From Terriglobia bacterium (GTDB taxonomy: Bacteria > Acidobacteriota > Terriglobia > Acidiferrales > UBA7541), in contig JAIQES010000017.1 in assembly GCA_020073705.1 (NCBI GenBank), positions 1-64,000 of the forward strand: DNA of 64,000 nucleotides, in the 5' to 3' direction. Positions 1 to 64,000 of this stretch are shown here, piece after piece. A program made the translations under genes and the position numbers. The notes under the pieces were generated by a model that was not told the origin of the DNA, searched no databases, and saw only the letters and a list, made by a program, of their open reading frames with translations. Numbering within the stretch: position 1 is the first letter of the stretch; every line of letters starts with the position of its first letter.

Positions 1-408
1 ACCCTGGTGGAGCGCCATTCGCGCTTTGTCATGCTGGTCCAGGTGCCCAGCAAGGACACGGCGACGGTGGTCGCTGCCCTGAGCCAGCACGTGCGCCAGC
101 TTCCGGCGACGCTGCGGCGCTCGTTGACCTGGGATCGCGGGCTGGAGATGGCCCAACACAAGAGCTTCACGGTGGCCACCGATGTGAAAGTCTACTTCTG
201 CGACCCGCAGAGTCCCTGGCAACGCGGCTCGAACGAAAACACCAACGGGCTGCTGCGACAATATTTCCCAAAGAGAACCGACCTGTCCGTCTATTCTCAA
301 TCCGAACTCGATGAAGTTGCGCTCCGATTAAATCAACGCCCGAGAAAAACGTTGGGCTTTGAAACTCCGGAGAGTAGACTCCAGGCCAGTGTTGCAATGA
401 CCCATTGA
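1..408 (+). CDS. IS30-family transposase, C-terminal part (cut by window start)
   Basis: The frame is open from the first base, so the gene begins outside the window and only the last 135 or so residues are seen. They match the end of the DDE catalytic domain of IS30-family transposases: an Asp in the LTWDRGLEM segment, then the WQRGSNENTNGLLRQYFPK block, which carries the last catalytic Glu, and the LNxRPRKTLGFxTPE tail. IS30 enzymes cut and join the ends of their own element. The sequence shows no frameshift, so the copy may be intact. The right terminal inverted repeat should lie in about 409-470, but the left end is needed to define it. Confidence 0.9.
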   Translation, partial: TLVERHSRFVMLVQVPSKDTATVVAALSQHVRQLPATLRRSLTWDRGLEMAQHKSFTVATDVKVYFCDPQSPWQRGSNENTNGLLRQYFPKRTDLSVYSQSELDEVALRLNQRPRKTLGFETPESRLQASVAMTH

Positions 409-496
409 GACCACCCCTCTTCTCGGAAACTGGCCCACTACGAGGAAAGCTTGTGTCTTGCCAGCAAGGCCGGGTCGAGTGTTTTCCCGAACAACT

Positions 497-1405
497 TCAC
501 GCTCTGCGTTCGAGCGCGTCGCGGTCCCACCGGGCGAGGATCGCCCCGGCTTCGTAGGTGGTTTGGCAAAAGTCGAGGATCGCCTGGTTTGGCGATGGCG
601 CGGTCCGCACATCGTCGTACTTGAGGATGAATTCTCCCATTTGTGTATCCCAGTGGGCTGCGTTCGGGCGCACGATTTCCTTTTCAAGCCCAGGAGGCGC
701 CGGCTTGGTGTAGGAATAGAAAGCTGCATGCGGGAACCGCCGATCGCCCGGCCAGAACCCGCAACTGATCACTTCGTGAGAGTAGGCCTCGCGCGTGAGC
801 GGATCGACGTCCTTTGGCAGCGAGACGCGCTGACCCGAAAAACGGGTCACGGCGATATCGAATGAGCCCCAGAAGAAATGTACGGGACTGCTCTTGCCGA
901 GGAAACGCGACCGGAATTCTTTCAGAATCCGATCGGAATTGATCAGGGTGCGGCGGAAGTTCTCGACGTGCTTCGTATCGTATGAGGCATGGTGCTGATC
1001 CTGGTCGAAAGGAGTCTTGTCGTCGAACTCGTCCGGTATGAGATTTAAGCTCACCTCGATTCCGAGCGAATGGAGACCCACCATGTACTCGGCGTAAAAA
1101 TCCGCGACAGACCGCGGATACAGCGCAATGCTATGTTCATTGCCCTCGCTGGTTCGAAGGGAGAGCTTGTGCTCGATAAAATTAAACTCCACTTCGAAAG
1201 TTTTGTGCCGAAACGGAATTGGTGAAGTGTTCAAACCCCTCGGCGTAACGTAGAGCGTCACGTTCCACCAATGATTTTCGAGCGGCGTGAGCGCCAGCCG
1301 TGTCTTTCCCACGATTTGCGTCCACATGTGGATGGTATCGCAGGTGTTCTCCCAGTCCGGGAAGGGAAGCGGAGGCCACTCAGGGGAAATCAAGTTCCAC
1401 CTCAT
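497..1405 (-). CDS. DUF5996 family protein
   Basis: This 302-residue protein has the length and pattern of the DUF5996 family: a WPPLPFPDWENTCDTIHMW start, a central ADFYAEYMVGLHSLGIEV region, the HFFWGSFDIAVTRFSGQR block, and an aromatic-rich end with FWPGDRRFPHAAFYSY. There is no signal peptide and no membrane segment, so it should be cytosolic. The biochemical role of the family is not known to me. The first codons overlap the end of the upstream zinc-finger gene by 26 bases, so the two are probably co-transcribed and translationally coupled. I would not assign an enzyme activity. Confidence 0.8.
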   Translation of the reverse strand: MRWNLISPEWPPLPFPDWENTCDTIHMWTQIVGKTRLALTPLENHWWNVTLYVTPRGLNTSPIPFRHKTFEVEFNFIEHKLSLRTSEGNEHSIALYPRSVADFYAEYMVGLHSLGIEVSLNLIPDEFDDKTPFDQDQHHASYDTKHVENFRRTLINSDRILKEFRSRFLGKSSPVHFFWGSFDIAVTRFSGQRVSLPKDVDPLTREAYSHEVISCGFWPGDRRFPHAAFYSYTKPAPPGLEKEIVRPNAAHWDTQMGEFILKYDDVRTAPSPNQAILDFCQTTYEAGAILARWDRDALERRA

Positions 1406-1643
1406 CGATGTAGCACCAGCCCCAGTTTTCCCCAGGCTCGATCGACTTTATGATCGGGTGCTTGGCCGAGTGGAAGTGTTTCGTCGCGTGCTGATTCTTT
1501 GACGAATCGCAGCAACCGACATTTCCACACGTCATGCATAACCGCAGGTGGACCCACGTGTCGCCCTTCTTGAGACACTCTTCACACGCGTGAGCATGTG
1601 GTTTCACGTCTCTAATCTGGTCGGTATGCGTGCAACCTTTCAT
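1380..1643 (-). CDS. UBP-type zinc finger protein
   Basis: An 87-residue protein beginning MKGCTHTDQI. The spaced Cys and His residues (CTH, CEEC, CMTCGNVGCCDSS, HATKHFHSAKHPI) and the end GWCYIDE are the signature of the ubiquitin-specific-protease type zinc finger (ZnF-UBP). In eukaryotes this domain binds the ubiquitin C terminus or histone deacetylase partners; small stand-alone bacterial versions have no established role. The start at 1643 was chosen because the residues upstream in the longer open frame (to 2168) have no family likeness and lie antisense to tilS. Its end overlaps the DUF5996 start. Confidence 0.8.
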   Translation of the reverse strand: MKGCTHTDQIRDVKPHAHACEECLKKGDTWVHLRLCMTCGNVGCCDSSKNQHATKHFHSAKHPIIKSIEPGENWGWCYIDEVELDFP

Positions 1644-1697
1644 CCGCTTATCCCTACGGGTGGTTTCTGCCACTAAGATACCAAAAATGAGGTGATT

Positions 1698-1718
1698 TAG
1701 CAGGCTGCGGAAAAAACT
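1698..1718 (+). repeat. Short dispersed repeat, copy A (GGCTGCGGAAAAA type)
   Basis: The 21 bases here are matched in inverted orientation at 7876-7895, differing only in the length of the A run, and by a weaker direct copy at 23755-23773. It sits in the gap between the zinc-finger gene and tilS. It could be the scar of a mobile element end or a dispersed intergenic repeat. Confidence 0.6.
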
Positions 1719-1846
1719 TAGATTTTTGTGACCAAGTGAAAGGTCACGATGCCGTAGGATGACAGCTTGGTCGTGTCTTGATTGTGCCTCGCGCGCTGCT
1801 GCTGCTACCATGCTTGAGAGGCAAGCCGCGCCATAATTTGTTTTCG

Positions 1847-3361
1847 ATGAAGCGCATCCTTTACCCACGCGTTCTTGAGACCATCGAACGGCATTCGATG
1901 ATGCGCCCGGGAGATTGCATCGGGATTGGCGTTTCGGGCGGAGCGGATTCAGTGGCTTTGCTGCGCCTGCTTGCCGAACTTCGATCACAGCTCGGAGTCC
2001 GGATTCTCGTCTTGCATTTCCACCATCAACTTCGCGGTGCGGAAGCGGACGAAGACGAACTCTTCGTTTCCGGGCTTGCGCGGCAGCTTGGCTTCGAATT
2101 CGTTTCGGAACGCGCCGATGTGGCCGGCGAGGCGCGACGCAACGGCTGGAATCTCGAAGACGCCGCACGGCGTTTGCGTTATCAATTTTTTGCTTCTGCG
2201 GCCGCTTCGCGTGGCCTGAGCCGCGTGGCCGTCGCGCATACGGCGGATGACCAGGCCGAGACGGTTTTGGCTCATCTGTTGCGCGGCACCGGTCCTGCGG
2301 GACTTGCAGGTATCTATCCCGTGGCCGGCCTGATCATTCGCCCCTTGCTGGATATTGGGCGCGACGAACTCCGCGATTATCTTTTGATCTTAAATCAGTC
2401 CTGGCGCGAGGACGCCACCAATCAGGACACATCCCGCATGCGCGCACGCATTCGCCACCAGCTTCTTCCGCTTCTCCAGCGGGATTTCGAACCTGCGACC
2501 GTTGCGCTCCTGGCGCGCCTGGCAGGCCTCGCGCGCGAAGAGGAAACCTTCTGGCGTGCGCTGGAGGATGAACGATTTGCGGCGCTGGTTTCGCGTGAAC
2601 CTGGGGGAGAGTTCTCGCTGGGTATTGCGGATTTGTTGTCCCCATTTCCGCCGCTCGCGCCCGAAAGCCGTGATGCCAGACGCGACGTGGGACGCGACGC
2701 GGGATTTCCCCGGGCGCCCGTGCTCGTGCTGACCCGGCGCTTGGTGCGGCGGATCTTCTTTGAGTTGCGCGGCAGCCGTCAACAGCTGACCGCCCGGCAC
2801 GTCGAGGACGTACTTCGTCTGGCTACAAAATCCCAGAGTGGCTCACGGATCGAGCTTCCCGGGGTGCTCGTGGAGCGCCTGTTCGACCGGCTGGTGTTTT
2901 CGCTCGTTTCTCCCACGGCGGGGGCCGAAAAAATTGGCGCGAAACATTTCTCCGGCCCACAATTTGAATACGCAATTGCCCTCCCCAGCGCTTCGGAGCC
3001 CGCGTGTATTGTCGTTCCGGAAATCCGTCGCCGGTTTAACCTGAAAGTGATTGACTGGTCTTCGGCGTCGCGGGAAACTACAAAGAGTTGGAGTATAATT
3101 GACTGTGATAGGCTCCGCTGGCCGCTAATCCTTCGGAACTGGCGTCCGGGTGACTGTTATCGTCCTTACCGGCGCCGCCGCGTGCGCAAGCTGAAGCGAT
3201 TGTTGCTGGAGTCCCGTATTCCTTTACGCGATCGCACAGGTTGGCCGGTGTTGACCAGTGCAGGGGTGCTGGTCTGGGCCTTGGGGTGTCCTGTGGCCGA
3301 TGAATTCGCTCCGCAGTCCGGAACACGAGCCGGTTTGCTGATTGCCGAGGAGGAATTCTGA
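1847..3361 (+). CDS. tilS: tRNA(Ile)-lysidine synthase
   Basis: TilS joins lysine to C34 of tRNA-Ile(CAU) using ATP, so that the tRNA reads AUA and is charged with isoleucine. The PP-loop SGGADS lies at residues 30-35, followed by the usual HHQLRG-like block (FHHQLRGAEADEDE) and the AHTADDQAETVLAHLLRGTG motif. The C terminus ends with the NWRPGDCYRP and KRLLLESRIPLRDR blocks of the TilS C-terminal domains. At 504 residues it is somewhat longer than usual. I chose the ATG at 1847 because the PP-loop normally begins 25-30 residues from the start; an ATG-less extension to 1778 is open but unlike the family. It heads tilS-hpt-ftsH. The substrate tRNA gene is also in this window. Confidence 0.93.
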   Translation: MKRILYPRVLETIERHSMMRPGDCIGIGVSGGADSVALLRLLAELRSQLGVRILVLHFHHQLRGAEADEDELFVSGLARQLGFEFVSERADVAGEARRNGWNLEDAARRLRYQFFASAAASRGLSRVAVAHTADDQAETVLAHLLRGTGPAGLAGIYPVAGLIIRPLLDIGRDELRDYLLILNQSWREDATNQDTSRMRARIRHQLLPLLQRDFEPATVALLARLAGLAREEETFWRALEDERFAALVSREPGGEFSLGIADLLSPFPPLAPESRDARRDVGRDAGFPRAPVLVLTRRLVRRIFFELRGSRQQLTARHVEDVLRLATKSQSGSRIELPGVLVERLFDRLVFSLVSPTAGAEKIGAKHFSGPQFEYAIALPSASEPACIVVPEIRRRFNLKVIDWSSASRETTKSWSIIDCDRLRWPLILRNWRPGDCYRPYRRRRVRKLKRLLLESRIPLRDRTGWPVLTSAGVLVWALGCPVADEFAPQSGTRAGLLIAEEEF

Positions 3362-3375
3362 AGGCCCGGCTCAAG

Positions 3376-3927
3376 ATGCTGTATTCTGCGCCGCGGCTGG
3401 CAGCCCGCGTCGCGGAGCTGGGTCGCGCCATCTCCCGCGATTTCGCGGGGCGTACTGTGGACGTAGTGGTTGTCCTGGAAAGCTCGTTTATTTTTGCGGC
3501 GGATCTGATGCGGCGCATTTCCCAGCCTGTGGTCTGCCATTTTGTCCGCTCGGACATCCGCGATCTAAAGCAATCCGGATTCGACCGGCGCGAGATTTTT
3601 TTCTCGCAGCCACCCCGACTCGCGGGGCGCGATGTTCTCTTGGTGGATGCGGTACTAAATACGGGTATCACGCAGGACTTCCTGTACAAGCGCCTGCTGG
3701 AATCCGGGCCGCGGTCGTTGCGTCTGGCCGTTTTGGTGGATAAGCCCCGCCACCGCCGCGTGGATCTAAAGCCGGATTACTTTGGCTTCGCTGTTGCATC
3801 TAATTATTTGGTGGGATACGGTCTGGCCGGAAGTCGGGGCTGGTTTCGTAATTTGCCCTATATTGGCGTGCGTCCTTCGCAAGGCCGCCGCGTTGCTCGC
3901 GCCGGGAAAATCCGGCAGGTGAGGTAA
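3376..3927 (+). CDS. hpt: Hypoxanthine phosphoribosyltransferase-like protein with altered PRPP motif
   Basis: The protein (183 residues) sits between tilS and ftsH, the classic place of hpt/hprT, whose product makes IMP or GMP from hypoxanthine or guanine and PRPP. Family marks are the early VVVLESSFIFAADLMR segment and the late GYGLAG..FRNLPYIGV block. The PRPP-binding motif reads VLLVDAVLNTGIT, where HPRTs have VEDIIDTG: the Glu-Asp pair becomes Asp-Ala and the catalytic-base Asp becomes Asn. The pattern VDxxLxTG resembles uracil phosphoribosyltransferases. It may therefore have a shifted substrate, low activity, or a regulatory role. The frame is intact and spacing to both neighbours is short, so it is probably expressed in one operon. 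Confidence 0.75.
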   Translation: MLYSAPRLAARVAELGRAISRDFAGRTVDVVVVLESSFIFAADLMRRISQPVVCHFVRSDIRDLKQSGFDRREIFFSQPPRLAGRDVLLVDAVLNTGITQDFLYKRLLESGPRSLRLAVLVDKPRHRRVDLKPDYFGFAVASNYLVGYGLAGSRGWFRNLPYIGVRPSQGRRVARAGKIRQVR

Positions 3928-3930
3928 GTC

Positions 3931-5862
3931 GTGAACCCGAGTTCGACCTTAAAGACGGTCATGTTTTGGTTGTTTATCGTCATGCTGGGCGTTCTGCTCT
4001 GGACGCTAGTCTCGAAGAGCAACCCGTCGGCCCGTGAAGAAGAGCCCAGCTACAGCGAGTTTATGGCGCAGGTGGACCGCGGCAACGTCAAGGAAGTCAC
4101 GTTGTACCTCTCCCCCACGAGCTACGAAGTAGAAGGCGAATATCGTGAGCCCTCCAAGAAATTCCGTACCACGATCTTCAAGGAATCGGCTCCCGACCTG
4201 ACCAAGACGCTGCGCGACAAGCAGGTCCTGATCAGCGTCAAGGAAGTCAATCGCGCGGACTGGGTCACCTTCCTGTTGAATGCGGCGCCGCTGTTTTTGC
4301 TGGTGGCGTTCTGGATCTTCATGATGCGCCAGATGCAGGCCGGCGGAAACAAGGCGCTGAGCTTCGGCAAGTCGCGCGCCCGGCTGCTCACGGCGCAGCA
4401 GAAGAAGGCGACGTTTAAGGATGTCGCGGGCACCGATGAAGCGAAGGAAGAATTACAGGAAATCATCGAATTCTTGAAGGATCCGCAGAAGTTCCAGAAG
4501 CTGGGCGGACGCATTCCGAAGGGGGTCTTGCTGGTCGGCCCTCCGGGCACGGGGAAGACGCTGCTGGCGCGCGCCATTGCGGGCGAAGCCAACGTTCCGT
4601 TCTTTTCCATCTCCGGCTCTGATTTCGTGGAGATGTTTGTGGGCGTTGGCGCGAGCCGCGTCCGCGACCTGTTCGAACAGGGCAAGAAGAATGCGCCCTG
4701 CATCATCTTTATCGACGAAATTGACGCTGTCGGTCGCCATCGCGGCGCGGGCCTGGGCGGCGGCCACGACGAACGCGAGCAGACGCTCAATGCGCTGCTG
4801 GTCGAAATGGACGGCTTCGAATCGAATGAGGGCGTCATCCTCATCGCCGCCACAAACCGACCCGATGTGCTTGATCCGGCACTGCTTCGTCCCGGCCGCT
4901 TCGACCGCCGCGTGGTCGTGCCGCGCCCGGACATCAAGGGCCGCGAAGAAATTCTTCGCGTGCATGTGCGGAAAGTGCCCCTATCCGAGGACGTAGATCT
5001 GTCCGTCATTGCTCGCGGTACGCCCGGTTTTTCCGGCGCCGACCTGGCCAATCTGGTGAACGAGGCCGCGCTATGGGCCGCCCGGCAGAGCCGCAAATTT
5101 GTAATCATGGCTGATTTCGAGATGTCCAAGGATAAAGTCCTGATGGGCGTCGAACGCAAGTCGATGATTCTTTCGGAAGAAGAAAAGCGCAATACCGCGT
5201 ATCACGAGGGGGGCCACGCGTTGGTGGCGGCCATGACCCCGGGCACCGATCCGCTGCACAAAGTCACGATTATCCCGCGCGGCATGGCGCTCGGCCTGAC
5301 GATGCAGCTTCCCATCGACGATAAGCACACGTATACGAAAACCTATCTTGAAGGGACGCTCACCGTGCTGATGGGCGGCCGATGCGCCGAGGAGATTTTC
5401 CTGGGACATATCACCACCGGTGCGGGCAACGACATCGAGCGCGCCACGGAGATCGCCCGGAAGATGGTCTGCGACTGGGGGATGAGCGCTCTGGGGCCGC
5501 TGGCCTTCGGCAAGAAGGAAGAAGCGATCTTCCTGGGCCGCGAAATCGCGCAACACCGCGACTACTCGGAAGATACCGCCATTCATATTGACCAGGAAGT
5601 GCGGCGCATTGTTACGGCGGCCTACGAGAATGCGCGGAACCTTTTGGAGAACAACCGCGACACGCTCGAGCGCATCGCGCAGGCCCTGCTGGAACGTGAA
5701 GTCCTCGATGCCGCAGAGTTGAAGCTGATCCTTGAGGGCAAGCCGCTGCCGGAAAAGGTCCAGCCTGCACCGCCTTCGCCACCGCAGCCTCTGCCCGGCG
5801 CCGAGCCGAAACAAGCGCCACGCCCGGAGTTGCGCACCGCTCCCGGTTTCAGCAAAGGCTGA
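3931..5862 (+). CDS. ftsH: ATP-dependent zinc metalloprotease FtsH
   Basis: FtsH is a membrane-bound hexameric AAA+ protease that removes misassembled membrane proteins and some regulators. Two membrane segments are visible (about residues 11-27 and 112-134) with a periplasmic loop between them. Walker A GPPGTGKT is at 203-210, Walker B is IIFIDEIDA, and the second region of homology is [17 protein letters not shown]. The zinc site HEGGH is at 425-429 and the third zinc ligand region is near [11 protein letters not shown]. The C-terminal tail is rich in proline. Start is a GTG 3 bases after hpt, with a purine-rich GAGGTAAG just upstream. Length of 643 residues is normal. Confidence 0.97.
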
Positions 5863-5983
5863 CCGGCTGTAGCACCGCCAAACGCAAAATTTCAAGCAAA
5901 TGAGTCGTACCTGCCTAGCCAGACCTGTTCGGGACAATCAACAAGGTGATCCTGGAGAGGCATTTCTGGCGTAGAATACCGGC

Positions 5984-6292
5984 ATGACGAAGAAATCCAC
6001 TGCGCCGATTGAAGTGACTTGCCCCTGCTGCCAGGCGAAACTCACGGTGGATACGGAACTCTGCGTGGTGCTCTCGCACGCGGCGCCGCCCAAGGCCGCC
6101 CGCGACGTCGACATCAGTGACGCCGCGCGCATCCTGGCGGAACAGGCTCGCAAGCGGGAAGACAAGTTCCGCAATTCCTGGGAAGCCGAAAGCAAGAAAG
6201 AAGACGTCCTCAATCGTAAATTCGAGGAAGCCCTTAAAAAGGCCAAGGACCAGCCCTCCGAAAAGCCAATGCGGGATTTCGACCTCGAATAG
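5984..6292 (+). CDS. Small zinc-ribbon-like hypothetical protein
   Basis: A 102-residue soluble protein. The N-terminal third holds a CPCC knuckle (residues about 13-16) after a beta-strand-like IEVT stretch, suggesting half a zinc ribbon. The rest is highly charged, rich in Glu, Lys and Arg, and likely helical (about residues 45-95). I do not recognise a named family. A TAGAAT box at 5972-5977 ends only 6 bases before the ATG, so the transcript may be leaderless. It is followed by the VWA gene after 21 bases. Confidence 0.65.
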   Translation: MTKKSTAPIEVTCPCCQAKLTVDTELCVVLSHAAPPKAARDVDISDAARILAEQARKREDKFRNSWEAESKKEDVLNRKFEEALKKAKDQPSEKPMRDFDLE

Positions 6293-6313
6293 CGCATCTG
6301 GCATACTGAGGTC

Positions 6314-7513
6314 GTGTCTCGGACCATCGCTTCCGTCGTTTTCAGCGCGCTCGCCGCGTTGACCACTTTCCAGGCAGACTCTGCCAATGCCGGTGCGCAG
6401 CCATCGCAGGCCGCTTCACCGGCGAAATCTCAAAAACTTCCACGCCCGCAACCCCTCGGCCGCGGTGCACTGTTCGAACGCGACCCGATCTCGGGCGAGT
6501 TGCACGCATCTGTGGAGGGTGCTGGCGAAAGCTCGGCTGGTGCAGGAACCATCCGTTCGCGCGTCACCCTTGTGCAGGTAGCGTGTACGGTAGCCGCTCC
6601 GGACGGAACGCAGGTCCGCGGCCTCACCCAAGAGAATTTTCACCTCTACGAGGATGGCGTACCGCAGGAAATCGCTTCCTTCGATGCGTCGGCTACGCCG
6701 GCTAGCATCGCGCTCATACTCGATGCCAGCCCGAGCATATTTCGCGAACTGGCGGAGATGCGCGGTGCCGCACGCGCACTTGCCACGAATCTATCGCCCG
6801 CGGATGAGATCGCCGTGGTGTCTTTTTCTGCAGAGGCTCACCTGTTGTTGCCGTTCTCGACGAATCGAGGGCTTCTGAACCGCGCGCTTGCGTCGAAGAA
6901 TCTGGCCCGCGTGGAAGACTCTTCGGAGTCGAAAATTTACCAATCGGTCTTTCTCACTGCGCGCGAACTGTTTTGGGGCCGCACGGGACGTAAGGCTATT
7001 GTTCTGCTGACCGACGGGCAGGACAGCGGACTGGGCCTTACGTGGGACGCGGCAAGCGCGCAGCCTTTGCCGGGTGCGGCCGCATCAAGGCTCGCATTTG
7101 ACGATGTGGCGCGCGAACTCGGCGCGGACGGCATCGCGCTCTTTATCGTCTCCACCGAGAACCGCCCGCGCGCAATGACCACCGCCTGGCTCGAAGCGCA
7201 TCAAGGCCAGATGCTGGTCACGCCACAAGCACGAAAGCAGGACATGCCGCACTACACGCTGTATCTCGCTGAACTGGCCCGCCGCGTGGGAGGCCAGCTC
7301 TATTTCCTCCGCGAAATCGGAAATCTGAACGAGATCTATCGCCGCATCGCCCTCGCGATCAGCGCGCAATACACCCTGGGCTACTATCCTTCTGCGGGAA
7401 CCGCGCGGCCCGGCTGGCGCTCGCTCCGCGTGGAGCTTACTAGCGGCGCGCAAGTTCCGCCCGGCTCAAGACTCACGCATCGCGGTTCATATTACATTTC
7501 CGCATTTCAGTAA
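6314..7513 (+). CDS. VWFA-related acidobacterial-type secreted protein
   Basis: This 399-residue protein starts with a signal peptide (about residues 1-26, cut after SANA). From about residue 75 it follows the VWFA-related acidobacterial domain pattern: a beta-rich lead with VRGLTQENFHLYEDGVPQEI, then the von Willebrand A core with the metal-ion-dependent adhesion site DASPS near residue 137, and a second MIDAS-side segment IVLLTDGQDSG. The end IAxQYTLGYYP matches the same family. Such proteins are numerous in Acidobacteriota and are thought to bind other proteins outside the cell; the partner is unknown. The start is a GTG. Confidence 0.85.
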   Translation: MSRTIASVVFSALAALTTFQADSANAGAQPSQAASPAKSQKLPRPQPLGRGALFERDPISGELHASVEGAGESSAGAGTIRSRVTLVQVACTVAAPDGTQVRGLTQENFHLYEDGVPQEIASFDASATPASIALILDASPSIFRELAEMRGAARALATNLSPADEIAVVSFSAEAHLLLPFSTNRGLLNRALASKNLARVEDSSESKIYQSVFLTARELFWGRTGRKAIVLLTDGQDSGLGLTWDAASAQPLPGAAASRLAFDDVARELGADGIALFIVSTENRPRAMTTAWLEAHQGQMLVTPQARKQDMPHYTLYLAELARRVGGQLYFLREIGNLNEIYRRIALAISAQYTLGYYPSAGTARPGWRSLRVELTSGAQVPPGSRLTHRGSYYISAFQ

Positions 7514-7584
7514 CACAGCCGGGCAAGACACAGCGCTCGTCGAATAAGAAAGGTATCCACCCAGGTGTTAAGAAGGGGGCGCCG

Positions 7585-7863
7585 ATGGCGGCAAAAATAA
7601 CAGTCGAAAAAATAGATAACTCCGAGTTTCACGCGCGAATTATCGAAGGCGGAAGCGAATCCTCTCATCACGTCACGCTCAGTCCGAAGGATTACACAAG
7701 ACTGACAGGCGGGAAGGCAGAGCCGGAGGAACTCGTGCGGCGGTCGTTTGAATTTCTGCTGGAACGCGAGCCAAAGGAATCCATCCTCAGCCGTTTTGAC
7801 TTGTCGGTGATCAGCCGCTATTTCCCGGAATTCGACCGCGAGATCAAACGCCGGCTGTCGTAG
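7585..7863 (+). CDS. Conserved hypothetical protein
   Basis: A 92-residue soluble protein with no membrane segment. It contains a beta-type N-terminal half (KITVEKI, EFHARIIEG, SSHHVTLS) and a helical C-terminal half with LVRRSFEFLLEREPKESI and YFPEFDREIKRRL. Short proteins with this ending are common in several phyla, but no function is known to me. An AAGAAGGGGG ribosome-binding stretch precedes the ATG. It stands alone between the VWA gene and an inverted copy of the dispersed repeat. Confidence 0.7.
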   Translation: MAAKITVEKIDNSEFHARIIEGGSESSHHVTLSPKDYTRLTGGKAEPEELVRRSFEFLLEREPKESILSRFDLSVISRYFPEFDREIKRRLS

Positions 7864-7875
7864 GGGATTCCAAAG

Positions 7876-7895
7876 AGTTTTTCCGCAGCCTGCTA
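7876..7895 (-). repeat. Short dispersed repeat, copy B (inverted to copy A)
   Basis: Reverse complement of 1698-1718 with one fewer A. The TAG stop codon of the minus-strand gene at 7893 lies inside this copy. Copies A and B bracket the 6.2 kb tilS to 7863 block in opposite orientation. Confidence 0.6.
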
Positions 7896-8288
7896 GGGTT
7901 TGATGGAAACGTCGTAATACGCCACGGTGCTGCCTTCGCCGCGGATGGGCTCGATTCGCACGATTTCAAAGTGGCCCTGGCGCAGATCCTGAATGTTCTT
8001 TTGTACCGTCGCATGAAGATCGTGTTCGAGTTCAGGCGTTCGGATCGGCGAGGCGAGCAGGCGCGCGTCCACACGATAGGTAGCGATTTGACCCGGCGCC
8101 ATGCCGCGCAGCTGGATCATCGCCTGCGAGGGCGGCGGGCCGATCGGGGGCTGATCATTGAAGTGAATGATGCGCGGCGAGAAGAAGACAAACAGGACGA
8201 TCCCGATGACCGCGATGTCGTACTGCCACGTTCCGCGCTCATAGGACCAGAACGCCACCCGCACGATGCCTCGCCAGAGCGTTCGCAT
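7893..8288 (-). CDS. Single-pass membrane hypothetical protein
   Basis: A 131-residue protein with one membrane segment (about residues 24-42, IAVIGIVLFVFFSPRII) followed by an exported or cytoplasmic alpha/beta domain ending YYDVSIKP. The start chosen (ATG at 8288) lies one base beyond the stop of the ABC ATPase gene, which implies translational coupling; a start 27 bases further upstream is possible. I do not recognise a family. The context suggests a helper of the ABC ATPase, but there is no permease nearby, so this is only a guess. Confidence 0.6.
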   Translation of the reverse strand: MRTLWRGIVRVAFWSYERGTWQYDIAVIGIVLFVFFSPRIIHFNDQPPIGPPPSQAMIQLRGMAPGQIATYRVDARLLASPIRTPELEHDLHATVQKNIQDLRQGHFEIVRIEPIRGEGSTVAYYDVSIKP

Positions 8289-8289
8289 A

Positions 8290-8973
8290 TCAGTCGGCAG
8301 GCACTCCGTCCACAATAACGCCGTCGCGCATGTGGACGATACGGTCGGAATAGGCCGCGGCTTCCGGATTGTGCGTAATCATCACGATGGTCTGGCCCAG
8401 TTCCTTGTTCAGTTGACGCAACATAGACAGTACGATGTCTGAATTCTTCGTGTCCAGGTTTCCGGTCGGCTCGTCCGCCAAGATGATTTTCGGCTCGTTG
8501 ATAATCGCCCGCGCGATGGCCACGCGTTGCTGTTCGCCGCCGGACATCTCTGCCGGGCGGTGTTTCAGGCGGTCGGTGAGCCCGAGCATCTTCGTGACGA
8601 TCTCGAACCGGTGCGGGTCGAAGCCGTCCCCGTAAATATGCTGTGCGATAGCGATGTTCCCCCGGGCGTCGAGCGTCGGCAACAGATTGAATCTCTGGAA
8701 TACAAACCCGATCTTGTGCCGGCGCAACATGGTCCGTTCGGCGTCGCTCATGGTTGCCAGGTCGTTGCCATCCACCAGAACCCGGCCTCGCGAGGCTTTT
8801 GCCAGCCCACCGATCACGTATAGCAGCGTTGACTTGCCGCAGCCGGACGGGCCCATCACCGACACGAACTCACCCGGCGGCACCTTGAAATTGACGCCGC
8901 GCAGCGCTGGGACATCCACCTTCCCCGCGCGGTACAGCTTCCAGAGATTTTCGGTAACGGCTATTGGATCCAC
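8290..8973 (-). CDS. ABC transporter ATP-binding protein, MacB/LolD type
   Basis: The protein (227 residues) has Walker A GPSGCGKS at residues 41-48, a Q-loop in [11 protein letters not shown], the signature [14 protein letters not shown], Walker [13 protein letters not shown], and the H-loop in MITHNPEAA. The [12 protein letters not shown] segment is characteristic of the MacB/LolD/FtsE group, which powers mechanotransmission, lipoprotein release or envelope work. No FtsX-like permease is adjacent, so the partner must be elsewhere. I chose the GTG at 8973, preceded by AAGGGAA at a good distance; the frame stays open to an ATG at 9036 that adds 21 residues unlike the family. Confidence 0.88.
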
Positions 8974-9036
8974 TTTCAATTCCCTTGTGGAAAAGAGCAC
9001 ATTGGCAGGCGGGATTATTGTAGTCGCGATTACCAT

Positions 9037-9848
9037 TTCTGACTAGGCCTACGTGCTAGGGGGTGGTTATTTGCCGCACGGCAGTGGTTGAATTATCCTC
9101 GTTCAACTTTGTGAGAGGGGTAAGGAGAGGTGTTGAAAAAGCGGGCTGGAATCTGGGGCAATTTCGGGCTGTGCTGGTGCGGAAGGCAGACCGTCGGGAG
9201 TGCTCCCGATGAAAAATCATTTCAAAGTGTCGCAAACAATCGAGACAGGTGTATTATGGCGCTGTTTTCGAGATCAAGAAGGGAATTCCGACTTACCGTT
9301 CGATGGTGATGTGGGCGTATCGAGCACGTTGTGACAGAGATCACCAGGGCTGTTTCGGGTGATATAGCAAGTTCCGCCTCGAGACCCACGGGCGCAGGGG
9401 GGCGGAAACGTGTCACGCGGCGTGACAAATTCCTGTAACCTCGCAGGCCCCTGCGTACGTCGAATTATGGTGGGCGATCATCAACTTAAGGATAACTTGA
9501 AACGGGGGACTATTCGGATATTCGTCATCTTATTATTTATATCGGAACCGCGCGGGAGCTGGGCATATTCGACCGGAACGGCCGCTTGAAGATAACAACC
9601 GCAAGGGACGTTGTCCTCTGTGGGAAGGATATCTGCATGTATTCGTCCCGTGATGATTGTGTCCGTATGTGGCCTGGCGCTGTCATCTGCAGGCGCCGAG
9701 CCTTTTGACGCGCAGATGTCCGAGGCATCTCATGACTCTCGGCGAGCAGTAAACCGAAACCGAAGCCTGATTCGAATCACAATTCGCAGTTATTGGTGCT
9801 CGCCGACAGCCGCGTTCGATAATTTGTGCACCAAGTGAGAGGGGGTCC
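9037..9848. other. Gene-poor stretch before the czc operon
   Basis: No convincing gene is seen in these 0.8 kb. It holds a rearranged relic of a fibronectin-type gene (9375-9480, listed separately) and a weak open frame at 9653-9838 (plus) with a possible signal peptide (MIVSVCGLALSSAGA) but no family likeness. GAGAGGGGG just before 9849 is the ribosome-binding site of the efflux operon. Confidence 0.5.
9375..9480. pseudogene. Rearranged relic of a fibronectin-type lipoprotein gene
   Basis: Bases 9428-9480 match 39744-39796 (inside the lipoprotein gene at 38890-40020) at 50 of 53 positions in direct orientation. The preceding 9375-9411 matches 39703-39738 of the same gene but inverted, with one indel and a few changes. 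Between the halves lies the 15-base palindrome GTCACGCGGCGTGAC (9412-9426), also present at 39688-39702. The relic is thus a piece of a paralogous gene in which one arm was flipped at the palindrome. It cannot be coding as it stands. Confidence 0.7.
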
Positions 9849-11117
9849 GTGAAAACGTCAGTCAAGATTTCCGCAGATGGACTTGGCATTTTGGCGTCGT
9901 TGTTATTATTTGTACTCACTGTGTCAATGCCGTGCCGTGCTCAGGCGAGGCTCGGCTTACAGGAGGCAGTTAACAAAGCGCTCGAATCACGCGCATCGCT
10001 GAAAGCCGAAGCGGAGCGGATTCCTATTGCTCAGGGACTTGAGAAGCAAGCCAGGCTCATCGCGAATCCGTCGCTCCAGTTTTCAAATGAGAATCTTCGG
10101 CCTGGCCAAACTTATACCCGTGATGTGGATACGTATGCATACTTCACGCAACCGCTTGACGTGCTCGGAAAACGGAAGCAACGAATCGCAGTAGCTAAGG
10201 AAGGAGTCAATCTAACCCAAGCAGGATATGAGCTTACTAGGCGGCAAATCGTGCAAAGCGTGAGGCTATCCTATTGGCAAGCTCGCGGGGCACAAGAGAA
10301 TCGCGATTTGTTGAAGGCCACGGTCGAGAATTTCCAGAAGATCATTGATTACCAATCGGCGCAGTTCAACGTCGGCGCCATTTCAGAACAGGATCTCATG
10401 CGAGTCCGGCTGGAAGGCGAACGCTTGAAGATTGCCGCCAATTTAGCAGTCATCGGAGCCACGCGAGCCCGAGTGCAATTGCTCAGGGAAATGGGCCAAA
10501 CAGATTTTTCCGAGGTATTGCTCACAGAACCGCTGGACGCGGTTACCATCGCTATCGAGCCTATGGATATCCGGCAAGTGCTCGCTCAGCGAATTGAAAT
10601 GAAAGTTGCCAGTGCGGCTGTCGAGGAAGCGCAAGCAAGGTCGCGGCTTCAGGACGTTTCCGCCCGGCCTGATATGAACCTCTTGTATGGTTACAAGAGA
10701 ACCCAGTTGCCCGATACGACCTTCGGGACGAATACCGCCCAGGCCGGCTTGCAAATTACGCTTCCGATCACCGACAGAAATCAGGGAAACCGCGCAGCCG
10801 CCAGTGCAGAAGTTCGAAGGCAACAACAATTGCTTGCGGCTACGGAGGCGGCAGTGCGCGCGGATTATTCTGGCGCTCTCCAAGAATACCAATTAAGGCG
10901 CACGGAAGTGGTTGAAACCCTTAAACCGCTTCGCGAGCACGCGAGGACTATTTCCGAAATCACACAAGCCGCATACGCGCAAGGGGGCATGGAACTGCTC
11001 CGTTTGCTGGATGCGGAACGCGCGCGGCTGGATGCCGAACTCGCCTACGTGCAGGGAATAACTGAATACCAGCAGAGCATTTCCAATTTGCAAGCCGCCG
11101 AAGGAGTCGTCCCATGA
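9849..11117 (+). CDS. TolC-family outer membrane protein of an RND metal efflux system (CzcC-like)
   Basis: This 422-residue protein has a signal peptide (cut near SMPCRAQA) and the two long coiled-coil repeats of outer membrane efflux proteins, for example LGLQEAVNKALESRASLKAE near the start and the repeated LRxxxEVxxTLKPLREHARTI stretch near the end. It forms the outer membrane channel through which the pump at 12331-15450 expels its substrate. The GTG start has a strong GAGAGGGGG site 4 bases upstream. The gene ends in an ATGA overlap with the adaptor gene, so the three genes form an operon in the order C-B-A. Confidence 0.9.
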   Translation: MKTSVKISADGLGILASLLLFVLTVSMPCRAQARLGLQEAVNKALESRASLKAEAERIPIAQGLEKQARLIANPSLQFSNENLRPGQTYTRDVDTYAYFTQPLDVLGKRKQRIAVAKEGVNLTQAGYELTRRQIVQSVRLSYWQARGAQENRDLLKATVENFQKIIDYQSAQFNVGAISEQDLMRVRLEGERLKIAANLAVIGATRARVQLLREMGQTDFSEVLLTEPLDAVTIAIEPMDIRQVLAQRIEMKVASAAVEEAQARSRLQDVSARPDMNLLYGYKRTQLPDTTFGTNTAQAGLQITLPITDRNQGNRAAASAEVRRQQQLLAATEAAVRADYSGALQEYQLRRTEVVETLKPLREHARTISEITQAAYAQGGMELLRLLDAERARLDAELAYVQGITEYQQSISNLQAAEGVVP

Positions 11118-12319
11118 TGAAATGTGGAATCACTATCCTACTCGTTAGTTCGTCCTTTTTGATGGCCGCCTGCAACAGCAACCCGGCGAGCACTTCTGCG
11201 GCGGGACATGGCGCTCCATCCAACAAGGATGAAATCGTGCTTCCGCTGAGCGAGCAGGACGCAGGGATGATTCAGACGCACGTAGCGGCGCTCAGCGAAG
11301 AGCCAGACGTCCTTCGGGTGGCAGGCCGTATTGCGCTAGCAGATGACCGAATGTGGCGCGTGGGCGTCCTCGTTACAGAGGGCCGCGTGGAGGTCATTTA
11401 TGCCGGCTTGGGTGATTACGTGCGGAAGGGGCAGGTGCTTGCCCGCATGCATAGCCATGATCTGCATGACGCCCGCGCGCAATACCAAACGTCGCGGGCC
11501 AACCTAAACCGTCTTCAGGCTGCCACGGCACTCGCTCAAAGGAACTATGATCGTATGCACACTCTTTTGGGGCTCAAAGCCGCATCTATCCAACAAGATG
11601 ACCAGGCGCGGCAGGACCTGCTGAATGCGCAGACTGCGCAGCGTGATGGCCAGATTGCCGTCGAACGTGATCGTATCCACCTCGAAGAAAGCCTCGGTGT
11701 ACCTGCCGATGTCACGCCTGGCGGACCCGATGAAAACGCGGATCTTGTTCCGATTGTAGCCCCCGGAACTGGTTACATTCTGGACAAAAAGGTCACCCTT
11801 GGTTCTACCGTCTCGCCCTCGTCAGATACGTTTGTCATTGGCGATCTCTCGCAGGTCTGGATGCTCGCATCTGTTCGCGAGGGAAATCTTGCAGGTCTGC
11901 GCGTAGGTCAGCCTGTGACCGTAACGCTACCCGGCGTACCCGGCGAGCACTTCGTAGGGAAAATCACTAATCTTGGCCAGGAATTGGACCAGACGACCCG
12001 CGTTATGAAGGTTCGGATTTTGCTGAACAACCCCGGAAACAAGCTCAAACCGGAAATGCTAGCTACCGCGGAGATTCCGGTCGGAAAACGCAAGCCGACG
12101 CTGGTCGTGCCCTCGGACGCTGTCCAGCAGATCAACGGCCTGGACGCTGTCTTTGTACGGACTGCGCCCGACCGCTTCGCGATTCGTCCTGTCCGTGTCG
12201 GGGAAACGGCGGGAGGTAACACACCGGTTCTCGAAGGGTTGAAGCCCGGGGAACAGGTCGTGGTCCAGGGAAGCTTTATCTTGAAGTCGCAGCTCTTAAA
12301 ATCCTCCATGGAAGAGTAG
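11114..12319 (+). CDS. RND efflux periplasmic adaptor lipoprotein (CzcB-like)
   Basis: A 401-residue membrane-fusion protein. The N terminus is a lipoprotein signal with the lipobox LMAAC, so it is anchored through a lipidated Cys near residue 20. The first half-lipoyl motif is VIYAGLGDYVRKGQVLARM, then a helical hairpin, the second half-lipoyl GTGYILDKKVTLGSTVSP, and a beta-barrel with VWMLASVREGNLAGLRVGQPV. It bridges the inner membrane pump and the outer membrane channel. Start and stop overlap the upstream gene by ATGA, and 11 bases separate it from the pump gene. Confidence 0.9.
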   Translation: MMKCGITILLVSSSFLMAACNSNPASTSAAGHGAPSNKDEIVLPLSEQDAGMIQTHVAALSEEPDVLRVAGRIALADDRMWRVGVLVTEGRVEVIYAGLGDYVRKGQVLARMHSHDLHDARAQYQTSRANLNRLQAATALAQRNYDRMHTLLGLKAASIQQDDQARQDLLNAQTAQRDGQIAVERDRIHLEESLGVPADVTPGGPDENADLVPIVAPGTGYILDKKVTLGSTVSPSSDTFVIGDLSQVWMLASVREGNLAGLRVGQPVTVTLPGVPGEHFVGKITNLGQELDQTTRVMKVRILLNNPGNKLKPEMLATAEIPVGKRKPTLVVPSDAVQQINGLDAVFVRTAPDRFAIRPVRVGETAGGNTPVLEGLKPGEQVVVQGSFILKSQLLKSSMEE

Positions 12320-12330
12320 TAGGTGTAAAC

Positions 12331-15300
12331 ATGTTGAATGGCATCATTGATTTCACGCTGGCCTACCGCTGGCTTGTGCTTATCGGCATTCTCGCCCTGC
12401 TGGGCGCCGGCGGCTACGCGCTTTACACCATTCCTGTCGCGGCGTTTCCCGATCTGACCAACAATCTGGTCATAGTTGTCACCGACGCGCCATCTTTGCC
12501 GCCCAGCGAAGTCGAGCAGCTCGTTACTTACCCGATCGAACGAGCCATGCTCGGACTGCCGAACAGACTGGAAGTGCGGTCCCTGTCGAAGCTCGAACTA
12601 TCCATGGTGACGGTTGTTTTCGATGATTCGGTCCCGATGTACTTGGCGCGACAACTGGTCAATGAGCGCCTGCAACAGATCTCTACACTACTGCCGCCGG
12701 GGATTCAACCCGTTCTGGGGCCGCCATCGACGGTTTTCGGCGAGCTGTACCAATACACGATTTCGGGCCCCCCGAGCATGAGTCCGCTTGAAATCAAGGA
12801 CCTGCAAGAGTGGGTCATCAAACCCCAGCTACGCACCCTTTCGGGCGTGAGCGAAGTCATCACCTGGGGTGGCAAGACAAAACAGTTCCAAGTCATCGTC
12901 GATCCCGCGCTGCTTGAACAATACGGTCTTACCCTGCACGACGTGGCCACACGCATCGCGGAGAACAATGCCAATTTTGGCGGTGGGTACATCGAGCATG
13001 CCTCCGAGCAGTTCACGCTTCGCGGTACGGGACGGGCCCTTAACCCACAGGACTTCGGGAATATTGTGCTGACGGCTAAAGACGGCACACCCGTGCTGAT
13101 CCGCGATTTAGCCGAAACCAGGGTCGGAGCGGCGCCTGCTCTGGGGGCCACCCTACGAAATGGTGAGACCGTATCGAGCACAGTGATCATGCTCAAGGGC
13201 GAGAACGGCAAGAATCTCATTGAGAGCCTCAAAGAGAAAATCGCCAGCTTTCGCCTTCCGCCGGGCGTCAAGATCGTTCCGTTTTACGATCAATCGACCG
13301 TCATCGATGGAACAATTCACACCGTCGAAAAGAACCTTTTGGAGGGTTTCCTTCTCGTCACCGTCGTGCTTCTGATATTCCTCGGCAACATTCGAGCCGC
13401 GATAATTACCGCCTCCATCATCCCATTTTCGATGCTGATCAGCTTTCTCGGCATGCGCCTGTTCGGCGTCAGCGCCAACCTGATGAGTTTGGGAGCCATC
13501 GACTTCGGCATGATTGTGGATGGCGCGATCGTGATGATGGAGAACTCCGTCCACCGCCTGTCGGAAAATCATGGGCAGGAGTCCGTTCTGGAATCGGTGC
13601 GGGGCGCTGCTCACGAAGTGGCGCGGCCAATGACCTTCGCAGTAGCCATTATTATCGCAGTATATCTGCCAATCCTCTTCTTGCAGGGGCTTGAAGGGCG
13701 CATGTTCCGGCCGATGGCGATCACAGTGTGCGCTGCATTATTTGGCTCACTTCTTCTTGCGCTGACGATGATTCCCATGCTGGCGTCTTTCAGCTTCCGC
13801 AAAGACGTCTTGTCCGACCTTGCGCGAGGGCAGCGACAGGAGCAACATTGGATGGAGAGGCTGACCAGCGGTTATTCGCACCTGCTGGAGTGGTTGATCG
13901 ATCATCGCCCCCTGACGGTCGGAACGGCCATCGTCATCCTGACCGTTGCGCTTGGCTCCCTGTACTTCATCGGCACAGAGTTTATGCCGAGACTCGACGA
14001 GGGATCGATTCTGATCGAAACGCGCAAGCTGCCGGGTGTTTCACTGACCGATTCGATCGCGATCAGCAAAATGATCGAGCAGCGGCTGCGCACCTTCCCG
14101 GAAATCCGTGACATCGTGATCAAGATCGGCCGCCCGGATTTTGGTACCGAGCCCATGGGCATCAACGAAGGTGATACCTACGTCCTGCTGAACCCCATGA
14201 AAACGTGGAAGCGATTTCATACGAAAGAAGACCTGATCGGAGCCCTGGATAAGGTAATGGCCACGATCCCTGGCGTCGCCTATAACTTTACCCAGCCCAT
14301 GGCCATGCGTATCGATGACACCGTCTCGGGAGTTAGGGCTGATCTCGCGATCAAAGTATTCGGCGATGACTTCCGCACCCTCGACGCGCTAGGGCAACAG
14401 GTATTGCGCTCAATATCGACGGTCCGGGGAGCTGCGAACCCGCAAATGGAAATTACTTCCGGGGTTGCCGAGGTGTCGGTTCGTGTGGACCGTGCAGCGC
14501 TTGCGCGCTACGGACTCAACGTCTCTGACGTGCAAGAAGCCGTTGCATCCGGCGCTTCGGGGGATATCATCTCCGAAGTTATCGACGGCACCAAGCGTTA
14601 CACGGTAGCTCTCCGTCTGCCGGAGCGCTACCGGACAGACCCCGATGCCATGCGAAATATTCTATTGCGCGCGCCGGCAGGCGAACAGGTCAGGCTCGAC
14701 CAGGTGGCCAAAGTCGAAGTAACGAGGGGAGCCGAAAAGATCGGAAAGGAGGAGGGGCAGCGGCGAATCGTCGTCATGTCGAACGTCCGTGGCCGCGACC
14801 TCGGCAGTTTCGTCGCCGAAATCCGCTCTAAGCTCGACCATGATGTCACCTTGCCTCCCGGCTATTTCTTTGAATTTGGCGGGCAGTTTGAAAATCAACA
14901 GCGAGCTATGCGCCGCCTCATGTTCATCGTTCCGCTCACAATTGCCGTGATCTTTGTCCTTCTTTACATGACCTTTGCATCCATTAAGCAGTCGCTCCTG
15001 ATCATCGCGAATGTACCCTTTGCACTGGTCGGAGGTATTGCCGCCCTCTGGATTCGCGGAATGAATCTGAACCTTTCGGCCTCGGTCGGTTTCATCGCCC
15101 TGTTCGGAGTCGCTATGCTAAACGGAGTTGTTCTCGTCAGCTCGATCAATATGCGCCGTGCCGGAGAAAATCCGCGTCATGCTGTCTTGGCAGGCGCCAG
15201 TCGTAGGCTTCGCCCCGTGCTGATGACCGCGTGTGTCGCAAGTTTCGGCTTCATTCCCATGGCTTTCTCGACTTCAACGGGCGCCGAAGTGCAGCGCCCA

Positions 15301-15450
15301 CTCGCTACGGTGGTCATCGGAGGTCTGTTCAGTTCCACCGCCCTGACGCTCTGTTTATTGCCTGTGCTTTACGATTGGTTCATCGGAAAGAAGGGTCAAC
15401 CCGGGCAGATCGAGTCCAGTTTAGATGATGCTCTTGTTGCACCGAAATAG
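12331..15450 (+). CDS. Heavy-metal RND efflux pump, CzcA/CusA family
   Basis: A 1039-residue proton-driven RND permease with the two-fold layout of 6+6 membrane helices and two large periplasmic loops. The heavy-metal (HME) signature in helix 4 is clear: IDFGMIVDGAIVMMEN, with the DFG, DG and E residues expected for divalent-metal exporters, and the start VLIGILALLGAGGYALYTIPVAAFPD is typical. The methionine triad of copper/silver pumps is not obvious, so Zn, Co, Ni or Cd are more likely substrates than Cu(I). It forms a tripartite machine with the two preceding gene products. Confidence 0.93.
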   Translation: MLNGIIDFTLAYRWLVLIGILALLGAGGYALYTIPVAAFPDLTNNLVIVVTDAPSLPPSEVEQLVTYPIERAMLGLPNRLEVRSLSKLELSMVTVVFDDSVPMYLARQLVNERLQQISTLLPPGIQPVLGPPSTVFGELYQYTISGPPSMSPLEIKDLQEWVIKPQLRTLSGVSEVITWGGKTKQFQVIVDPALLEQYGLTLHDVATRIAENNANFGGGYIEHASEQFTLRGTGRALNPQDFGNIVLTAKDGTPVLIRDLAETRVGAAPALGATLRNGETVSSTVIMLKGENGKNLIESLKEKIASFRLPPGVKIVPFYDQSTVIDGTIHTVEKNLLEGFLLVTVVLLIFLGNIRAAIITASIIPFSMLISFLGMRLFGVSANLMSLGAIDFGMIVDGAIVMMENSVHRLSENHGQESVLESVRGAAHEVARPMTFAVAIIIAVYLPILFLQGLEGRMFRPMAITVCAALFGSLLLALTMIPMLASFSFRKDVLSDLARGQRQEQHWMERLTSGYSHLLEWLIDHRPLTVGTAIVILTVALGSLYFIGTEFMPRLDEGSILIETRKLPGVSLTDSIAISKMIEQRLRTFPEIRDIVIKIGRPDFGTEPMGINEGDTYVLLNPMKTWKRFHTKEDLIGALDKVMATIPGVAYNFTQPMAMRIDDTVSGVRADLAIKVFGDDFRTLDALGQQVLRSISTVRGAANPQMEITSGVAEVSVRVDRAALARYGLNVSDVQEAVASGASGDIISEVIDGTKRYTVALRLPERYRTDPDAMRNILLRAPAGEQVRLDQVAKVEVTRGAEKIGKEEGQRRIVVMSNVRGRDLGSFVAEIRSKLDHDVTLPPGYFFEFGGQFENQQRAMRRLMFIVPLTIAVIFVLLYMTFASIKQSLLIIANVPFALVGGIAALWIRGMNLNLSASVGFIALFGVAMLNGVVLVSSINMRRAGENPRHAVLAGASRRLRPVLMTACVASFGFIPMAFSTSTGAEVQRPLATVVIGGLFSSTALTLCLLPVLYDWFIGKKGQPGQIESSLDDALVAPK

Positions 15451-15579
15451 TGACGTCTGTTGGAGCAGCGCCAGTATCGACAGCGGGACAAGAACAGCTA
15501 ACCTTTCCTGTCTTGGGGCTCGAATTTGATCTCATCCAGTCCCACAAGAATCTCCACGATTTCGAGGGAAAGAAACACC

Positions 15580-15978
15580 ATGCCAACGCACCACCTGGTC
15601 GAATATGCGGACGCGAGTCCGGAAGTGCGCGCTGTTTATGACGACATCATGGCCACGCGCAAGACGGACTGGATCAACAATTTCTGGAAGGCGCTCGCCA
15701 ACAATCCCGCGACGCTCAAGCGCACCTGGGAATCGATCAAGCAGATCATGGCACCCGGCGCGCTCGACCCGCTCACCAAGGAGCTTCTCTATATCGCCGT
15801 CAGCGTCACCAACCAATGCCCCTACTGCATCGCTTCACACACTGCCTCAGCGCGCAACAAGGGCATGACGGACGCGATGTTTCACGAGCTGATGGCCGTG
15901 GTCGGCATGGCCAACCAGACCAACCGCCTCGCCGCCGGCTACCAGATCGAAGTCGACGAGCAATTCAAAACGACGTAA
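15580..15978 (+). CDS. AhpD-like carboxymuconolactone decarboxylase family protein
   Basis: The protein (132 residues) has the AhpD/CMD redox motif CPYCIASH at residues 80-87, that is Cys80, Cys83 and His87. These residues make it a likely peroxidase or alkylhydroperoxidase-type thiol enzyme, not a true decarboxylase. The ATG at 15580 follows GAGGGAAAG; an upstream ATG at 15526 is less likely since it adds residues outside the family. The gene lies 130 bases after the metal pump; whether it shares its transcript is uncertain. Confidence 0.85.
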   Translation: MPTHHLVEYADASPEVRAVYDDIMATRKTDWINNFWKALANNPATLKRTWESIKQIMAPGALDPLTKELLYIAVSVTNQCPYCIASHTASARNKGMTDAMFHELMAVVGMANQTNRLAAGYQIEVDEQFKTT

Positions 15979-16040
15979 GTGCGGGTATCTTCACGGCGTC
16001 ATAACGCGGAAATCCGCGTTGCAGAAATTGGCGGTTCGCG

Positions 16041-16069
16041 TTGACGAAAGGTGGAATCGCCCGTACAAT
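16041..16069 (+). promoter_or_regulatory. Sigma-70 type promoter of rplU-rpmA
   Basis: TTGACG at 16041-16046 and TACAAT at 16064-16069 are separated by 17 bases, close to consensus. Transcription should begin near 16076, about 24 bases before the rplU start. A GGAGGGG site lies in between. Confidence 0.75.
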
Positions 16070-16099
16070 GATTATTTGCGATAAGTATCTGGAGGGGCG

Positions 16100-16411
16100 A
16101 TGTACGCTGTTATTCGCAGTGGAAGTAAACAGTATCGTGTGTCACCGGGCGACACGGTGAAGGTCGAGACCCTGGCCGGCAAAGTGGGCGGAGAGATCAC
16201 GTTTAGAGATGTGCTGGTGGTGGGCACCGATGAGAAGAAACTTCTGACCGGTCCGGACGCCGCGAAGGCGAAAGTCGTGGGCAAGATTGTCTCGCAAGGG
16301 CGCCATCCGAAACTTACGGTTCTCAAGTTTAAGACGTGTGGCCAGTACAAGATCTGCCGCGGCCACCGGCAGAACTATACTGCCGTCGAAGTCAGCGGTA
16401 TCGAGCTCTAA
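16100..16411 (+). CDS. rplU: 50S ribosomal protein L21
   Basis: The protein (103 residues) starts MYAVIRSGSKQYRVSPGDTV and has the usual L21 beta-barrel and the KTCGQYKICRGHRQNYTAV end, which matches the KRRKGYRKKQGHRQ-type rRNA-binding tail in altered form. The tail is less basic than in most L21 proteins, with Cys residues in place of Arg or Lys. It precedes rpmA by 21 bases, the universal arrangement. A strong promoter and a GGAGGGG ribosome-binding site precede it. Confidence 0.95.
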   Translation: MYAVIRSGSKQYRVSPGDTVKVETLAGKVGGEITFRDVLVVGTDEKKLLTGPDAAKAKVVGKIVSQGRHPKLTVLKFKTCGQYKICRGHRQNYTAVEVSGIEL

Positions 16412-16432
16412 TGAGCTCCAGAGGGAATTCCT

Positions 16433-16738
16433 ATGGCACATAAGAAGGGCGGCGGCTCCTCCGTAAACGGCCGTGACTCTCAGGGACAGCGGCTCGGGGT
16501 CAAGCGGTTTGGCGGCCAGCTCGTACATGCAGGCACGATCCTGATCCGCCAGCGCGGCACGCGCCACAAGCCCGGCCTGAACGTGGGACGCGGCAAAGAC
16601 GACACGCTGTTCGCGCTCATCAGCGGCGTCGTGCTGTTTCAAGACAAAGGCCAGGACGGCCGCTACATCAGCGTCCTGCCGCCAGAGCAGGCTGCGGCGT
16701 TAGCAAAACCCGAGCCCGCGGTTGCCTCAGCGGATTAA
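16433..16738 (+). CDS. rpmA: 50S ribosomal protein L27
   Basis: This 101-residue protein starts directly with [20 protein letters not shown], so it lacks the Firmicutes-type N-terminal leader and needs only Met removal. The flexible N terminus reaches the peptidyl-transferase centre. The C terminus carries an Ala/Pro-rich extension of about 15 residues beyond the usual end. It is followed by a strong terminator, so rplU-rpmA form a closed two-gene unit. Confidence 0.97.
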
Positions 16739-16754
16739 CCGGTTTTCGAATTCG

Positions 16755-16794
16755 AAGGCGGTTCCGCGATTGCGGAGCCGCCTTTTTGTTTCTT
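16755..16794 (+). terminator. Rho-independent terminator after rpmA
   Basis: AAGGCGGTTCCGC (16755-16767) pairs with GCGGAGCCGCCTT (16772-16784) around a 4-base loop, with a single mismatched position. The T-rich run TTTTTGTTTCTT follows. Confidence 0.9.
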
Positions 16795-16988
16795 AATGCA
16801 TGGCGAAAAAAGCCAAAGTAAGCTAGGTAATGCCGCCTGGAACCTGTCCCGGGTCAGCCGGGAGGGCGGCAGTTCGCAATCCGGAAAATACCTGCCTGAA
16901 GGCGAGCACTATGTGAGAAAAGCCGGCGGGCAAGCCGTGCAATTCGGTTCGGCAGTGTCGTATCCTCATTTGCGGAAACGGAAACCAC

Positions 16989-18140
16989 ATGTTTTTTGTT
17001 GATGAAGCGAAAATCTACGTAAAGGCGGGCGATGGCGGGAATGGCTGCGTTGCATTTCGCCGCGAGAAATTCGTGCCGCGCGGCGGGCCCTCCGGCGGCG
17101 ACGGTGGCCATGGCGGCAGCATTTACCTTGAAGCGAATCCGCACGACAACACGCTGCTGCGCTACCGCTTCAACCGGGAATTCAAGGCCGACCGCGGCCG
17201 TCACGGCGAAGGCTCGAACCGCTCGGGCCATTCCGGCGCGGACATGGTGCTGCTGGTGCCGGTCGGCACCGTCGTCACCGATCAGGACACCGGTGAGCAG
17301 CTTGCCGATCTCACCAAGCCGGGCCAGCGCGTTCTGGTCGCGCAGGGCGGGCGCGGCGGGCGCGGCAACCAGCACTTCGCCAAGCCCTGGCACCAGGCCC
17401 CGCGCGAATCCGAGGAAGGGCAGCCCGGCCAGGAGCGCCACCTGCACTTCGAACTGAAGCTGCTAGCCGATGTGGGTTTAGTCGGTTTCCCGAACGCGGG
17501 CAAGTCCACGCTCATCTCGCGCATTTCCGCCGCGCACCCTAAAATTGCCGATTATCCGTTTACGACGCTCGAGCCGGGGCTCGGCGTGGTTTCCGCCGAC
17601 GTAGCGCCGGGAAAGCTGTCGGAAAGAACGGGGGGCCGCACGTTTGTCGTCGCTGATCTGCCCGGACTGATCGAAGGCGCGCACACCGGCGCGGGACTCG
17701 GCATCCGTTTCCTTCGTCATATCGAGCGCACGCGCCTGGTTGCGCACCTGATCGACACCAGTGACGCCTCTGACCGCGATCCCGTGCACGACTTCGAGAT
17801 CATCTCCGGGGAGCTCGCCGCCTTCAGCGAAAAACTCGCCGCGAAGCCTGTGATCGTCATCGGCACGAAACTCGACGCGACCACCGACCGCACGCGTCTT
17901 GAAAAATTGCGCGATTTTTGCGCCGCGCGCGGACTGGAGTTCCACGCGATTTCGTCCGCCTCCGGCGAAGGCATCCCGCAACTGGTGCGCGCGATGGCCG
18001 ACGCACTCGACCGTCTTTCGCCGCCGCAAGACGCAGCAGATGACGCCGCAGGCAGGACCGCAAATGACTGCAGCGCCAGCGAGAACGAATCCAAAGCACC
18101 CGCGCGCCAGACGGCCGCTCCTAGAACGGGGGACCATTGA
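16989..18140 (+). CDS. obgE: GTPase ObgE/CgtA
   Basis: Obg is an essential GTPase bound to the large ribosomal subunit. The glycine-rich Obg fold is seen at residues 1-158 ([33 protein letters not shown]), followed by the G domain with GFPNAGKST near 166-173, switch I in DYPFTTLEP and [10 protein letters not shown]. The last 60 residues are Ala/Pro/Ser-rich and variable. The start codon is ATG, 195 bases after the rpmA terminator. The end overlaps the TTG-started long form of nadD by 4 bases. Confidence 0.95.
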
Positions 18141-18196
18141 GCGTCGCCCCACCGCACGGCCACGGTGCTTTTCGGGGGCACGCGCGTGAGCGCCGC

Positions 18197-18856
18197 ATGG
18201 CGCTCTTTGGCGGCACATTTGATCCGATCCACATCGGCCACCTTGCGGTCGCGCGCGCCGCGGAGCGCTGCTTCCACCTTGACGAGATCCATTTCATTCC
18301 CACGGGCCGCCCGCCGCACAAGCACCGCGCCGGCATGGCGTCCTACGCGGATCGCTACGCGATGGTCGCGCTCGCCTGCGCCGATCACCCTCGCTTCATC
18401 GCATCACTTGCCGAATCAGGCGCCGGCCATTTCGGCCGCGAGGTGTTTTATTCCGTGGATACGGTGAGGCACTTCAAACAGAAGTTCCACGGGCCGGATA
18501 CGCATCTTTACTTTCTGCTGGGAGCGGACTCGTTCTTGCAGATCCCCACATGGAAGGATTACGAAACGCTCCTGAACCTGTGCGATTTCATCGTGGCGAG
18601 CCGTCCTGGCTTCCGGGTGGACGCGCTGCGGCTGGTGATCCCGCCGGAACTGCTGGCGCGGCCTGGCTCCGCGCACGCGCCCCTCGACCCGCACGCCATC
18701 GCCCTGCGCCGCACATCAATTTATGTGCTCGATACGGTCTCAAGCCGCGTCTCCGCCACCCAAGTCCGCGGGCGCCTTGACCGCAACGAGTCGATCCGCG
18801 GGCTTGTGCCGCCGCGCGTGGAGGAATACATTACGAAACAGGCCCTCTACCGGTGA
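18197..18856 (+). CDS. nadD: Nicotinate-nucleotide adenylyltransferase
   Basis: NadD turns nicotinate mononucleotide and ATP into deamido-NAD. The first strand and HxGH motif are MALFGGTFDPIHIGHLAVA, followed by FIPTGRPPHK and LGADSFLQIPTWKDY. The adenylyl-binding end is SSRVSATQVRGRL (the ISSTxIR equivalent). I chose the ATG at 18197 (219 residues), as the family starts right at the first strand; a TTG at 18137 overlapping the obgE stop would add 20 residues. Its stop overlaps the rsfS start in GTGA. Confidence 0.93.
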   Translation: MALFGGTFDPIHIGHLAVARAAERCFHLDEIHFIPTGRPPHKHRAGMASYADRYAMVALACADHPRFIASLAESGAGHFGREVFYSVDTVRHFKQKFHGPDTHLYFLLGADSFLQIPTWKDYETLLNLCDFIVASRPGFRVDALRLVIPPELLARPGSAHAPLDPHAIALRRTSIYVLDTVSSRVSATQVRGRLDRNESIRGLVPPRVEEYITKQALYR

Positions 18857-19236
18857 CCGGGAAAAAGGATTCGCTTCGACCCGAACTTCGTGTGGCCATT
18901 GAGGCCGCGCAGGAAAAGCAAGCGGCGGAGGTGACCCTGCTTGATCTCGAGGGCCTCGGCGCATTCACCGATTACTTCCTGCTCTGCACTGGCTTCAGCG
19001 CGCGGCAGGTGGACGCGATCTGTGACGAAATCGAACAGCAGTTGGCGCGAATCGGCATCCGCCTGACGCACCGCGAAGGCGCGGCAGGCGCAGAATGGAT
19101 TCTGCTCGATTTCGGCAGCTTCATTGTGCACGTCTTCACCGAGCGGGCGCGCCACTATTACGACCTCGAACGCCTCTGGCGCGCCGCGAGCCGGACCGAC
19201 TTTGCCGAGCCCGGAGCCGCGGAGGCCGGGGGATGA
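18853..19236 (+). CDS. rsfS: Ribosomal silencing factor RsfS
   Basis: The protein (127 residues) shows the RsfS/Iojap fold: a start helix ELRVAIEAAQEKQAAE, then VTLLDLEGLGAFTDYFLLC and the conserved WILLDFGSFIVHVFTERARHYYDLERLW block. RsfS binds L14 and blocks joining of ribosomal subunits under starvation. The GTG start overlaps the nadD stop, and its stop overlaps the next ATG in ATGA. Expression is therefore coupled to nadD. Confidence 0.94.
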   Translation: MTGKKDSLRPELRVAIEAAQEKQAAEVTLLDLEGLGAFTDYFLLCTGFSARQVDAICDEIEQQLARIGIRLTHREGAAGAEWILLDFGSFIVHVFTERARHYYDLERLWRAASRTDFAEPGAAEAGG

Positions 19237-20165
19237 GTGAACCGCGCATGGCGTGGATCGCGGAAGACCCCGCATCGAAGGCTGTCGTCGAGCTCGCGCG
19301 CAAAGTCGCGGACACCTCCACCACGCTGCTCATTACCGGTGAAAGCGGCACCGGCAAGGATCATCTCGCCCGATTGATACACGAACTTGGCCCGCGGCGC
19401 GACGCGCCTTTTTTGAAAATCGATTGCGCGAGTCTCCCGCAGGAGCTGGTCGAATCGGAATTGTTCGGCCACGAGCGCGGCGCGTTCACCGGAGCGGTCG
19501 AGCGCAAACTCGGACGGCTTGAGATGGCTGGTGCGGGGACAATCGTGCTGGACGAGGTCGCGGCGCTCTCGCCCGCAACGCAGTCGAAACTCCTCCGCGT
19601 GCTCGAGGAGCGCCAGTTCGAGCGCCTGGGAAGCACCGAAACGATCACGATTGAAGCCCGCCTGGTCGCGCTTACCAACTCCGACCTCGCGCGGCTGGTT
19701 TCCGAAGGGCAATTCCGTGAAGACCTGTTCTTCCGCCTGAGCGTTCTGACGATTCATGTGCCCGCGCTGCGCGAACGTCCCGCGGACATCCTGCCACTTG
19801 CCGACGCTCTGCTCGAGCGTACCGCACGCGTGCATGGCCGCGTCGGCACGGTTTTTTCCGAACCCGTGCGCCGCATGCTCGCTGCCTACCGCTGGCCCGG
19901 CAACGTGCGCGAACTCAAGAACGCGATTGAGCGCGCGCTGGTCTTCTCTACCGCCTCGACGCTCGCCCCGGAAGATTTTCCAGAGTCCGTGCGAATCGCT
20001 GATTCCGGCCTCGGAGCCGCGCTCCGTTCGCTCGAAGAGATCGAACGCGACGCCATACGCGCCACGCTCGATGCTACGCACTACAAGATCAGCAAGAGCG
20101 CCGAAATTCTGGGTATCAGCCGCAAGACCTTGCTCGACAAACGGAAGAAGTACGGCCTGAATTGA
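19233..20165 (+). CDS. Sigma-54 activator without a receiver domain
   Basis: A 310-residue AAA+ activator. Walker A GESGTGKD is at residues 36-43, and the sigma-54 contact loop GAFTGA is intact at 83-88. The Walker B segment is GTIVLDEVAAL, the arginine finger is in FREDLFFRLSVL, and the C terminus has a Fis-type helix-turn-helix (KISKSAEILGISRKTLLDKR). There is no receiver, GAF or PAS domain in front, so activity would be set by abundance or a partner protein (compare PspF). The start overlaps rsfS in ATGA. The position between rsfS and rlmH is unusual. Confidence 0.92.
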   Translation: MSEPRMAWIAEDPASKAVVELARKVADTSTTLLITGESGTGKDHLARLIHELGPRRDAPFLKIDCASLPQELVESELFGHERGAFTGAVERKLGRLEMAGAGTIVLDEVAALSPATQSKLLRVLEERQFERLGSTETITIEARLVALTNSDLARLVSEGQFREDLFFRLSVLTIHVPALRERPADILPLADALLERTARVHGRVGTVFSEPVRRMLAAYRWPGNVRELKNAIERALVFSTASTLAPEDFPESVRIADSGLGAALRSLEEIERDAIRATLDATHYKISKSAEILGISRKTLLDKRKKYGLN

Positions 20166-20225
20166 AGCAGGACAGGCAAGAGTCCCTGTCCTGCCAGCGT
20201 TTGCAGGCCAGGCCATGACGCGCAC

Positions 20226-20657
20226 ATGAAAATCCGCCTGGTGATGCTCGGGAAAACGCGCCGCCTGGAAGTCCGGGCGCTCGTAGATGATTATATGGCG
20301 CGTATCCGCCGTTTCGCTGAAGTGGAACTGACCGAGTTGCGCGAAGATTCCGCCGCGTCCCTGCGTAAGCTCACGCTCGATCCCGCCGCGACCGTCGTGC
20401 TGCTCGATGACGCGGGGAAACATCAAACCTCGGCGCAATTTGCCCGCTGGCTTGGTGAGACGCGCGACCGCGGCACGCGCGAAATTGTGTTTCTTTGCGG
20501 CGCCGCCGAAGGATTTCCCGAGGCGCTGCGCCGCCGAGCCACGCAAAAGCTTTCGCTCTCTTCGCTGACGTTCTCGCACGAACTGGCCCGTGCCATGCTC
20601 ACCGAGCAGATCTATCGCGCCTTCGCCACCCTCGCCGGACATCCATACCCAAAGTGA
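20226..20657 (+). CDS. rlmH: 23S rRNA pseudouridine-1915 N3-methyltransferase RlmH
   Basis: A 143-residue SPOUT-class enzyme that methylates pseudouridine 1915 in helix 69 of 23S rRNA. The start MKIRLVMLGKTR and the SAM-binding knot FLCGAAEGFPE (usually GGADG-like), SLSSLTFSHELARAMLTEQIYRA and the end AGHPYPK are family features. The usual C-terminal YHK/YHR aromatic is YPK here. It lies 60 bases after the sigma-54 activator; rsfS-rlmH neighbourhood is common in bacteria. Confidence 0.92.
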   Translation: MKIRLVMLGKTRRLEVRALVDDYMARIRRFAEVELTELREDSAASLRKLTLDPAATVVLLDDAGKHQTSAQFARWLGETRDRGTREIVFLCGAAEGFPEALRRRATQKLSLSSLTFSHELARAMLTEQIYRAFATLAGHPYPK

Positions 20658-20857
20658 AATCCGAGGCGGGCAATGCGTTGGTCCTGGCTCTTCCTATAGT
20701 TTCAAGTTATAACGACTCATAACCAACGAGTGGGTGGCGGACCATACATTCCGATAATCCCGTTTTCCGGGAGCTGGCAGCGCCCCGAATAAGAACACGC
20801 CCAGCTATATAGACACGAACTACTTGCTGGTAATCACAGAATTGCAAAGCTCGATGG

Positions 20858-21196
20858 TTAGAGGGCGCTTTCGCCTCGCTCATCGTTGCGAATCCGGATG
20901 GCGTCATCCACCTTCGTGAGGAATATCTTCCCGTCGCCGATCTTCCCCGTGCGCGCCGCCATCATAATCGCCTGAACGGTTTTTTCCACCATCTCGTCCG
21001 TGAGCACCAGCTCGAGCTTGATCTTGGGGATGAGGTCTACAGTGTACTCGCGGCCGCGGTAGATCTCGGTATGGCCCTTTTGCCGTCCGTGCCCGCGCGC
21101 TTCGAGCACCGTCATGCCCTCAACGCCAATTTTGTGAAGCTCGTCCTTCACCGCGTCCAGTTTGGATGTTTGAATCACCGCTTCGACTTTTGTCAT
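20858..21196 (-). CDS. glnB: Nitrogen regulatory protein PII
   Basis: PII senses 2-oxoglutarate and ATP/ADP and controls ammonium uptake and nitrogen metabolism. The trimer-forming protein has 112 residues, with Tyr51 in RGREY at the T-loop tip ready for uridylylation, and the TGKIGDGKIFL B-loop. It is 72 bases downstream of amtB, so amtB-glnB (or glnK) form one operon, the usual pairing in which the T-loop plugs the ammonium channel. Whether to call it GlnB or GlnK cannot be settled by sequence alone. Confidence 0.95.
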   Translation of the reverse strand: MTKVEAVIQTSKLDAVKDELHKIGVEGMTVLEARGHGRQKGHTEIYRGREYTVDLIPKIKLELVLTDEMVEKTVQAIMMAARTGKIGDGKIFLTKVDDAIRIRNDERGESAL

Positions 21197-21268
21197 GGTC
21201 GTCCGCCTCGACTCTCTGCCTGCCGTGCATGCATGTCAAAGAAAATTACGATGGAATGATACCTCCCG

Positions 21269-22735
21269 TTAAGCGGGAGTCTCCCAGTAATATCCTTCTT
21301 CGCCGTGCTGGGAAAAATCCAGGCCCTGCGTCTCGTGTTCCGTGGAAACTCGCAGCCCAATGACTATGTCTACAACCTTGAGGATTACGAGCGTCCCCAC
21401 GGCTGCCAGCACCCAAGCAATTGCCACGCCCACCAACTGGTTCAGCAACTGGTGAGAATTCCCTTCGAGGACGCCCGAAGGAAGCGCGGCGCCTTTGGCA
21501 TTTTTGAAGATTGGATTGATAACGCTCGATGCGAAGATCCCCGTGAGGATTGCGCCGATCGTGCCTCCTACGCCGTGAACGCCAAATACATCCAATGAAT
21601 CGTCATAGCCAAACCGCAATTTCACCTTGGTCACCATCCAGAAGCAGAAGGGTCCCGCAATCAGACCGATTGCCAAAGCCGACATCGGAGTCACGAATCC
21701 AGCCGCAGGCGTAATGGTCGCGAGTCCCGCCACGCTACCCGAGATTGCACCCAATGCGCTAGGCTTGCCGTTGCGAATCCATTCGGCTCCGCTCCATCCC
21801 ACCGCAGCGGCCGCTGCGGCGAAATGTGTTGCCACAAACGCGCTAGTTGCCAGGCCACCGGCCGCCAAGGCGCTGCCGGCATTGAACCCAAACCAGCCCA
21901 CCCATAGCAGGCACGCACCCATGAAGCTCAGGACGACGCTGTGAGGCCGCATGTCCTCCTTCGGATATCCGAGCCGCTTCCCGAGGTACAGGGTGCAGAC
22001 AAGCGCAGAAACCCCTGACGTGGCGTGCACGACGATACCGCCCGCAAAGTCGAGCGTCGGAAATCGGCCGCCGAGCGACGCGTTCAGCAATCCGCCTTTG
22101 CCCCACACCATGTGCGCCATCGGGAAATAGACGCAGAGCGACCACAAGGTTAGAAACACGAGCATGGCGCTGAATTTCATCCGCTCGGCGAATGCTCCCG
22201 TGATGAGCGCGGGCGTGATGATTGCGAACATCAATTGGTACACCATGAAGGTCTCGAGCGGGATCGTGGCTGCGTAGTCGGCGTCGGGTTGCAGGCCCAC
22301 TCCGCGCAAGAAAATGTTGTGGAAGCCCCCGATGAAACCGTTACCGGGCCCGAACGCCAGGCTGAACCCGACGACGGCCCACACCACGGTGATCACGGCC
22401 ATCATGGCAAAACTCTGCATCATGGTCCCCAGAACGTTTTTCTTGCGCACCAGGCCGCCGTAGAAGAGAGCGAGCCCGGGACCCGTCATCAGCAGCACGA
22501 GCGCAGCGCTTATGAGCATCCATGCGTTGTCGGCAGAGCTCTTTGCCTCTGCCACCTGTTGTTCAACGGCCGCAAGCCGCTGCGCCGGAAGCTCGGGAGC
22601 GATCACCATCGCAGGGACGAGCCGCGAGGCCGTTCCGGGGCTTTGTGCATACACCCCCAGCGGAAAACAACAACAAACCAGGCATAAGACCACCACATAA
22701 TGAATCAAATTTCTTCTCATGAAGGCCTTCTTCAC
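21269..22735 (-). CDS. amtB: Ammonium transporter AmtB
   Basis: A 488-residue channel with a cleaved signal peptide (first about 30 residues), a periplasmic linker with a short coiled segment (LAAVEQQVAEAKSSADNA), then 11 membrane helices. The two pore histidines lie in GGIVVHATSG (near 236) and FGVHGVGG (near 386). The conserved ADNAW start of Amt proteins is kept. It conducts ammonium to the cytoplasm and is regulated by the PII gene that follows. The linker is longer than in E. coli AmtB. Confidence 0.95.
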   Translation of the reverse strand: MKKAFMRRNLIHYVVVLCLVCCCFPLGVYAQSPGTASRLVPAMVIAPELPAQRLAAVEQQVAEAKSSADNAWMLISAALVLLMTGPGLALFYGGLVRKKNVLGTMMQSFAMMAVITVVWAVVGFSLAFGPGNGFIGGFHNIFLRGVGLQPDADYAATIPLETFMVYQLMFAIITPALITGAFAERMKFSAMLVFLTLWSLCVYFPMAHMVWGKGGLLNASLGGRFPTLDFAGGIVVHATSGVSALVCTLYLGKRLGYPKEDMRPHSVVLSFMGACLLWVGWFGFNAGSALAAGGLATSAFVATHFAAAAAAVGWSGAEWIRNGKPSALGAISGSVAGLATITPAAGFVTPMSALAIGLIAGPFCFWMVTKVKLRFGYDDSLDVFGVHGVGGTIGAILTGIFASSVINPIFKNAKGAALPSGVLEGNSHQLLNQLVGVAIAWVLAAVGTLVILKVVDIVIGLRVSTEHETQGLDFSQHGEEGYYWETPA

Positions 22736-23213
22736 CCCATCGGCAGGAATTCAAAAACTCTATCCTCTAACCGTCTGTCCCCTTCCGCCTGCATTCAAAC
22801 ATTCTATGAGTCCGGTTCGAAATCTCCATATGTGGCTGGCACGCATTATCCGGAATTTCCGTTTTGAGCCCGCATTGGCCCAAAAGGCTAACCCTCCTGC
22901 CCAGTCGAGTCAACCGCAAATCGTCCTGGCCCTGGTCTCTTGGGGGTGGTAGTAAATAGCGCGCATGTCTCACCAGCCGACCGCCCGTCTTCACCAGCCG
23001 CTGCTGCAAGCTCGCCAACGACCAGTTCTTAATCTGCCGCGCCCGTGCCCGTGAAGTCGATCCACTACCTCGAATCAAAATGAGTCACTACCAACGAGTT
23101 GCTACGCTTGACGTTTCAGCAGCCTGCCGTCAGTATGCTGCTTTGAGTGCCGCGCGAATGTTTGCTTCGAAATGTATGCTTCGAACACCGGCGCGCGCCA
23201 GGGATTAAGTCGC
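22736..23213. other. Intergenic stretch between amtB and cobO
   Basis: It contains the transposase relic at 22900-23078 (minus) and otherwise no gene. I looked for a cobalamin riboswitch before cobO and saw none. Confidence 0.5.
22900..23078 (-). pseudogene. Transposase C-terminal relic (IS1380-like)
   Basis: Read on the minus strand, the residues RQIKNWSLASLQQRLVKTGG and RLVRHARYL resemble the C-terminal end of IS1380-type DDE transposases (pattern WSL..L..KL.K.GG..VRHARY). No start, catalytic core or usual end is present, and the frame after ARY diverges, so it is a decayed piece. Assignment rests on one motif. Confidence 0.45.
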
Positions 23214-23750
23214 ATGTCTCAGGACAAAGGGCTGCTCATCGTTTACACTGGTTCGGGCAAGGGCAAGACGACTTGTGCGCTGGGCACGGCGTTTCGCGCC
23301 GTCGGACAGGGTCTGCGCGTGCTCATGGTACAGTTCATCAAGGGTTCCTGGCATTACGGGGAACTGGACGCCGCGAAGATGCTGGGCGACGACAAGATGG
23401 AAATCCTCCCGATGGGGCGCGGATTCGTGAAGGTGGGAGGCGCCGAGACCAATCCCGAAGATGTGCGCATGTGCGAAGAGGCGTGGACGTTCGCGCTGGC
23501 GCAAATCCAGAGCCAGAAGTACGATCTGGTCGTGCTCGATGAGATCAATTACGTGATCAGCTACCATATGCTGGACCCAGGAAAGGTGGTTGCGGCGCTC
23601 ACGGCGCGCCCCGAGCACGTGCACGTGATTTGCACGGGCCGCAATGCCCATCCGGCGTTGGTTGAGGCGGCCGACCTGGTGACCGAGATGCGCGAGGTCA
23701 AGCACCCTTATACAAAAGGCATTCTCGCACAGCGCGGGATCGACTATTAG
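23214..23750 (+). CDS. cobO: Cob(I)yrinic acid a,c-diamide adenosyltransferase
   Basis: This 178-residue enzyme of the CobA/CobO/BtuR type transfers the adenosyl group from ATP to the cobalt of corrinoids. The P-loop GSGKGKTT is at residues 13-20, and VMVQFIKGSWHYGELD-like and LVVLDEINYVISYHML blocks match the family. I used the ATG at 23214, preceded by AGGGA; the ATG at 23172 adds 14 residues outside the family. No other cobalamin gene is near, so it may serve salvage of imported corrinoid. Confidence 0.93.
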   Translation: MSQDKGLLIVYTGSGKGKTTCALGTAFRAVGQGLRVLMVQFIKGSWHYGELDAAKMLGDDKMEILPMGRGFVKVGGAETNPEDVRMCEEAWTFALAQIQSQKYDLVVLDEINYVISYHMLDPGKVVAALTARPEHVHVICTGRNAHPALVEAADLVTEMREVKHPYTKGILAQRGIDY

Positions 23751-23754
23751 TTAG

Positions 23755-23773
23755 AAGGTTGCGGAAAAAGCAC
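23755..23773 (+). repeat. Short dispersed repeat, degenerate copy C
   Basis: AGGTTGCGGAAAAAGCACT resembles the core of copies A and B (1698-1718 and 7876-7895). It lies just after the cobO stop codon. Confidence 0.4.
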
Positions 23774-23850
23774 TTTGGACCGTCGTTCTAAGCGAAGAAT
23801 CGCTCTTGGTCCAAAAACTCAAGAAAAGAGAGATTCTTCGGCACCCAATT

Positions 23851-24699
23851 ATGGCCTGGTTCAAGAGAGAGAAAAAACGGATCGATCAGCCCACGCCGCC
23901 CGACGAGCGCCGCGTGAAGACCGAAGGGCTGTGGACCAAGTGCGAGAACTGCCGCACGACTGTCTGGAAGAAGGACCTCGAGGCCAACTGGCGCGTCTGC
24001 CCGAAGTGCCAGCATCATTTCCGGTTGAGCGCGACACAGCGGCTCGAGCTGCTGCTGGACTCGCGCTGGGTCGAGCACGACGCTGCGCTTGCCTCGAGCG
24101 ACCCTTTGCACTTCACGGATACCAGGCCCTACGCTGCGCGCCTCAAGGACGCTCGGAAGAAGCTTGGCATGGCCGACGCCATCATCACCGCCGAAGGCCT
24201 GCTGGGCGGCCGTTCGGTCATGTGCTGCTCGATGGAGTTCAACTTCATCGGCGGCTCGATGGGCGCGGTGGTCGGAGAGAAAGTGACGCGGGCGATCGAA
24301 ACGGCCATCGCAAGAAAGTTTCCCCTGATCATCATCTCCTGTTCCGGGGGGGCGCGCATGATGGAGGGCACAATCAGCCTGATGCAGCTCGCAAAAGTTT
24401 CCGCCGCGCTCGCGCGCCTGGATGAAGTTCGTCTGCCGTTTATTTCCGTTCTGACCGACCCCACGACCGGCGGCGTCACCGCAAGCTACGCCATGCTGGG
24501 CGATATCAACATTGCCGAGCCTGGCGCGCTGATCGGATTCGCCGGTCCGCGCGTCATCGAACAGACCATCCGGCAGAAACTTCCCAAAGGTTTTCAGACG
24601 GCGGAGTTTCTTCTGGAACACGGCTTCCTGGACGCCGTGGTCCATCGCAAGGACCTGAAGACCTACATCTCTTCCGCGCTCGATTTTTTCCTGGCCTAA
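23851..24699 (+). CDS. accD: Acetyl-CoA carboxylase carboxyltransferase subunit beta
   Basis: AccD with AccA moves the carboxyl group from biotin to acetyl-CoA, the first step of fatty acid synthesis. The N-terminal zinc ribbon has Cys31, Cys34, Cys50 and Cys53 (CENC...CPKC). The crotonase-like domain has GGSMGAVVGEKVTRAIE, SCSGGARMMEG and LTDPTTGGVTASYA. The start ATG at 23851 gives 282 residues, the usual length; the frame is open upstream without family likeness. It is followed after 4 bases by folC, a common pair. Confidence 0.96.
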   Translation: MAWFKREKKRIDQPTPPDERRVKTEGLWTKCENCRTTVWKKDLEANWRVCPKCQHHFRLSATQRLELLLDSRWVEHDAALASSDPLHFTDTRPYAARLKDARKKLGMADAIITAEGLLGGRSVMCCSMEFNFIGGSMGAVVGEKVTRAIETAIARKFPLIIISCSGGARMMEGTISLMQLAKVSAALARLDEVRLPFISVLTDPTTGGVTASYAMLGDINIAEPGALIGFAGPRVIEQTIRQKLPKGFQTAEFLLEHGFLDAVVHRKDLKTYISSALDFFLA

Positions 24700-24703
24700 C
24701 CGC

Positions 24704-26092
24704 ATGACATACGAGGAATCGGTCCGGTACCTGCTCACGCTGGGACGGGAGCTTGCCTCCCCGCAGCAGGCGCGCGTGACGAAGTTTGACCTCGCCAACA
24801 TCACCACGCTGTGCGAGCAGCTGGGCCAGCCGCAGCGGGCATTCCAGTCGGCGCATGTCGCCGGCACAAACGGGAAGGGCTCCACCGCGGCGATGCTCGA
24901 TTCGATCCTGCGCGCCGCGGGCTTGCGCACGGGCCTCTATACCTCGCCGCATCTCGAGCGCATCAACGAGCGCATCCGTCTGGACGGCGACGAAATCTCT
25001 GACGCGGATTTCGCCGCCACCTTTACGCGCCTGCACAGAGTCATCGAGGAATTGCTCGCCGCGGGACGCCTCGCCGCGCACCCCACATTCTTCGAGTGCA
25101 TCACGGCTCTGGCGTTTGATTTTTTCTCGAACGCGCGCGCCCAGTTCGCCGTGTGCGAGGCCGGCATGGGCGGACGCCTCGATGCCACAAATGTTCTGGT
25201 GCCAGAGGTCGCCGTGATCACGCAAATTGATTTAGACCACGAAAACTATCTGGGCCATTCGATCGAAGAAATCGCAGCGGAGAAGGCAGGCATCATCAAA
25301 TCCGGCGCTCGAGTGGTCAGTGCCGCCGAACACCTGATCGCGCGCGCCGTGATCCGGCGGCGCGTCGCGGAGCAGTCCGCTTTTCTGGTCGAAATCGAGA
25401 ACGCATTCCGCCTCGAAGACATCACGTCCCACGACGGCTGCTATGCCTTCACGGCCATCTCCACCGATTCCGGCGCCCGTATCCCCTTGACTTTGCCCCT
25501 CCCGGGCCGCTTCCAGATTCGCAACGCCCTGACTGCGCTCGCCGCGGCACGGATGCTTGCCGAGCGCGGGGCGCTAATCGATGACCACGTTATTGCGCGC
25601 GGCATCGCGACAACGCAGTGGCCTGGCCGCCTGGAGCACATTGCCGGGCAGCCTGAAATTTACCTCGACGGCGCGCACAATCCCGCAGGCGCGCGCGAAA
25701 TGGCCGTGTTCTGGGAGACACATCTCCACGGGCGAAATATCTATCTGGTTTATGGAGCCTTGCGCGACAAAGCCGTCGATGAAATCGCCGGGCTGCTCTT
25801 CCCGCGCGCCTCGATGGTGATCCTCACCTCGCCGGCCCAGCCTCGCGCCCTTTCCGCTCCCGTGCTGGCGGAAATGACCGGGCACCACGCCCAACGCGTG
25901 GAGGTTGTTCCCGGCCCGACCCTGGCCTTCGAACGCGCCCTCGAACTTGCTTCTCCCGGCGACATCATTTTCGTCACCGGGTCACTCTACTTGGTCGGAG
26001 ATTTTCGTCGATACTGGATGGCCCGCACCGCTAGCCGTGCCGGAGCTTCGGCGGGCGCTGCGCAGGCGAAACCCTCACCCAGATTGTCCTAA
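24704..26092 (+). CDS. folC: Bifunctional dihydrofolate / folylpolyglutamate synthase
   Basis: FolC adds the first glutamate to dihydropteroate and later glutamates to folates. The P-loop GTNGKGST is at residues 54-61, followed by YTSPHLERINERI and the EAGMGGRLDATN motif, and the Mur-ligase C-terminal domain with YLDGAHNPAGAR. Length of 462 residues is slightly above normal owing to an Ala-rich C-terminal tail. Starts 4 bases after accD. Confidence 0.95.
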   Translation: MTYEESVRYLLTLGRELASPQQARVTKFDLANITTLCEQLGQPQRAFQSAHVAGTNGKGSTAAMLDSILRAAGLRTGLYTSPHLERINERIRLDGDEISDADFAATFTRLHRVIEELLAAGRLAAHPTFFECITALAFDFFSNARAQFAVCEAGMGGRLDATNVLVPEVAVITQIDLDHENYLGHSIEEIAAEKAGIIKSGARVVSAAEHLIARAVIRRRVAEQSAFLVEIENAFRLEDITSHDGCYAFTAISTDSGARIPLTLPLPGRFQIRNALTALAAARMLAERGALIDDHVIARGIATTQWPGRLEHIAGQPEIYLDGAHNPAGAREMAVFWETHLHGRNIYLVYGALRDKAVDEIAGLLFPRASMVILTSPAQPRALSAPVLAEMTGHHAQRVEVVPGPTLAFERALELASPGDIIFVTGSLYLVGDFRRYWMARTASRAGASAGAAQAKPSPRLS

Positions 26093-26376
26093 CGCAGTCG
26101 TTGCCTGATCCGGCCGTTCGAACCGTGCGGCGGTCTAAAATCATTTGTCCGCCGTACTTCGTTTTTGCGGACACCGGAGGGAGTCTCCGCACGTCTATAT
26201 TGTTACCGGGTCTGTGGCTACTCCCGGCCGTGAAGACGCATCAAACTACAATTGTGCGCACAGGCCCACCGCGGCCGCCGTGATAATTGCCGGGAGCCCG
26301 TGTTTGAGATTGGCGGCGCATAGGCTAAACTATTGAGTTCGTCAGGCCGATGAATCGGCATACTGGAGCAGCCCCC

Positions 26377-28122
26377 GTGAAAACATGCACTTTTGCGACT
26401 CTCGTAATGGTCTTCTCTCTGAACGCGCTGGCGGCAGGCAAGCCGGCGCGTCGTCCAGCGCCGGTGCCGCCGTCGCAACCGGCGGCGGAGGCTACGCCAG
26501 CTCCCGCCCTGGTGACGATGGGCCAGGAGCTTGACCGGGAGCTGCCCATTCTTTCGAAAGTCACTCCGGCAGCTTACTTCATTGGTTATACACTGACGTC
26601 GACGCAGCGGGCCGAAGTCATGGGTTCGAACGGGGCTTTGCTTTCGAGCCAAGAAAGCCGTTCCCGGTGGCTCGAAACACAGGTGCGCGTAGGCAGCTAC
26701 GACCTCGACGACACGCATAAGGTCGGCAACTCCGTCCAGCCCCAGGGCAGCTACGGCACCGCCGTGCCGGTGGAAGATGACGCCGGGGTACTCCGCCGCG
26801 CCATGTGGCTGCAGACCAATAAACAGTATCGGGCTGCCTCAGAAGCTCTGATCAAGATCAATACGAGCAAGGAAGTGCAAGCGCAGACCGCCGAAGAACA
26901 CGCGCCGGATTTTTCCCGCGAGCAACCGCATGTGTTCTACAGCCCGGAAATCTCCTTTCAGCTCGAGCGCAAGCCTTGGGAGGAAAGAGTCCGATTGTAC
27001 ACGCGCGCATTTCGCGCCTCGCCGCAAATCCTGAACTCGATCGTCACGTTTAGCGCGCTGGGGCAAAATCAGTACCAAGTTACCAGCGAAGGCACGCGCT
27101 TGCAGTTCGGCCAGATCCATTACCGGCTGGAATTGTTCATCCAGGGCAAGGCGCCCGATGGGATGGACATCAACCGCTATTACAATTTTGACTGGACCGA
27201 CCCAGCTAACGCGCCGGACGACAAAGCCGTGCTCGCCGAAGGACAGGTCCTCCGCAAGGAACTCGAGGCGCTGGTGGCCGCGCCGCTGGTCGAGCCTTAC
27301 GCGGGTCCCGCGCTTCTTACCGGCCGCGCCACCGCGGTTTTTTTTCACGAAGTCTTCGGGCACCGCTCCGAGGGCTTCCGTCAGAAAGACATCAGCGAAG
27401 GCCAGACCTTCGCGCGGAAGGTCGGCGAACAGATTCTTCCGAATTTTCTTTCGATCTACGACGATCCGACCGAGAAGACCATCGGCAAGGAGATGTTGCT
27501 CGGCTACTACCCGTTCGATGACGAGGGCATTCCGGCCGAGCGTGTCACGTTGGTGGACCGGGGGATTTTGCGGAATTTTGAAATGTCGCGCCAGCCGCTC
27601 ACCGGATTTTTGCATTCCAACGGCCACGGGAGACGCCAGATCGGCGCGCAGCCGGTTTCGCGCCAGGGCAATCTGATCGTTCAAAGCAGCCGCAGCGTGA
27701 CCAACGCCGAGCTGCGCAAGAAATTAATCGAGGAAATCAAACGCCAGGGGAAATCGTTCGGCCTGCTGATTGACGACATCGCCGGCGGTTTCACGTTCAC
27801 CGGCCGCGGCCAGCCGCAGGCGTTTCAGGTGCAACCTCTGGTCGTTTATAAGGTGTTTGCGGATGGACGCCCCGACGAACTGGTCCGCGGCGTGGATATC
27901 GTCGGCACGCCGCTGGTTTCGCTCACCAAGATTCTCGCCACCGGCGACACACCCGAAGTCTTCAACGGATATTGCGGCGCAGAATCGGGTTCTGTGCCCG
28001 TTGCCGCGGTCGCTCCGGCCATCCTTATTTCCGAAATGGAAGTGCAGAAGAAGCAAACTTCGACCGACAAACCGCCCATCCTGCCGCCGCCTGCGCATGA
28101 TCCGGAAGGAGCGCGTCCATGA
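26377..28122 (+). CDS. Exported TldD-like metallopeptidase
   Basis: A 581-residue TldD/PmbA-superfamily protein. Unlike cytosolic TldD, it begins with a likely signal peptide (MKTCTFATLVMVFSLNALAAG) followed by a Pro/Ala-rich linker. The zinc motif HEVFGH (HExxxH) is at residues 324-329, the place of HEAIGH in TldD, followed by RSEGFRQK. TldD forms a heterodimer with TldE and cuts unfolded peptides. The GTG at 26377 was preferred (GGAG upstream, signal peptide begins there); an ATG at 26350 adds 9 residues. The end overlaps the next gene by ATGA, which encodes the TldE-like partner. Confidence 0.85.
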   Translation: MKTCTFATLVMVFSLNALAAGKPARRPAPVPPSQPAAEATPAPALVTMGQELDRELPILSKVTPAAYFIGYTLTSTQRAEVMGSNGALLSSQESRSRWLETQVRVGSYDLDDTHKVGNSVQPQGSYGTAVPVEDDAGVLRRAMWLQTNKQYRAASEALIKINTSKEVQAQTAEEHAPDFSREQPHVFYSPEISFQLERKPWEERVRLYTRAFRASPQILNSIVTFSALGQNQYQVTSEGTRLQFGQIHYRLELFIQGKAPDGMDINRYYNFDWTDPANAPDDKAVLAEGQVLRKELEALVAAPLVEPYAGPALLTGRATAVFFHEVFGHRSEGFRQKDISEGQTFARKVGEQILPNFLSIYDDPTEKTIGKEMLLGYYPFDDEGIPAERVTLVDRGILRNFEMSRQPLTGFLHSNGHGRRQIGAQPVSRQGNLIVQSSRSVTNAELRKKLIEEIKRQGKSFGLLIDDIAGGFTFTGRGQPQAFQVQPLVVYKVFADGRPDELVRGVDIVGTPLVSLTKILATGDTPEVFNGYCGAESGSVPVAAVAPAILISEMEVQKKQTSTDKPPILPPPAHDPEGARP

Positions 28123-30014
28123 ACTGCCCTAGGAAGAGTTTCGAGTCGAAGATTTTCGCTGCGATTTTCTTTGCCATGCTCACGCTCGCACTGATTCTGG
28201 CGAAGCCCGCCGAGGCCGCTCCTGCGAAACACGCGGCTGCGACGCCTTCCCAACCACAGCAGGCTGCGGCGGCGGACTCCGACAAGACGCTGGCCGCCAT
28301 GCAGGATGAACTCGACCGTTCCCGCCAGCGCCTCGTGCTGAAAATTCCGGACAAGAGTGAACCAGCGCGCCCCTACTATATCCAGTACCGCATTCTCGAT
28401 CTGGACGTCCGCACTATCGTCGCGGAATTTGGCGCGCTGATTTCCTCGACCACCGGGCGCAACCGCATCATGAGCGTGGATGTCCGGGTCGGAAACTATA
28501 ATCTCGACAGCTCCAACTTCATCACCGACGAGGGTTTCAGCGGCTTTTTGGGTTCGACAGGCACGGTCGGCATCGACCGCGATTATGATTCGCTGCGCCA
28601 GGACCTCTGGCTGGCCACCGATCAGGCGTTCAAGGCCGCCGTCGAAAACTTTTCCAAGAAACAGGCATTTGTTTCGCGCCTGGCGAACGCGCCGAGCATT
28701 CCCGATTTATCTCCCGCGGCTCCTACCGTGGCCGTTGAGCCTCTCCGCGAGCCGGATTGGACCACGCGGAACTGGGAGCAGGAAGCCAAGGCGGTTTCCG
28801 CGGCTTTGCGCGCATTTCCGCAGTTGTACAGCTCTCGCGTCACCTACCGCCTGATCTACACAACAAGTTACCTGCTCAATAGCGAGGGGACTAAGATCCG
28901 CGCCAATCGCAGCCTGGCGGCGATTGAAGCGAGCCTCGAGACGGAATCCGGCGATGGCATGCCGTTGCACAATTTTCTCGCCGTCTACCGCAGCCGTCCC
29001 GCTGGGTTGCCCGCTGCAGAAGTCGTGCGCAAGGACCTCGAGCAGGCCGGGGAGCAGTTGATCGTGCTTCGTGCGTCGCCCCCTGCGGCCGATTATGACG
29101 GCCCGGTGTTGTTTGAAGCGCCCGCAGCGGGTTCGCTGCTGGCGCAGATGCTTGGGCCGTCTCTATCCGGCGCGCGCGGTCCGCTCGCGATGCAATCGGC
29201 TTTTGATCAACTGATGGATCGGCTGGGCGGACGCAGTGAATGGACTGGTAAGCTAGGTACGCGCGTCTTCCCAACCAACGTCTCCTTGGTGGACGACCCG
29301 GCGGAAAAACAGTTCGCGGGACAGGATCTGCTCGGCACCTATACGGTGGATGAAGAAGGCGTGAAGGCGCAACGTGTGCAAGTCGTCGAGAATGGAATTC
29401 TACGGGATCTGCTGATGTCGCGCCGCCCGGGTCCGGATCTCGGCCACTCAAACGGTCATGGCCGCGCGGCGTATCTCGGCGACCCGCACCCCTTAATCAG
29501 CAATCTCTTTTTTACTTCCACGGCCGCCGAATCCCCGGCCGACCTGAAAAAACAATTCCTGGATGCATGCAGGCAGAACGGGAACAAATGGTGCCTTATC
29601 GTTCGCGCGATGGATAATCCCGTCTTGGGCGTGCGCGAACAGGACGAACTCTCCGACCTCGTAATGGGTGCAGCGTCCGGCGCCGCCACTGGCGACCGCT
29701 TGCCGCTGCTTGTGTATCGAGTCAACGTCGACGATGGGCGGGAAACGTTGATTCGGGGCGCGCGGCTCAGCGGACTCACGCTGCGCGCGATGCGCAATAT
29801 TGCCGGCGTCGGAAGCGATGCCACTCCATTCAACTTCACGCAAAGCCAACAGACTGGTTTTTCCGGGACTGCGCTGGCCGCATTCGGATCGGCTGACTCG
29901 GGCGTTCCAGCTACGGTGATTGCGCCTTCGCTGCTGTTCGACGACGTCGAGGTTCATGGCGCACGCGGTGAGCCGCGGCGTCTTCCGCTGGTTCCTTCGC
30001 CGCCGATGAATTAA
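28119..30014 (+). CDS. Exported TldE-like protein, partner of the TldD-like peptidase
   Basis: A 631-residue protein of the same superfamily. It has an N-terminal signal anchor (about residues 10-31, IFAAIFFAMLTLALILAKPAEA) and a helical linker, then the TldD/PmbA-type fold. The HExxxH motif is absent: the matching place reads VLFEAPAAGSLLAQML. TldE-type subunits likewise lack the metal site and shape the active chamber. The YTVDEEGVKAQRVQVVENGILRDLLMSRRPG block parallels the partner's DDEGIPAERVTLVDRGILRNFEMSRQPL. The ATGA overlap with the upstream gene suggests balanced production of a pair. Confidence 0.8.
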   Translation: MNCPRKSFESKIFAAIFFAMLTLALILAKPAEAAPAKHAAATPSQPQQAAAADSDKTLAAMQDELDRSRQRLVLKIPDKSEPARPYYIQYRILDLDVRTIVAEFGALISSTTGRNRIMSVDVRVGNYNLDSSNFITDEGFSGFLGSTGTVGIDRDYDSLRQDLWLATDQAFKAAVENFSKKQAFVSRLANAPSIPDLSPAAPTVAVEPLREPDWTTRNWEQEAKAVSAALRAFPQLYSSRVTYRLIYTTSYLLNSEGTKIRANRSLAAIEASLETESGDGMPLHNFLAVYRSRPAGLPAAEVVRKDLEQAGEQLIVLRASPPAADYDGPVLFEAPAAGSLLAQMLGPSLSGARGPLAMQSAFDQLMDRLGGRSEWTGKLGTRVFPTNVSLVDDPAEKQFAGQDLLGTYTVDEEGVKAQRVQVVENGILRDLLMSRRPGPDLGHSNGHGRAAYLGDPHPLISNLFFTSTAAESPADLKKQFLDACRQNGNKWCLIVRAMDNPVLGVREQDELSDLVMGAASGAATGDRLPLLVYRVNVDDGRETLIRGARLSGLTLRAMRNIAGVGSDATPFNFTQSQQTGFSGTALAAFGSADSGVPATVIAPSLLFDDVEVHGARGEPRRLPLVPSPPMN

Positions 30015-30171
30015 GACAACGAGGCATGGGCGTTTTGCCCTCTGGCAGGATCGGGGCGAAGGGCCGCGCTACCTCGTCACCGCCATATCGCATTCGTATT
30101 TTGTTTCATGGCGCGACCGCAATATGCGACTGTGCGCAGGTTCGCGCCGCGCTTTCCACATCGCGCCATCG

Positions 30172-30177
30172 TATAAT
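30172..30177 (+). promoter_or_regulatory. Probable -10 box of the CDF gene
   Basis: TATAAT at 30172-30177 lies inside the longest open frame but 46 bases before the ATG at 30224, which supports that ATG as the start. The -35 region is weak. Confidence 0.4.
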
Positions 30178-30223
30178 CCTTTCGAGGATCCCCATCACAC
30201 GCTCTTCCAGTTCGGTCAAGCAG

Positions 30224-31627
30224 ATGGCGGCGCTCGGGTCGATCGGCTCCGCTGTAGTCCTGGTGGGGCTCAAGGTGTTTCTTGCCGTCGCCACCGGGAG
30301 CCTCGGTGTGCTTTCCGAAGCGCTGCACTCGGGTCTTGATCTGATCGCTGCAATCCTGACGTGGCTTTCGGTGAGGGTCTCTGACCGCCCGGCCGATTCC
30401 GATCACACGTATGGCCACGGCAAAATCGAGAATTTTTCAGCATTTGTCGAAACCGGTCTGCTGCTGGCCACTGCAGTGTACATCATCGTCGAGGCATTCG
30501 TTCGCCTGCTGTACAAGCGAGTGCACCTGGAGCCAAACCTGCTTGTCATTTTGATTCTCGGTTTCGCGATGTGCATTGATTTGGTCCGCTCACGTGCGCT
30601 CGCCCGGGTCGCCCGTGAGTACCCGAGTGAGGCACTCGAAGCGGATGCGCTCCATTTCTCCACCGATGTCTGGAGCACGTTCGCCGTGATTTTGGGAATA
30701 GCCGCGGTCTGGATTGGCCAGCAGACCGGCGTGCCATGGATGCAAAACGCTGACCCCATCGCCGCGCTCGTCGTTGCAGCCATCGTGATCCGGGTGAGCT
30801 CGCAGCTGGGAAAACGCACTCTAGGCGCGCTGCTCGACGCAGCACCCGCGGGCCTGCAGGAGCGCGTCGCGGCGGCGGTCGCGGGCCTGGACGGCGTGCT
30901 TACCACCGAGCGTGTACGCGTGCGCCGCGCTGGGAACCAACACTTCGTGGATGTCACCATCAGCGTGCCGCGCTCAACCAGTTTCGAACAGGTGCACGCC
31001 ATTTCCGATGCCGTCGAGCATCGCGTTGGAGAAATCGTTCCCGCCGACGTGATGGTTCACATGGAGCCGCGCGCTGCCGCAGGGGAACATCTATTTGATA
31101 GGATTCGCGCGATCGCCGCGCGGCGCGGCCTGTCCGTCCATGAGCTTTCCGCGCACCAACTCGATGGGCGGTTGTTCATCGAGATGCACCTGGAAGTGCC
31201 CGAGCAATTGAGCCTGCGGGATGCGCACCGCAGGGCTTCGGAACTCGAGGAAGAAATCCGCACGCTGGCTGATGTCTCCGCTCCCGCGACCGGCGCCGCT
31301 CCCATCGTGAATATCCACATCGAACCGCTCGGCACTCACATCGCGGCTGTGGATGGCCAGCACGGCGAAATGACAGGTCTCGGCCGCGTGATCGAGGATT
31401 ACATCAATACCTTGCCACGTGAATACCCCGAACTGGTGGATTGCCACGAAGTTCACGTCCGCCCGGTGGAAAACAAGATTCTGGCCTCGTGTCACTGCGC
31501 CATGGACGGCAGCCTGCCCATCACACAGATCCATGACGTCACCGCCGCACTGGAAGACCGCGTGAAGGAACGCTTTCCGCAGGTCGCCCGCGTTACCATC
31601 CACCCAGAGCCTGTCGAAGAGGGCTGA
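30224..31627 (+). CDS. Cation diffusion facilitator with a three-fold C-terminal region
   Basis: CDF proteins exchange Zn, Fe, Mn or Co for protons. Six membrane helices span about residues 5-205, with metal-site residues in EALHSGLDL (His36, Asp40) and ALHFSTDVWS. Normal CDFs end with one cytosolic domain of about 80 residues and total about 300. This one has 467 residues and three related alpha/beta segments in a row, ending in VTIxVPR..VMVHMEPR, FIEMHLEVP..VNIHIEPLG and ILASCHCAM..VTIHPEPVE. Each ends in a V-x-I/V-H-x-E-P strand. I used the ATG at 30224, as the frame upstream contains a -10 box. Confidence 0.88.
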   Translation: MAALGSIGSAVVLVGLKVFLAVATGSLGVLSEALHSGLDLIAAILTWLSVRVSDRPADSDHTYGHGKIENFSAFVETGLLLATAVYIIVEAFVRLLYKRVHLEPNLLVILILGFAMCIDLVRSRALARVAREYPSEALEADALHFSTDVWSTFAVILGIAAVWIGQQTGVPWMQNADPIAALVVAAIVIRVSSQLGKRTLGALLDAAPAGLQERVAAAVAGLDGVLTTERVRVRRAGNQHFVDVTISVPRSTSFEQVHAISDAVEHRVGEIVPADVMVHMEPRAAAGEHLFDRIRAIAARRGLSVHELSAHQLDGRLFIEMHLEVPEQLSLRDAHRRASELEEEIRTLADVSAPATGAAPIVNIHIEPLGTHIAAVDGQHGEMTGLGRVIEDYINTLPREYPELVDCHEVHVRPVENKILASCHCAMDGSLPITQIHDVTAALEDRVKERFPQVARVTIHPEPVEEG

Positions 31628-31650
31628 TTGAATTGGGAGTGGAATCGGCA

Positions 31651-31664
31651 GCCCCTCGCGGGGC
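31651..31664. terminator. Short hairpin between convergent genes
   Basis: GCCCC and GGGGC pair around TCGC, between the stop codons of the CDF gene and the minus-strand GT39 gene. There is no T run, so a terminator role is uncertain. Confidence 0.3.
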
Positions 31665-31686
31665 CTCGGGGTAAAGAGTGCCCGTC

Positions 31687-33198
31687 CTACTCTCGCCGGT
31701 GAGCCCAGAGCAGCGCGACCAGCGCAAGAACCGCTGGATAACAGGTGACAACGTAACGAGGTTCGGGCGCCTCAACGGTTGTCAGAAACGCCGTGCGTAC
31801 CAGCAGGTAAGCCAGCAGCAGCGCGATGCCCCAAAGATTCGGCGCTTCGAGCGTGTGCGACCGAGCGCCGCCCGCGCTGCCTGCGTGCCACGCAGCCCAA
31901 ATTCCGCCCAGGGCGAGGGCAATGTACAAATAATTTAGGGCGCCTAACCCGGCGGTCGTCAAGAAATCCATGCGGGAATCTTCCCAGTTCTCTGAAATAG
32001 GCCAGAGTTTCCCGTTGATGGGCAGTAGTTCCGTTCGCGGTGTAAACCAGATTGATAGAGCGCGCCCGAATGGCACCCAAGCATAGGTTCTCAGCGGGTG
32101 CTGCTTGGTTCGCTCGTGGGCGATGTTGGCAAATTCGTGATCTACTTCGGGCGAGATGTCCAGGTGCGGACTGTGGTTGTACTCATCGAACAAAGATGCG
32201 ACTCGCGCCCTTTCCCCCGGTGAGTCGAAAGCCACGGTAGGAAGGTCGTCGATGTCCATGCGCTCTTCTCCGATCCTCCAGACGGTCACATACACATCGC
32301 GGTACCGCACCAACCAAGTCTTCGTCCACGCATAGTAACCGGCCGGAGCGTATTCACCGGGCAGTGTGGTGTATCGTGGCGCCAGAACTTGCAGCTCATG
32401 CAGCGCGATGAAATTGCGCGCCGCCCAGGGCACCAGCGGCAGCGAGAATGCGCCGGCCATCGCCGCGCCGGCCAGCACCACTTTGCGCAAGCCGAGAGAC
32501 CTCCACCAGCGGAGCATAAACAGTACGCCCGCCACCGCAAGCAGCAGCGGCATTTCCGGACGTACCAGGGTCGCTACACCTGTCAGGAATGCACCGAGAC
32601 AGCTGACCACCCGCCCGGTTATCACTCGACGATGACCGTTATAGGAAAACCCGGTTGTTTCCCGTCTCAGGCCCAGCACGAAACAGACGAGCGCAGCCGT
32701 AGCGAGAAACGTGACAAGAACTTCGGTCAGAACAACAGCAGAGTAGTTCGCTACAAATGGGCAAGTTGCAGAGAGCCACAACCCCGCAATGGCGACCCGC
32801 CGTCGGGCGATCACCGGAGCCAGCGTCACAGCAATCGCCGCAGTGAGGAAACAGGCGCCCAGATCCAACGCAACCTGAGACAACACAATCGCACGGATGG
32901 AGCGTCCAAATAACATAGCGACTCCGGCGAGAAAGGCCGGATAGCCCGGCATCCGGAGGTCGGTCGGCGCCAATCGGCCGTTGATCCAGAGGCCATAGAC
33001 ATGATGGTCGGCCCAATTGCGCGCGAGCTGAAGATATGTTTTACTGTCACCTGCCGAGGCCGGGAAACGCAAGGCGAACAGCAGCCGCAACGCAAGCCCC
33101 ACTAGCATGGCCAGGAATGCATGCGCGCGAAGGCGGGTGACGCCATCGCGCCGTGCAAGTATCATCGAACGTTTATCGGCAAGCTGGTGCGCCGCCAT
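31687..33198 (-). CDS. GT39-type membrane glycosyltransferase
   Basis: This 503-residue protein has about 10 membrane helices. After the first helix the segment FPASAGDSKTYLQLARNWAD carries the Asp expected for the catalytic acidic site of ArnT/PMT-type (GT39, GT-C fold) enzymes, which use polyprenyl-phosphate sugars. A further clue is LRMPGYPAFLAGVA. The donor, acceptor and product cannot be read from sequence. It diverges from the fusion gene at 33238 with only 39 bases between start codons, so the two may share a promoter region and work on the same glycan. Confidence 0.82.
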   Translation of the reverse strand: MAAHQLADKRSMILARRDGVTRLRAHAFLAMLVGLALRLLFALRFPASAGDSKTYLQLARNWADHHVYGLWINGRLAPTDLRMPGYPAFLAGVAMLFGRSIRAIVLSQVALDLGACFLTAAIAVTLAPVIARRRVAIAGLWLSATCPFVANYSAVVLTEVLVTFLATAALVCFVLGLRRETTGFSYNGHRRVITGRVVSCLGAFLTGVATLVRPEMPLLLAVAGVLFMLRWWRSLGLRKVVLAGAAMAGAFSLPLVPWAARNFIALHELQVLAPRYTTLPGEYAPAGYYAWTKTWLVRYRDVYVTVWRIGEERMDIDDLPTVAFDSPGERARVASLFDEYNHSPHLDISPEVDHEFANIAHERTKQHPLRTYAWVPFGRALSIWFTPRTELLPINGKLWPISENWEDSRMDFLTTAGLGALNYLYIALALGGIWAAWHAGSAGGARSHTLEAPNLWGIALLLAYLLVRTAFLTTVEAPEPRYVVTCYPAVLALVALLWAHRRE

Positions 33199-33237
33199 TG
33201 GTAGCCTTCCGCGAGGCAGCTAGCTTGGAATAAGTGC

Positions 33238-36200
33238 ATGAAGCCACGCAAGCCTATATTCTACGATGAGAGACGCCGCCGATGGCGCCGCACGAGCAGA
33301 GTGTTGGAAATCACCGGCGCGGTCTTCACACTTCTGCTGGTCACATTTTTCATCAGCGTTCTCGTCAGCCCTAGTTTGCCTGAACCGCTACTGCCCACCA
33401 ACCGCAGCATGCTCCATCCGGTCGCGGGAAAAAGCCGAACGCGAATTCCGTTAAAAAGAACCGGGCGGCACCGCCGCGTCGCGGCCCTGGGCCAGGTGCC
33501 GGCAGCGTATGACCCGCTGCGTGCCGCTTTTTATGTGAGCTGGGACCCGACGTCGCTCGCCGCGCTCCAGCAGCATTTCCGCGAGATTGACGTGCTCATT
33601 CCCGAGCGGCTGCACTCCATCACGGCCGACGGCCGCCTGGATGTCGAAGCTGATCCCAAACTTGCGGCGTGGTTGCAATCATTGCGGCAAACCTCCGGCA
33701 TCGCAATCCCCACGATGCCGCTGCTAAACAATTCCGATGGGACAAACTGGCTTACGGATAATATGGCGGCCATGCTGAAAAGCAGCACGGCGCGCCAGCA
33801 CCTTGCACAACAAGCGGTGCAGTACATCACGCAAAACCAGTTCGCCGGCCTGGTTGTGGACTTTGAAGAAATCCCCGAGAAGAGCCAGAAAAACTTTCGT
33901 GATTTTGTCGCCGAGCTTGCGGCAGACTTGCATGGTTCCAACCTCAAGCTGATGGTTTGCCTCCCTGCGGCCGACTGGGCGTACGACTACGCCGGCATCG
34001 GCAAGTCTGCCGACGCCATCATCCTGATGAATTACGACGAGCACTGGCGCACTTCGGCGCCGGGCCCCATTGCTTCGCAGGAATGGTTTGTGAGGAACAT
34101 CAGCACGATCTTGAAGCTGGTGCCGCCGCAAAAACTGGTCATGGGCATCGCCAACTACGCCTACGACTGGCCCAGCGAATCCGGCAAGAAGGCCCGCGCA
34201 CAAGCGCGCGTCGAAAGCTTCCAGGAGGCCATTGTTACATCCACCGAATCGGAAGCACAGGTTCAGTTCGATCCGGACTCGCTCAACCCCTACTTCTCTT
34301 ACTCCGACGAGGATGAAATTGTCCATCAAGTCTGGATGCTCGATGGCGTCACGGCCTACAATGAGCTGCGCGCCGCCGAACGAGCCGGCGTGCAAGGCAC
34401 CGCGCTGTGGCGCCTGGGCTCGGAAGACCCCTCGATCTGGCCCATCTGGGATGTCGTGCGGCCTGATGATGCCGCTCGCGCAAAGCTTGAGGATATGCCC
34501 CCGGGATACGATCTAATTCTTGAAGGGAACGGCGACATCTGGAAGATCGCGGACACGCCTCAGAAGGGCCGCCGCACGATCCGGTTCGATCCGGCGACGG
34601 GCACGATTGTCGAGGACAATTATCAGGCACTTCCGTCTTCCTACCGTATCTTTCAAATGGGCGCCGTGCCACATAAGATCGCCCTCAGTTTCGACGACGG
34701 ACCCGACCAACAATTCACTCCGAAAATTCTCGATATTTTGAAGGAAAAACACGCCCCGGCGACTTTTTTCGTCATCGGAAGCGTCGCCAACGACGCCCTG
34801 GGGCTGCTCAGGCGTGAGTACACCGAAGGGCACGAGATTGGCAACCACACTTACACACACCCGCACTGGAACGATGTCTCTCGGACGCAGATTGACGTCG
34901 AGCTCAACGTCACGGAGCGTCTGCTGAACAGCACTCTGGGCGTCAAGACGCTGCTCTTCCGGCCGCCGTATGGCATCGACCACCAGCCGGAAACCGCCGA
35001 CGAAGTTGCGCAACTCCCTATTGCTCAATCCATGGGCTATCTGATCATTGGCGCGCGAATCGATCCGCACGATTGGGGCGAGCCCGGCGGTGTGCCACCC
35101 GCGCCCGCGCCGGTGATCGCGCAGCGTGTGCTGGAGCAAGCGCGCGACAATGTCGGCAACATCGTCCTGCTGCACGATGGGGGCGGCGACCGGACGCGAA
35201 CCGTACTGGCTCTGCCGCAAATCATTGACGGCCTGCGCGCGGCAGGATTCACGATTGTCCCCGTGTCGGAACTTGTCGGGCAGACGCGCGCCCAGCTCAT
35301 GCCGCCGCTTTCGTTCCGAGAGCGGGTAGTGGCCCGCGCCGACGGGCTCATCTTCACGATGTATGAATGGTCGCGGTTAAGTGTTGCGTTTATCTTCGTG
35401 CTGGGCATCGGCCTGGTCAGCGCCCGCGCGATCGTCGTCGGCCTGCTCGCGATCATTGAGAAGTTCCGCCCCGCTCCACCCGATCATCCAGACTTTCAAC
35501 CGCCGGTCAGTGTTCTCATACCGGCTTACAACGAAGAAGAGGTCATTATCTATACAGTTAATTCGGTGCTCGAATCTGACTACCCGAGGCTGGAGGTTAT
35601 CGTTGTCGACGACGGCTCAACCGACAATACTGGTGAATTACTCGATGAACAATTTGGTCACAATCCTGCCGTGCGCGTGATTCACCAGCCCAACCACGGC
35701 AAGTCCGCAGCGCTTTCGCACGCCCTGGCTGAGGCTTCGAGCGGTATCATTGTCACCATTGACGCGGACACTACGGTCGAGCCGGACGCGGTGAGCAAAC
35801 TCGTCCGGCACTTCGCCAATCCCCGGGTGGGTGCCGTCGCCGGCAACGTGAAGGTCGGAAACCGAGTCAGTTGGCTCACTCGCTGGCAGGCGCTCGAATA
35901 CGTCACGAGCCAGAACCTCGAAAAGCGCGCCTTCGATCTGCTCGATTGCATTCCGGTCGTCCCCGGCGCCCTGAGCGCATGGCGCGCTCAGGCGATGCAC
36001 GATTGCGGCGGTTTCACTGCCGACACGGTCGCCGAAGACACGGATTTAACCATCACGATCCGCCGTGCCGGTTGGAAAATCAATTATGAGGAGGAAGCGA
36101 TTGGCTGGACCGATGCTCCTGAGACGGCGTCTGCGCTTGTCCGCCAGCGTTTCCGCTGGACGTTCGGCACCTTGCAGTCGTTCTGGAAGCATCGTGACAC

Positions 36201-36627
36201 GCTGGGACGCAACAAGTACGGCACGCTCGGCTGGATTGCGCTCCCCAATGTGTTCCTGTTTCAGCTTTTGCTGCCGCTGTTTTCCCCCGTGATCGATTTG
36301 CTCTTTCTCGGCTCTCTGCTGATGTGGGGGCTTTCGCAGTTCCACTTCACGCATCTGCCGCAAATCTGGACCGCCGCCGACGTTCAGCGCTCGCTCGTCT
36401 TTTTCGCCGGATTCATGCTGATCGACTTTCTCACTTGCATCGTCGCCTTCACACTCGAGCGGCATGAGGACTGGTCCCTGCTCTGGCCGCTGCTGCTGCA
36501 ACGGTTTTACTATCGCCAGATGATGTACGTCGTGCTATTCCGCGCCGTGATGGGCGCCGTGCAAGGCAAATCAGTCGGCTGGCGCGGCGTTGAACCTGAA
36601 GTCCCCACTCCTGTCGCCCAAGTGTAG
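33238..36627 (+). CDS. GH18-like / NodB deacetylase / GT2 synthase fusion
   Basis: One 1129-residue membrane protein with three catalytic modules. After an N-terminal anchor (about 24-44) comes a GH18-like barrel with LVVDFEEIPE near 206-215 and ILMNYDEHW. Next is a NodB polysaccharide deacetylase with SFDDGPD near 485-491, NHTYTHP near 537-543 and the LFRPPYG strand. After a helix pair near 715-740 comes a processive GT2 synthase: SVLIPAYNEEE near 757, VVDDGSTDN, TIDADTT near 840, EDTDLTI near 932 and QRFRW near 969, then membrane helices to the end. This suggests synthesis, trimming and deacetylation of one exported N-acetylhexosamine polymer, as PgaC and PgaB do separately. Confidence 0.9.
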   Translation: MKPRKPIFYDERRRRWRRTSRVLEITGAVFTLLLVTFFISVLVSPSLPEPLLPTNRSMLHPVAGKSRTRIPLKRTGRHRRVAALGQVPAAYDPLRAAFYVSWDPTSLAALQQHFREIDVLIPERLHSITADGRLDVEADPKLAAWLQSLRQTSGIAIPTMPLLNNSDGTNWLTDNMAAMLKSSTARQHLAQQAVQYITQNQFAGLVVDFEEIPEKSQKNFRDFVAELAADLHGSNLKLMVCLPAADWAYDYAGIGKSADAIILMNYDEHWRTSAPGPIASQEWFVRNISTILKLVPPQKLVMGIANYAYDWPSESGKKARAQARVESFQEAIVTSTESEAQVQFDPDSLNPYFSYSDEDEIVHQVWMLDGVTAYNELRAAERAGVQGTALWRLGSEDPSIWPIWDVVRPDDAARAKLEDMPPGYDLILEGNGDIWKIADTPQKGRRTIRFDPATGTIVEDNYQALPSSYRIFQMGAVPHKIALSFDDGPDQQFTPKILDILKEKHAPATFFVIGSVANDALGLLRREYTEGHEIGNHTYTHPHWNDVSRTQIDVELNVTERLLNSTLGVKTLLFRPPYGIDHQPETADEVAQLPIAQSMGYLIIGARIDPHDWGEPGGVPPAPAPVIAQRVLEQARDNVGNIVLLHDGGGDRTRTVLALPQIIDGLRAAGFTIVPVSELVGQTRAQLMPPLSFRERVVARADGLIFTMYEWSRLSVAFIFVLGIGLVSARAIVVGLLAIIEKFRPAPPDHPDFQPPVSVLIPAYNEEEVIIYTVNSVLESDYPRLEVIVVDDGSTDNTGELLDEQFGHNPAVRVIHQPNHGKSAALSHALAEASSGIIVTIDADTTVEPDAVSKLVRHFANPRVGAVAGNVKVGNRVSWLTRWQALEYVTSQNLEKRAFDLLDCIPVVPGALSAWRAQAMHDCGGFTADTVAEDTDLTITIRRAGWKINYEEEAIGWTDAPETASALVRQRFRWTFGTLQSFWKHRDTLGRNKYGTLGWIALPNVFLFQLLLPLFSPVIDLLFLGSLLMWGLSQFHFTHLPQIWTAADVQRSLVFFAGFMLIDFLTCIVAFTLERHEDWSLLWPLLLQRFYYRQMMYVVLFRAVMGAVQGKSVGWRGVEPEVPTPVAQV

Positions 36628-36676
36628 CTGGCTACGCGCGTCACATTTTTCGAAGCACGCGGCGCCGAACCCCGCG

Positions 36677-36705
36677 TTGGCCGCAGCCCCCGCTCGCGGT
36701 ATAAT
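36677..36705 (+). promoter_or_regulatory. Sigma-70 type promoter of hslVU
   Basis: TTGGCC (36677-36682) and TATAAT (36700-36705) are 17 bases apart. Transcription should begin near 36712, which favours the second ATG (36739) as the hslV start, unless the mRNA is leaderless. Confidence 0.6.
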
Positions 36706-36738
36706 CCTCGGATGCCAACGAGGGTAAACTCCACGCAG

Positions 36739-37263
36739 ATGCACGGCACCACGATTCTCTGTATTCGTCGCGACAATAAAGTGGTGATCGCCGGCGACGG
36801 CCAAGTCACGGTGGGTGAACACGTGATGAAGCACACGGCACGGAAGACGCGCCGTTTGTTCAATGACAAGATTGTGGCCGGGTTTGCCGGCTCGACTGCG
36901 GACGCCCTGTCGCTTTTCGAGCGCTTTGAAGGAAAGCTTCAGGAACATCAGGGCAACCTGGCGAAGTCCGCTGTCGAACTCGCGAAGGAATGGCGCAAGG
37001 ACCGCGCGCTGCGGCACCTCGAGGCGCTCCTGGTTGTCGCAGACACGAAATCTACATTTCTGGTCTCCGGCAACGGCGACGTGATCGAACCCGATGACGG
37101 CATCTGCGCCATCGGCTCCGGCGGACCCTACGCGCTGGCCGCCGCGCGCGCCCTCGCCAAACATACAAAGCTCTCCGCGAGAGATATCGCGCAGGAAGCC
37201 ATGCGCATCGCAAGTGAGATTTGCATTTTCACGAATGCCAATTTCACGATTGAGGAGTTGTAG
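36739..37263 (+). CDS. hslV: ATP-dependent protease subunit HslV
   Basis: HslV (ClpQ) is the dodecameric peptidase of the HslVU protease. The mature N-terminal nucleophile Thr lies in [12 protein letters not shown], so a short MHG or longer leader is removed to expose it; the [10 protein letters not shown] and [14 protein letters not shown] blocks are normal. The start at 36739 was chosen from the promoter position; an ATG at 36712 adds 9 residues. The partner hslU follows after 200 bases that contain a repeat. Length is 174 residues. Confidence 0.95.
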
Positions 37264-37291
37264 TGTCTTATAGCAATCTCAGCTCGGTCTG

Positions 37292-37387
37292 TGTAGCGTC
37301 TGCCTTCAGGCTGAGGCCCTCAGGCTGAAGCCTTCAGATGGGCATGTGCTTGAATCTGGAGTGCCACCCCAAAAAGGTGGCGCTACA
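37292..37387. repeat. REP-like compound palindrome between hslV and hslU
   Basis: The outer ends TGTAGCG (37292-37298) and CGCTACA (37381-37387) are complementary. Inside are two direct TCAGGCTGA copies and the hairpin GCCACCCC/GGTGGC around AAAAA (37363-37381). It is typical of intergenic palindromic repeats; no second copy was noticed in this window. Confidence 0.55.
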
Positions 37388-37463
37388 ATAGCACCTCAAG
37401 TCCGGGCCCCGTTGGAACGGCACTACCCAGCAATCCTGCATCGCATAAAGGCGGACCGTCATC

Positions 37464-38885
37464 ATGGTGATCTATCTTCCCGGCGACCAGCGCGAACCTC
37501 AGCCCGTACCCGAACCATCGTTCGACGAGCTGACCCCGCGTGAAATCGTCGTCGAACTGGACAAGTACATCGTCGGTCAGGCTGCCGCAAAGCGCGCCGT
37601 TGCCGTCGCTCTGCGAAACCGTGTCCGCCGGCAGAAGCTCACGCCCGAAATGGCGGAGGACGTGCTCCCCAAGAATATTCTGATGATCGGCCCGACCGGG
37701 GTCGGTAAGACGGAAATCGCGCGCCGCCTCGCGCGTCTGGCTGGTTGCCCGTTCGTCAAAGTTGAAGCTTCGAAGTACACCGAGGTCGGCTACGTTGGCC
37801 GCGACGTCGAATCCATGGTCCGCGATCTGGTGGAGACGTCCATCGACATGGTGCGCGAGGAAAAACTCGACGAGGTCGCCGTGCGCGCCGAACAGGCCGC
37901 CGAAGAGCGTGTTCTCGACCTGCTTCTTCCGGCTTCACCGCCTGCTCCCGCCGAGTCCGGCAGCACTACCGCCATCGAGACCGAATCTCATCGCCGCGAT
38001 CAGGCCGACCGCACCCGCGAAAAGCTGCGCGCGCAGCTTCGCGACGGCAAGCTGGACCAGCGCCTGGTGGAAGTGGAGGTCCGCGAGCGCTCAATGCCCG
38101 CGTTTGAAATCATCTCCAACCAGGGCGTCGAGGAAATGGATGTCAACATCAAGGACATGCTCTCGGGACTGTTCGGACAGCAGAAGAAACGCCGCAAGAT
38201 GATGGTCGCCGAAGCGTTCGATTACCTGATCCAGGAGGAAGAAAGCAGACTGATCGACATGGACCATGTCACGCGCCTTGCCGTGGAGCGCGCCGAACAA
38301 ATGGGCATCATCTTCATCGATGAAATCGACAAAATCGCCGGCCGCGAGTCTGGCCACGGTCCGGACGTTTCGCGCGAAGGCGTGCAGCGTGACATCCTGC
38401 CGATCGTGGAGGGCACCACGGTCAACACGCGCTACGGCATGATCCGCACCGACCATATTCTCTTCATCGCCGCCGGAGCCTTCCACATTACTAAGCCTTC
38501 TGACCTGATTCCCGAACTCCAGGGGCGCTTGCCGATCCGCGTTGAGCTGACGGCGCTTGGCGAGGCCGATTTCGTCCGCATCCTCACCGAACCGAAAAAC
38601 GCACTCATCAAGCAGTACATCGCGCTGCTCGAAACCGAAGGCCTCAAGCTGAATTTCACCGATGACGCCATCGCGGCGTTGGCGCGTTATTCCGTCATGG
38701 TCAACGAGCAGACGGAAAATATCGGCGCGCGGCGGCTCCATACCATCCTCGAGAAAGTGCTCGACGAGATTTCCTTCGAAGCGCCCGACCTGAAGAAGAA
38801 GCATGTGAAGGTGGACGGCGCGTACGTTACCAAACAACTCGCCGACATCGTCAAGAATCAGGACCTCAGTAGGTATATCCTCTGA
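37464..38885 (+). CDS. hslU: HslU, ATPase subunit of the HslVU protease
   Basis: HslU is the AAA+ unfoldase that feeds HslV. Walker A GPTGVGKT is at residues 76-83, the [18 protein letters not shown] pore-loop region (GYVG) follows, then the variable I domain, Walker [10 protein letters not shown] and the sensor part [20 protein letters not shown]. The C terminus ends DLSRYIL, the hydrophobic tail that docks into HslV. 473 residues is normal. The start ATG is 200 bases after hslV. Confidence 0.97.
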
Positions 38886-38889
38886 CGCG

Positions 38890-40020
38890 ATGAGCCGCGC
38901 CGCCGCACCGATTTTGTTCGTATCTTGCGTGCTGGCGTGTGCGCTACTGCCTGGGTGCGCCGCCCCCGGAGACCCCAGCCCCCGGCACCCCGTAATACCC
39001 GTGGCGATCGCTGACCTGGCCGCACGCCAATCCGGCAGTGCGGTCGTCTTGACGTTCAGCCTGCCGCATCAGTCAACGGACCATGAATCCCTCGCCGAGG
39101 CGCCGACAATTGAAATCTATCGCGTCGCGCTTCCCCCGGGCGCCACGCCCGACCGGAAAACTCCTTGGCGGCTGGTTTACACCATTCCATCGGAACGGGT
39201 GGACTCCTATGTTAGAGGAGACCGTGTCGAATTCCGCGACCCTCTCACGCCGGAGGACCTTGGGCGCACCGCTGGATCTCATTTGGTCTACTTGGTCCGC
39301 ACCAGAGCATCGAAGAGCCGCGCCTCGGACGATTCGAACTTCTTCGCAGTAGCTATTTATCCCGCGCCGGGACCCCCGCGTGACCTGCGCGTTTCCGTGA
39401 CCGAATCTGCGATCGATCTTTCCTGGATCGAGCCGTTCTCTCCGGAAGCGCCCGCTCCTGCCGGCTACCGTGTGTACCGCGCCGAACTCGAACCAGGGGA
39501 AGAAACTGCGGCGCAGGATCTTTCGCAAGTGAAGCTGAAATCTGCGATCGAGCTGGCCGGGTCTTCATCTTCGCTTGATTTTCGCGATACGCATTTCGAA
39601 TTCGGCCGAACTTATCTGTACATGGTTCGAGCAATCGCCCAATTCGGCACGGATTTGGTCGAATCCGGCGACTCCGCGCCGGCCGTTGTCACGCCGCGTG
39701 ACACGTTCCCGCCCGCCGCGCCCGTGGGCCTCGAGGCGGCGGTAATTCCTGCAACCTCGCAGGCCCCTGCATACGTCGAATTATCGTGGGCGATCAGTCC
39801 CGAGGAGGACTTGGCCGGTTATAATGTTTACCGGAGTGGCCGAGACGACACACCGGGCGAGCGCATCAATAGCGAGATCTTGCCCAGCCCGACGTTCCGT
39901 GATATTTCAGTTGTGTCCGGCAGACATTACTTCTACCGTGTTTCGGCGGTCGATCACGCCGGCAACGAAAGCCCACTGAGTTCCGCGCTTCAGACTGAAG
40001 TTTCGCAGAGTGAGCAATAG
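38890..40020 (+). CDS. Fibronectin type III lipoprotein
   Basis: This 376-residue protein has a lipoprotein signal with the lipobox LLPGC, so Cys23 should be lipidated. The rest shows about three fibronectin type III repeats, marked by YRVYRAELEPGEE, YLYMVRAIAQFG and YNVYRSGRDD..YFYRVSAVDHAGNE. They are joined by the linker VTPRDTFPPAAP. Such proteins bind other surface components; the partner is unknown. It follows hslU after 4 bases and may be in that operon. A rearranged piece of a close relative lies at 9375-9480. Confidence 0.85.
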   Translation: MSRAAAPILFVSCVLACALLPGCAAPGDPSPRHPVIPVAIADLAARQSGSAVVLTFSLPHQSTDHESLAEAPTIEIYRVALPPGATPDRKTPWRLVYTIPSERVDSYVRGDRVEFRDPLTPEDLGRTAGSHLVYLVRTRASKSRASDDSNFFAVAIYPAPGPPRDLRVSVTESAIDLSWIEPFSPEAPAPAGYRVYRAELEPGEETAAQDLSQVKLKSAIELAGSSSSLDFRDTHFEFGRTYLYMVRAIAQFGTDLVESGDSAPAVVTPRDTFPPAAPVGLEAAVIPATSQAPAYVELSWAISPEEDLAGYNVYRSGRDDTPGERINSEILPSPTFRDISVVSGRHYFYRVSAVDHAGNESPLSSALQTEVSQSEQ

Positions 40021-40034
40021 AGAGAAAGGGTGGT

Positions 40035-40517
40035 ATGGCGGCCCAACCCCGGCTCCTTGGCTTGCGGTGGTTTTTCTGGCTGCGCAACACTGCGCTGCGC
40101 ATAGGTGTGCTCACGGGGATTTATCTCTCCTGCATATTCATCGCATGGTTGTGGATCGCCAATCACATCCCGCAACTCTATCCCTTTGCCGACATCCGTA
40201 ATCTCTCTGGCGGCGCCTTGACCATCCTGGTGATGGCGATTCCTGTATTGCGCTTCCGGCGCCAACCAGTGAAAATATTTGTTTCCGGTGTAACGGCATG
40301 GACGCTGCTGACCCTTGCCTATATGGCGATGGAGATGCGGTTCTCCCTACTGGAGAGCCGCCTGGGAGCACTTCACGTTTTCATGCTTGGTGCTGTTTCG
40401 TACGGTTTCGCGGCCGTGTTCCAGTGGGTCTTTTTGCTCTGTGTGGAAACGCGCCACCGGCATGTTGCCCAGACTACGCGGGCAGCCGTCTCCACGGCCC
40501 GGCACCGTGCGCATTGA
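40035..40517 (+). CDS. Four-helix membrane hypothetical protein
   Basis: A 160-residue protein with about four membrane segments (near residues 22-42, 60-75, 83-98 and 112-136) and a short basic tail. No cysteine pair or catalytic motif is evident and I do not recognise a family. It begins 14 bases after the lipoprotein gene, so the two may be co-expressed. A possible role in the same envelope process is only suggested by position. Confidence 0.6.
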   Translation: MAAQPRLLGLRWFFWLRNTALRIGVLTGIYLSCIFIAWLWIANHIPQLYPFADIRNLSGGALTILVMAIPVLRFRRQPVKIFVSGVTAWTLLTLAYMAMEMRFSLLESRLGALHVFMLGAVSYGFAAVFQWVFLLCVETRHRHVAQTTRAAVSTARHRAH

Positions 40518-40570
40518 TCTCACACTCTCCACTAGTGCAGTTCCAACTCGATGAGCCTATGATTACACAT

Positions 40571-40684
40571 ATGAATCGCAAAGCGACAAAGAGGGAAACC
40601 GTGCGTCCGGCATCGTTTGGCCATATGGCTGGGTATTACGCGAAATTAGTTGGAACGGCATTAGAAGGACAGAAGTACCGATGA
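40571..40684 (+). CDS. Possible 37-residue coupled small protein
   Basis: An ATG at 40571 opens a 37-residue frame (starts MNRKATKRETVRPASFGHM) whose TGA overlaps the ATG of the next gene in ATGA. The product is basic and has no clear membrane segment. The exact overlap favours a real coupled or leader ORF, but no homology is known to me. Confidence 0.35.
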   Translation: MNRKATKRETVRPASFGHMAGYYAKLVGTALEGQKYR

Positions 40685-41484
40685 AACTCTGCCGTTTTCA
40701 GCCGCGTGTCGTTCCCGCGGATAAGGTTGGCTCGGCCACGCATCTGGAAGTTTTTCAGGGCGTCATTTCCGGTGAGACCGTCCGCGAGGTCTCCGGCGAC
40801 ATCCTTAGCCGGTGGAGCGTTATGAACCGGTCCTGGCCGCTCACCGATGTGAAGCTGTTGCCGCCGGTCATACCGAGCAAGATCGTCTGCCTCGGCAGAA
40901 ATTATATCGACCACGCCGCTGAGTTTAATAGGATCCCACCCAAGGAACCGCTGATTTTTCTCAAGCCGCCGTCGTCTCTGCTCGCGCCCGAAGATCCCAT
41001 TGTCCTTCCGCCGGCTGTTGAGCGCGTGGATTATGAAGGCGAGCTTGCTGTCATCATTTCGAAGGAGTGTTCCCAGTTGCAAGACGGTGACGACGTCCAG
41101 CCTTACATTGCAGGGTTTACGTGCCTGAACGATGTGAGCGTGCGCGATTACCAGGCCCTCGATAAACAGTGGACTCGCGCCAAGGGCTTTGACACGTTTT
41201 GCCCGTTGGGCCCCGTACTCGAAACCGAATTCGACATTGCCTCCGGCCATGTGGAGACCCTGCTCAATGGCGTCAGGAAACAGTACTCCCCGTTGACCGC
41301 GATGGTCTTCCCCGTTGATGTTATAATTCGTTGGGTTTCGCGCGTGATGACGCTGGTGCCGGGCGATGTGATCGCAACAGGCACGCCTGCAGGCGTCGGC
41401 CCGATTAAACCTGGCGATGTCGTCGAAGTAGTCATCAACGGTATTGGCACGCTTCACAACCCGGTCGTGGCGCGTTTGGCCTGA
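40681..41484 (+). CDS. Fumarylacetoacetate hydrolase family protein
   Basis: A 267-residue enzyme of the FAH superfamily (fumarylpyruvate hydrolase, HHDD isomerase or decarboxylase types). The core start KIVCLGRNYIDHAAE, the metal-binding Glu residues in VDYEGELAVII and the DVSVRDYQ block are visible, as are KGFDTFCPLGP and DVIATGTPAGVGP. These enzymes cut or isomerise 1,3-diketo acids in aromatic or tyrosine breakdown. No other aromatic-pathway gene is adjacent, so the exact substrate is open. The start overlaps the small upstream frame. Confidence 0.9.
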   Translation: MKLCRFQPRVVPADKVGSATHLEVFQGVISGETVREVSGDILSRWSVMNRSWPLTDVKLLPPVIPSKIVCLGRNYIDHAAEFNRIPPKEPLIFLKPPSSLLAPEDPIVLPPAVERVDYEGELAVIISKECSQLQDGDDVQPYIAGFTCLNDVSVRDYQALDKQWTRAKGFDTFCPLGPVLETEFDIASGHVETLLNGVRKQYSPLTAMVFPVDVIIRWVSRVMTLVPGDVIATGTPAGVGPIKPGDVVEVVINGIGTLHNPVVARLA

Positions 41485-41540
41485 CCTTTGCGGTGCTACT
41501 TCCGCCATGCGGGTCGCAGATCAGTATAGGGGGTGCAAGT

Positions 41541-42236
41541 ATGAAGTTCTTTCTCGACACCGCGAATCTGGAAGAGATTCGTCAGGGCGTGTCGCTCGGC
41601 GTGATTGACGGCGTTACGACCAATCCGACCCTGGTCGCCAAGGAAAAGCGGCCCTTCCGCGAACATATTCTTGAAATCTGCAATATCGTAAAAGATGGCG
41701 TTGTCAATACCGAGGTCGTCGCCACCGACACGGCCGGCATTCTTCGTGAGGCTCGTGAGATTACCACTTGGCATCCCAACATCGTCGTAAAGATTCCCAT
41801 GATTCCCGATGGCGTGCGCGCCCTGAGCGTACTCGCAAAGGAAGGGGTCCGCGTCAACATCACGCTGGTTTTCTCCTCGCCCCAGGCCCTGATTGTGGCC
41901 AAGGCCGGCGCGTATTTCGTCAGTCCGTTTCTCGGACGGCTCGACGATATCTCCTCTGACGGCCTGACGCTTCTTCGCGAGATCATGGATATCTATCGTG
42001 CCTACAATTATTCCACGCAGGTGCTTGCCGCGAGCCTCCGCCACCCGCTGCACGTCGTCGCGGCCGCGCGCATGGGCGCGCACATCGCCACCATGCCGTA
42101 TAAGGTATTCGATCAGCTCTTTAAGCACCCGCTGACCGACCGCGGGCTCGCAGGATTCCTGAAAGACTGGGAGAAAGCGCGCGAAACGCTCGGTGATGTG
42201 TTCGAGCCGGCCTCTGCGCGTAGTCCGAGGCGTTGA
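41541..42236 (+). CDS. Transaldolase / fructose-6-phosphate aldolase family
   Basis: The protein (231 residues) is a short-type transaldolase (TalC/Fsa group). It starts MKFFLDTANLEEIRQ, has VTTNPTL near 25-31, and the Schiff-base lysine Lys84 in IVVKIPM. The strand FVSPFLGRLDD and the ending FKHPLTDRGLAGFLKDW are typical. It may act in the non-oxidative pentose phosphate pathway; Fsa and TalC activities cannot be told apart here. The ATG at 41541 is preceded by AGGGGG. It overlaps the next start by 4 bases. Confidence 0.92.
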   Translation: MKFFLDTANLEEIRQGVSLGVIDGVTTNPTLVAKEKRPFREHILEICNIVKDGVVNTEVVATDTAGILREAREITTWHPNIVVKIPMIPDGVRALSVLAKEGVRVNITLVFSSPQALIVAKAGAYFVSPFLGRLDDISSDGLTLLREIMDIYRAYNYSTQVLAASLRHPLHVVAAARMGAHIATMPYKVFDQLFKHPLTDRGLAGFLKDWEKARETLGDVFEPASARSPRR

Positions 42237-42697
42237 AACACTGGGGAATCGATTGGCGGCTCATCATCGGAGTCGCGGCGCTGGTCGCTGTTGCCGCGGC
42301 TGTGATTCTCCAACGTTTCTTTCGGAAGCCAGACGATCCTGAAGGCGAAGAGCGCCGGCGCCGCTCTCAACTCAATCAAGTCGGCCGGATTGTGGAAGGC
42401 CACGTTGTCGAGCTTGTCGAAACCGTCGTGGCACCCACTCAAGAATCCGGCTCCGGCTTGTTCTCCCGGCGCAAAGCCCCGGCATCGGGCGCGGACACAA
42501 ACGCCGCGCGCCGTCTGGTGCGATACAGCTATTCTATCTCCGGCGTCACGTACGAAACCGCGCAGGACGTTACCGGCCTCGAAGAGCGTCTTTGCCTGGA
42601 GCGTCTCGCCGCCGGCCAGCCCGCGAGCGTCAAGTATGATCCCTCGAACCCCAGCAACTCGATCCTGGTGGCCGACGACTGGTCCGGCCTCCATTAA
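42233..42697 (+). CDS. Single-pass membrane protein, DUF3592-like
   Basis: A 154-residue protein with one N-terminal membrane segment (about residues 10-27, IIGVAALVAVAAAVILQ) and a C-terminal beta domain containing RYSYSISGVTYETAQDV and VKYDPSNPSNSILV. The latter pattern, a YxV-type request for a quantity with a V-x-Y-x-P-x-x-P ending, resembles DUF3592. Role unknown. The TTG start overlaps the transaldolase stop (TTGA), which fits coupling. Confidence 0.65.
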   Translation: MKHWGIDWRLIIGVAALVAVAAAVILQRFFRKPDDPEGEERRRRSQLNQVGRIVEGHVVELVETVVAPTQESGSGLFSRRKAPASGADTNAARRLVRYSYSISGVTYETAQDVTGLEERLCLERLAAGQPASVKYDPSNPSNSILVADDWSGLH

Positions 42698-42762
42698 GAC
42701 CGTCGTGCGTTATCGCACCCATCCGGTGGCTTCCCTGTGAACGGCCGCTGCGGAGCTGCGTG

Positions 42763-43050
42763 ATGATCGGAAAAGTTCTTGTCTGTGTGATCGCAGTGGC
42801 CGGCGCCGCTGCGTTGACCCTCGTTACGCTGATCGCGCTGGTGCGGGGCACGATCATCGCTGTCTCGATTTCCAATCTGCCGTTGCGTATCCTGGCAGTC
42901 GCCGCGGATGTTCTTTTGGGGACCGTGCTTCTGCTGGGATGCATCTATCTCGCGACTCGCCTGGCGGTCCGAATTCTCGGCGTGGGACACGCCGATTTTC
43001 CGCCATTGCCCGAAGATAGGCACCAGACCGAGCCACCGTCCAAAAACTAG
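42763..43050 (+). CDS. Small two-helix membrane protein
   Basis: A 95-residue protein with two membrane segments (about residues 3-32 and 40-65) and a short polar end. No family is recognised. A GTG three bases before is an alternative start. Its TAG overlaps the upstream GTG of the carboxylase frame by one base. Confidence 0.55.
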
Positions 43051-43097
43051 TGGCATACCCGTTCGAGCCTGTGCGAAAGTATCGGCGGCAACACACC

Positions 43098-44666
43098 GTG
43101 ACCAACGATCCGAAATCTCCAGATCGCTTCGAGGAGTTGCGTCGGCGCAACTCCGAGGCGGAGGCCGGCGGCGGCTCCGAACGCCGCGAGCGCGAGCACA
43201 AAACCGGCAAGCTCACGGCGCGCGAGCGCGTCGCGCTGCTGCTCGACGAAGGCACATTCGAGGAACTCGACAAGTTTGTTACGCACCGCTGCGGCGATTT
43301 CGGGATGCAGGACCAGCGGCCGCCCGGCGACGGCTTCGTCACCGGCTTTGGCCGCATCGACGGCCGGCTGGTCTATGTGTTCGCGCAGGATTTCACCGTT
43401 TTCGGCGGCTCGCTCTCGGAAACAAATGCCCTCAAAATCTGCAAGGTAATGGATCTGGCGACGCGCAACGGCGCGCCAGTGATCGGTCTCAATGATTCGG
43501 GCGGTGCGCGCATCCAGGAAGGAGTGATGTCGCTGGCGGGTTACGCCGATGTTTTTCTTCGCAACACGCTCGCTAGCGGCGTGGTCCCGCAGATCAGCGC
43601 GATCATGGGCCCCTGCGCGGGCGGCGCCGTGTACTCTCCGGCGATCACGGATTTCATCTTCATGACGCGCGATACGTCTTATATGTTCATCACCGGCCCG
43701 GACGTCATCAAGACCGTCACGCATGAAGACGTCACGAAGCACGACCTGGGCGGCGCGATGAGGCACAACGCAACCAGCGGCGTCGCGCATTTCGTGGCGC
43801 GCGACGACGCCGAATGCCTCGCGATGATTCGTGAGCTGCTGAGTTTTCTTCCGTCGAACAATCTGGACGATCCGCCGCGCCGCGCAACCTCGGACCCTGC
43901 CGACCGCGCCGATGCGGCGCTCGATTCGCTCGTCCCCGGCGATCCCATGCAGCCCTACGACATCAAGGATGTGATTCACTCCGTCGCTGACGAACATTAT
44001 TTCTTCGAAGTCCACGAGCACTTCGCGAAGAATATAGTCGTGGGGTTCGCGCGGCTCGATGGCCGTCCCGCCGGCATCGTCGCCAATCAACCTGCGTTTC
44101 TTGCCGGCGTACTGGACATCAACGCCTCAGTCAAGGGCGCGCGGTTCGTGCGATTCTGCGACGCGTTCAATATCCCACTCATCACCTTTGAGGACGTGCC
44201 CGGCTTCTTGCCCGGCACGCAGCAGGAGTGGGGCGGGATCATCAAGCACGGCGCGAAACTGCTGTACGCTTTTGCCGAAGCAACCGTCCCGAAGCTGACC
44301 GTGATCACGCGCAAAGCCTACGGCGGCGCTTACTGCGTCATGTCGAGCAAACACATTCGCACCGACGCAAACTTCGCCTGGCCCACCGCCGAAATTGCCG
44401 TCATGGGCCCCGAGGGCGCCGTCAACATCGTGTACAAACGCGAGCTCGACCGCGCAGCCGAAGCCGACCGCGAGCGTCTGCGCCGCGAAAAAGTCGCCCA
44501 ATTCCGCGAGCGCTTCGCCAATCCCTACGTCGCCGCCGAGCGCGGCTACATCGATGCCATCATCAAGCCTTCCCAGACGCGCGCGAAACTCATCACCTCG
44601 CTCCGCTCACTGGAAAACAAGCGCGACACCAATCCAAAAAAGAAACACGGCAATATCCCGCTGTAG
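43098..44666 (+). CDS. Acyl-CoA carboxylase carboxyltransferase subunit (PccB/MmdA-like)
   Basis: This 522-residue protein fuses the N- and C-terminal carboxyltransferase halves. It has [19 protein letters not shown] and [21 protein letters not shown] at the start, [18 protein letters not shown], and [16 protein letters not shown] in the first half. The second half holds [20 protein letters not shown] and [13 protein letters not shown]. Members carboxylate propionyl- or methylmalonyl-CoA; no biotin carboxylase or biotin carrier gene is adjacent. I chose the GTG at 43098 by fit to the family length; the frame also allows 43050. Confidence 0.93.
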
Positions 44667-44683
44667 CGGTAATGAATCACCGT

Positions 44684-44758
44684 AGTCGGATCGCCTGGAC
44701 CACGCTAAACACCTACGCTCACGTGATACCGGACTCGCAACGCCGCGCTATCGAATGA
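44684..44758 (+). pseudogene. Tyrosine recombinase tail relic (left of tRNA)
   Basis: The residues TTLNTYAHVIPDSQRRAIE match the C terminus of phage-type integrases, including the catalytic Tyr in NTYAHV. Nothing upstream in this frame is integrase-like, because the preceding DNA is the carboxylase gene. It is a scrap left after an excision or deletion, 97 bases from the 3' end of the tRNA gene. Confidence 0.75.
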
Positions 44759-44854
44759 GTCGCTGGAGTTTTGTTCTCAGATGTTCTCAAGTTGGAAGAC
44801 AGCGCAAGAGACGGAAGGGTCAACTAGCTGTGTCCTCAAGACTTATAAAACAGT

Positions 44855-44930
44855 TGGTGGGCCCGCCAGGATTTGAACCTGGGACCGACGGATTATGAGT
44901 CCGCTGCTCTGACCGCTGAGCTACGGGCCC
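44855..44930 (-). tRNA. tRNA-Ile(CAU), lysidine-type (AUA reader)
   Basis: On the minus strand the cloverleaf is complete: acceptor GGGCCCG with CGGGCCC, D arm with AGCTCAGCGGTCAGAGC, anticodon stem-loop with CTCATAA, T arm GGTTCAAATCC, discriminator A and an encoded CCA. The anticodon CAU could mean Met or Ile2. Pairs C4-G69 and C5-G68, the reported positive determinants for TilS, are both present; elongator tRNA-Met in E. coli has U4 and A5 here. It also lacks initiator features (no C1-A72 mismatch, no G-C triplet run in the anticodon stem). Hence Ile2 is the best call. Confidence 0.85.
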
Positions 44931-44949
44931 TAAAGGACTCAGGGTAGAT

Positions 44950-45213
44950 TTAAGCCTGACTTGCCTCGTACTTTGCTTTGTTCTGCCGAGCCTCCTCCTC
45001 CCTGGCCTTCATTGCCTCGTGGATTTGATCAGTGCTCACGATGTTGTAACGGTCAAACACTGACCGCGTCTTGTGGCCTGAGATAGACATTGCGATTCTC
45101 TCTTGTGCCCCAGCATCCATAAGATTCCGAATGGCGCTACGGCGCAGATCGTGAATCAGCAAGTTCGGAAGGTCTGCGGCCTTGGTTGCCTTCGCCCATT
45201 CCTTGCGGAGACA
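44950..45213 (-). pseudogene. Tyrosine recombinase C-terminal relic (right of tRNA)
   Basis: Minus-strand frame with [36 protein letters not shown] and a polar tail. The second Arg-box HDLRR, the HKT motif and the catalytic Tyr in DRYNIV are all seen, but the N-terminal domains and the first catalytic Arg are missing. Upstream frame to 45213 ([16 protein letters not shown]) is still integrase-like and then fades. It lies 19 bases beyond the 5' end of the tRNA. Confidence 0.8.
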
Positions 45214-45597
45214 GTAGATTATTAACGAGTACTACTGCATAGTACAGCACAGTTAGACAGTCCGACAACTTTAGAATTTTAGGTTGAGATCCGTTTAAGA
45301 CATTGTTTTTCCGATATGAATGATGCAAGCCACGAGCTCCGAAGGGTTTAAGGTCGAAATCGTAGGATTAGTGACGCAGCAGAAGGCAGACAAAAGGGAT
45401 TTTCTGCTTGTCGCTTACTGTATTCCTTACGTACAGCCAATATGCCACGTAGACAGTAAGGTCTACACATCATTTTCGACCGACTGTAACTCGCTGATTT
45501 CACATATGTTTTCAGAATGGCTAAGGGAACGCCGCATGCTTGGTAAACGGTAGAAATTAGTTTAGAGAAAGTAGACAAAGTGAATCGAGGAATGGAG
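45214..45597. other. AT-rich stretch with no clear gene
   Basis: Base use is visibly poorer in GC than in the carboxylase gene to the left. Short frames (45320-45553 plus, 45348-45701 minus) have no family likeness. It may be decayed mobile DNA. Confidence 0.4.
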
Positions 45598-46158
45598 ATG
45601 TTCGAAGAGCCTAACAACAAGATTGGCAGTTCTGCCGAACCCGATTCTCTCGAACGTCGCAGACATGCGCGATACCCATTCACCGCTACTGTCGAAGCCA
45701 TGGAACCTAAATCCCAAACGCGAATTCAGGGACGCACGAGCGATCTGAGCCGAGGGGGCTGTTATGTGGATACGATTAGTTCTTTCCCCGCAGGTTCAGT
45801 TGTGAAGATCCACCTTACGAAAGAAATGCGCTCCTTCGAAGCACAGGCAGAGGTCGTCTATTCTCTAGTTGGTATGGGTATGGGCGTGAAGTTCACAGAC
45901 GCCGATCCAGAGCAACTTTGGACAGTGGAGAAATGGGTGGGAGAGCTCAGCGGGGAACTGCCGCCCGAGCCAGAGTCGCAACGGCCATCCGATCAGTTTT
46001 GCGCCGAAGGAAGATCGGGCAACGAAGAAAATGATGTTCTGACTGAGCTTGTAATGGAGCTCATGAGACAAAGGGTACTGTCTAACGCGAAGTGCCAAGC
46101 CATGCTTCAGAAACTAAATCGCGCTGGATGCGCGAAGACTAATTCAGCCCATGCCTGA
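45598..46158 (+). CDS. PilZ domain protein (first)
   Basis: A 186-residue protein with a PilZ domain at about residues 19-105. The c-di-GMP-binding RxxxR motif is RRRHARYPF and the second motif is DLSRGGCYVD (D/NxSxxG). A helical, acidic C-terminal region follows, with no membrane segment. It should bind c-di-GMP and modulate a partner. I chose the ATG at 45598, with GAGGA 8 bases before; a GTG at 45580 is possible. It precedes a second PilZ-like gene and a two-component pair. Confidence 0.85.
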   Translation: MFEEPNNKIGSSAEPDSLERRRHARYPFTATVEAMEPKSQTRIQGRTSDLSRGGCYVDTISSFPAGSVVKIHLTKEMRSFEAQAEVVYSLVGMGMGVKFTDADPEQLWTVEKWVGELSGELPPEPESQRPSDQFCAEGRSGNEENDVLTELVMELMRQRVLSNAKCQAMLQKLNRAGCAKTNSAHA

Positions 46159-46252
46159 ATCTGGGCTAATTGAAGTGTTTCCGATATGACTCGGATTATT
46201 TGACGGTTCGGATAGATCTCAGGCCGAATCAATTTCAACGGGAGCGTGCTAC

Positions 46253-46687
46253 ATGTTGGTCGACACTGAAAAAGTTGATTTGCCTTTAATCCGGAGAACT
46301 CAGCGTATCCTCGCGCGAGTCTCATTATGCGTCTCGGGGAAAATCAACGACAAAATACCGTTCGAAGAAGAAAGCTTCACCACCGCTGTCAACGCCGATG
46401 GCGGACTCCTTCAGTTACGGAAACCGGTTAGAAAGGGTCAACGCCTCAGCCTATTCCAGACAAAGACCGGGCAACAGGAGTTCTGCACAGTCGCCCATGT
46501 TGAGCCTATTGATGGCGTGTTCGCCTCCGTGAGAGTCCAATTCCTTGAGCCACATCCGGAGTTCTGGCATATTGCATTTCCACCTGACGACTGGACACCA
46601 CGTCATCCCGATTCAAAATTTAACAGACAGTCGCACTCGCAGAATTCGGATACCCGGGAGTGCGTGAAGCTCGGCAATTGTTTGTAA
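46253..46687 (+). CDS. PilZ-like domain protein (second)
   Basis: A 144-residue protein. The RRTQRILARVSLCVSGKIND segment resembles the RxxxR strand of PilZ, but the DxSxxG motif is altered (NADGGLLQLRKPV), and the end FWHIAFPPDDWTP is an extended variant seen with PilZ proteins in acidobacteria. Binding of c-di-GMP is less sure than in the first PilZ protein. The spacing of 94 bases and same orientation suggest a shared unit. Confidence 0.6.
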   Translation: MLVDTEKVDLPLIRRTQRILARVSLCVSGKINDKIPFEEESFTTAVNADGGLLQLRKPVRKGQRLSLFQTKTGQQEFCTVAHVEPIDGVFASVRVQFLEPHPEFWHIAFPPDDWTPRHPDSKFNRQSHSQNSDTRECVKLGNCL

Positions 46688-46781
46688 TGGTCCGAACAGA
46701 CCGCTCACGGAGACCGATCAACAGGGATTGAGGTTTCAAACCGCTCCATTCGAAGGGCACGCGAGAGGAAGTACGTGGCAA

Positions 46782-47174
46782 ATGATCGCTACAATCCTAT
46801 TCTTCATCTCGATCATCGCGGTCGGCCAGTTTGGGATCTATTACTGGCGGGCGAGCATTGCGGCCACTTCCAAGGTGCCCGTTTCGGATCGGGTGCGGGT
46901 TGCAGCAGGCATCTCGACAACTTCCTTGAGTTCGCGCGACTTCCAAGCCATTCTGAATGTGCACGATTTGACTCCCGATTTGAGAGGTCCTGCAGGAAAA
47001 TTCCGCGCAATTCGAGCCTACTTCCTGGTGGCCGAAACGCTCGGACATCTCATTCCCTCGGTAACCGACTGGGCGGAAGTCGAGAAGACCATGTGCTCCC
47101 ACTACATAGCGGTCCTTGTAGATCAGCACCTCGAACGCAACATGGCATGCGCCGTTCGTATGCGTGGGATGTAG
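46782..47174 (+). CDS. Single-pass membrane hypothetical protein
   Basis: A 130-residue protein with an N-terminal membrane segment or signal anchor (about residues 1-18, MIATILFFISIIAVGQFG) and an outside domain of about 110 residues with helical character and three cysteines or fewer. No family is recognised. An upstream TTG at 46728 would give 18 more residues. It lies between the second PilZ gene and the hybrid kinase. Confidence 0.5.
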   Translation: MIATILFFISIIAVGQFGIYYWRASIAATSKVPVSDRVRVAAGISTTSLSSRDFQAILNVHDLTPDLRGPAGKFRAIRAYFLVAETLGHLIPSVTDWAEVEKTMCSHYIAVLVDQHLERNMACAVRMRGM

Positions 47175-47418
47175 CACAATTCTTTTCGCAAGTCATGGCT
47201 TGCATCTCCGACCAACCGAAGCGTCGGCCGGCACCACACTCCCCCTCCCGGAACCAGAACTGACGGAAGGAACCTCACTGAGGGTATCGGAACCTTCCAT
47301 CTGGTCGATAACTTCAAAGACACGCCACTGCAAATGGTGATATTGGCCTTGTCTAACCTGTTGCAAAATTAAAGGTATCAAGATTCAAGGTTCTGAACTC
47401 ACGCTGAGAGAATCTCCG

Positions 47419-49218
47419 ATGAAGGTCTCCTCATCTACTGGCACGAGCCATTCGGAATCTAATCCGGAAAACTGGCGCAGTACTGAGCGCCGTCAATGGT
47501 GGCTGTCTTCGAGTGGCATCCTTGTCTCTCTCTCATTGACATTGGGAATCGTGTCTTTCGCGCTGCCGGCATTTATTCCGGGGCTGGTAGCCTACTCGCT
47601 CGATGCAAACCTTGCTGTGCATGCTCTGGTGGGTTTGGTCCTGTTGTTCGATCTCTACGTTATATTTCAGCAAATTCAACTTTCCCGGGTTCGCAAGCAG
47701 ATTGCGGAACGGGAGGAACTTTTCAGATTAATCACCGAAAACGCAGCCGACATGATTGCAGTTGTGGATGGGAGCGGCAACCGGCTGTATAACAGCCCCT
47801 CTTATCAGAAATTACTTGGATACTCGCCGGAGGAATTAAGAGAGACCAAGAGCTTTGAGCAAATTCACCCAGACGACCGCCCAAAAGTGGTGGAGGCAGC
47901 CATGGAGGCCAAGCGCTCAGGTGTAGGGCGCAGTGTTGAATATCGCATCCGCCACAAAGACGGACATTGGGTGCCATTGGAATCAACAGCCAGCGTGGTC
48001 AGAAGTAGGAGCGGGGGAGTCGAAAAGCTGGTGATTGTGAATAGGGACATAACGGAACGCAAAGATCTAGAGAAGCAGCTTCTTCTTTCTCACAAACTCG
48101 AAGCTATCGGAAGGCTATCGGGCGGGGTAGCCCATGACTTCAACAACCTACTGTGTGTGATCCTTGGTTATTGTGAAGAGCTGCAGAAACGCACTCCACC
48201 AGATGACCCATACCGCGAGGCGGTCGACGAAATTCAGAATGCAGGGAAACGAGCGGCCTCGCTCACGCAGCAACTCCTGGCCTTCAGCCGGAAACAAGTA
48301 TTCGAACCACAGGTACTCGATCTGAAGACAATTGTCGCCGAGGCAGCGAAAATGCTGGAACGGTTGATTGGTGAGGACATCACACTGGATATTGTCCCGG
48401 CCAAGCAAATCGGAACGGTGAAAGCAGACAGAAGCCAGATCGAACGAGTGATCCTAAACCTCGCAGTCAATGCGCGAGACGCGATGCCGCAAGGTGGAAA
48501 GGTTACGATCGAAATGGCAGACGTTGAATTAGATGGAACAAGTCCGACCCTCAATCTCAGCGTCGCACCTGGCTCTTACGTCATGCTGAAAGTAACGGAT
48601 TCGGGATGCGGGATGGACGCCGAGTTGCAATCCCACATATTTGAGCCGTTCTTTACCACCAAGGGGCAAGGCACTGGATTGGGACTAGCGACGGTCTATG
48701 GAGTGGTCAAGCAGAGTGGTGGCGACATTTCGGTCGAAAGCGCGCCAGGGAAAGGCACCACTTTCAGGATTTATCTTCCTCGGATCTCGGAAACGGCGGA
48801 AAAGATCCAGGAAGCCGAGCCGTCAGGAAGGGTTATCCCGGAACACAGGACTGTTCTGCTTGTCGAAGATGAACGAGCCCTTCGCAAGTTAACTCGCAAG
48901 ATGCTTCAGGAGATGGGTCTTACGGTTCTCGAAGCAGAAAATGCTTTCCAAGCGATCGAAATCGCAAAGCGAACAGAAACCCCTATTGATTTGCTCTTGA
49001 CGGACGTGATCATGCCCGGCATGAGTGGGTGGGCTTTGGCTGAGATGTTGTCTCCGCAACGCCCGGAAATGAGAGTGCTCTATATGTCTGGCTATCCCGA
49101 CGGTGTAATTGCCAAGCACGGCGTCACGGAAGCCGGAATATCAATCCTTCGCAAGCCCTTTACGAGAGATGAACTAACGCGATGGGTTGAAGATGTGGCC
49201 ATCGGCGTTGCAGGATAG
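47419..49218 (+). CDS. Hybrid histidine kinase with PAS and receiver domains
   Basis: This 599-residue protein has two membrane helices (about 31-55 and 62-85), a PAS/PAC module (about 100-215), and HisKA with the phosphoryl-accepting His near residue 239 in GGVAHDFNN. A HATPase_c domain follows, with NLAVNARDAM, DSGCGMD and FEPFFTTKGQGTGLGLATV, then a C-terminal receiver with its Asp near 529 in LLTDVIMPG. The periplasmic loop is short, so PAS is the likely sensor. The NtrC-type gene begins 58 bases later and is the likely partner. Confidence 0.92.
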   Translation: MKVSSSTGTSHSESNPENWRSTERRQWWLSSSGILVSLSLTLGIVSFALPAFIPGLVAYSLDANLAVHALVGLVLLFDLYVIFQQIQLSRVRKQIAEREELFRLITENAADMIAVVDGSGNRLYNSPSYQKLLGYSPEELRETKSFEQIHPDDRPKVVEAAMEAKRSGVGRSVEYRIRHKDGHWVPLESTASVVRSRSGGVEKLVIVNRDITERKDLEKQLLLSHKLEAIGRLSGGVAHDFNNLLCVILGYCEELQKRTPPDDPYREAVDEIQNAGKRAASLTQQLLAFSRKQVFEPQVLDLKTIVAEAAKMLERLIGEDITLDIVPAKQIGTVKADRSQIERVILNLAVNARDAMPQGGKVTIEMADVELDGTSPTLNLSVAPGSYVMLKVTDSGCGMDAELQSHIFEPFFTTKGQGTGLGLATVYGVVKQSGGDISVESAPGKGTTFRIYLPRISETAEKIQEAEPSGRVIPEHRTVLLVEDERALRKLTRKMLQEMGLTVLEAENAFQAIEIAKRTETPIDLLLTDVIMPGMSGWALAEMLSPQRPEMRVLYMSGYPDGVIAKHGVTEAGISILRKPFTRDELTRWVEDVAIGVAG

Positions 49219-49275
49219 TAGAGTCGTTGCAGTGGGAAAAGCGCAACACTTGCAAGGTGAAACCACCATTTGGGC

Positions 49276-50688
49276 ATGATACTCGTAGTCATCGACGACG
49301 ATCCCGCGAACATTAAGTTCGTACGTTTCATTTTGGCAAACGAGGGTCTTGAAATTCATGCTGCGTCCGACGCGCAGAGCGGCATGGAGCTGATCCATCG
49401 AACACATCCGCAAATCGTCCTTCTCGACCTAGTGATGCCAGGTGTGCAGGGGATGGAGGTACTGCAAGAGATATTGGAATTCGACCCGGGCATCGATGTC
49501 ATCTTGATGACGGGCTATTATTCGACAGAATCAGCGGTGGAGGCGATTCAAAAAGGAGCCGCCGACTATTTTCCTAAGCCGTTCTCCCCCGAGAAGCTCC
49601 GGGAGAGAATCAACCAGATTAAGGAGGATTCGAAACATCGGCAGCGCAGTTTGAAGCTGGAGAATGAACTTCTTGAGAATTTCGAGTTCGATGGGATGAT
49701 TGGCCGCAGCCCTCTAATGCTTGAGCTCATTTCGCAGATTCATCGTATTGCTCCACATTTCCGCAGTGTCCTCGTCACGGGGCCGACCGGAGTGGGTAAG
49801 GAACTGGTTGCCAGAGCTTTACACCGCTTAAGTCCTGGACAGAAGGGGAATTTTGTTGCCTTGAACTGTTCCTCGATCTCAGAGACATTGGCCGAGAGCG
49901 AATTGTTCGGTCATGTAAAGGGTGCCTTTACAGGTGCGCATCAAGATAAAGTGGGAGTTTTTGAGTATGCCGATGGCGGAACAGCCCTGTTGGACGAAAT
50001 CGGTGAAATGCCATTGCCACTGCAGGCCAAACTGCTGCGTGTCTTGCAGAACCAGGAGTTACAACGAGTGGGATCGCCAGTTGTTCGCAAAGTAAACGTT
50101 CGTGTAGTCGCCGCCACAAATAAGAACCTTCCCGAGATGGTGAGCCAAGGCAAGTTCCGAGAGGATCTCTACTTCCGGCTCTGTATGATCGAATTGAAAG
50201 TGCCGTCGCTTGCAGAACGACGCGAGGACCTACCTATGTTGCAGCGGCACTTCCTGAAAAGTTTCGCGGCGCAATATAAGAAACCCTTGGCGGGTCTGAC
50301 ACGGCGTGCGCAGACCTTGCTGGCCCGGTATTCGTGGCCCGGCAATGTTCGTGAGCTTGAAAATATCATTGGACACGCCTGCATGATGACCGAATCCAAC
50401 GTGATTGATGTGCGCGACCTGCCTGACCGAATTCAGAATCTGCGACCAACAGAAAATACGGAGAGTGAAGTGCAATTATCGATGGACCAGCTCGCACGCT
50501 TGCATGCCCAGCGCGTTCTAGCTCACGTCGGCGGGAACAAGGTACGCGCGGCGGAAATATTGGGGATCAGTCGCACATATCTTTATGAACTCCTCAAGAA
50601 AAACACACCGGATCAAGATCAACAGAATTCAGATACCCAGCATGAAGAATCAAAGCTCGTGACACCAAAGAACCCGAAGAGTGCATGA
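49276..50688 (+). CDS. NtrC-type sigma-54 response regulator
   Basis: A 470-residue regulator with a receiver (Asp51 in LLDLVMPG), an AAA+ sigma-54 domain with Walker A GPTGVGKE near 170, the GAFTGA loop near 216, and a Fis-type helix-turn-helix near the end (NKVRAAEILGISRTYLYELL). It should activate sigma-54 promoters once phosphorylated, probably by the kinase just upstream. The start is ATG at 49276; a TTG two codons before is an alternative. A short Asn/Gln/Ser/Lys-rich tail follows the HTH. Confidence 0.93.
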   Translation: MILVVIDDDPANIKFVRFILANEGLEIHAASDAQSGMELIHRTHPQIVLLDLVMPGVQGMEVLQEILEFDPGIDVILMTGYYSTESAVEAIQKGAADYFPKPFSPEKLRERINQIKEDSKHRQRSLKLENELLENFEFDGMIGRSPLMLELISQIHRIAPHFRSVLVTGPTGVGKELVARALHRLSPGQKGNFVALNCSSISETLAESELFGHVKGAFTGAHQDKVGVFEYADGGTALLDEIGEMPLPLQAKLLRVLQNQELQRVGSPVVRKVNVRVVAATNKNLPEMVSQGKFREDLYFRLCMIELKVPSLAERREDLPMLQRHFLKSFAAQYKKPLAGLTRRAQTLLARYSWPGNVRELENIIGHACMMTESNVIDVRDLPDRIQNLRPTENTESEVQLSMDQLARLHAQRVLAHVGGNKVRAAEILGISRTYLYELLKKNTPDQDQQNSDTQHEESKLVTPKNPKSA

Positions 50689-50969
50689 TTGTGACAACAA
50701 CTGTCAGCGGTCAGAAAAAGGTACGGCAGGCCGAAGCTAACTGCTGTCAACAGGCATGATTATTGCAGCCAGTCGTAAAGTGATCCCAGCCAGCGCGGAC
50801 TCGCGCAAAAAGCGCCGAAGAGTTTGGGTTCTGAAGTTCGGATCCTTTCAATCCTTGTGCACTCCAGATGAGGTTTCTGCGCAGCACAAGTGTTCCCGGT
50901 CCGCGTGCATTCCTGGAATCGATGAGATACGGATAGCTCGAACGGACGGTACTTAATGACGAACATGGG

Positions 50970-52211
50970 CTAATCCGCAATTGCCTCTTCATGGATGGTT
51001 CGCAGCCTGGGCCGCTCGATATTCGGCAAGAACGCCGCTAACAAACCCACCGCTGGAAGATAAGAACAGACCAAATACACGAAATTGATGCTGGTCAAAT
51101 CCGCGAGCCAACCTAGGACAGCCGCGCCCAGTCCTGCCATCCCAAAAGCGAATCCAAAGCAGAGGCCGGAAATCATTCCCACTCTGCCGGGGACCAGCTC
51201 CTGCGCGTAAACCACAATCACCGAAAATGCCGACGCCAGAATCAGGCCAATCACCACGCTGAGTATTTCAGTCCAAAACAGATTGGCGTACGGCAAAAGC
51301 AAAGTGAACGGGAGAACGCCAAGAATCGAGCACCAGATGACGCTCTTGCGGCCGATTCGATCGCCGACAGGCCCGCCAATGAGCGTACCCAGCGCGACGG
51401 CGCCTAGAAACACGAAGAGGTGAATTTGTGCGCTTCGCACGGATAGTTGAAACTTGCTGATCAAATAAAATGTGTAGTAACTCGTCAGACTCGCCAGATA
51501 GACGAACTTTGAAAACAAAAGTGCCATCAGGATCGCAATCGATGCAGTGATCCTTGCGGTCGAGAGGTTTGGCGCCGGTTCACTATGCTTTGCGCTTATT
51601 TTTTTCCAGTTTGGTCTGTGCTTCTTGGCCCAGTTGCTTACTCCGGTGAGCAGGACCATGCCGGTTAAAGCCGCGAGAGAAAACCAGGCGATGCTGGTTT
51701 GCCCCTTCGGCAGCACAACGAATGCCGCGAGCAAGGGCCCCAGCGAGAGTCCCGCATTGCCGCCAACTTGAAAAAGCGATTGCGCCAGACCGTGTTGTCC
51801 GCCGGACGCCATTCGCGCCACTCTGGAAGACTCGGGATGAAACACCGAGGAACCAGTCCCCACAAGCGCCGCAGCAATCAGCAATGCAAGAAATGTGTGA
51901 GCAATCGACAAGAGGATCAGCCCGACGAGCGTAGCTCCCATTCCGACCGGCAGAGAATACGGCCTTGGATTCTTGTCAGTGTAAAACCCAACCAAGGGTT
52001 GCAGTAGAGACGCGGTGGTCTGATAGGTGAACGTAATCAGACCGATTTGCGCAAAATTCAGATTGAAGGAAGTCTTCAGCAGAGGGTAAATCGCGGGCAG
52101 CAGCGACGAAAGCATGTCATTCACAAGATGACAGATGCTGATGGCTCCCAAAACCTTAAAGACGACCTCATGCCCCACTTCCACTAAAGTTTCGGTCTGA
52201 GTCGCAGCCAC
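50970..52211 (-). CDS. MFS exporter, fosmidomycin-resistance (Fsr) family
   Basis: A 413-residue transporter with 12 membrane helices. The family pattern is visible in LGAISICHLVNDMLSSLLPAIYPLLK, the LVGFYTDKNPRPYSLPVGM loop and SSVFHPESSRVARMASG. The Fsr group exports fosmidomycin or unknown small molecules. It is transcribed opposite to the two-component genes with 281 bases between the two stop codons, in which I see no gene. The start is ATG at 52211. Confidence 0.88.
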   Translation of the reverse strand: MAATQTETLVEVGHEVVFKVLGAISICHLVNDMLSSLLPAIYPLLKTSFNLNFAQIGLITFTYQTTASLLQPLVGFYTDKNPRPYSLPVGMGATLVGLILLSIAHTFLALLIAAALVGTGSSVFHPESSRVARMASGGQHGLAQSLFQVGGNAGLSLGPLLAAFVVLPKGQTSIAWFSLAALTGMVLLTGVSNWAKKHRPNWKKISAKHSEPAPNLSTARITASIAILMALLFSKFVYLASLTSYYTFYLISKFQLSVRSAQIHLFVFLGAVALGTLIGGPVGDRIGRKSVIWCSILGVLPFTLLLPYANLFWTEILSVVIGLILASAFSVIVVYAQELVPGRVGMISGLCFGFAFGMAGLGAAVLGWLADLTSINFVYLVCSYLPAVGLLAAFLPNIERPRLRTIHEEAIAD

Positions 52212-52380
52212 GTTTTCTTTCCCCCAACATTCAGGGCACTATGCCGCATTGGAATCCTAGTTTTTTTATTATACCAAGACTTGCTTATTGTCCGGGATTG
52301 AAACCGCGCCCTGACTACCTTCACACCACGCCAGCAATCAATCTGATATAGCGTTCTACGTTCATGGCACCGCCTCCTTT

Positions 52381-55300
52381 TCAATCTGTTGCTCGCGAGA
52401 ACTCATCGCTAGGCGGTGGCGCATTTCTGCTCCTATTGCGCTGGCTCAAGTAATAGACAACAGGAACCGTCATTCGAGATAGGATGGTCGATGCGACTTC
52501 TCCTGCCATCAGTGAAATCGCGAGTCCCTGGAAAATCGGATCAAACAAAATCACACTCGCACCTACAACGACAGCCGCTGCCGTTAACAACATGGGACGG
52601 AAACGCACTGCTCCAGCATCGACCACGGCTTCTTCTAGCGACATTCCATGCGAGCGGCGTAGTTCGATAAAGTCCACAAGGATGATCGAATTCCGAACAA
52701 TGATTCCCGCGCCGGCGATGAAGCCGATCATCGAAGTCGCCGTGAAAAATGCTCCCATTAGCGCATGAGCCGGCAAGATGCCGACGAGCGTCAGAGGAAT
52801 CGGGGCCATGATCACCAGAGGTGTCTTGAACGAGCGAAACCAACCCACGACCAGCACGTATATGAGCACCAACACGGCAGCGAATGCCAAGCCGAGGTCA
52901 CGAAATACCTCGACCGTGATGTGCCACTCCCCATCCCATTTCATGGAGAAGCGGTCGGTGCGGTCCGGTAGCATCGTGCCGGAGTATTGCTTCACGTGAT
53001 AGCCGTCGGGCAATTGGATTTTGTCGATCGCACCGCTCATCTTGAGAATGGCGTACACCGGACTTTCTATCTCACCTGCTACATCCCCCGTGACGTACAC
53101 CACGGGCCGCAAGTTCTTTCGATAAACGCTCTGATCAATCGCGGTCTCCCGGATGCTGGTGACCTCGCGAAGAGAAACCTGCCCGCCTGAGGGAGTGGGC
53201 AACTTCAGATTTTCGAGAGACTCTATGCCGGAGCGATCTGGTCGCGACAAACGCACTTCAATTGGGACATCTTCCCGAGATGCGGGATCGTGCAGCAGCC
53301 CCGCGGAGGCTCCACTCAAGCCAATCTGCACGGTCCGCGTAACTTCTGCAGCTGACACTCCTTGCAGCGCGGCTTTGTCGAGGTCCACCTTCATGTCGTA
53401 CTTGTTCTGCGGATCTTCCACATACCAATCAACATCCACGACGCCTGGAGTCTCTTGGAAAATCCTCTTTATTTTTGCGGCGAGTTCGGTCTGACCTTTG
53501 TAGTCCGGCCCGTACACCTCCGCCACGAGAGTTTGCAGCACCGGTGGACCCGGTGGAACTTCGGCCACTTTAATGCGTGCGCCGGAGGGAGCGGCAATCT
53601 TGTCCAGTTCCGGCCGCAATCTGCGCGCGATCTCGTGGCTCTGCGCGTTGCGCTCGTGAAGCGAGAGGAGATTTACCTGGATGTCAGCTTGGTTGGGTTG
53701 GCTGCGGAGGAAGTAATGCCGCACGAGCCCGTTGAAGTTGTAGGGCCCCGAGGTGCCGGAATAGATTTGGTAATTGAGCACCTCCGGTTGTGCAGCGAGG
53801 TAGCTTCCCAGTGCCTGCGCCACGTGGGTCGTCTGCTCTAGCGTGGTTCCGTCAGGCATGTCAATGATTACCTGGAACTCGCTCTTGTTGTCGAAAGGGA
53901 GCATTTTGACCCGCACCCACTTGAGCGGGATGAACGCCACCGCCGCGACGAGCAGCATGACTACGCCGCCAAGGAAAATCCATCTCCGAGTCGGATTCTG
54001 GATCAGCGGATTCATCAGGCGGCGATATAGACGCGTGGTCCAGCCTTCCGCCTCATGCCCGGACTCGGGGCGATCGGAGTAGTGGTGCAGCAGCCGCAAC
54101 GCAGCCCAGGGCGAAACTACGAAGGCCACGAGCAGCGAAAAAACCATGGCCGAAGATGCGCCCACCGGGATAGGGCGCATGTAAGGCCCCATCAAACCTC
54201 GCACAAATGCCATGGGAAGGATGGCCGCAATCACCGCAAACGTGGCCAGGATCGTCGGGTTGCCGACTTCGTCCACGGCCTCGACCGCAACGTCGGCGAG
54301 TGAACGTCCACGATTTTCGGGCAGCCGGAAATGGCGAACGATGTTCTCGACCACGACGATGGCATCGTCCACCAAAATGCCAATGGAAAAGATCAGCGCG
54401 AAAAGTGTTACGCGGTTCAACGTGTACCCGTAGAGGTAAAAGATGGCGAGAGTCAGTGCGAGGGTTACAGGAATTGCCAGCAGAACTACACCCGATTCAC
54501 GCCAGCCCAGCGCCAGCGCAATGAGCAACGTGACGGAAAGTGTTGCGATGAAAAGATGCTTGAGGAGTTCGTCCGATTTGTCCTTGGCCGTTTCACCATA
54601 GTTACGCGTTACGGTGACGTTCAGATCGTTTGGCAGCGTATTGCCCCGGAGGGTATCGACCTTGTGCAGAACATTCTCAGCAATGAGTGTGGCGTTCGCG
54701 CCCTTGCGCTTGGCCAGCGTAATGGTCACTGCCGGATAATCTGGATTTGTCGCGCTTCCGGTTGTTCCCTTTGCGCTGGCGAACATGACGTAACTGTCGG
54801 GTTCCGCTGGGCCGTCCTCGATCTTTTCCACCACGTCACGCAGGTACACAGGCCTTCCTGCGTGAACTCCTACGACGACTTGTTGCAGTTCTTCCGGGCG
54901 CGCAAAGAAGTTGCCAGCCTCGACTTGGAATTCTTGGTTATCGCGAGCAAAGCTACCGGCTTGACTGCGCGTATTCGCGGCACCGAGTTGCATGACAACA
55001 GAACCTGGAGTCAGTCCGTACGCTGCGAGCCGCTGAGTGTCGAGCACAACGCGCAACTTCCGGGGCTGCCCGCCGATCATCGTACTCTCGGAAACGTCGT
55101 CCAATTGCTTGAGCGAATGTTCCAGTTCTGCCGCAATACGCCGCAATTGGTAAGCGTCATAGTTCTTGCCCCAAAGCGTCAGAGCGAGAATAGGCACATC
55201 ATCAATCGAGCGCACCTTGATGATGGGCTGCGAAACTCCTTGTGGAATCCGGTCAAAGTTGGAGTAGAGCTTGTTGTAGGTCTTGACGATCGCGTCTTCT

Positions 55301-55653
55301 TCCTTCGTGCCAACATAGAAGCGGACGATAACCATGCTCAGGCCGGGGTGGCTGATGGAGTAGACATATTCAACCCCCGGCATCTCGCGGATCAGCTTTT
55401 CCATGGGCACAGTGGCGCGTTGCGTTACTTCTTCGGCTGATGCCCCTGGCATCCGGACGAAAACGTCCAGCATTGGGACGATAATCTGCGGTTCTTCCTC
55501 GCGCGGCGTCTGCAGGATGCCAAAAGCCCCAAGCAGGAGAGCACCCACGATTACTAGAGGCGTTAGCTTCGACTGAATGAAGATGTGCGCAATACGGCCC
55601 GCCAGTCGCAGGACGTGAGTGGGGTTACTCGGTTTGGCCCATGTGTCGCTCAT
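52381..55653 (-). CDS. RND efflux pump, HAE/AcrB-like
   Basis: A 1090-residue proton-driven efflux permease with two sets of six helices. The helix 4 signature reads [18 protein letters not shown], the DD pair of HAE (drug-type) RND pumps, in contrast to the DG of the metal pump at 12331-15450. The start codon overlaps the stop of its adaptor gene in ATGA. A Lys-rich loop and the LTDTFR... features of AcrB-specific drug sites cannot be judged. Likely substrates are organic toxicants. Confidence 0.92.
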
Positions 55654-56780
55654 TGCCGTATTGCGATTCGTTTGCCGCCCAATTCACGGTCGCCGGGTGC
55701 GGCAACAAGTTTCTCCCCGGCTTGCAGCCCGGAGAGAACCTCAAACTGTTCTCCGGTGCTCTTGCCGAGGGTGACGTAACGCAACCCCGCTATCTGGTTT
55801 GCGTCGAGCACGTAAACTCCCTGGAGTTGACCGCGCTCCACCAGGGATGTGCGTGGAATCAACAGTGCCGACCGCTCGCCGCGCGGGAAACGTGCCCTCC
55901 CGAAAAGGCCAGAGCGGAGACGCGTATCAGCGGGCAATTCGACTTTCACGAGGAAGCTACGGCTGGCAGTATCGGCTGCCGGAACGACTTGCACGACCTT
56001 GCCGGGAAGCTGGATATTCCCCAGCGCGTCAATCGTCACGGGGGCGACTTGCCCAACATGGACAAGGTGAATATCGCTTTCATCCACCGTCACTTCGAGC
56101 CGAAAGCTCCGCGTGTCTTCAAGGGTGAAGATGGGCATGCCGGGCGAGACCAGCGTGCCCGCATCGGGCTTTTTTTCGGTCACTACACCCGAAAACGGCG
56201 CGCGGATGCGCGCATAGCCGAGCGAAGTTCGAGCCTGAGTCAACGCGGCATTCGCTTGTGACTGCCGGGCCCGCGCCATATCGCAGCGTGCTTCCGCTGA
56301 CTGGTAGCGGGCCTTGATCTCGTCGAATTCCTGTGGACTAACGGATTTCTTCTCATAAAGCTGCTGGTAGCGCTTCAGCGTTGCTTGAGCGAGTACCAAG
56401 TCCGAATCGGCGGCAGAGACTTCTTTTTCTGCGACAGCCAGGGCACCCGAGGCCTGGTCGACTGCGGAGCGAGGTTGCGCGTCGTCGATTGTCGCCAGCA
56501 CTTGACCGCTCTGCACGCGGTCGCCTTCATGCACACGGATCTCGACGATATTGCCCATCATCTGACTGGAAACTTGGCTCGTTTGCGCCGCGCGCACGGT
56601 TCCCACGGCTTCCAGCCAGTCAGGTACAGTCGTTCTCTGCGCGACAATCACGGGGACGTTGCTTACCGTTTCCATTGCTGCGGGCTCGGCGCGATGCTCG
56701 TTGGAACAGCCGGACAGCCCTCCACCTAAAACTGCAATCAAGACGAGGACCACTGTGATTGCTTGATTCTTGCAACTCAT
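55650..56780 (-). CDS. RND efflux adaptor lipoprotein
   Basis: This 376-residue membrane-fusion protein starts with a lipoprotein signal with the lipobox LSGC. The lipoyl motif [19 protein letters not shown] is split around a helical hairpin with many Gln and Ala, and the second half reads [21 protein letters not shown]. It links the pump to the TolC gene product. The start at 56780 overlaps the tolC-like stop in ATGA; the open frame to 56870 was rejected because the signal peptide begins here. Confidence 0.9.
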
Positions 56781-58171
56781 GGCGTCACCACGGGAGACTG
56801 AGGATTCAATGTTCCGCTGGCCAACTCCAGGTTCGCGTATCCAGTATGGTAGCGATAGACGGCTTCCCAATAATCCGTCTGGCTGCGTCGTGCGGCTTCT
56901 TCGGCGGCCATCAGATCGGTAATCGTCGAAAGTCCTGAGTCGTAGCGGTTCTGATTGATGCGCAGGCTTTCCTGCGCCTCTGCGATCGTTGCACGAGCCA
57001 CTTCTATCTGCTGGCGGGCTGCATCCACATCGTAGTAAGCGCGGCGGACTTCCAACCGGACAGCATCGCTTGCCATTTCCTTTCCGGCCACAACTTTCTC
57101 CTGCATCGCTCGCTCACGGGAAAGCTGAGCGCGCTTTGCTCCACCTTGGAAGAGATCGAACTGGACCTCAACTCCTGCTAACCAGTTGTTCCCGCCCCCT
57201 CCGGCGACGAACGTTGGGTTGTCGGCTTCCCACCCTGCAAACGCATTGACCCGTGGGCCGAAGGCCGATTTCGCGATCAACACGCTCTGCTGCTGCGCCT
57301 CCTCCTCCGAGCGAACCCGTTTCAAATCCGGGCGCATCTTCTCTGCTTGTTTCTCCGCTTCTTCAAGTGATGTTGTCGGAAGACTTCTTTCTGCCAGGGT
57401 GTCGGTGGGATCGAATTCGGTTTCCGTCGACACGCCCATGGCCGTGCTCAACTTCGCTCGTGCTAGCGCGAGGTTGTTCTGAGCGCGAATGAGTTCCTGC
57501 TTCCGTGTCGCCAGCCGCACCTGGGCGCTCAGGTAGTCGGATTCCACAACGACGCCGCTTTCAAGACGATCCTTGCTGCGATCGAGAATGGCCTGCGCCG
57601 TCTTCATGCTTTGCTCGGCGACCTCCAGTTGCTTCCTCGCGAGCAGCACGCCGTAGTAGGAGTCCACAACGCGGAAGACGATTTCCTGGTCAGTGCGTTC
57701 CAGTTGATGGCCAGTGGCATCCTTCACCCGCTCTGCGCGGTTCACCGCGCGCCAACTACCGAACGAATCAAAGAGATTCCAGGTCCCGCCGAAGCGTGTC
57801 GCGAAGTTGCCGAATGGCGCAGGAGTATTTAGTACATTCAGCGCGAAGTCTGCCGTTGTGAACCGCCGTTGTCGCAACTTGCTGCCAAAGACGTACACCG
57901 GATCGTTGCCAAGCGTGACACTCTCGGAAAAAGTGACGTGCGGCAAAAGGAAGGACCGAGCTTCCTTTACATCGGCTGAAGCAGCTTTTGTGTCGGCGAG
58001 CGCCGCTTTGCGTTCCGGGTTCTTCTCCAGCGAGATGCTGACCGCCTGCTGGAGCGTAAGCCGGGAAGGTTCGTGTGTTTGCTGTGCGAAAAGCAGACTG
58101 GGAAGACATAGCCCTAATAACATGACCATCACCGTGCTCTGTGATGATCGGGCGGCTGTATTAGATTTCAT
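56777..58171 (-). CDS. TolC-family outer membrane protein of the HAE pump
   Basis: A 464-residue channel protein with a signal peptide (cut near LLFAQQ) and the two-fold TolC repeat, for example LTLQQAVSISLEKNPERKAA and QAILDRSKDRLESGVVVESDY. It is the first gene of a three-gene operon read right to left: tolC-like, adaptor, pump, all joined by ATGA overlaps. The ATG at 58171 is preceded by AAAGGTG; an ATG 18 bases before is possible. Confidence 0.9.
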   Translation of the reverse strand: MKSNTAARSSQSTVMVMLLGLCLPSLLFAQQTHEPSRLTLQQAVSISLEKNPERKAALADTKAASADVKEARSFLLPHVTFSESVTLGNDPVYVFGSKLRQRRFTTADFALNVLNTPAPFGNFATRFGGTWNLFDSFGSWRAVNRAERVKDATGHQLERTDQEIVFRVVDSYYGVLLARKQLEVAEQSMKTAQAILDRSKDRLESGVVVESDYLSAQVRLATRKQELIRAQNNLALARAKLSTAMGVSTETEFDPTDTLAERSLPTTSLEEAEKQAEKMRPDLKRVRSEEEAQQQSVLIAKSAFGPRVNAFAGWEADNPTFVAGGGGNNWLAGVEVQFDLFQGGAKRAQLSRERAMQEKVVAGKEMASDAVRLEVRRAYYDVDAARQQIEVARATIAEAQESLRINQNRYDSGLSTITDLMAAEEAARRSQTDYWEAVYRYHTGYANLELASGTLNPQSPVVTP

Positions 58172-58294
58172 AGACCGAACACCTTTCACGGAAGTTGCGT
58201 CTTATATCGGCGATATGATCCCGCTTCATGTAAACACCTGTCTGTGATAGGCCTCACCTGCGGTGATATGCGTGGGCACCTCAGGAATTCCCAC

Positions 58295-58759
58295 TCATCT
58301 TTGAACAAACTCCGGCGCCGATTTCGTCCATTCATGAGCCTCTTCTACGATCTCGTAGGTCGTATGCAGGCTGGCCGTTTGCTTCACCATTGCGCCCACC
58401 GAGCAATACTTCTCCTCGGACAGCCGGATGGCTGCCTCGATTGCGGCCGGATCTATCCCATAGCCTGTGACCACGTGATGGATGCGGACCGCCGTGAAGA
58501 CCTGGGGCGGGCGTTCCGCCTGGTCGGCTTCGACTCGCACCTCGTAGCCGGTGACTTTCTGGTGGTATTTCTGACGAAGAATCGTAATGACGTCGAAGGC
58601 AGTACAACCGGCCAGCCCTACTGCAACTAATTCAATGGGCTTGGGACCGGTACCCCCGGCTGCGTCGTCGAGCAGCATGCGGTGTTCGCTGCCGGTGGTA
58701 GCGGCAAACTGCCGTTCGGCCCTAAGTGGCTTATTTAATATGACGTTAGCGGTAATCAT
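58295..58759 (-). CDS. OsmC-family peroxiredoxin-like protein
   Basis: This 154-residue protein belongs to the OsmC/Ohr family, thiol peroxidases that reduce organic hydroperoxides. The two catalytic cysteines are Cys52 in AVGLAGCTAFDV and Cys119 in EKYCSVGAM. The start ATG at 58759 is preceded by GGGAGGAACC. It faces away from the LysR gene at 58903 across 143 bases, a typical arrangement for control by that LysR, although no operator was read. Confidence 0.9.
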   Translation of the reverse strand: MITANVILNKPLRAERQFAATTGSEHRMLLDDAAGGTGPKPIELVAVGLAGCTAFDVITILRQKYHQKVTGYEVRVEADQAERPPQVFTAVRIHHVVTGYGIDPAAIEAAIRLSEEKYCSVGAMVKQTASLHTTYEIVEEAHEWTKSAPEFVQR

Positions 58760-58902
58760 TGGTTCCTCCCGCAGGCTCCGGTCTCTCGGAGCCAAACGAA
58801 TAAATGCAGGAAATTCGAATCTGTTACAGGAAAAAAGAGAACGACAGGAATAAGATGGAGTGTCCGGATGGTTCCGCAGAGATTGGGAGAGATACGAAAC
58901 AT

Positions 58903-59814
58903 ATGGCCATGGAGAACTTTCGCCTCAAAGTATTCCGCATCGTTGCTGAAAAGCTGAATTTCCGGGAAGCCGCCGAGGCTCTTCTTTTGACTCAGCCTGC
59001 CGTGACTCTTCAAATCAAGGCGCTGGAAGAAGAACTTTCGATCCGGCTTTTCGACCGCAGCGGGAATCGGATCGTTCTCACCGAAGCCGGCGGCCGCCTT
59101 CTGAAACACGCGACCCAACTGGCGGCGATAGCCCAAGCTGCCGAGCAAGACCTCGCAACGCTCAGCGGCGTGGAAAGCGGCGAGTTGCACATTGGGGCGT
59201 CGACAACGATTGCGCAGTACTTTCTGCCGAAGCTCGTGGGGGAGTTTGGACGGATGAATCCGCGGGCTTCTCTCTCCGTTGTGAGCGGCAACACTCTACA
59301 GGTTGTGGATGCGCTCTTGAAAGGGAGCATTCCGCTCGCATTGGTGGAAGGTCCCGTGTTGCGCAGGGGAGTCAGGACTGAGTTGTTTCTCGCCGATGAG
59401 ATTGTGATGATCCTTCCCGCACAGCATGAGTGGATCGGCCACTCTGTTTCACTGGATCAATTGGCCACTGAGGCGATGATATTTCGCGAGCAGGGTTCAG
59501 GAACACGCCGCGTGGTGGAAACCGCATTGCGAAAGGCAAAGGTTCCCCTGAAAAAACTTCGCATTGCAATGGAACTCGACTCCACCGAGGCGATCAAAGC
59601 GGCGGTGGAGGCTGGACTCGGTGTGGGTTTCGTTTCGGCGCGTGCCGTTCAGAAGGAACTAAAACTCGGGACGCTTCAAATCGGCCTGGTAGAAGGTCTT
59701 CGCATCTGCCGAAAGTTTTCCATCATCCGATTGCCCGGTCCTCAGCCGTGCGGGTTGGCCGGTGCTTTCCTCCAATACTTACGTGGCATCCGCGATCGCT
59801 CCACCAATCGCTAG
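58903..59814 (+). CDS. LysR-family transcriptional regulator
   Basis: A 303-residue regulator with a winged HTH (residues about 5-64; AMENFRLKVFRIVAE, LNFREAAEALLLTQPAVTLQ) and the substrate-binding fold after it. It resembles the CysB/YeiE-like group, which fits its neighbour YeiH. I used the ATG at 58903 after GGGAGAG; two upstream ATGs (58804 and 58855) give residues without HTH likeness. It probably controls the divergent osmC gene and the yeiH gene downstream. Confidence 0.9.
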   Translation: MAMENFRLKVFRIVAEKLNFREAAEALLLTQPAVTLQIKALEEELSIRLFDRSGNRIVLTEAGGRLLKHATQLAAIAQAAEQDLATLSGVESGELHIGASTTIAQYFLPKLVGEFGRMNPRASLSVVSGNTLQVVDALLKGSIPLALVEGPVLRRGVRTELFLADEIVMILPAQHEWIGHSVSLDQLATEAMIFREQGSGTRRVVETALRKAKVPLKKLRIAMELDSTEAIKAAVEAGLGVGFVSARAVQKELKLGTLQIGLVEGLRICRKFSIIRLPGPQPCGLAGAFLQYLRGIRDRSTNR

Positions 59815-59958
59815 CAGGCCTCCTGATAAGCCAGAGTGAAGACTCATAAGAATTGCTGCTTGGACAAGTGTCTCTTCGCCCGTCGATACTGAACGGACTT
59901 CAGACTGGAAGGCACAGATCAGTGCTGTTTCCTGTCTGGACGATTTCAGGAGGCATTG

Positions 59959-60882
59959 TTGAACAGTAGGACGCTCTTTTTTGTGGGACTGATTCTCTGC
60001 GCCACTGGCGTGGTCTCACCGCCGATGGCTCTTTTGCTGGGCCTTGTCTATGGTTTCTCGTTCCCTCATCCCTATCATGTGGACAGCCGTAATCTTTCCA
60101 GATTCCTTCTACAAGCCTCTGTGGTAGGCCTGGGGTTTGGAATGAACCTGCAAGATGTGATGCACGCAGGGAGGAGCGGGCTGGCCTACACGGCTGGGGG
60201 TATCGCGTTCGCACTGGGTTTTGGGCTATTGGCGGGACGCCTGTTGAGTGTAAATCAGAAAACCTCCTTCCTCATTACCGCCGGTACTGCTATCTGTGGA
60301 GGAAGCGCCATCGCCGCGGTTGCGCCGATAGTAGAGGCCGATCAAGAGGAAACAGCGGTTTCCCTGGGTACTGTATTCATTTTGAATTCGATCGCCTTGC
60401 TGATTTTTCCAGCCATCGGCTGGGCTTTCCATTTGTCTCAGCAGCAGTTTGGCCTTTGGTCGGCGCTGGCAATTCATGACACGAGTTCGGTCGTGGGTGC
60501 AACGTCGCGCTTCGGAGCCATAGCACTCGTCGTAGGGACGACAGTCAAGCTGACGCGCGCATTGTGGATCGTTCCTGTGTCAATAGGCGCGGCCTTATTG
60601 ACGCGGTCGAAGAGCCGGATTCAATGGCCATGGTTCATTCTCTTTTTTTGCCTCGCCGCCGTCTTGAACACATACCTGCCATCCTTGGCAAGTGTATCTA
60701 GCATTTTAAGCAACCTCGGGAAGTTGGGGCTGACCGCTACGCTTTTTCTGATCGGGACGGGACTCTCCACAACCACATTGAGGCACGTAGGTGTGCGTCC
60801 TCTACTGCAAGGCGTAATTCTATGGATTGTGGTTGCGATATCGTCCCTGTGCTTGATCGTGGCGGGTGTGATCTCCCTCTAG
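59959..60882 (+). CDS. YeiH/UPF0324 family membrane transporter (putative sulfate exporter)
   Basis: A 307-residue protein with about 10 membrane helices. Family blocks are the GFGMNLQDVMHAG start region, the ITAGTAICGGSAIAAVAPI motif and SALAIHDTSSVVGATSRFG. This group is annotated as putative sulfate or sulfonate exporters. TTG at 59959 was chosen because the AGGAGG at 59948-59953 is 5 bases before it; 59956 is also TTG but too close. The LysR gene upstream probably regulates it. Confidence 0.88.
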   Translation: MNSRTLFFVGLILCATGVVSPPMALLLGLVYGFSFPHPYHVDSRNLSRFLLQASVVGLGFGMNLQDVMHAGRSGLAYTAGGIAFALGFGLLAGRLLSVNQKTSFLITAGTAICGGSAIAAVAPIVEADQEETAVSLGTVFILNSIALLIFPAIGWAFHLSQQQFGLWSALAIHDTSSVVGATSRFGAIALVVGTTVKLTRALWIVPVSIGAALLTRSKSRIQWPWFILFFCLAAVLNTYLPSLASVSSILSNLGKLGLTATLFLIGTGLSTTTLRHVGVRPLLQGVILWIVVAISSLCLIVAGVISL

Positions 60883-60910
60883 CCGAAGAGGAGGTGATCC
60901 TCGTTCCCGA

Positions 60911-61825
60911 TTATCGCCGTTTTGTCGGTTCAGGGTGTGAGACGCGGCCGGCAAGAACTTTCTGATACTGGGATAACATTTGGCGCCTGAGCCCTGCGGC
61001 GATGCTTGGATCGGGGGAATCGTTCGGTGCCTGTCGGAACTGCTGGATCGTGTGCTCCAGGCTCAATAGAAACGCCTTGCAGGGCTCGCAGCCGTCCATG
61101 TGCTTTTCCAGCTCTTCACAAAGAGAATCGTCCAACTCGTCATCGAGGTAATTGGAAAGTTCAGCGAACATTTCCTTGCACCGCCGTTCGCTCGGCTGTG
61201 CGGAAACTATTTTTTCTGCAGCAGGCTTTGCCGTTTGTCCCCGAACCCGAAGCTGATCCTGTTTGGCCAGTTCCTTGCGCACAAATAGCCGCGCCCGGTG
61301 CAGCCGCACGCGGATTGTCCCTAACCGAAGCCCTGTGATTTCGGCAACGTCCGCGTCGGAAAGCTCCTCCATGTCATGCAGCACGAGAATGAGGCGGTAC
61401 TCCGGAGGCAGTTTCTGTACCGCTTGCCGCAGGCGTTTCGCGTTCTCGCGACGCAGCAAGGAAGTTTCGGGCGTCCCGTCGGCCTGGCCCGACAGCTTTT
61501 CCAATTCCCGCCGGTCGGGCATCAAGTCTTCGAGCGAAAGGCTTTCTTTGGGAGCAAATTTACTCTTGCGCCGGCTCATCAGGCAGCGGTTCTTGGCTAC
61601 CTTATAAAGCCACACCATGAGAGCCTTGGGGTTGTCGAACTTTGGCAGGTTGGGAACTGACTTGAGCAGCACTTCCTGCATGGTGTCTTCGGCATCTTGC
61701 CGCTGCCCGCACACCTTCATGCTGAAGGAAAAGACTGTGTCTTGTAACAAGGCCAGCGCCTCTTCCAGAGATTTTGGGTCCTCGCGCTGGATCAGTTGGA
61801 CAACTTGTTCGATCTCGGGCCGCAC
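60911..61825 (-). CDS. ECF-type sigma factor fused to a zinc-finger anti-sigma domain
   Basis: A 304-residue protein. Sigma region 2 is at about residues 20-95 (GQRQDAEDTMQEVLLK), region 4 at about 130-185 (LPPEYRLILVLHDMEELSD, IRVRLHRARLFVRKEL). After a linker, residues about 215-260 contain CKEMFAELSNYLDDELDD and HMDGCEPCKAFL, the H-x3-C-x2-C pattern of zf-HC2 anti-sigma proteins. Sigma and anti-sigma factors are normally separate, so this fused form may control itself by folding back on redox or zinc signals. Its end faces yeiH. Confidence 0.88.
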   Translation of the reverse strand: MRPEIEQVVQLIQREDPKSLEEALALLQDTVFSFSMKVCGQRQDAEDTMQEVLLKSVPNLPKFDNPKALMVWLYKVAKNRCLMSRRKSKFAPKESLSLEDLMPDRRELEKLSGQADGTPETSLLRRENAKRLRQAVQKLPPEYRLILVLHDMEELSDADVAEITGLRLGTIRVRLHRARLFVRKELAKQDQLRVRGQTAKPAAEKIVSAQPSERRCKEMFAELSNYLDDELDDSLCEELEKHMDGCEPCKAFLLSLEHTIQQFRQAPNDSPDPSIAAGLRRQMLSQYQKVLAGRVSHPEPTKRR

Positions 61826-62016
61826 GGATACAACTGTAGCACGGCAGTCTGGATCTCAGAATTTGCATGCTGGTTTCGAAGAGTCAAAAGGCGCAATCCC
61901 CACAACCAAACTCCACTGTCATAAACGTGTTGGAGGAATACGGTATAAAATGACTCGCCGGGGCCCTAACCCAGATTTCTCACCAGGATTGAGTTGAGTA
62001 GCTGTGGGATTCCGAA

Positions 62017-62529
62017 ATGAGTGCTGCGCACGGGTCCGCAACGATGCATTCGGTGCGAGAGTATCGCGTTGTTGTTTGCCGACGACTTACCGTGCCTTCG
62101 CTGGGCCGTTTTGGGCAGAGTGGTGCTGGTTGTGGAGACCCGCGACGCAAGGAAGTGTGTGGCTGGCTCAGGCAACACACCTTTGAACTGGTCATTAGCG
62201 AGATGCATCCGATGGACGGCACGGCCCTGTGGTTGATTCCGCTAATGGAAGGTTCCCCCGGCAGTCTATTTTGTTTTCACCCCATCGAGGATAGCTGCCT
62301 GTAGATACGGATCGTCGAAAGAGGACAAATCTGTTGGGGCGTGCCTGCCTTGCGGCCGAGTGAGTTCGGCCGCGTATTGCGTCGAGCTCTTGCAGAGGGG
62401 CACACTGTTTCTGTCTCCGAATGTCGGACGGCAGAATCGCCGATCGCACCCACCCCCTTCCTTGCCTCAAAGCGCGACCAAACCACGGGGTACCTCCAAA
62501 GCGTCATGAAGCCCGGAAAGGGCAATTAA
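62017..62529 (+). pseudogene. Decayed response-regulator-like gene with in-frame TAG
   Basis: The frame from 62017 gives WLRQHTFELVISEMHPMDG and LFCFHPIEDSCL, then an in-frame TAG at 62302-62304, and continues open as IVERGQICWGVPALRPSEF to 62529. The same frame on both sides suggests one former gene with a nonsense change (Trp TGG to TAG would restore it). In the front part the VVLVVETRDARKC strand sits in the +1 shifted frame, so a frameshift is also likely. Similar short proteins resemble truncated receiver domains followed by VEDSCxW...RPSEF. Confidence 0.6.
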
Positions 62530-62751
62530 TGGACACGGATCAATGCTCCGATGCAACCGAAAGGAAATTGTTCCGTCGCATTGGTCTTCGCATCTCTGAG
62601 ATATATTTCTTGCCCGAGCCAAACCAGCAGGGCTCGTTCCTTCCGAATTGAGGTCTGCTCCGGCGGCAAATGTGTTGTGTCGAGTGCGGGAGAAGCGTAC
62701 GATGCGCGAATGTGAGGTCCAAATCGGAAATTCCGGTTGAGAGGTGCATCG
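62530..62751. other. Intergenic stretch without a clear gene
   Basis: Only a 40-residue frame after an ATG at 62529 is seen, with no family likeness. It separates the decayed gene from the DUF2934 frame. Confidence 0.35.
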
Positions 62752-63030
62752 GTGCAATTCGCAGGGGGCAAATCCAGTCCAAGGCCCACGGAAATTACAA
62801 GAGATGTAAAGGGTGGGATCAGGCCGTTGCCATCGTGGCCGCAGAAATTGCCCACGAGGCAACTAATTGAACAGCGAGCGTACGAGATTTATGCGCTGCG
62901 GGGCTGCCAGAGTGGCGATGACATAGCTGATTGGATCGCCGCTGAAAAAGAATTAACCACGAATGACCAAAGCGAAGCAGCCGCGTGTTCGGATCGGGCT
63001 GGTCAGCAGAATTGCGAGTCGATCCCATCG
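62752..63030 (+). CDS. DUF2934-like segment in frame with the AAA ATPase
   Basis: The open frame from 62716 contains, at about 62866-62955, the residues IEQRAYEIYALRGCQSGDDI and DWIAAEKEL, the helical pattern of DUF2934 (R-A-Y-E-I-Y-x-x-R-G...DWxxAExEL), usually a stand-alone protein of under 100 residues. There is no stop between it and the ATPase start at 63031, so either one long protein begins at the GTG at 62752, or a former DUF2934 gene has lost its stop. A start within this segment is not certain. Confidence 0.5.
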
Positions 63031-64000
63031 ATGCTGGATTTCTACGGTCTGAGAGAACAACCTTTCGGTATGACTCCAGACCCTGCATACCTCTACGCCA
63101 GCCGAACTCACGGCGAGGCGCTCGCATCACTCTTGTTCGGAATCAAAGACAATAGGGGATTCTTGGCGCTGATCGCTGAGCCGGGGATGGGTAAGACCAC
63201 CTTATTGTATCAATTGTTAGAAGAGTTGCGCGATTCTGCACGCACCGTGCTTTTGTTCCAAACCCAGTGTGACTCACGCGAATTTCTCGAGTACATCCTT
63301 CACGACTTAAACCTCGACGCTCAGGGAATGGGTCTCGTCGCGATGCACAATAAGTTGAACGAGCTATTGTTTGAAGAAATGCTCGGCGGAAAACGTTTTG
63401 TTTTGGTCGTAGACGAAGCGCAAAATCTTGACGAGTCCGTTCTAGAAACGGTGCGGATGCTTTCCAATTTCGAGAATCACCACACCAAGTTGTTACAAAT
63501 TGTCCTAGCGGGCCAACCTCGCTTGGCTGCAAAACTCGCACAGCCCCAGCTGTTGCAATTACGCCAGCGCATCGCGGTTCTGAGCAAACTGGAGCCCCTC
63601 AACGAAACCGAGACATCCTTGTATCTCGAGCACCGACTCAAGGTGGCAGGCTATTGCGGCGAACCGCTCTTCGAACAAGACGCTGTCAGCTTAATAGCGC
63701 AACAAAGTCATGGTATTCCAAGGAACATCAATAACATTTGCTACAACTCGCTGTTACGGTCCCATACTCGAGGGCATCGGACCGTGACCTCCGAAATTGT
63801 GCAAGAGGCTGTGGCTCGTTTAGACCTCGGGTCTCTAGCTCCGCAACCACTCGCGATTGCTGACCGTGGGGCCAGTCGGATTGTGCCGTCTCTTCCTTCT
63901 AGTATTTCAGGATCTGACTCGCCTCCAATTGCGGATCCTGTCTTGGGTGATATTCAAACCACAACGCAACTCACGTACACGCCGCTCGCACAAGTCAGCG
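63031..64000 (+). CDS. ExeA/GspA-like AAA ATPase (cut by window end)
   Basis: At least 323 residues are in the window and no stop is reached. The start MLDFYGLREQPFGMTPDPAY is typical of ExeA-type ATPases of general secretion, pilus or exopolysaccharide loci. Walker A is AEPGMGKTT near 49-57 and Walker B is VLVVDEAQNL near 124-133. The sensor and arginine finger are in VLAGQPRLAAKL and LRQRIA. From about residue 275 the chain becomes Pro/Ser/Thr-rich. In acidobacteria such proteins often accompany type II secretion or XrtA loci, but no such gene is in view. Begins at ATG 63031, or further upstream if fused to DUF2934. Confidence 0.88.
   Translation, partial: MLDFYGLREQPFGMTPDPAYLYASRTHGEALASLLFGIKDNRGFLALIAEPGMGKTTLLYQLLEELRDSARTVLLFQTQCDSREFLEYILHDLNLDAQGMGLVAMHNKLNELLFEEMLGGKRFVLVVDEAQNLDESVLETVRMLSNFENHHTKLLQIVLAGQPRLAAKLAQPQLLQLRQRIAVLSKLEPLNETETSLYLEHRLKVAGYCGEPLFEQDAVSLIAQQSHGIPRNINNICYNSLLRSHTRGHRTVTSEIVQEAVARLDLGSLAPQPLAIADRGASRIVPSLPSSISGSDSPPIADPVLGDIQTTTQLTYTPLAQVS

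Follow-up and report, generated by a model that had tools for sequence, protein, structure and literature searches.

The window, a stretch of 64,000 nucleotides from an acidobacterial draft genome of 3.79 Mb, carries two overlapping forward-strand genes that we refer to as D-like and E-like, or D and E. The closest records to the window were Terriglobia and Acidobacteria MAGs at 84% identity, in a scan whose patterns derive from one protein and which therefore finds close relatives. The features of the locus are as follows.

26365..26368, forward strand: GGAG, putative ribosome-binding site for the D-like gene, 8 nt upstream of its GTG, from direct reading of the sequence
26377..28122, forward strand: D-like gene, predicted exported M103-type metallopeptidase of 581 aa with signal peptide, GTG start (PF19289 E 1.4e-29); its TGA stop codon occupies 28120-28122
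26377..26433, forward strand: predicted Sec-type signal peptide of D, VKTCTFATLVMVFSLNALA, followed by AGK, from a home-made signal rule and the starts of relatives
27346..27363, forward strand: HEVFGH, predicted zinc-binding and catalytic motif of D
27973..27975, forward strand: Cys533 of D, predicted third zinc ligand
28106..28111, forward strand: AAGGAG, putative ribosome-binding site for the E-like gene, within the D-like reading frame and 7 nt upstream of ATG 28119
28119..28122, forward strand: ATGA overlap of the D stop and the E start
28119..30014, forward strand: E-like gene, predicted exported and catalytically degenerate sister protein of 631 aa with signal peptide (PF19289 E 1.5e-25)
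28119..28217, forward strand: predicted Sec-type signal peptide of E, MNCPRKSFESKIFAAIFFAMLTLALILAKPAEA, ending in AEA and followed by APAK, from the home-made rule and a modelled helix at residues 10-27
29142..29159, forward strand: AQMLGP, degenerate active-site helix of E at the place of HEVFGH

The two reading frames and their ATGA overlap agree with an earlier, sequence-only reading of this DNA. We placed the D-like start at GTG 26377 rather than at ATG 26350 given that three relatives (L011, L014 and L016) have a V/L start codon with Lys after it at the equivalent place. Scans for promoters and terminators returned no more hits than they did in shuffled sequence. Directly 3' of the pair (window 30026-31627) lies a gene for a cation diffusion facilitator of the zinc-transporter type; because its likely start falls about 200 bases after the pair and it accompanies the pair in only seven to eight close relatives, we did not use it as a functional clue. 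Beyond close relatives, the Acidobacteriota pairs have no neighbours in common.

Both products open with an N-terminal export signal, as the sequence-only reading had suggested. Signal peptides were scored with a simple home-made rule for n-, h- and c-regions and not with SignalP; by this rule 26 of the 28 D or single-gene proteins of this family, hereafter the exported family, have signal-like N termini, as do 23 of its 27 E proteins, the failures being the D protein of L045, L046 and four E proteins. Among PF01523-type TldD/TldE controls 4 of 25 were positive, and in three of these four the signal is evidently of the Tat type. Cysteine is scarce in the exported proteins, at 0.33 per 100 residues in D and 0.27 in E; the canonical proteins have 0.89 (D) and 0.56 (E). 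Low cysteine content is common among exported proteins. From these sequence features we predict that D and E are exported by the Sec pathway, and we infer that their signals are cleaved and that the mature proteins reside in the periplasm. The hydrophobic stretches could instead be uncleaved anchors tethering a periplasm-facing complex to the inner membrane, an arrangement with which the Pro/Ala-rich linker of about 20-30 residues after each stretch in D and E would be consistent; however, D, E and most of their relatives have good AxA-type cleavage sites beyond the hydrophobic core, and we consider anchoring quite unlikely. In the papers searched we found no description of an exported TldD; the review of Vobruba et al. 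(2022), which PMC10885120 cites, falls outside that set.

Profile alignment places His324, Glu325 and His329 of D on His262, Glu263 and His267 of E. coli TldD, and Cys533 on Cys454. In TldD, His262, His267 and Cys454 are the metal ligands and Glu263 is the catalytic glutamate (Ghilarov et al. 2017, PMC5810440). The putative third ligand, Cys533, is the sole cysteine of mature D and had been absent from the sequence-only reading. Both histidines and the glutamate are invariant in 23 of 23 exported D proteins and the cysteine is present in 22 of 23, with one gap. E lacks HExxxH and also lacks a cysteine at the third-ligand place, and the active-site motif is gone from all 23 exported E proteins; the contrast first noted between one protein that keeps HEVFGH and another that has lost its metal site thus holds throughout the family. 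Conservation over 23 D and 23 E proteins excludes chance as the source of these features.

The C-terminal PmbA/TldD domain (PF19289) matched D with 103.3 bits and E with 90.1 bits against a cut-off of 22, which assigns both proteins to the M103, or PmbA-TldD, superfamily. The N-terminal domain PF01523 gave no match in either protein and is recognisable by fold only, and D also scored below the TldD equivalog cut-offs, with 66.5 bits against 635 (NF040952) and 33.5 against 513 (NF008006). AlphaFold models built from 13-14 sequences (mean pLDDT 72.7 for D and 64.5 for E) showed the complete two-domain TldD/TldE fold in both proteins when compared with Foldseek and VIA-align, the D model matching TldD with Z 30.6 over 447 aligned residues and the E model with Z about 26 (26.1) over 376, whereas unrelated folds reached Z 6 or below. 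Across their full length D and E share about 28-30% identity, and both match canonical proteins weakly.

Exported D was found in 37 of 247 Acidobacteriota genomes, every one of which also encodes E (37/37, 38 pairs), and within the window's class 22 of 27 sampled genomes have the pair. A search for plasmid copies gave only weak matches to canonical TldD. Elsewhere the family is represented by single genes. Nitrospinota carry a single gene in 18 genomes, amounting to 20 full-length genes since two genomes have two intact copies; in the phylum of G248, 28 genomes each hold one full-length gene, apparently unsignalled, and G248 itself holds one in fragments; one acidobacterial genome (G033) has a lone gene on an outer branch. 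The motifs of the Nitrospinota and G248-phylum genes are intact wherever they could be read, and the H, E, H and Cys residues are intact in every single-gene protein included in the tree. The Nitrospinota single peptidases (L021, L086, L095-L107) share with window D their lineage, a signal peptide, HEAxGHRLE and mostly CGAESG-like motifs, the protein of L021 being 36-38% identical to window D. They differ from the window pair in having no dead partner, and the Nitrospina genome G247 encodes neither a dead partner nor any other family member.

In a tree of 73 proteins, for which canonical TldD/TldE were sampled from Acidobacteriota only and in which a long branch lies between the exported family and canonical proteins, the two groups split with support of 100/100, exported D forming one clade (100/99) and exported E another (100/100); canonical TldD did not form a single clade. 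When single-gene relatives were included, exported D and exported E together formed one clade (99/98) to which the Nitrospinota exported singles were sister (97/95), so that the branching order runs from the canonical outgroup through the unsignalled singles of the second phylum with one acidobacterial single, then the Nitrospinota exported singles, to the D and E pair. Constraining exported E to group with TldE cost 189 log units and was rejected (AU p 3.6e-55). An independent character agrees that exported E is separate from TldE, namely the SNGHGR arginine, which window-type E keeps (23/23 exported E) and TldE has lost (0/8). Because the closest outgroups consist of single genes whose active site is intact, the exported lineage appears to have passed from a single enzyme to an enzyme with a dead partner, and from the sequences it most likely reached this pairing independently of the TldD/TldE split.

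These relationships bear on whether the locus is simply a regular TldD/TldE pair to which signal peptides were added and which kept its ancestral division between D and E. The common fold, the gene order and the split into active and inactive proteins all fit such a relocation. Yet the window's genome also holds a canonical, PF01523-positive tldD/tldE pair (contig C70), the comparison that the sequence-only reading had called for; moreover, D and E resemble each other at about 28-30% identity while their canonical matches are weak, PF01523 finds no match and the score for the TldD equivalog lies far below its cut-off, exported E does not group with TldE, and the outgroup consists of single-gene relatives. 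We therefore regard relocation as most improbable. Since D and E are nearer to each other than to canonical proteins and stem from their own duplication, their likeness to TldD/TldE is better described as parallel evolution within one fold. Of the periplasmic or secreted TldD/TldE-type peptide-processing complex first proposed, sequence, conservation, predicted fold and co-inheritance uphold an exported active/inactive pair and a probable periplasmic complex, but its identity as TldD/TldE with export signals gives way to a separate lineage.

Whether E serves D as a subunit can be approached through their joint inheritance. Close spacing of the two genes is conserved, and in one genome (G051) D and E lie inside different contigs, C136 and C54 (L043 and L044), indicating that both are kept without close linkage. 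Distances among D proteins track those among E proteins (r 0.93, 0 of 2000 permutations), although shared descent alone could also give both this correlation and the co-inheritance. Against close relatives, dN/dS is about 0.1 for both genes, consistent with purifying selection, and so the dead copy too is strongly constrained. That the pairing is conserved, that the genes overlap and that E is constrained all speak for E as a structural subunit. The competing view holds that D acts as an exported homodimer or monomer and that E is no subunit but a distinct exported binding protein, for instance a scaffold that binds peptides or has a regulatory role. Nitrospinota singles with an intact site and without an E partner lend this some plausibility, as does a Sulfolobus TldD homodimer reported as active in work cited in PMC5810440. 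Nevertheless, D never occurs without E among the 37 sampled Acidobacteriota genomes, the close spacing is conserved, and E remains full-length with the whole fold, so we judge an independent D unlikely.

Further TldD-type genes were noted in this and other genomes. The window's genome (G000) carries a second exported D/E pair on contig C71 (L009:4868-8295), with HEVLGH in D and no motif in E. Its identity to the window pair is 46% for D and 34% for E, and it is nearer to other pairs of the class (L053, L057-L059). The genome's canonical TldD (L010:5458-6975, with HESIGH) belongs to a second, divergent canonical branch outside the main TldD clade. In other Acidobacteriota, canonical-type TldD proteins carry twin-arginine signals such as SRRSFLKTTAG and ERRGFLKLTG (L134:2086-3750, L135:1727-3361, L136:2099-3622 and L137:1792-3360), and the adjoining gene for the dead partner has no signal where it was read (L134, L136 and L137). 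Like window D, these are active M103 subunits with an export signal next to a dead-partner gene, but they are PF01523-type, use twin-arginine signals and fall on another branch of the family. Their partners would need to be carried along, which suggests piggy-back Tat export and a second, separate kind of exported TldD.

Taken together, we consider the following account of the window pair probable as a whole. D and E would be translated in a coupled manner from one mRNA and exported by Sec to the periplasm, where they would form a hollow TldD/TldE-like heterodimer. D would hold a metal at His324, His329 and Cys533 on the inside of the cage and cut the peptides that enter, which would be unfolded ones only, with E, the dead copy, closing the shell. 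The origin of the pair would lie in an exported M103 peptidase encoded by one gene and presumably acting as a homodimer. That gene would have been duplicated and one of the copies would have lost its active site, no later than in the common ancestor of these Acidobacteriota. The heterodimer, the metal, the activity and the substrate class are proposed here by analogy with the cytosolic E. coli TldD/TldE (PmbA) heterodimer of MEROPS family M103 (5NJ5), which likewise has the two-domain fold in both subunits, HExxxH and a distant cysteine in D, and a dead partner. Unlike that complex, the window pair is predicted to be exported, has about 100 additional residues and a C-terminal tail rich in Pro, has a first domain missed by PF01523 and traces to a separate duplication.

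TldD/E matures microcin B17 and other RiPPs (PMC10885120), and the window pair could accordingly be a peptidase dedicated to removing the leader of an exported RiPP or of some other peptide product. However, no YcaO was found in the window's genome, no biosynthetic neighbours are conserved at the Acidobacteriota loci, and the pair is widespread in the phylum, making a dedicated leader peptidase very unlikely. With neither conserved neighbours nor YcaO, we prefer a general envelope role in trimming or clearing exported peptides, and the job of the pair may thus be general peptide clean-up or maturation.

The single enzymes of Nitrospinota provide a further lead. Of 18 loci examined, 15 carry, tail-to-tail with the enzyme gene and within 300 bases of it (89-185), a gene whose product is a small exported protein; this convergent orientation means that the two do not form one operon. 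The small family comprises proteins of about 130-150 aa with two invariant cysteines (L021:7739-8200, L021:4663-5127, L122, L124, L130, L131 and others), gave no Pfam match above cut-off and had no relatives in 60 Acidobacteriota genomes. A PAS/sigma-54 activator was also seen near several of these loci. As a lead on the substrate of the Nitrospinota enzyme the small protein is suggestive only. A broader reading, which we put forward tentatively and with less than even confidence, is that the exported family is a natural repeat of the step from homodimer to heterodimer of enzyme and dead partner, with the intermediate still alive in Nitrospinota and the small exported protein as its substrate or regulator.

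The role of TldE as the dead subunit of a conserved protease is poorly explained. An independent second origin of such a pairing, together with a living single-gene state, would allow the value of a dead partner to be assessed by direct comparison of homodimer and heterodimer. The findings would also place an M103 peptidase, familiar from intracellular peptide maturation, at the cell envelope, and the small exported family of Nitrospinota may offer a first candidate partner for a protease family with largely obscure everyday substrates.
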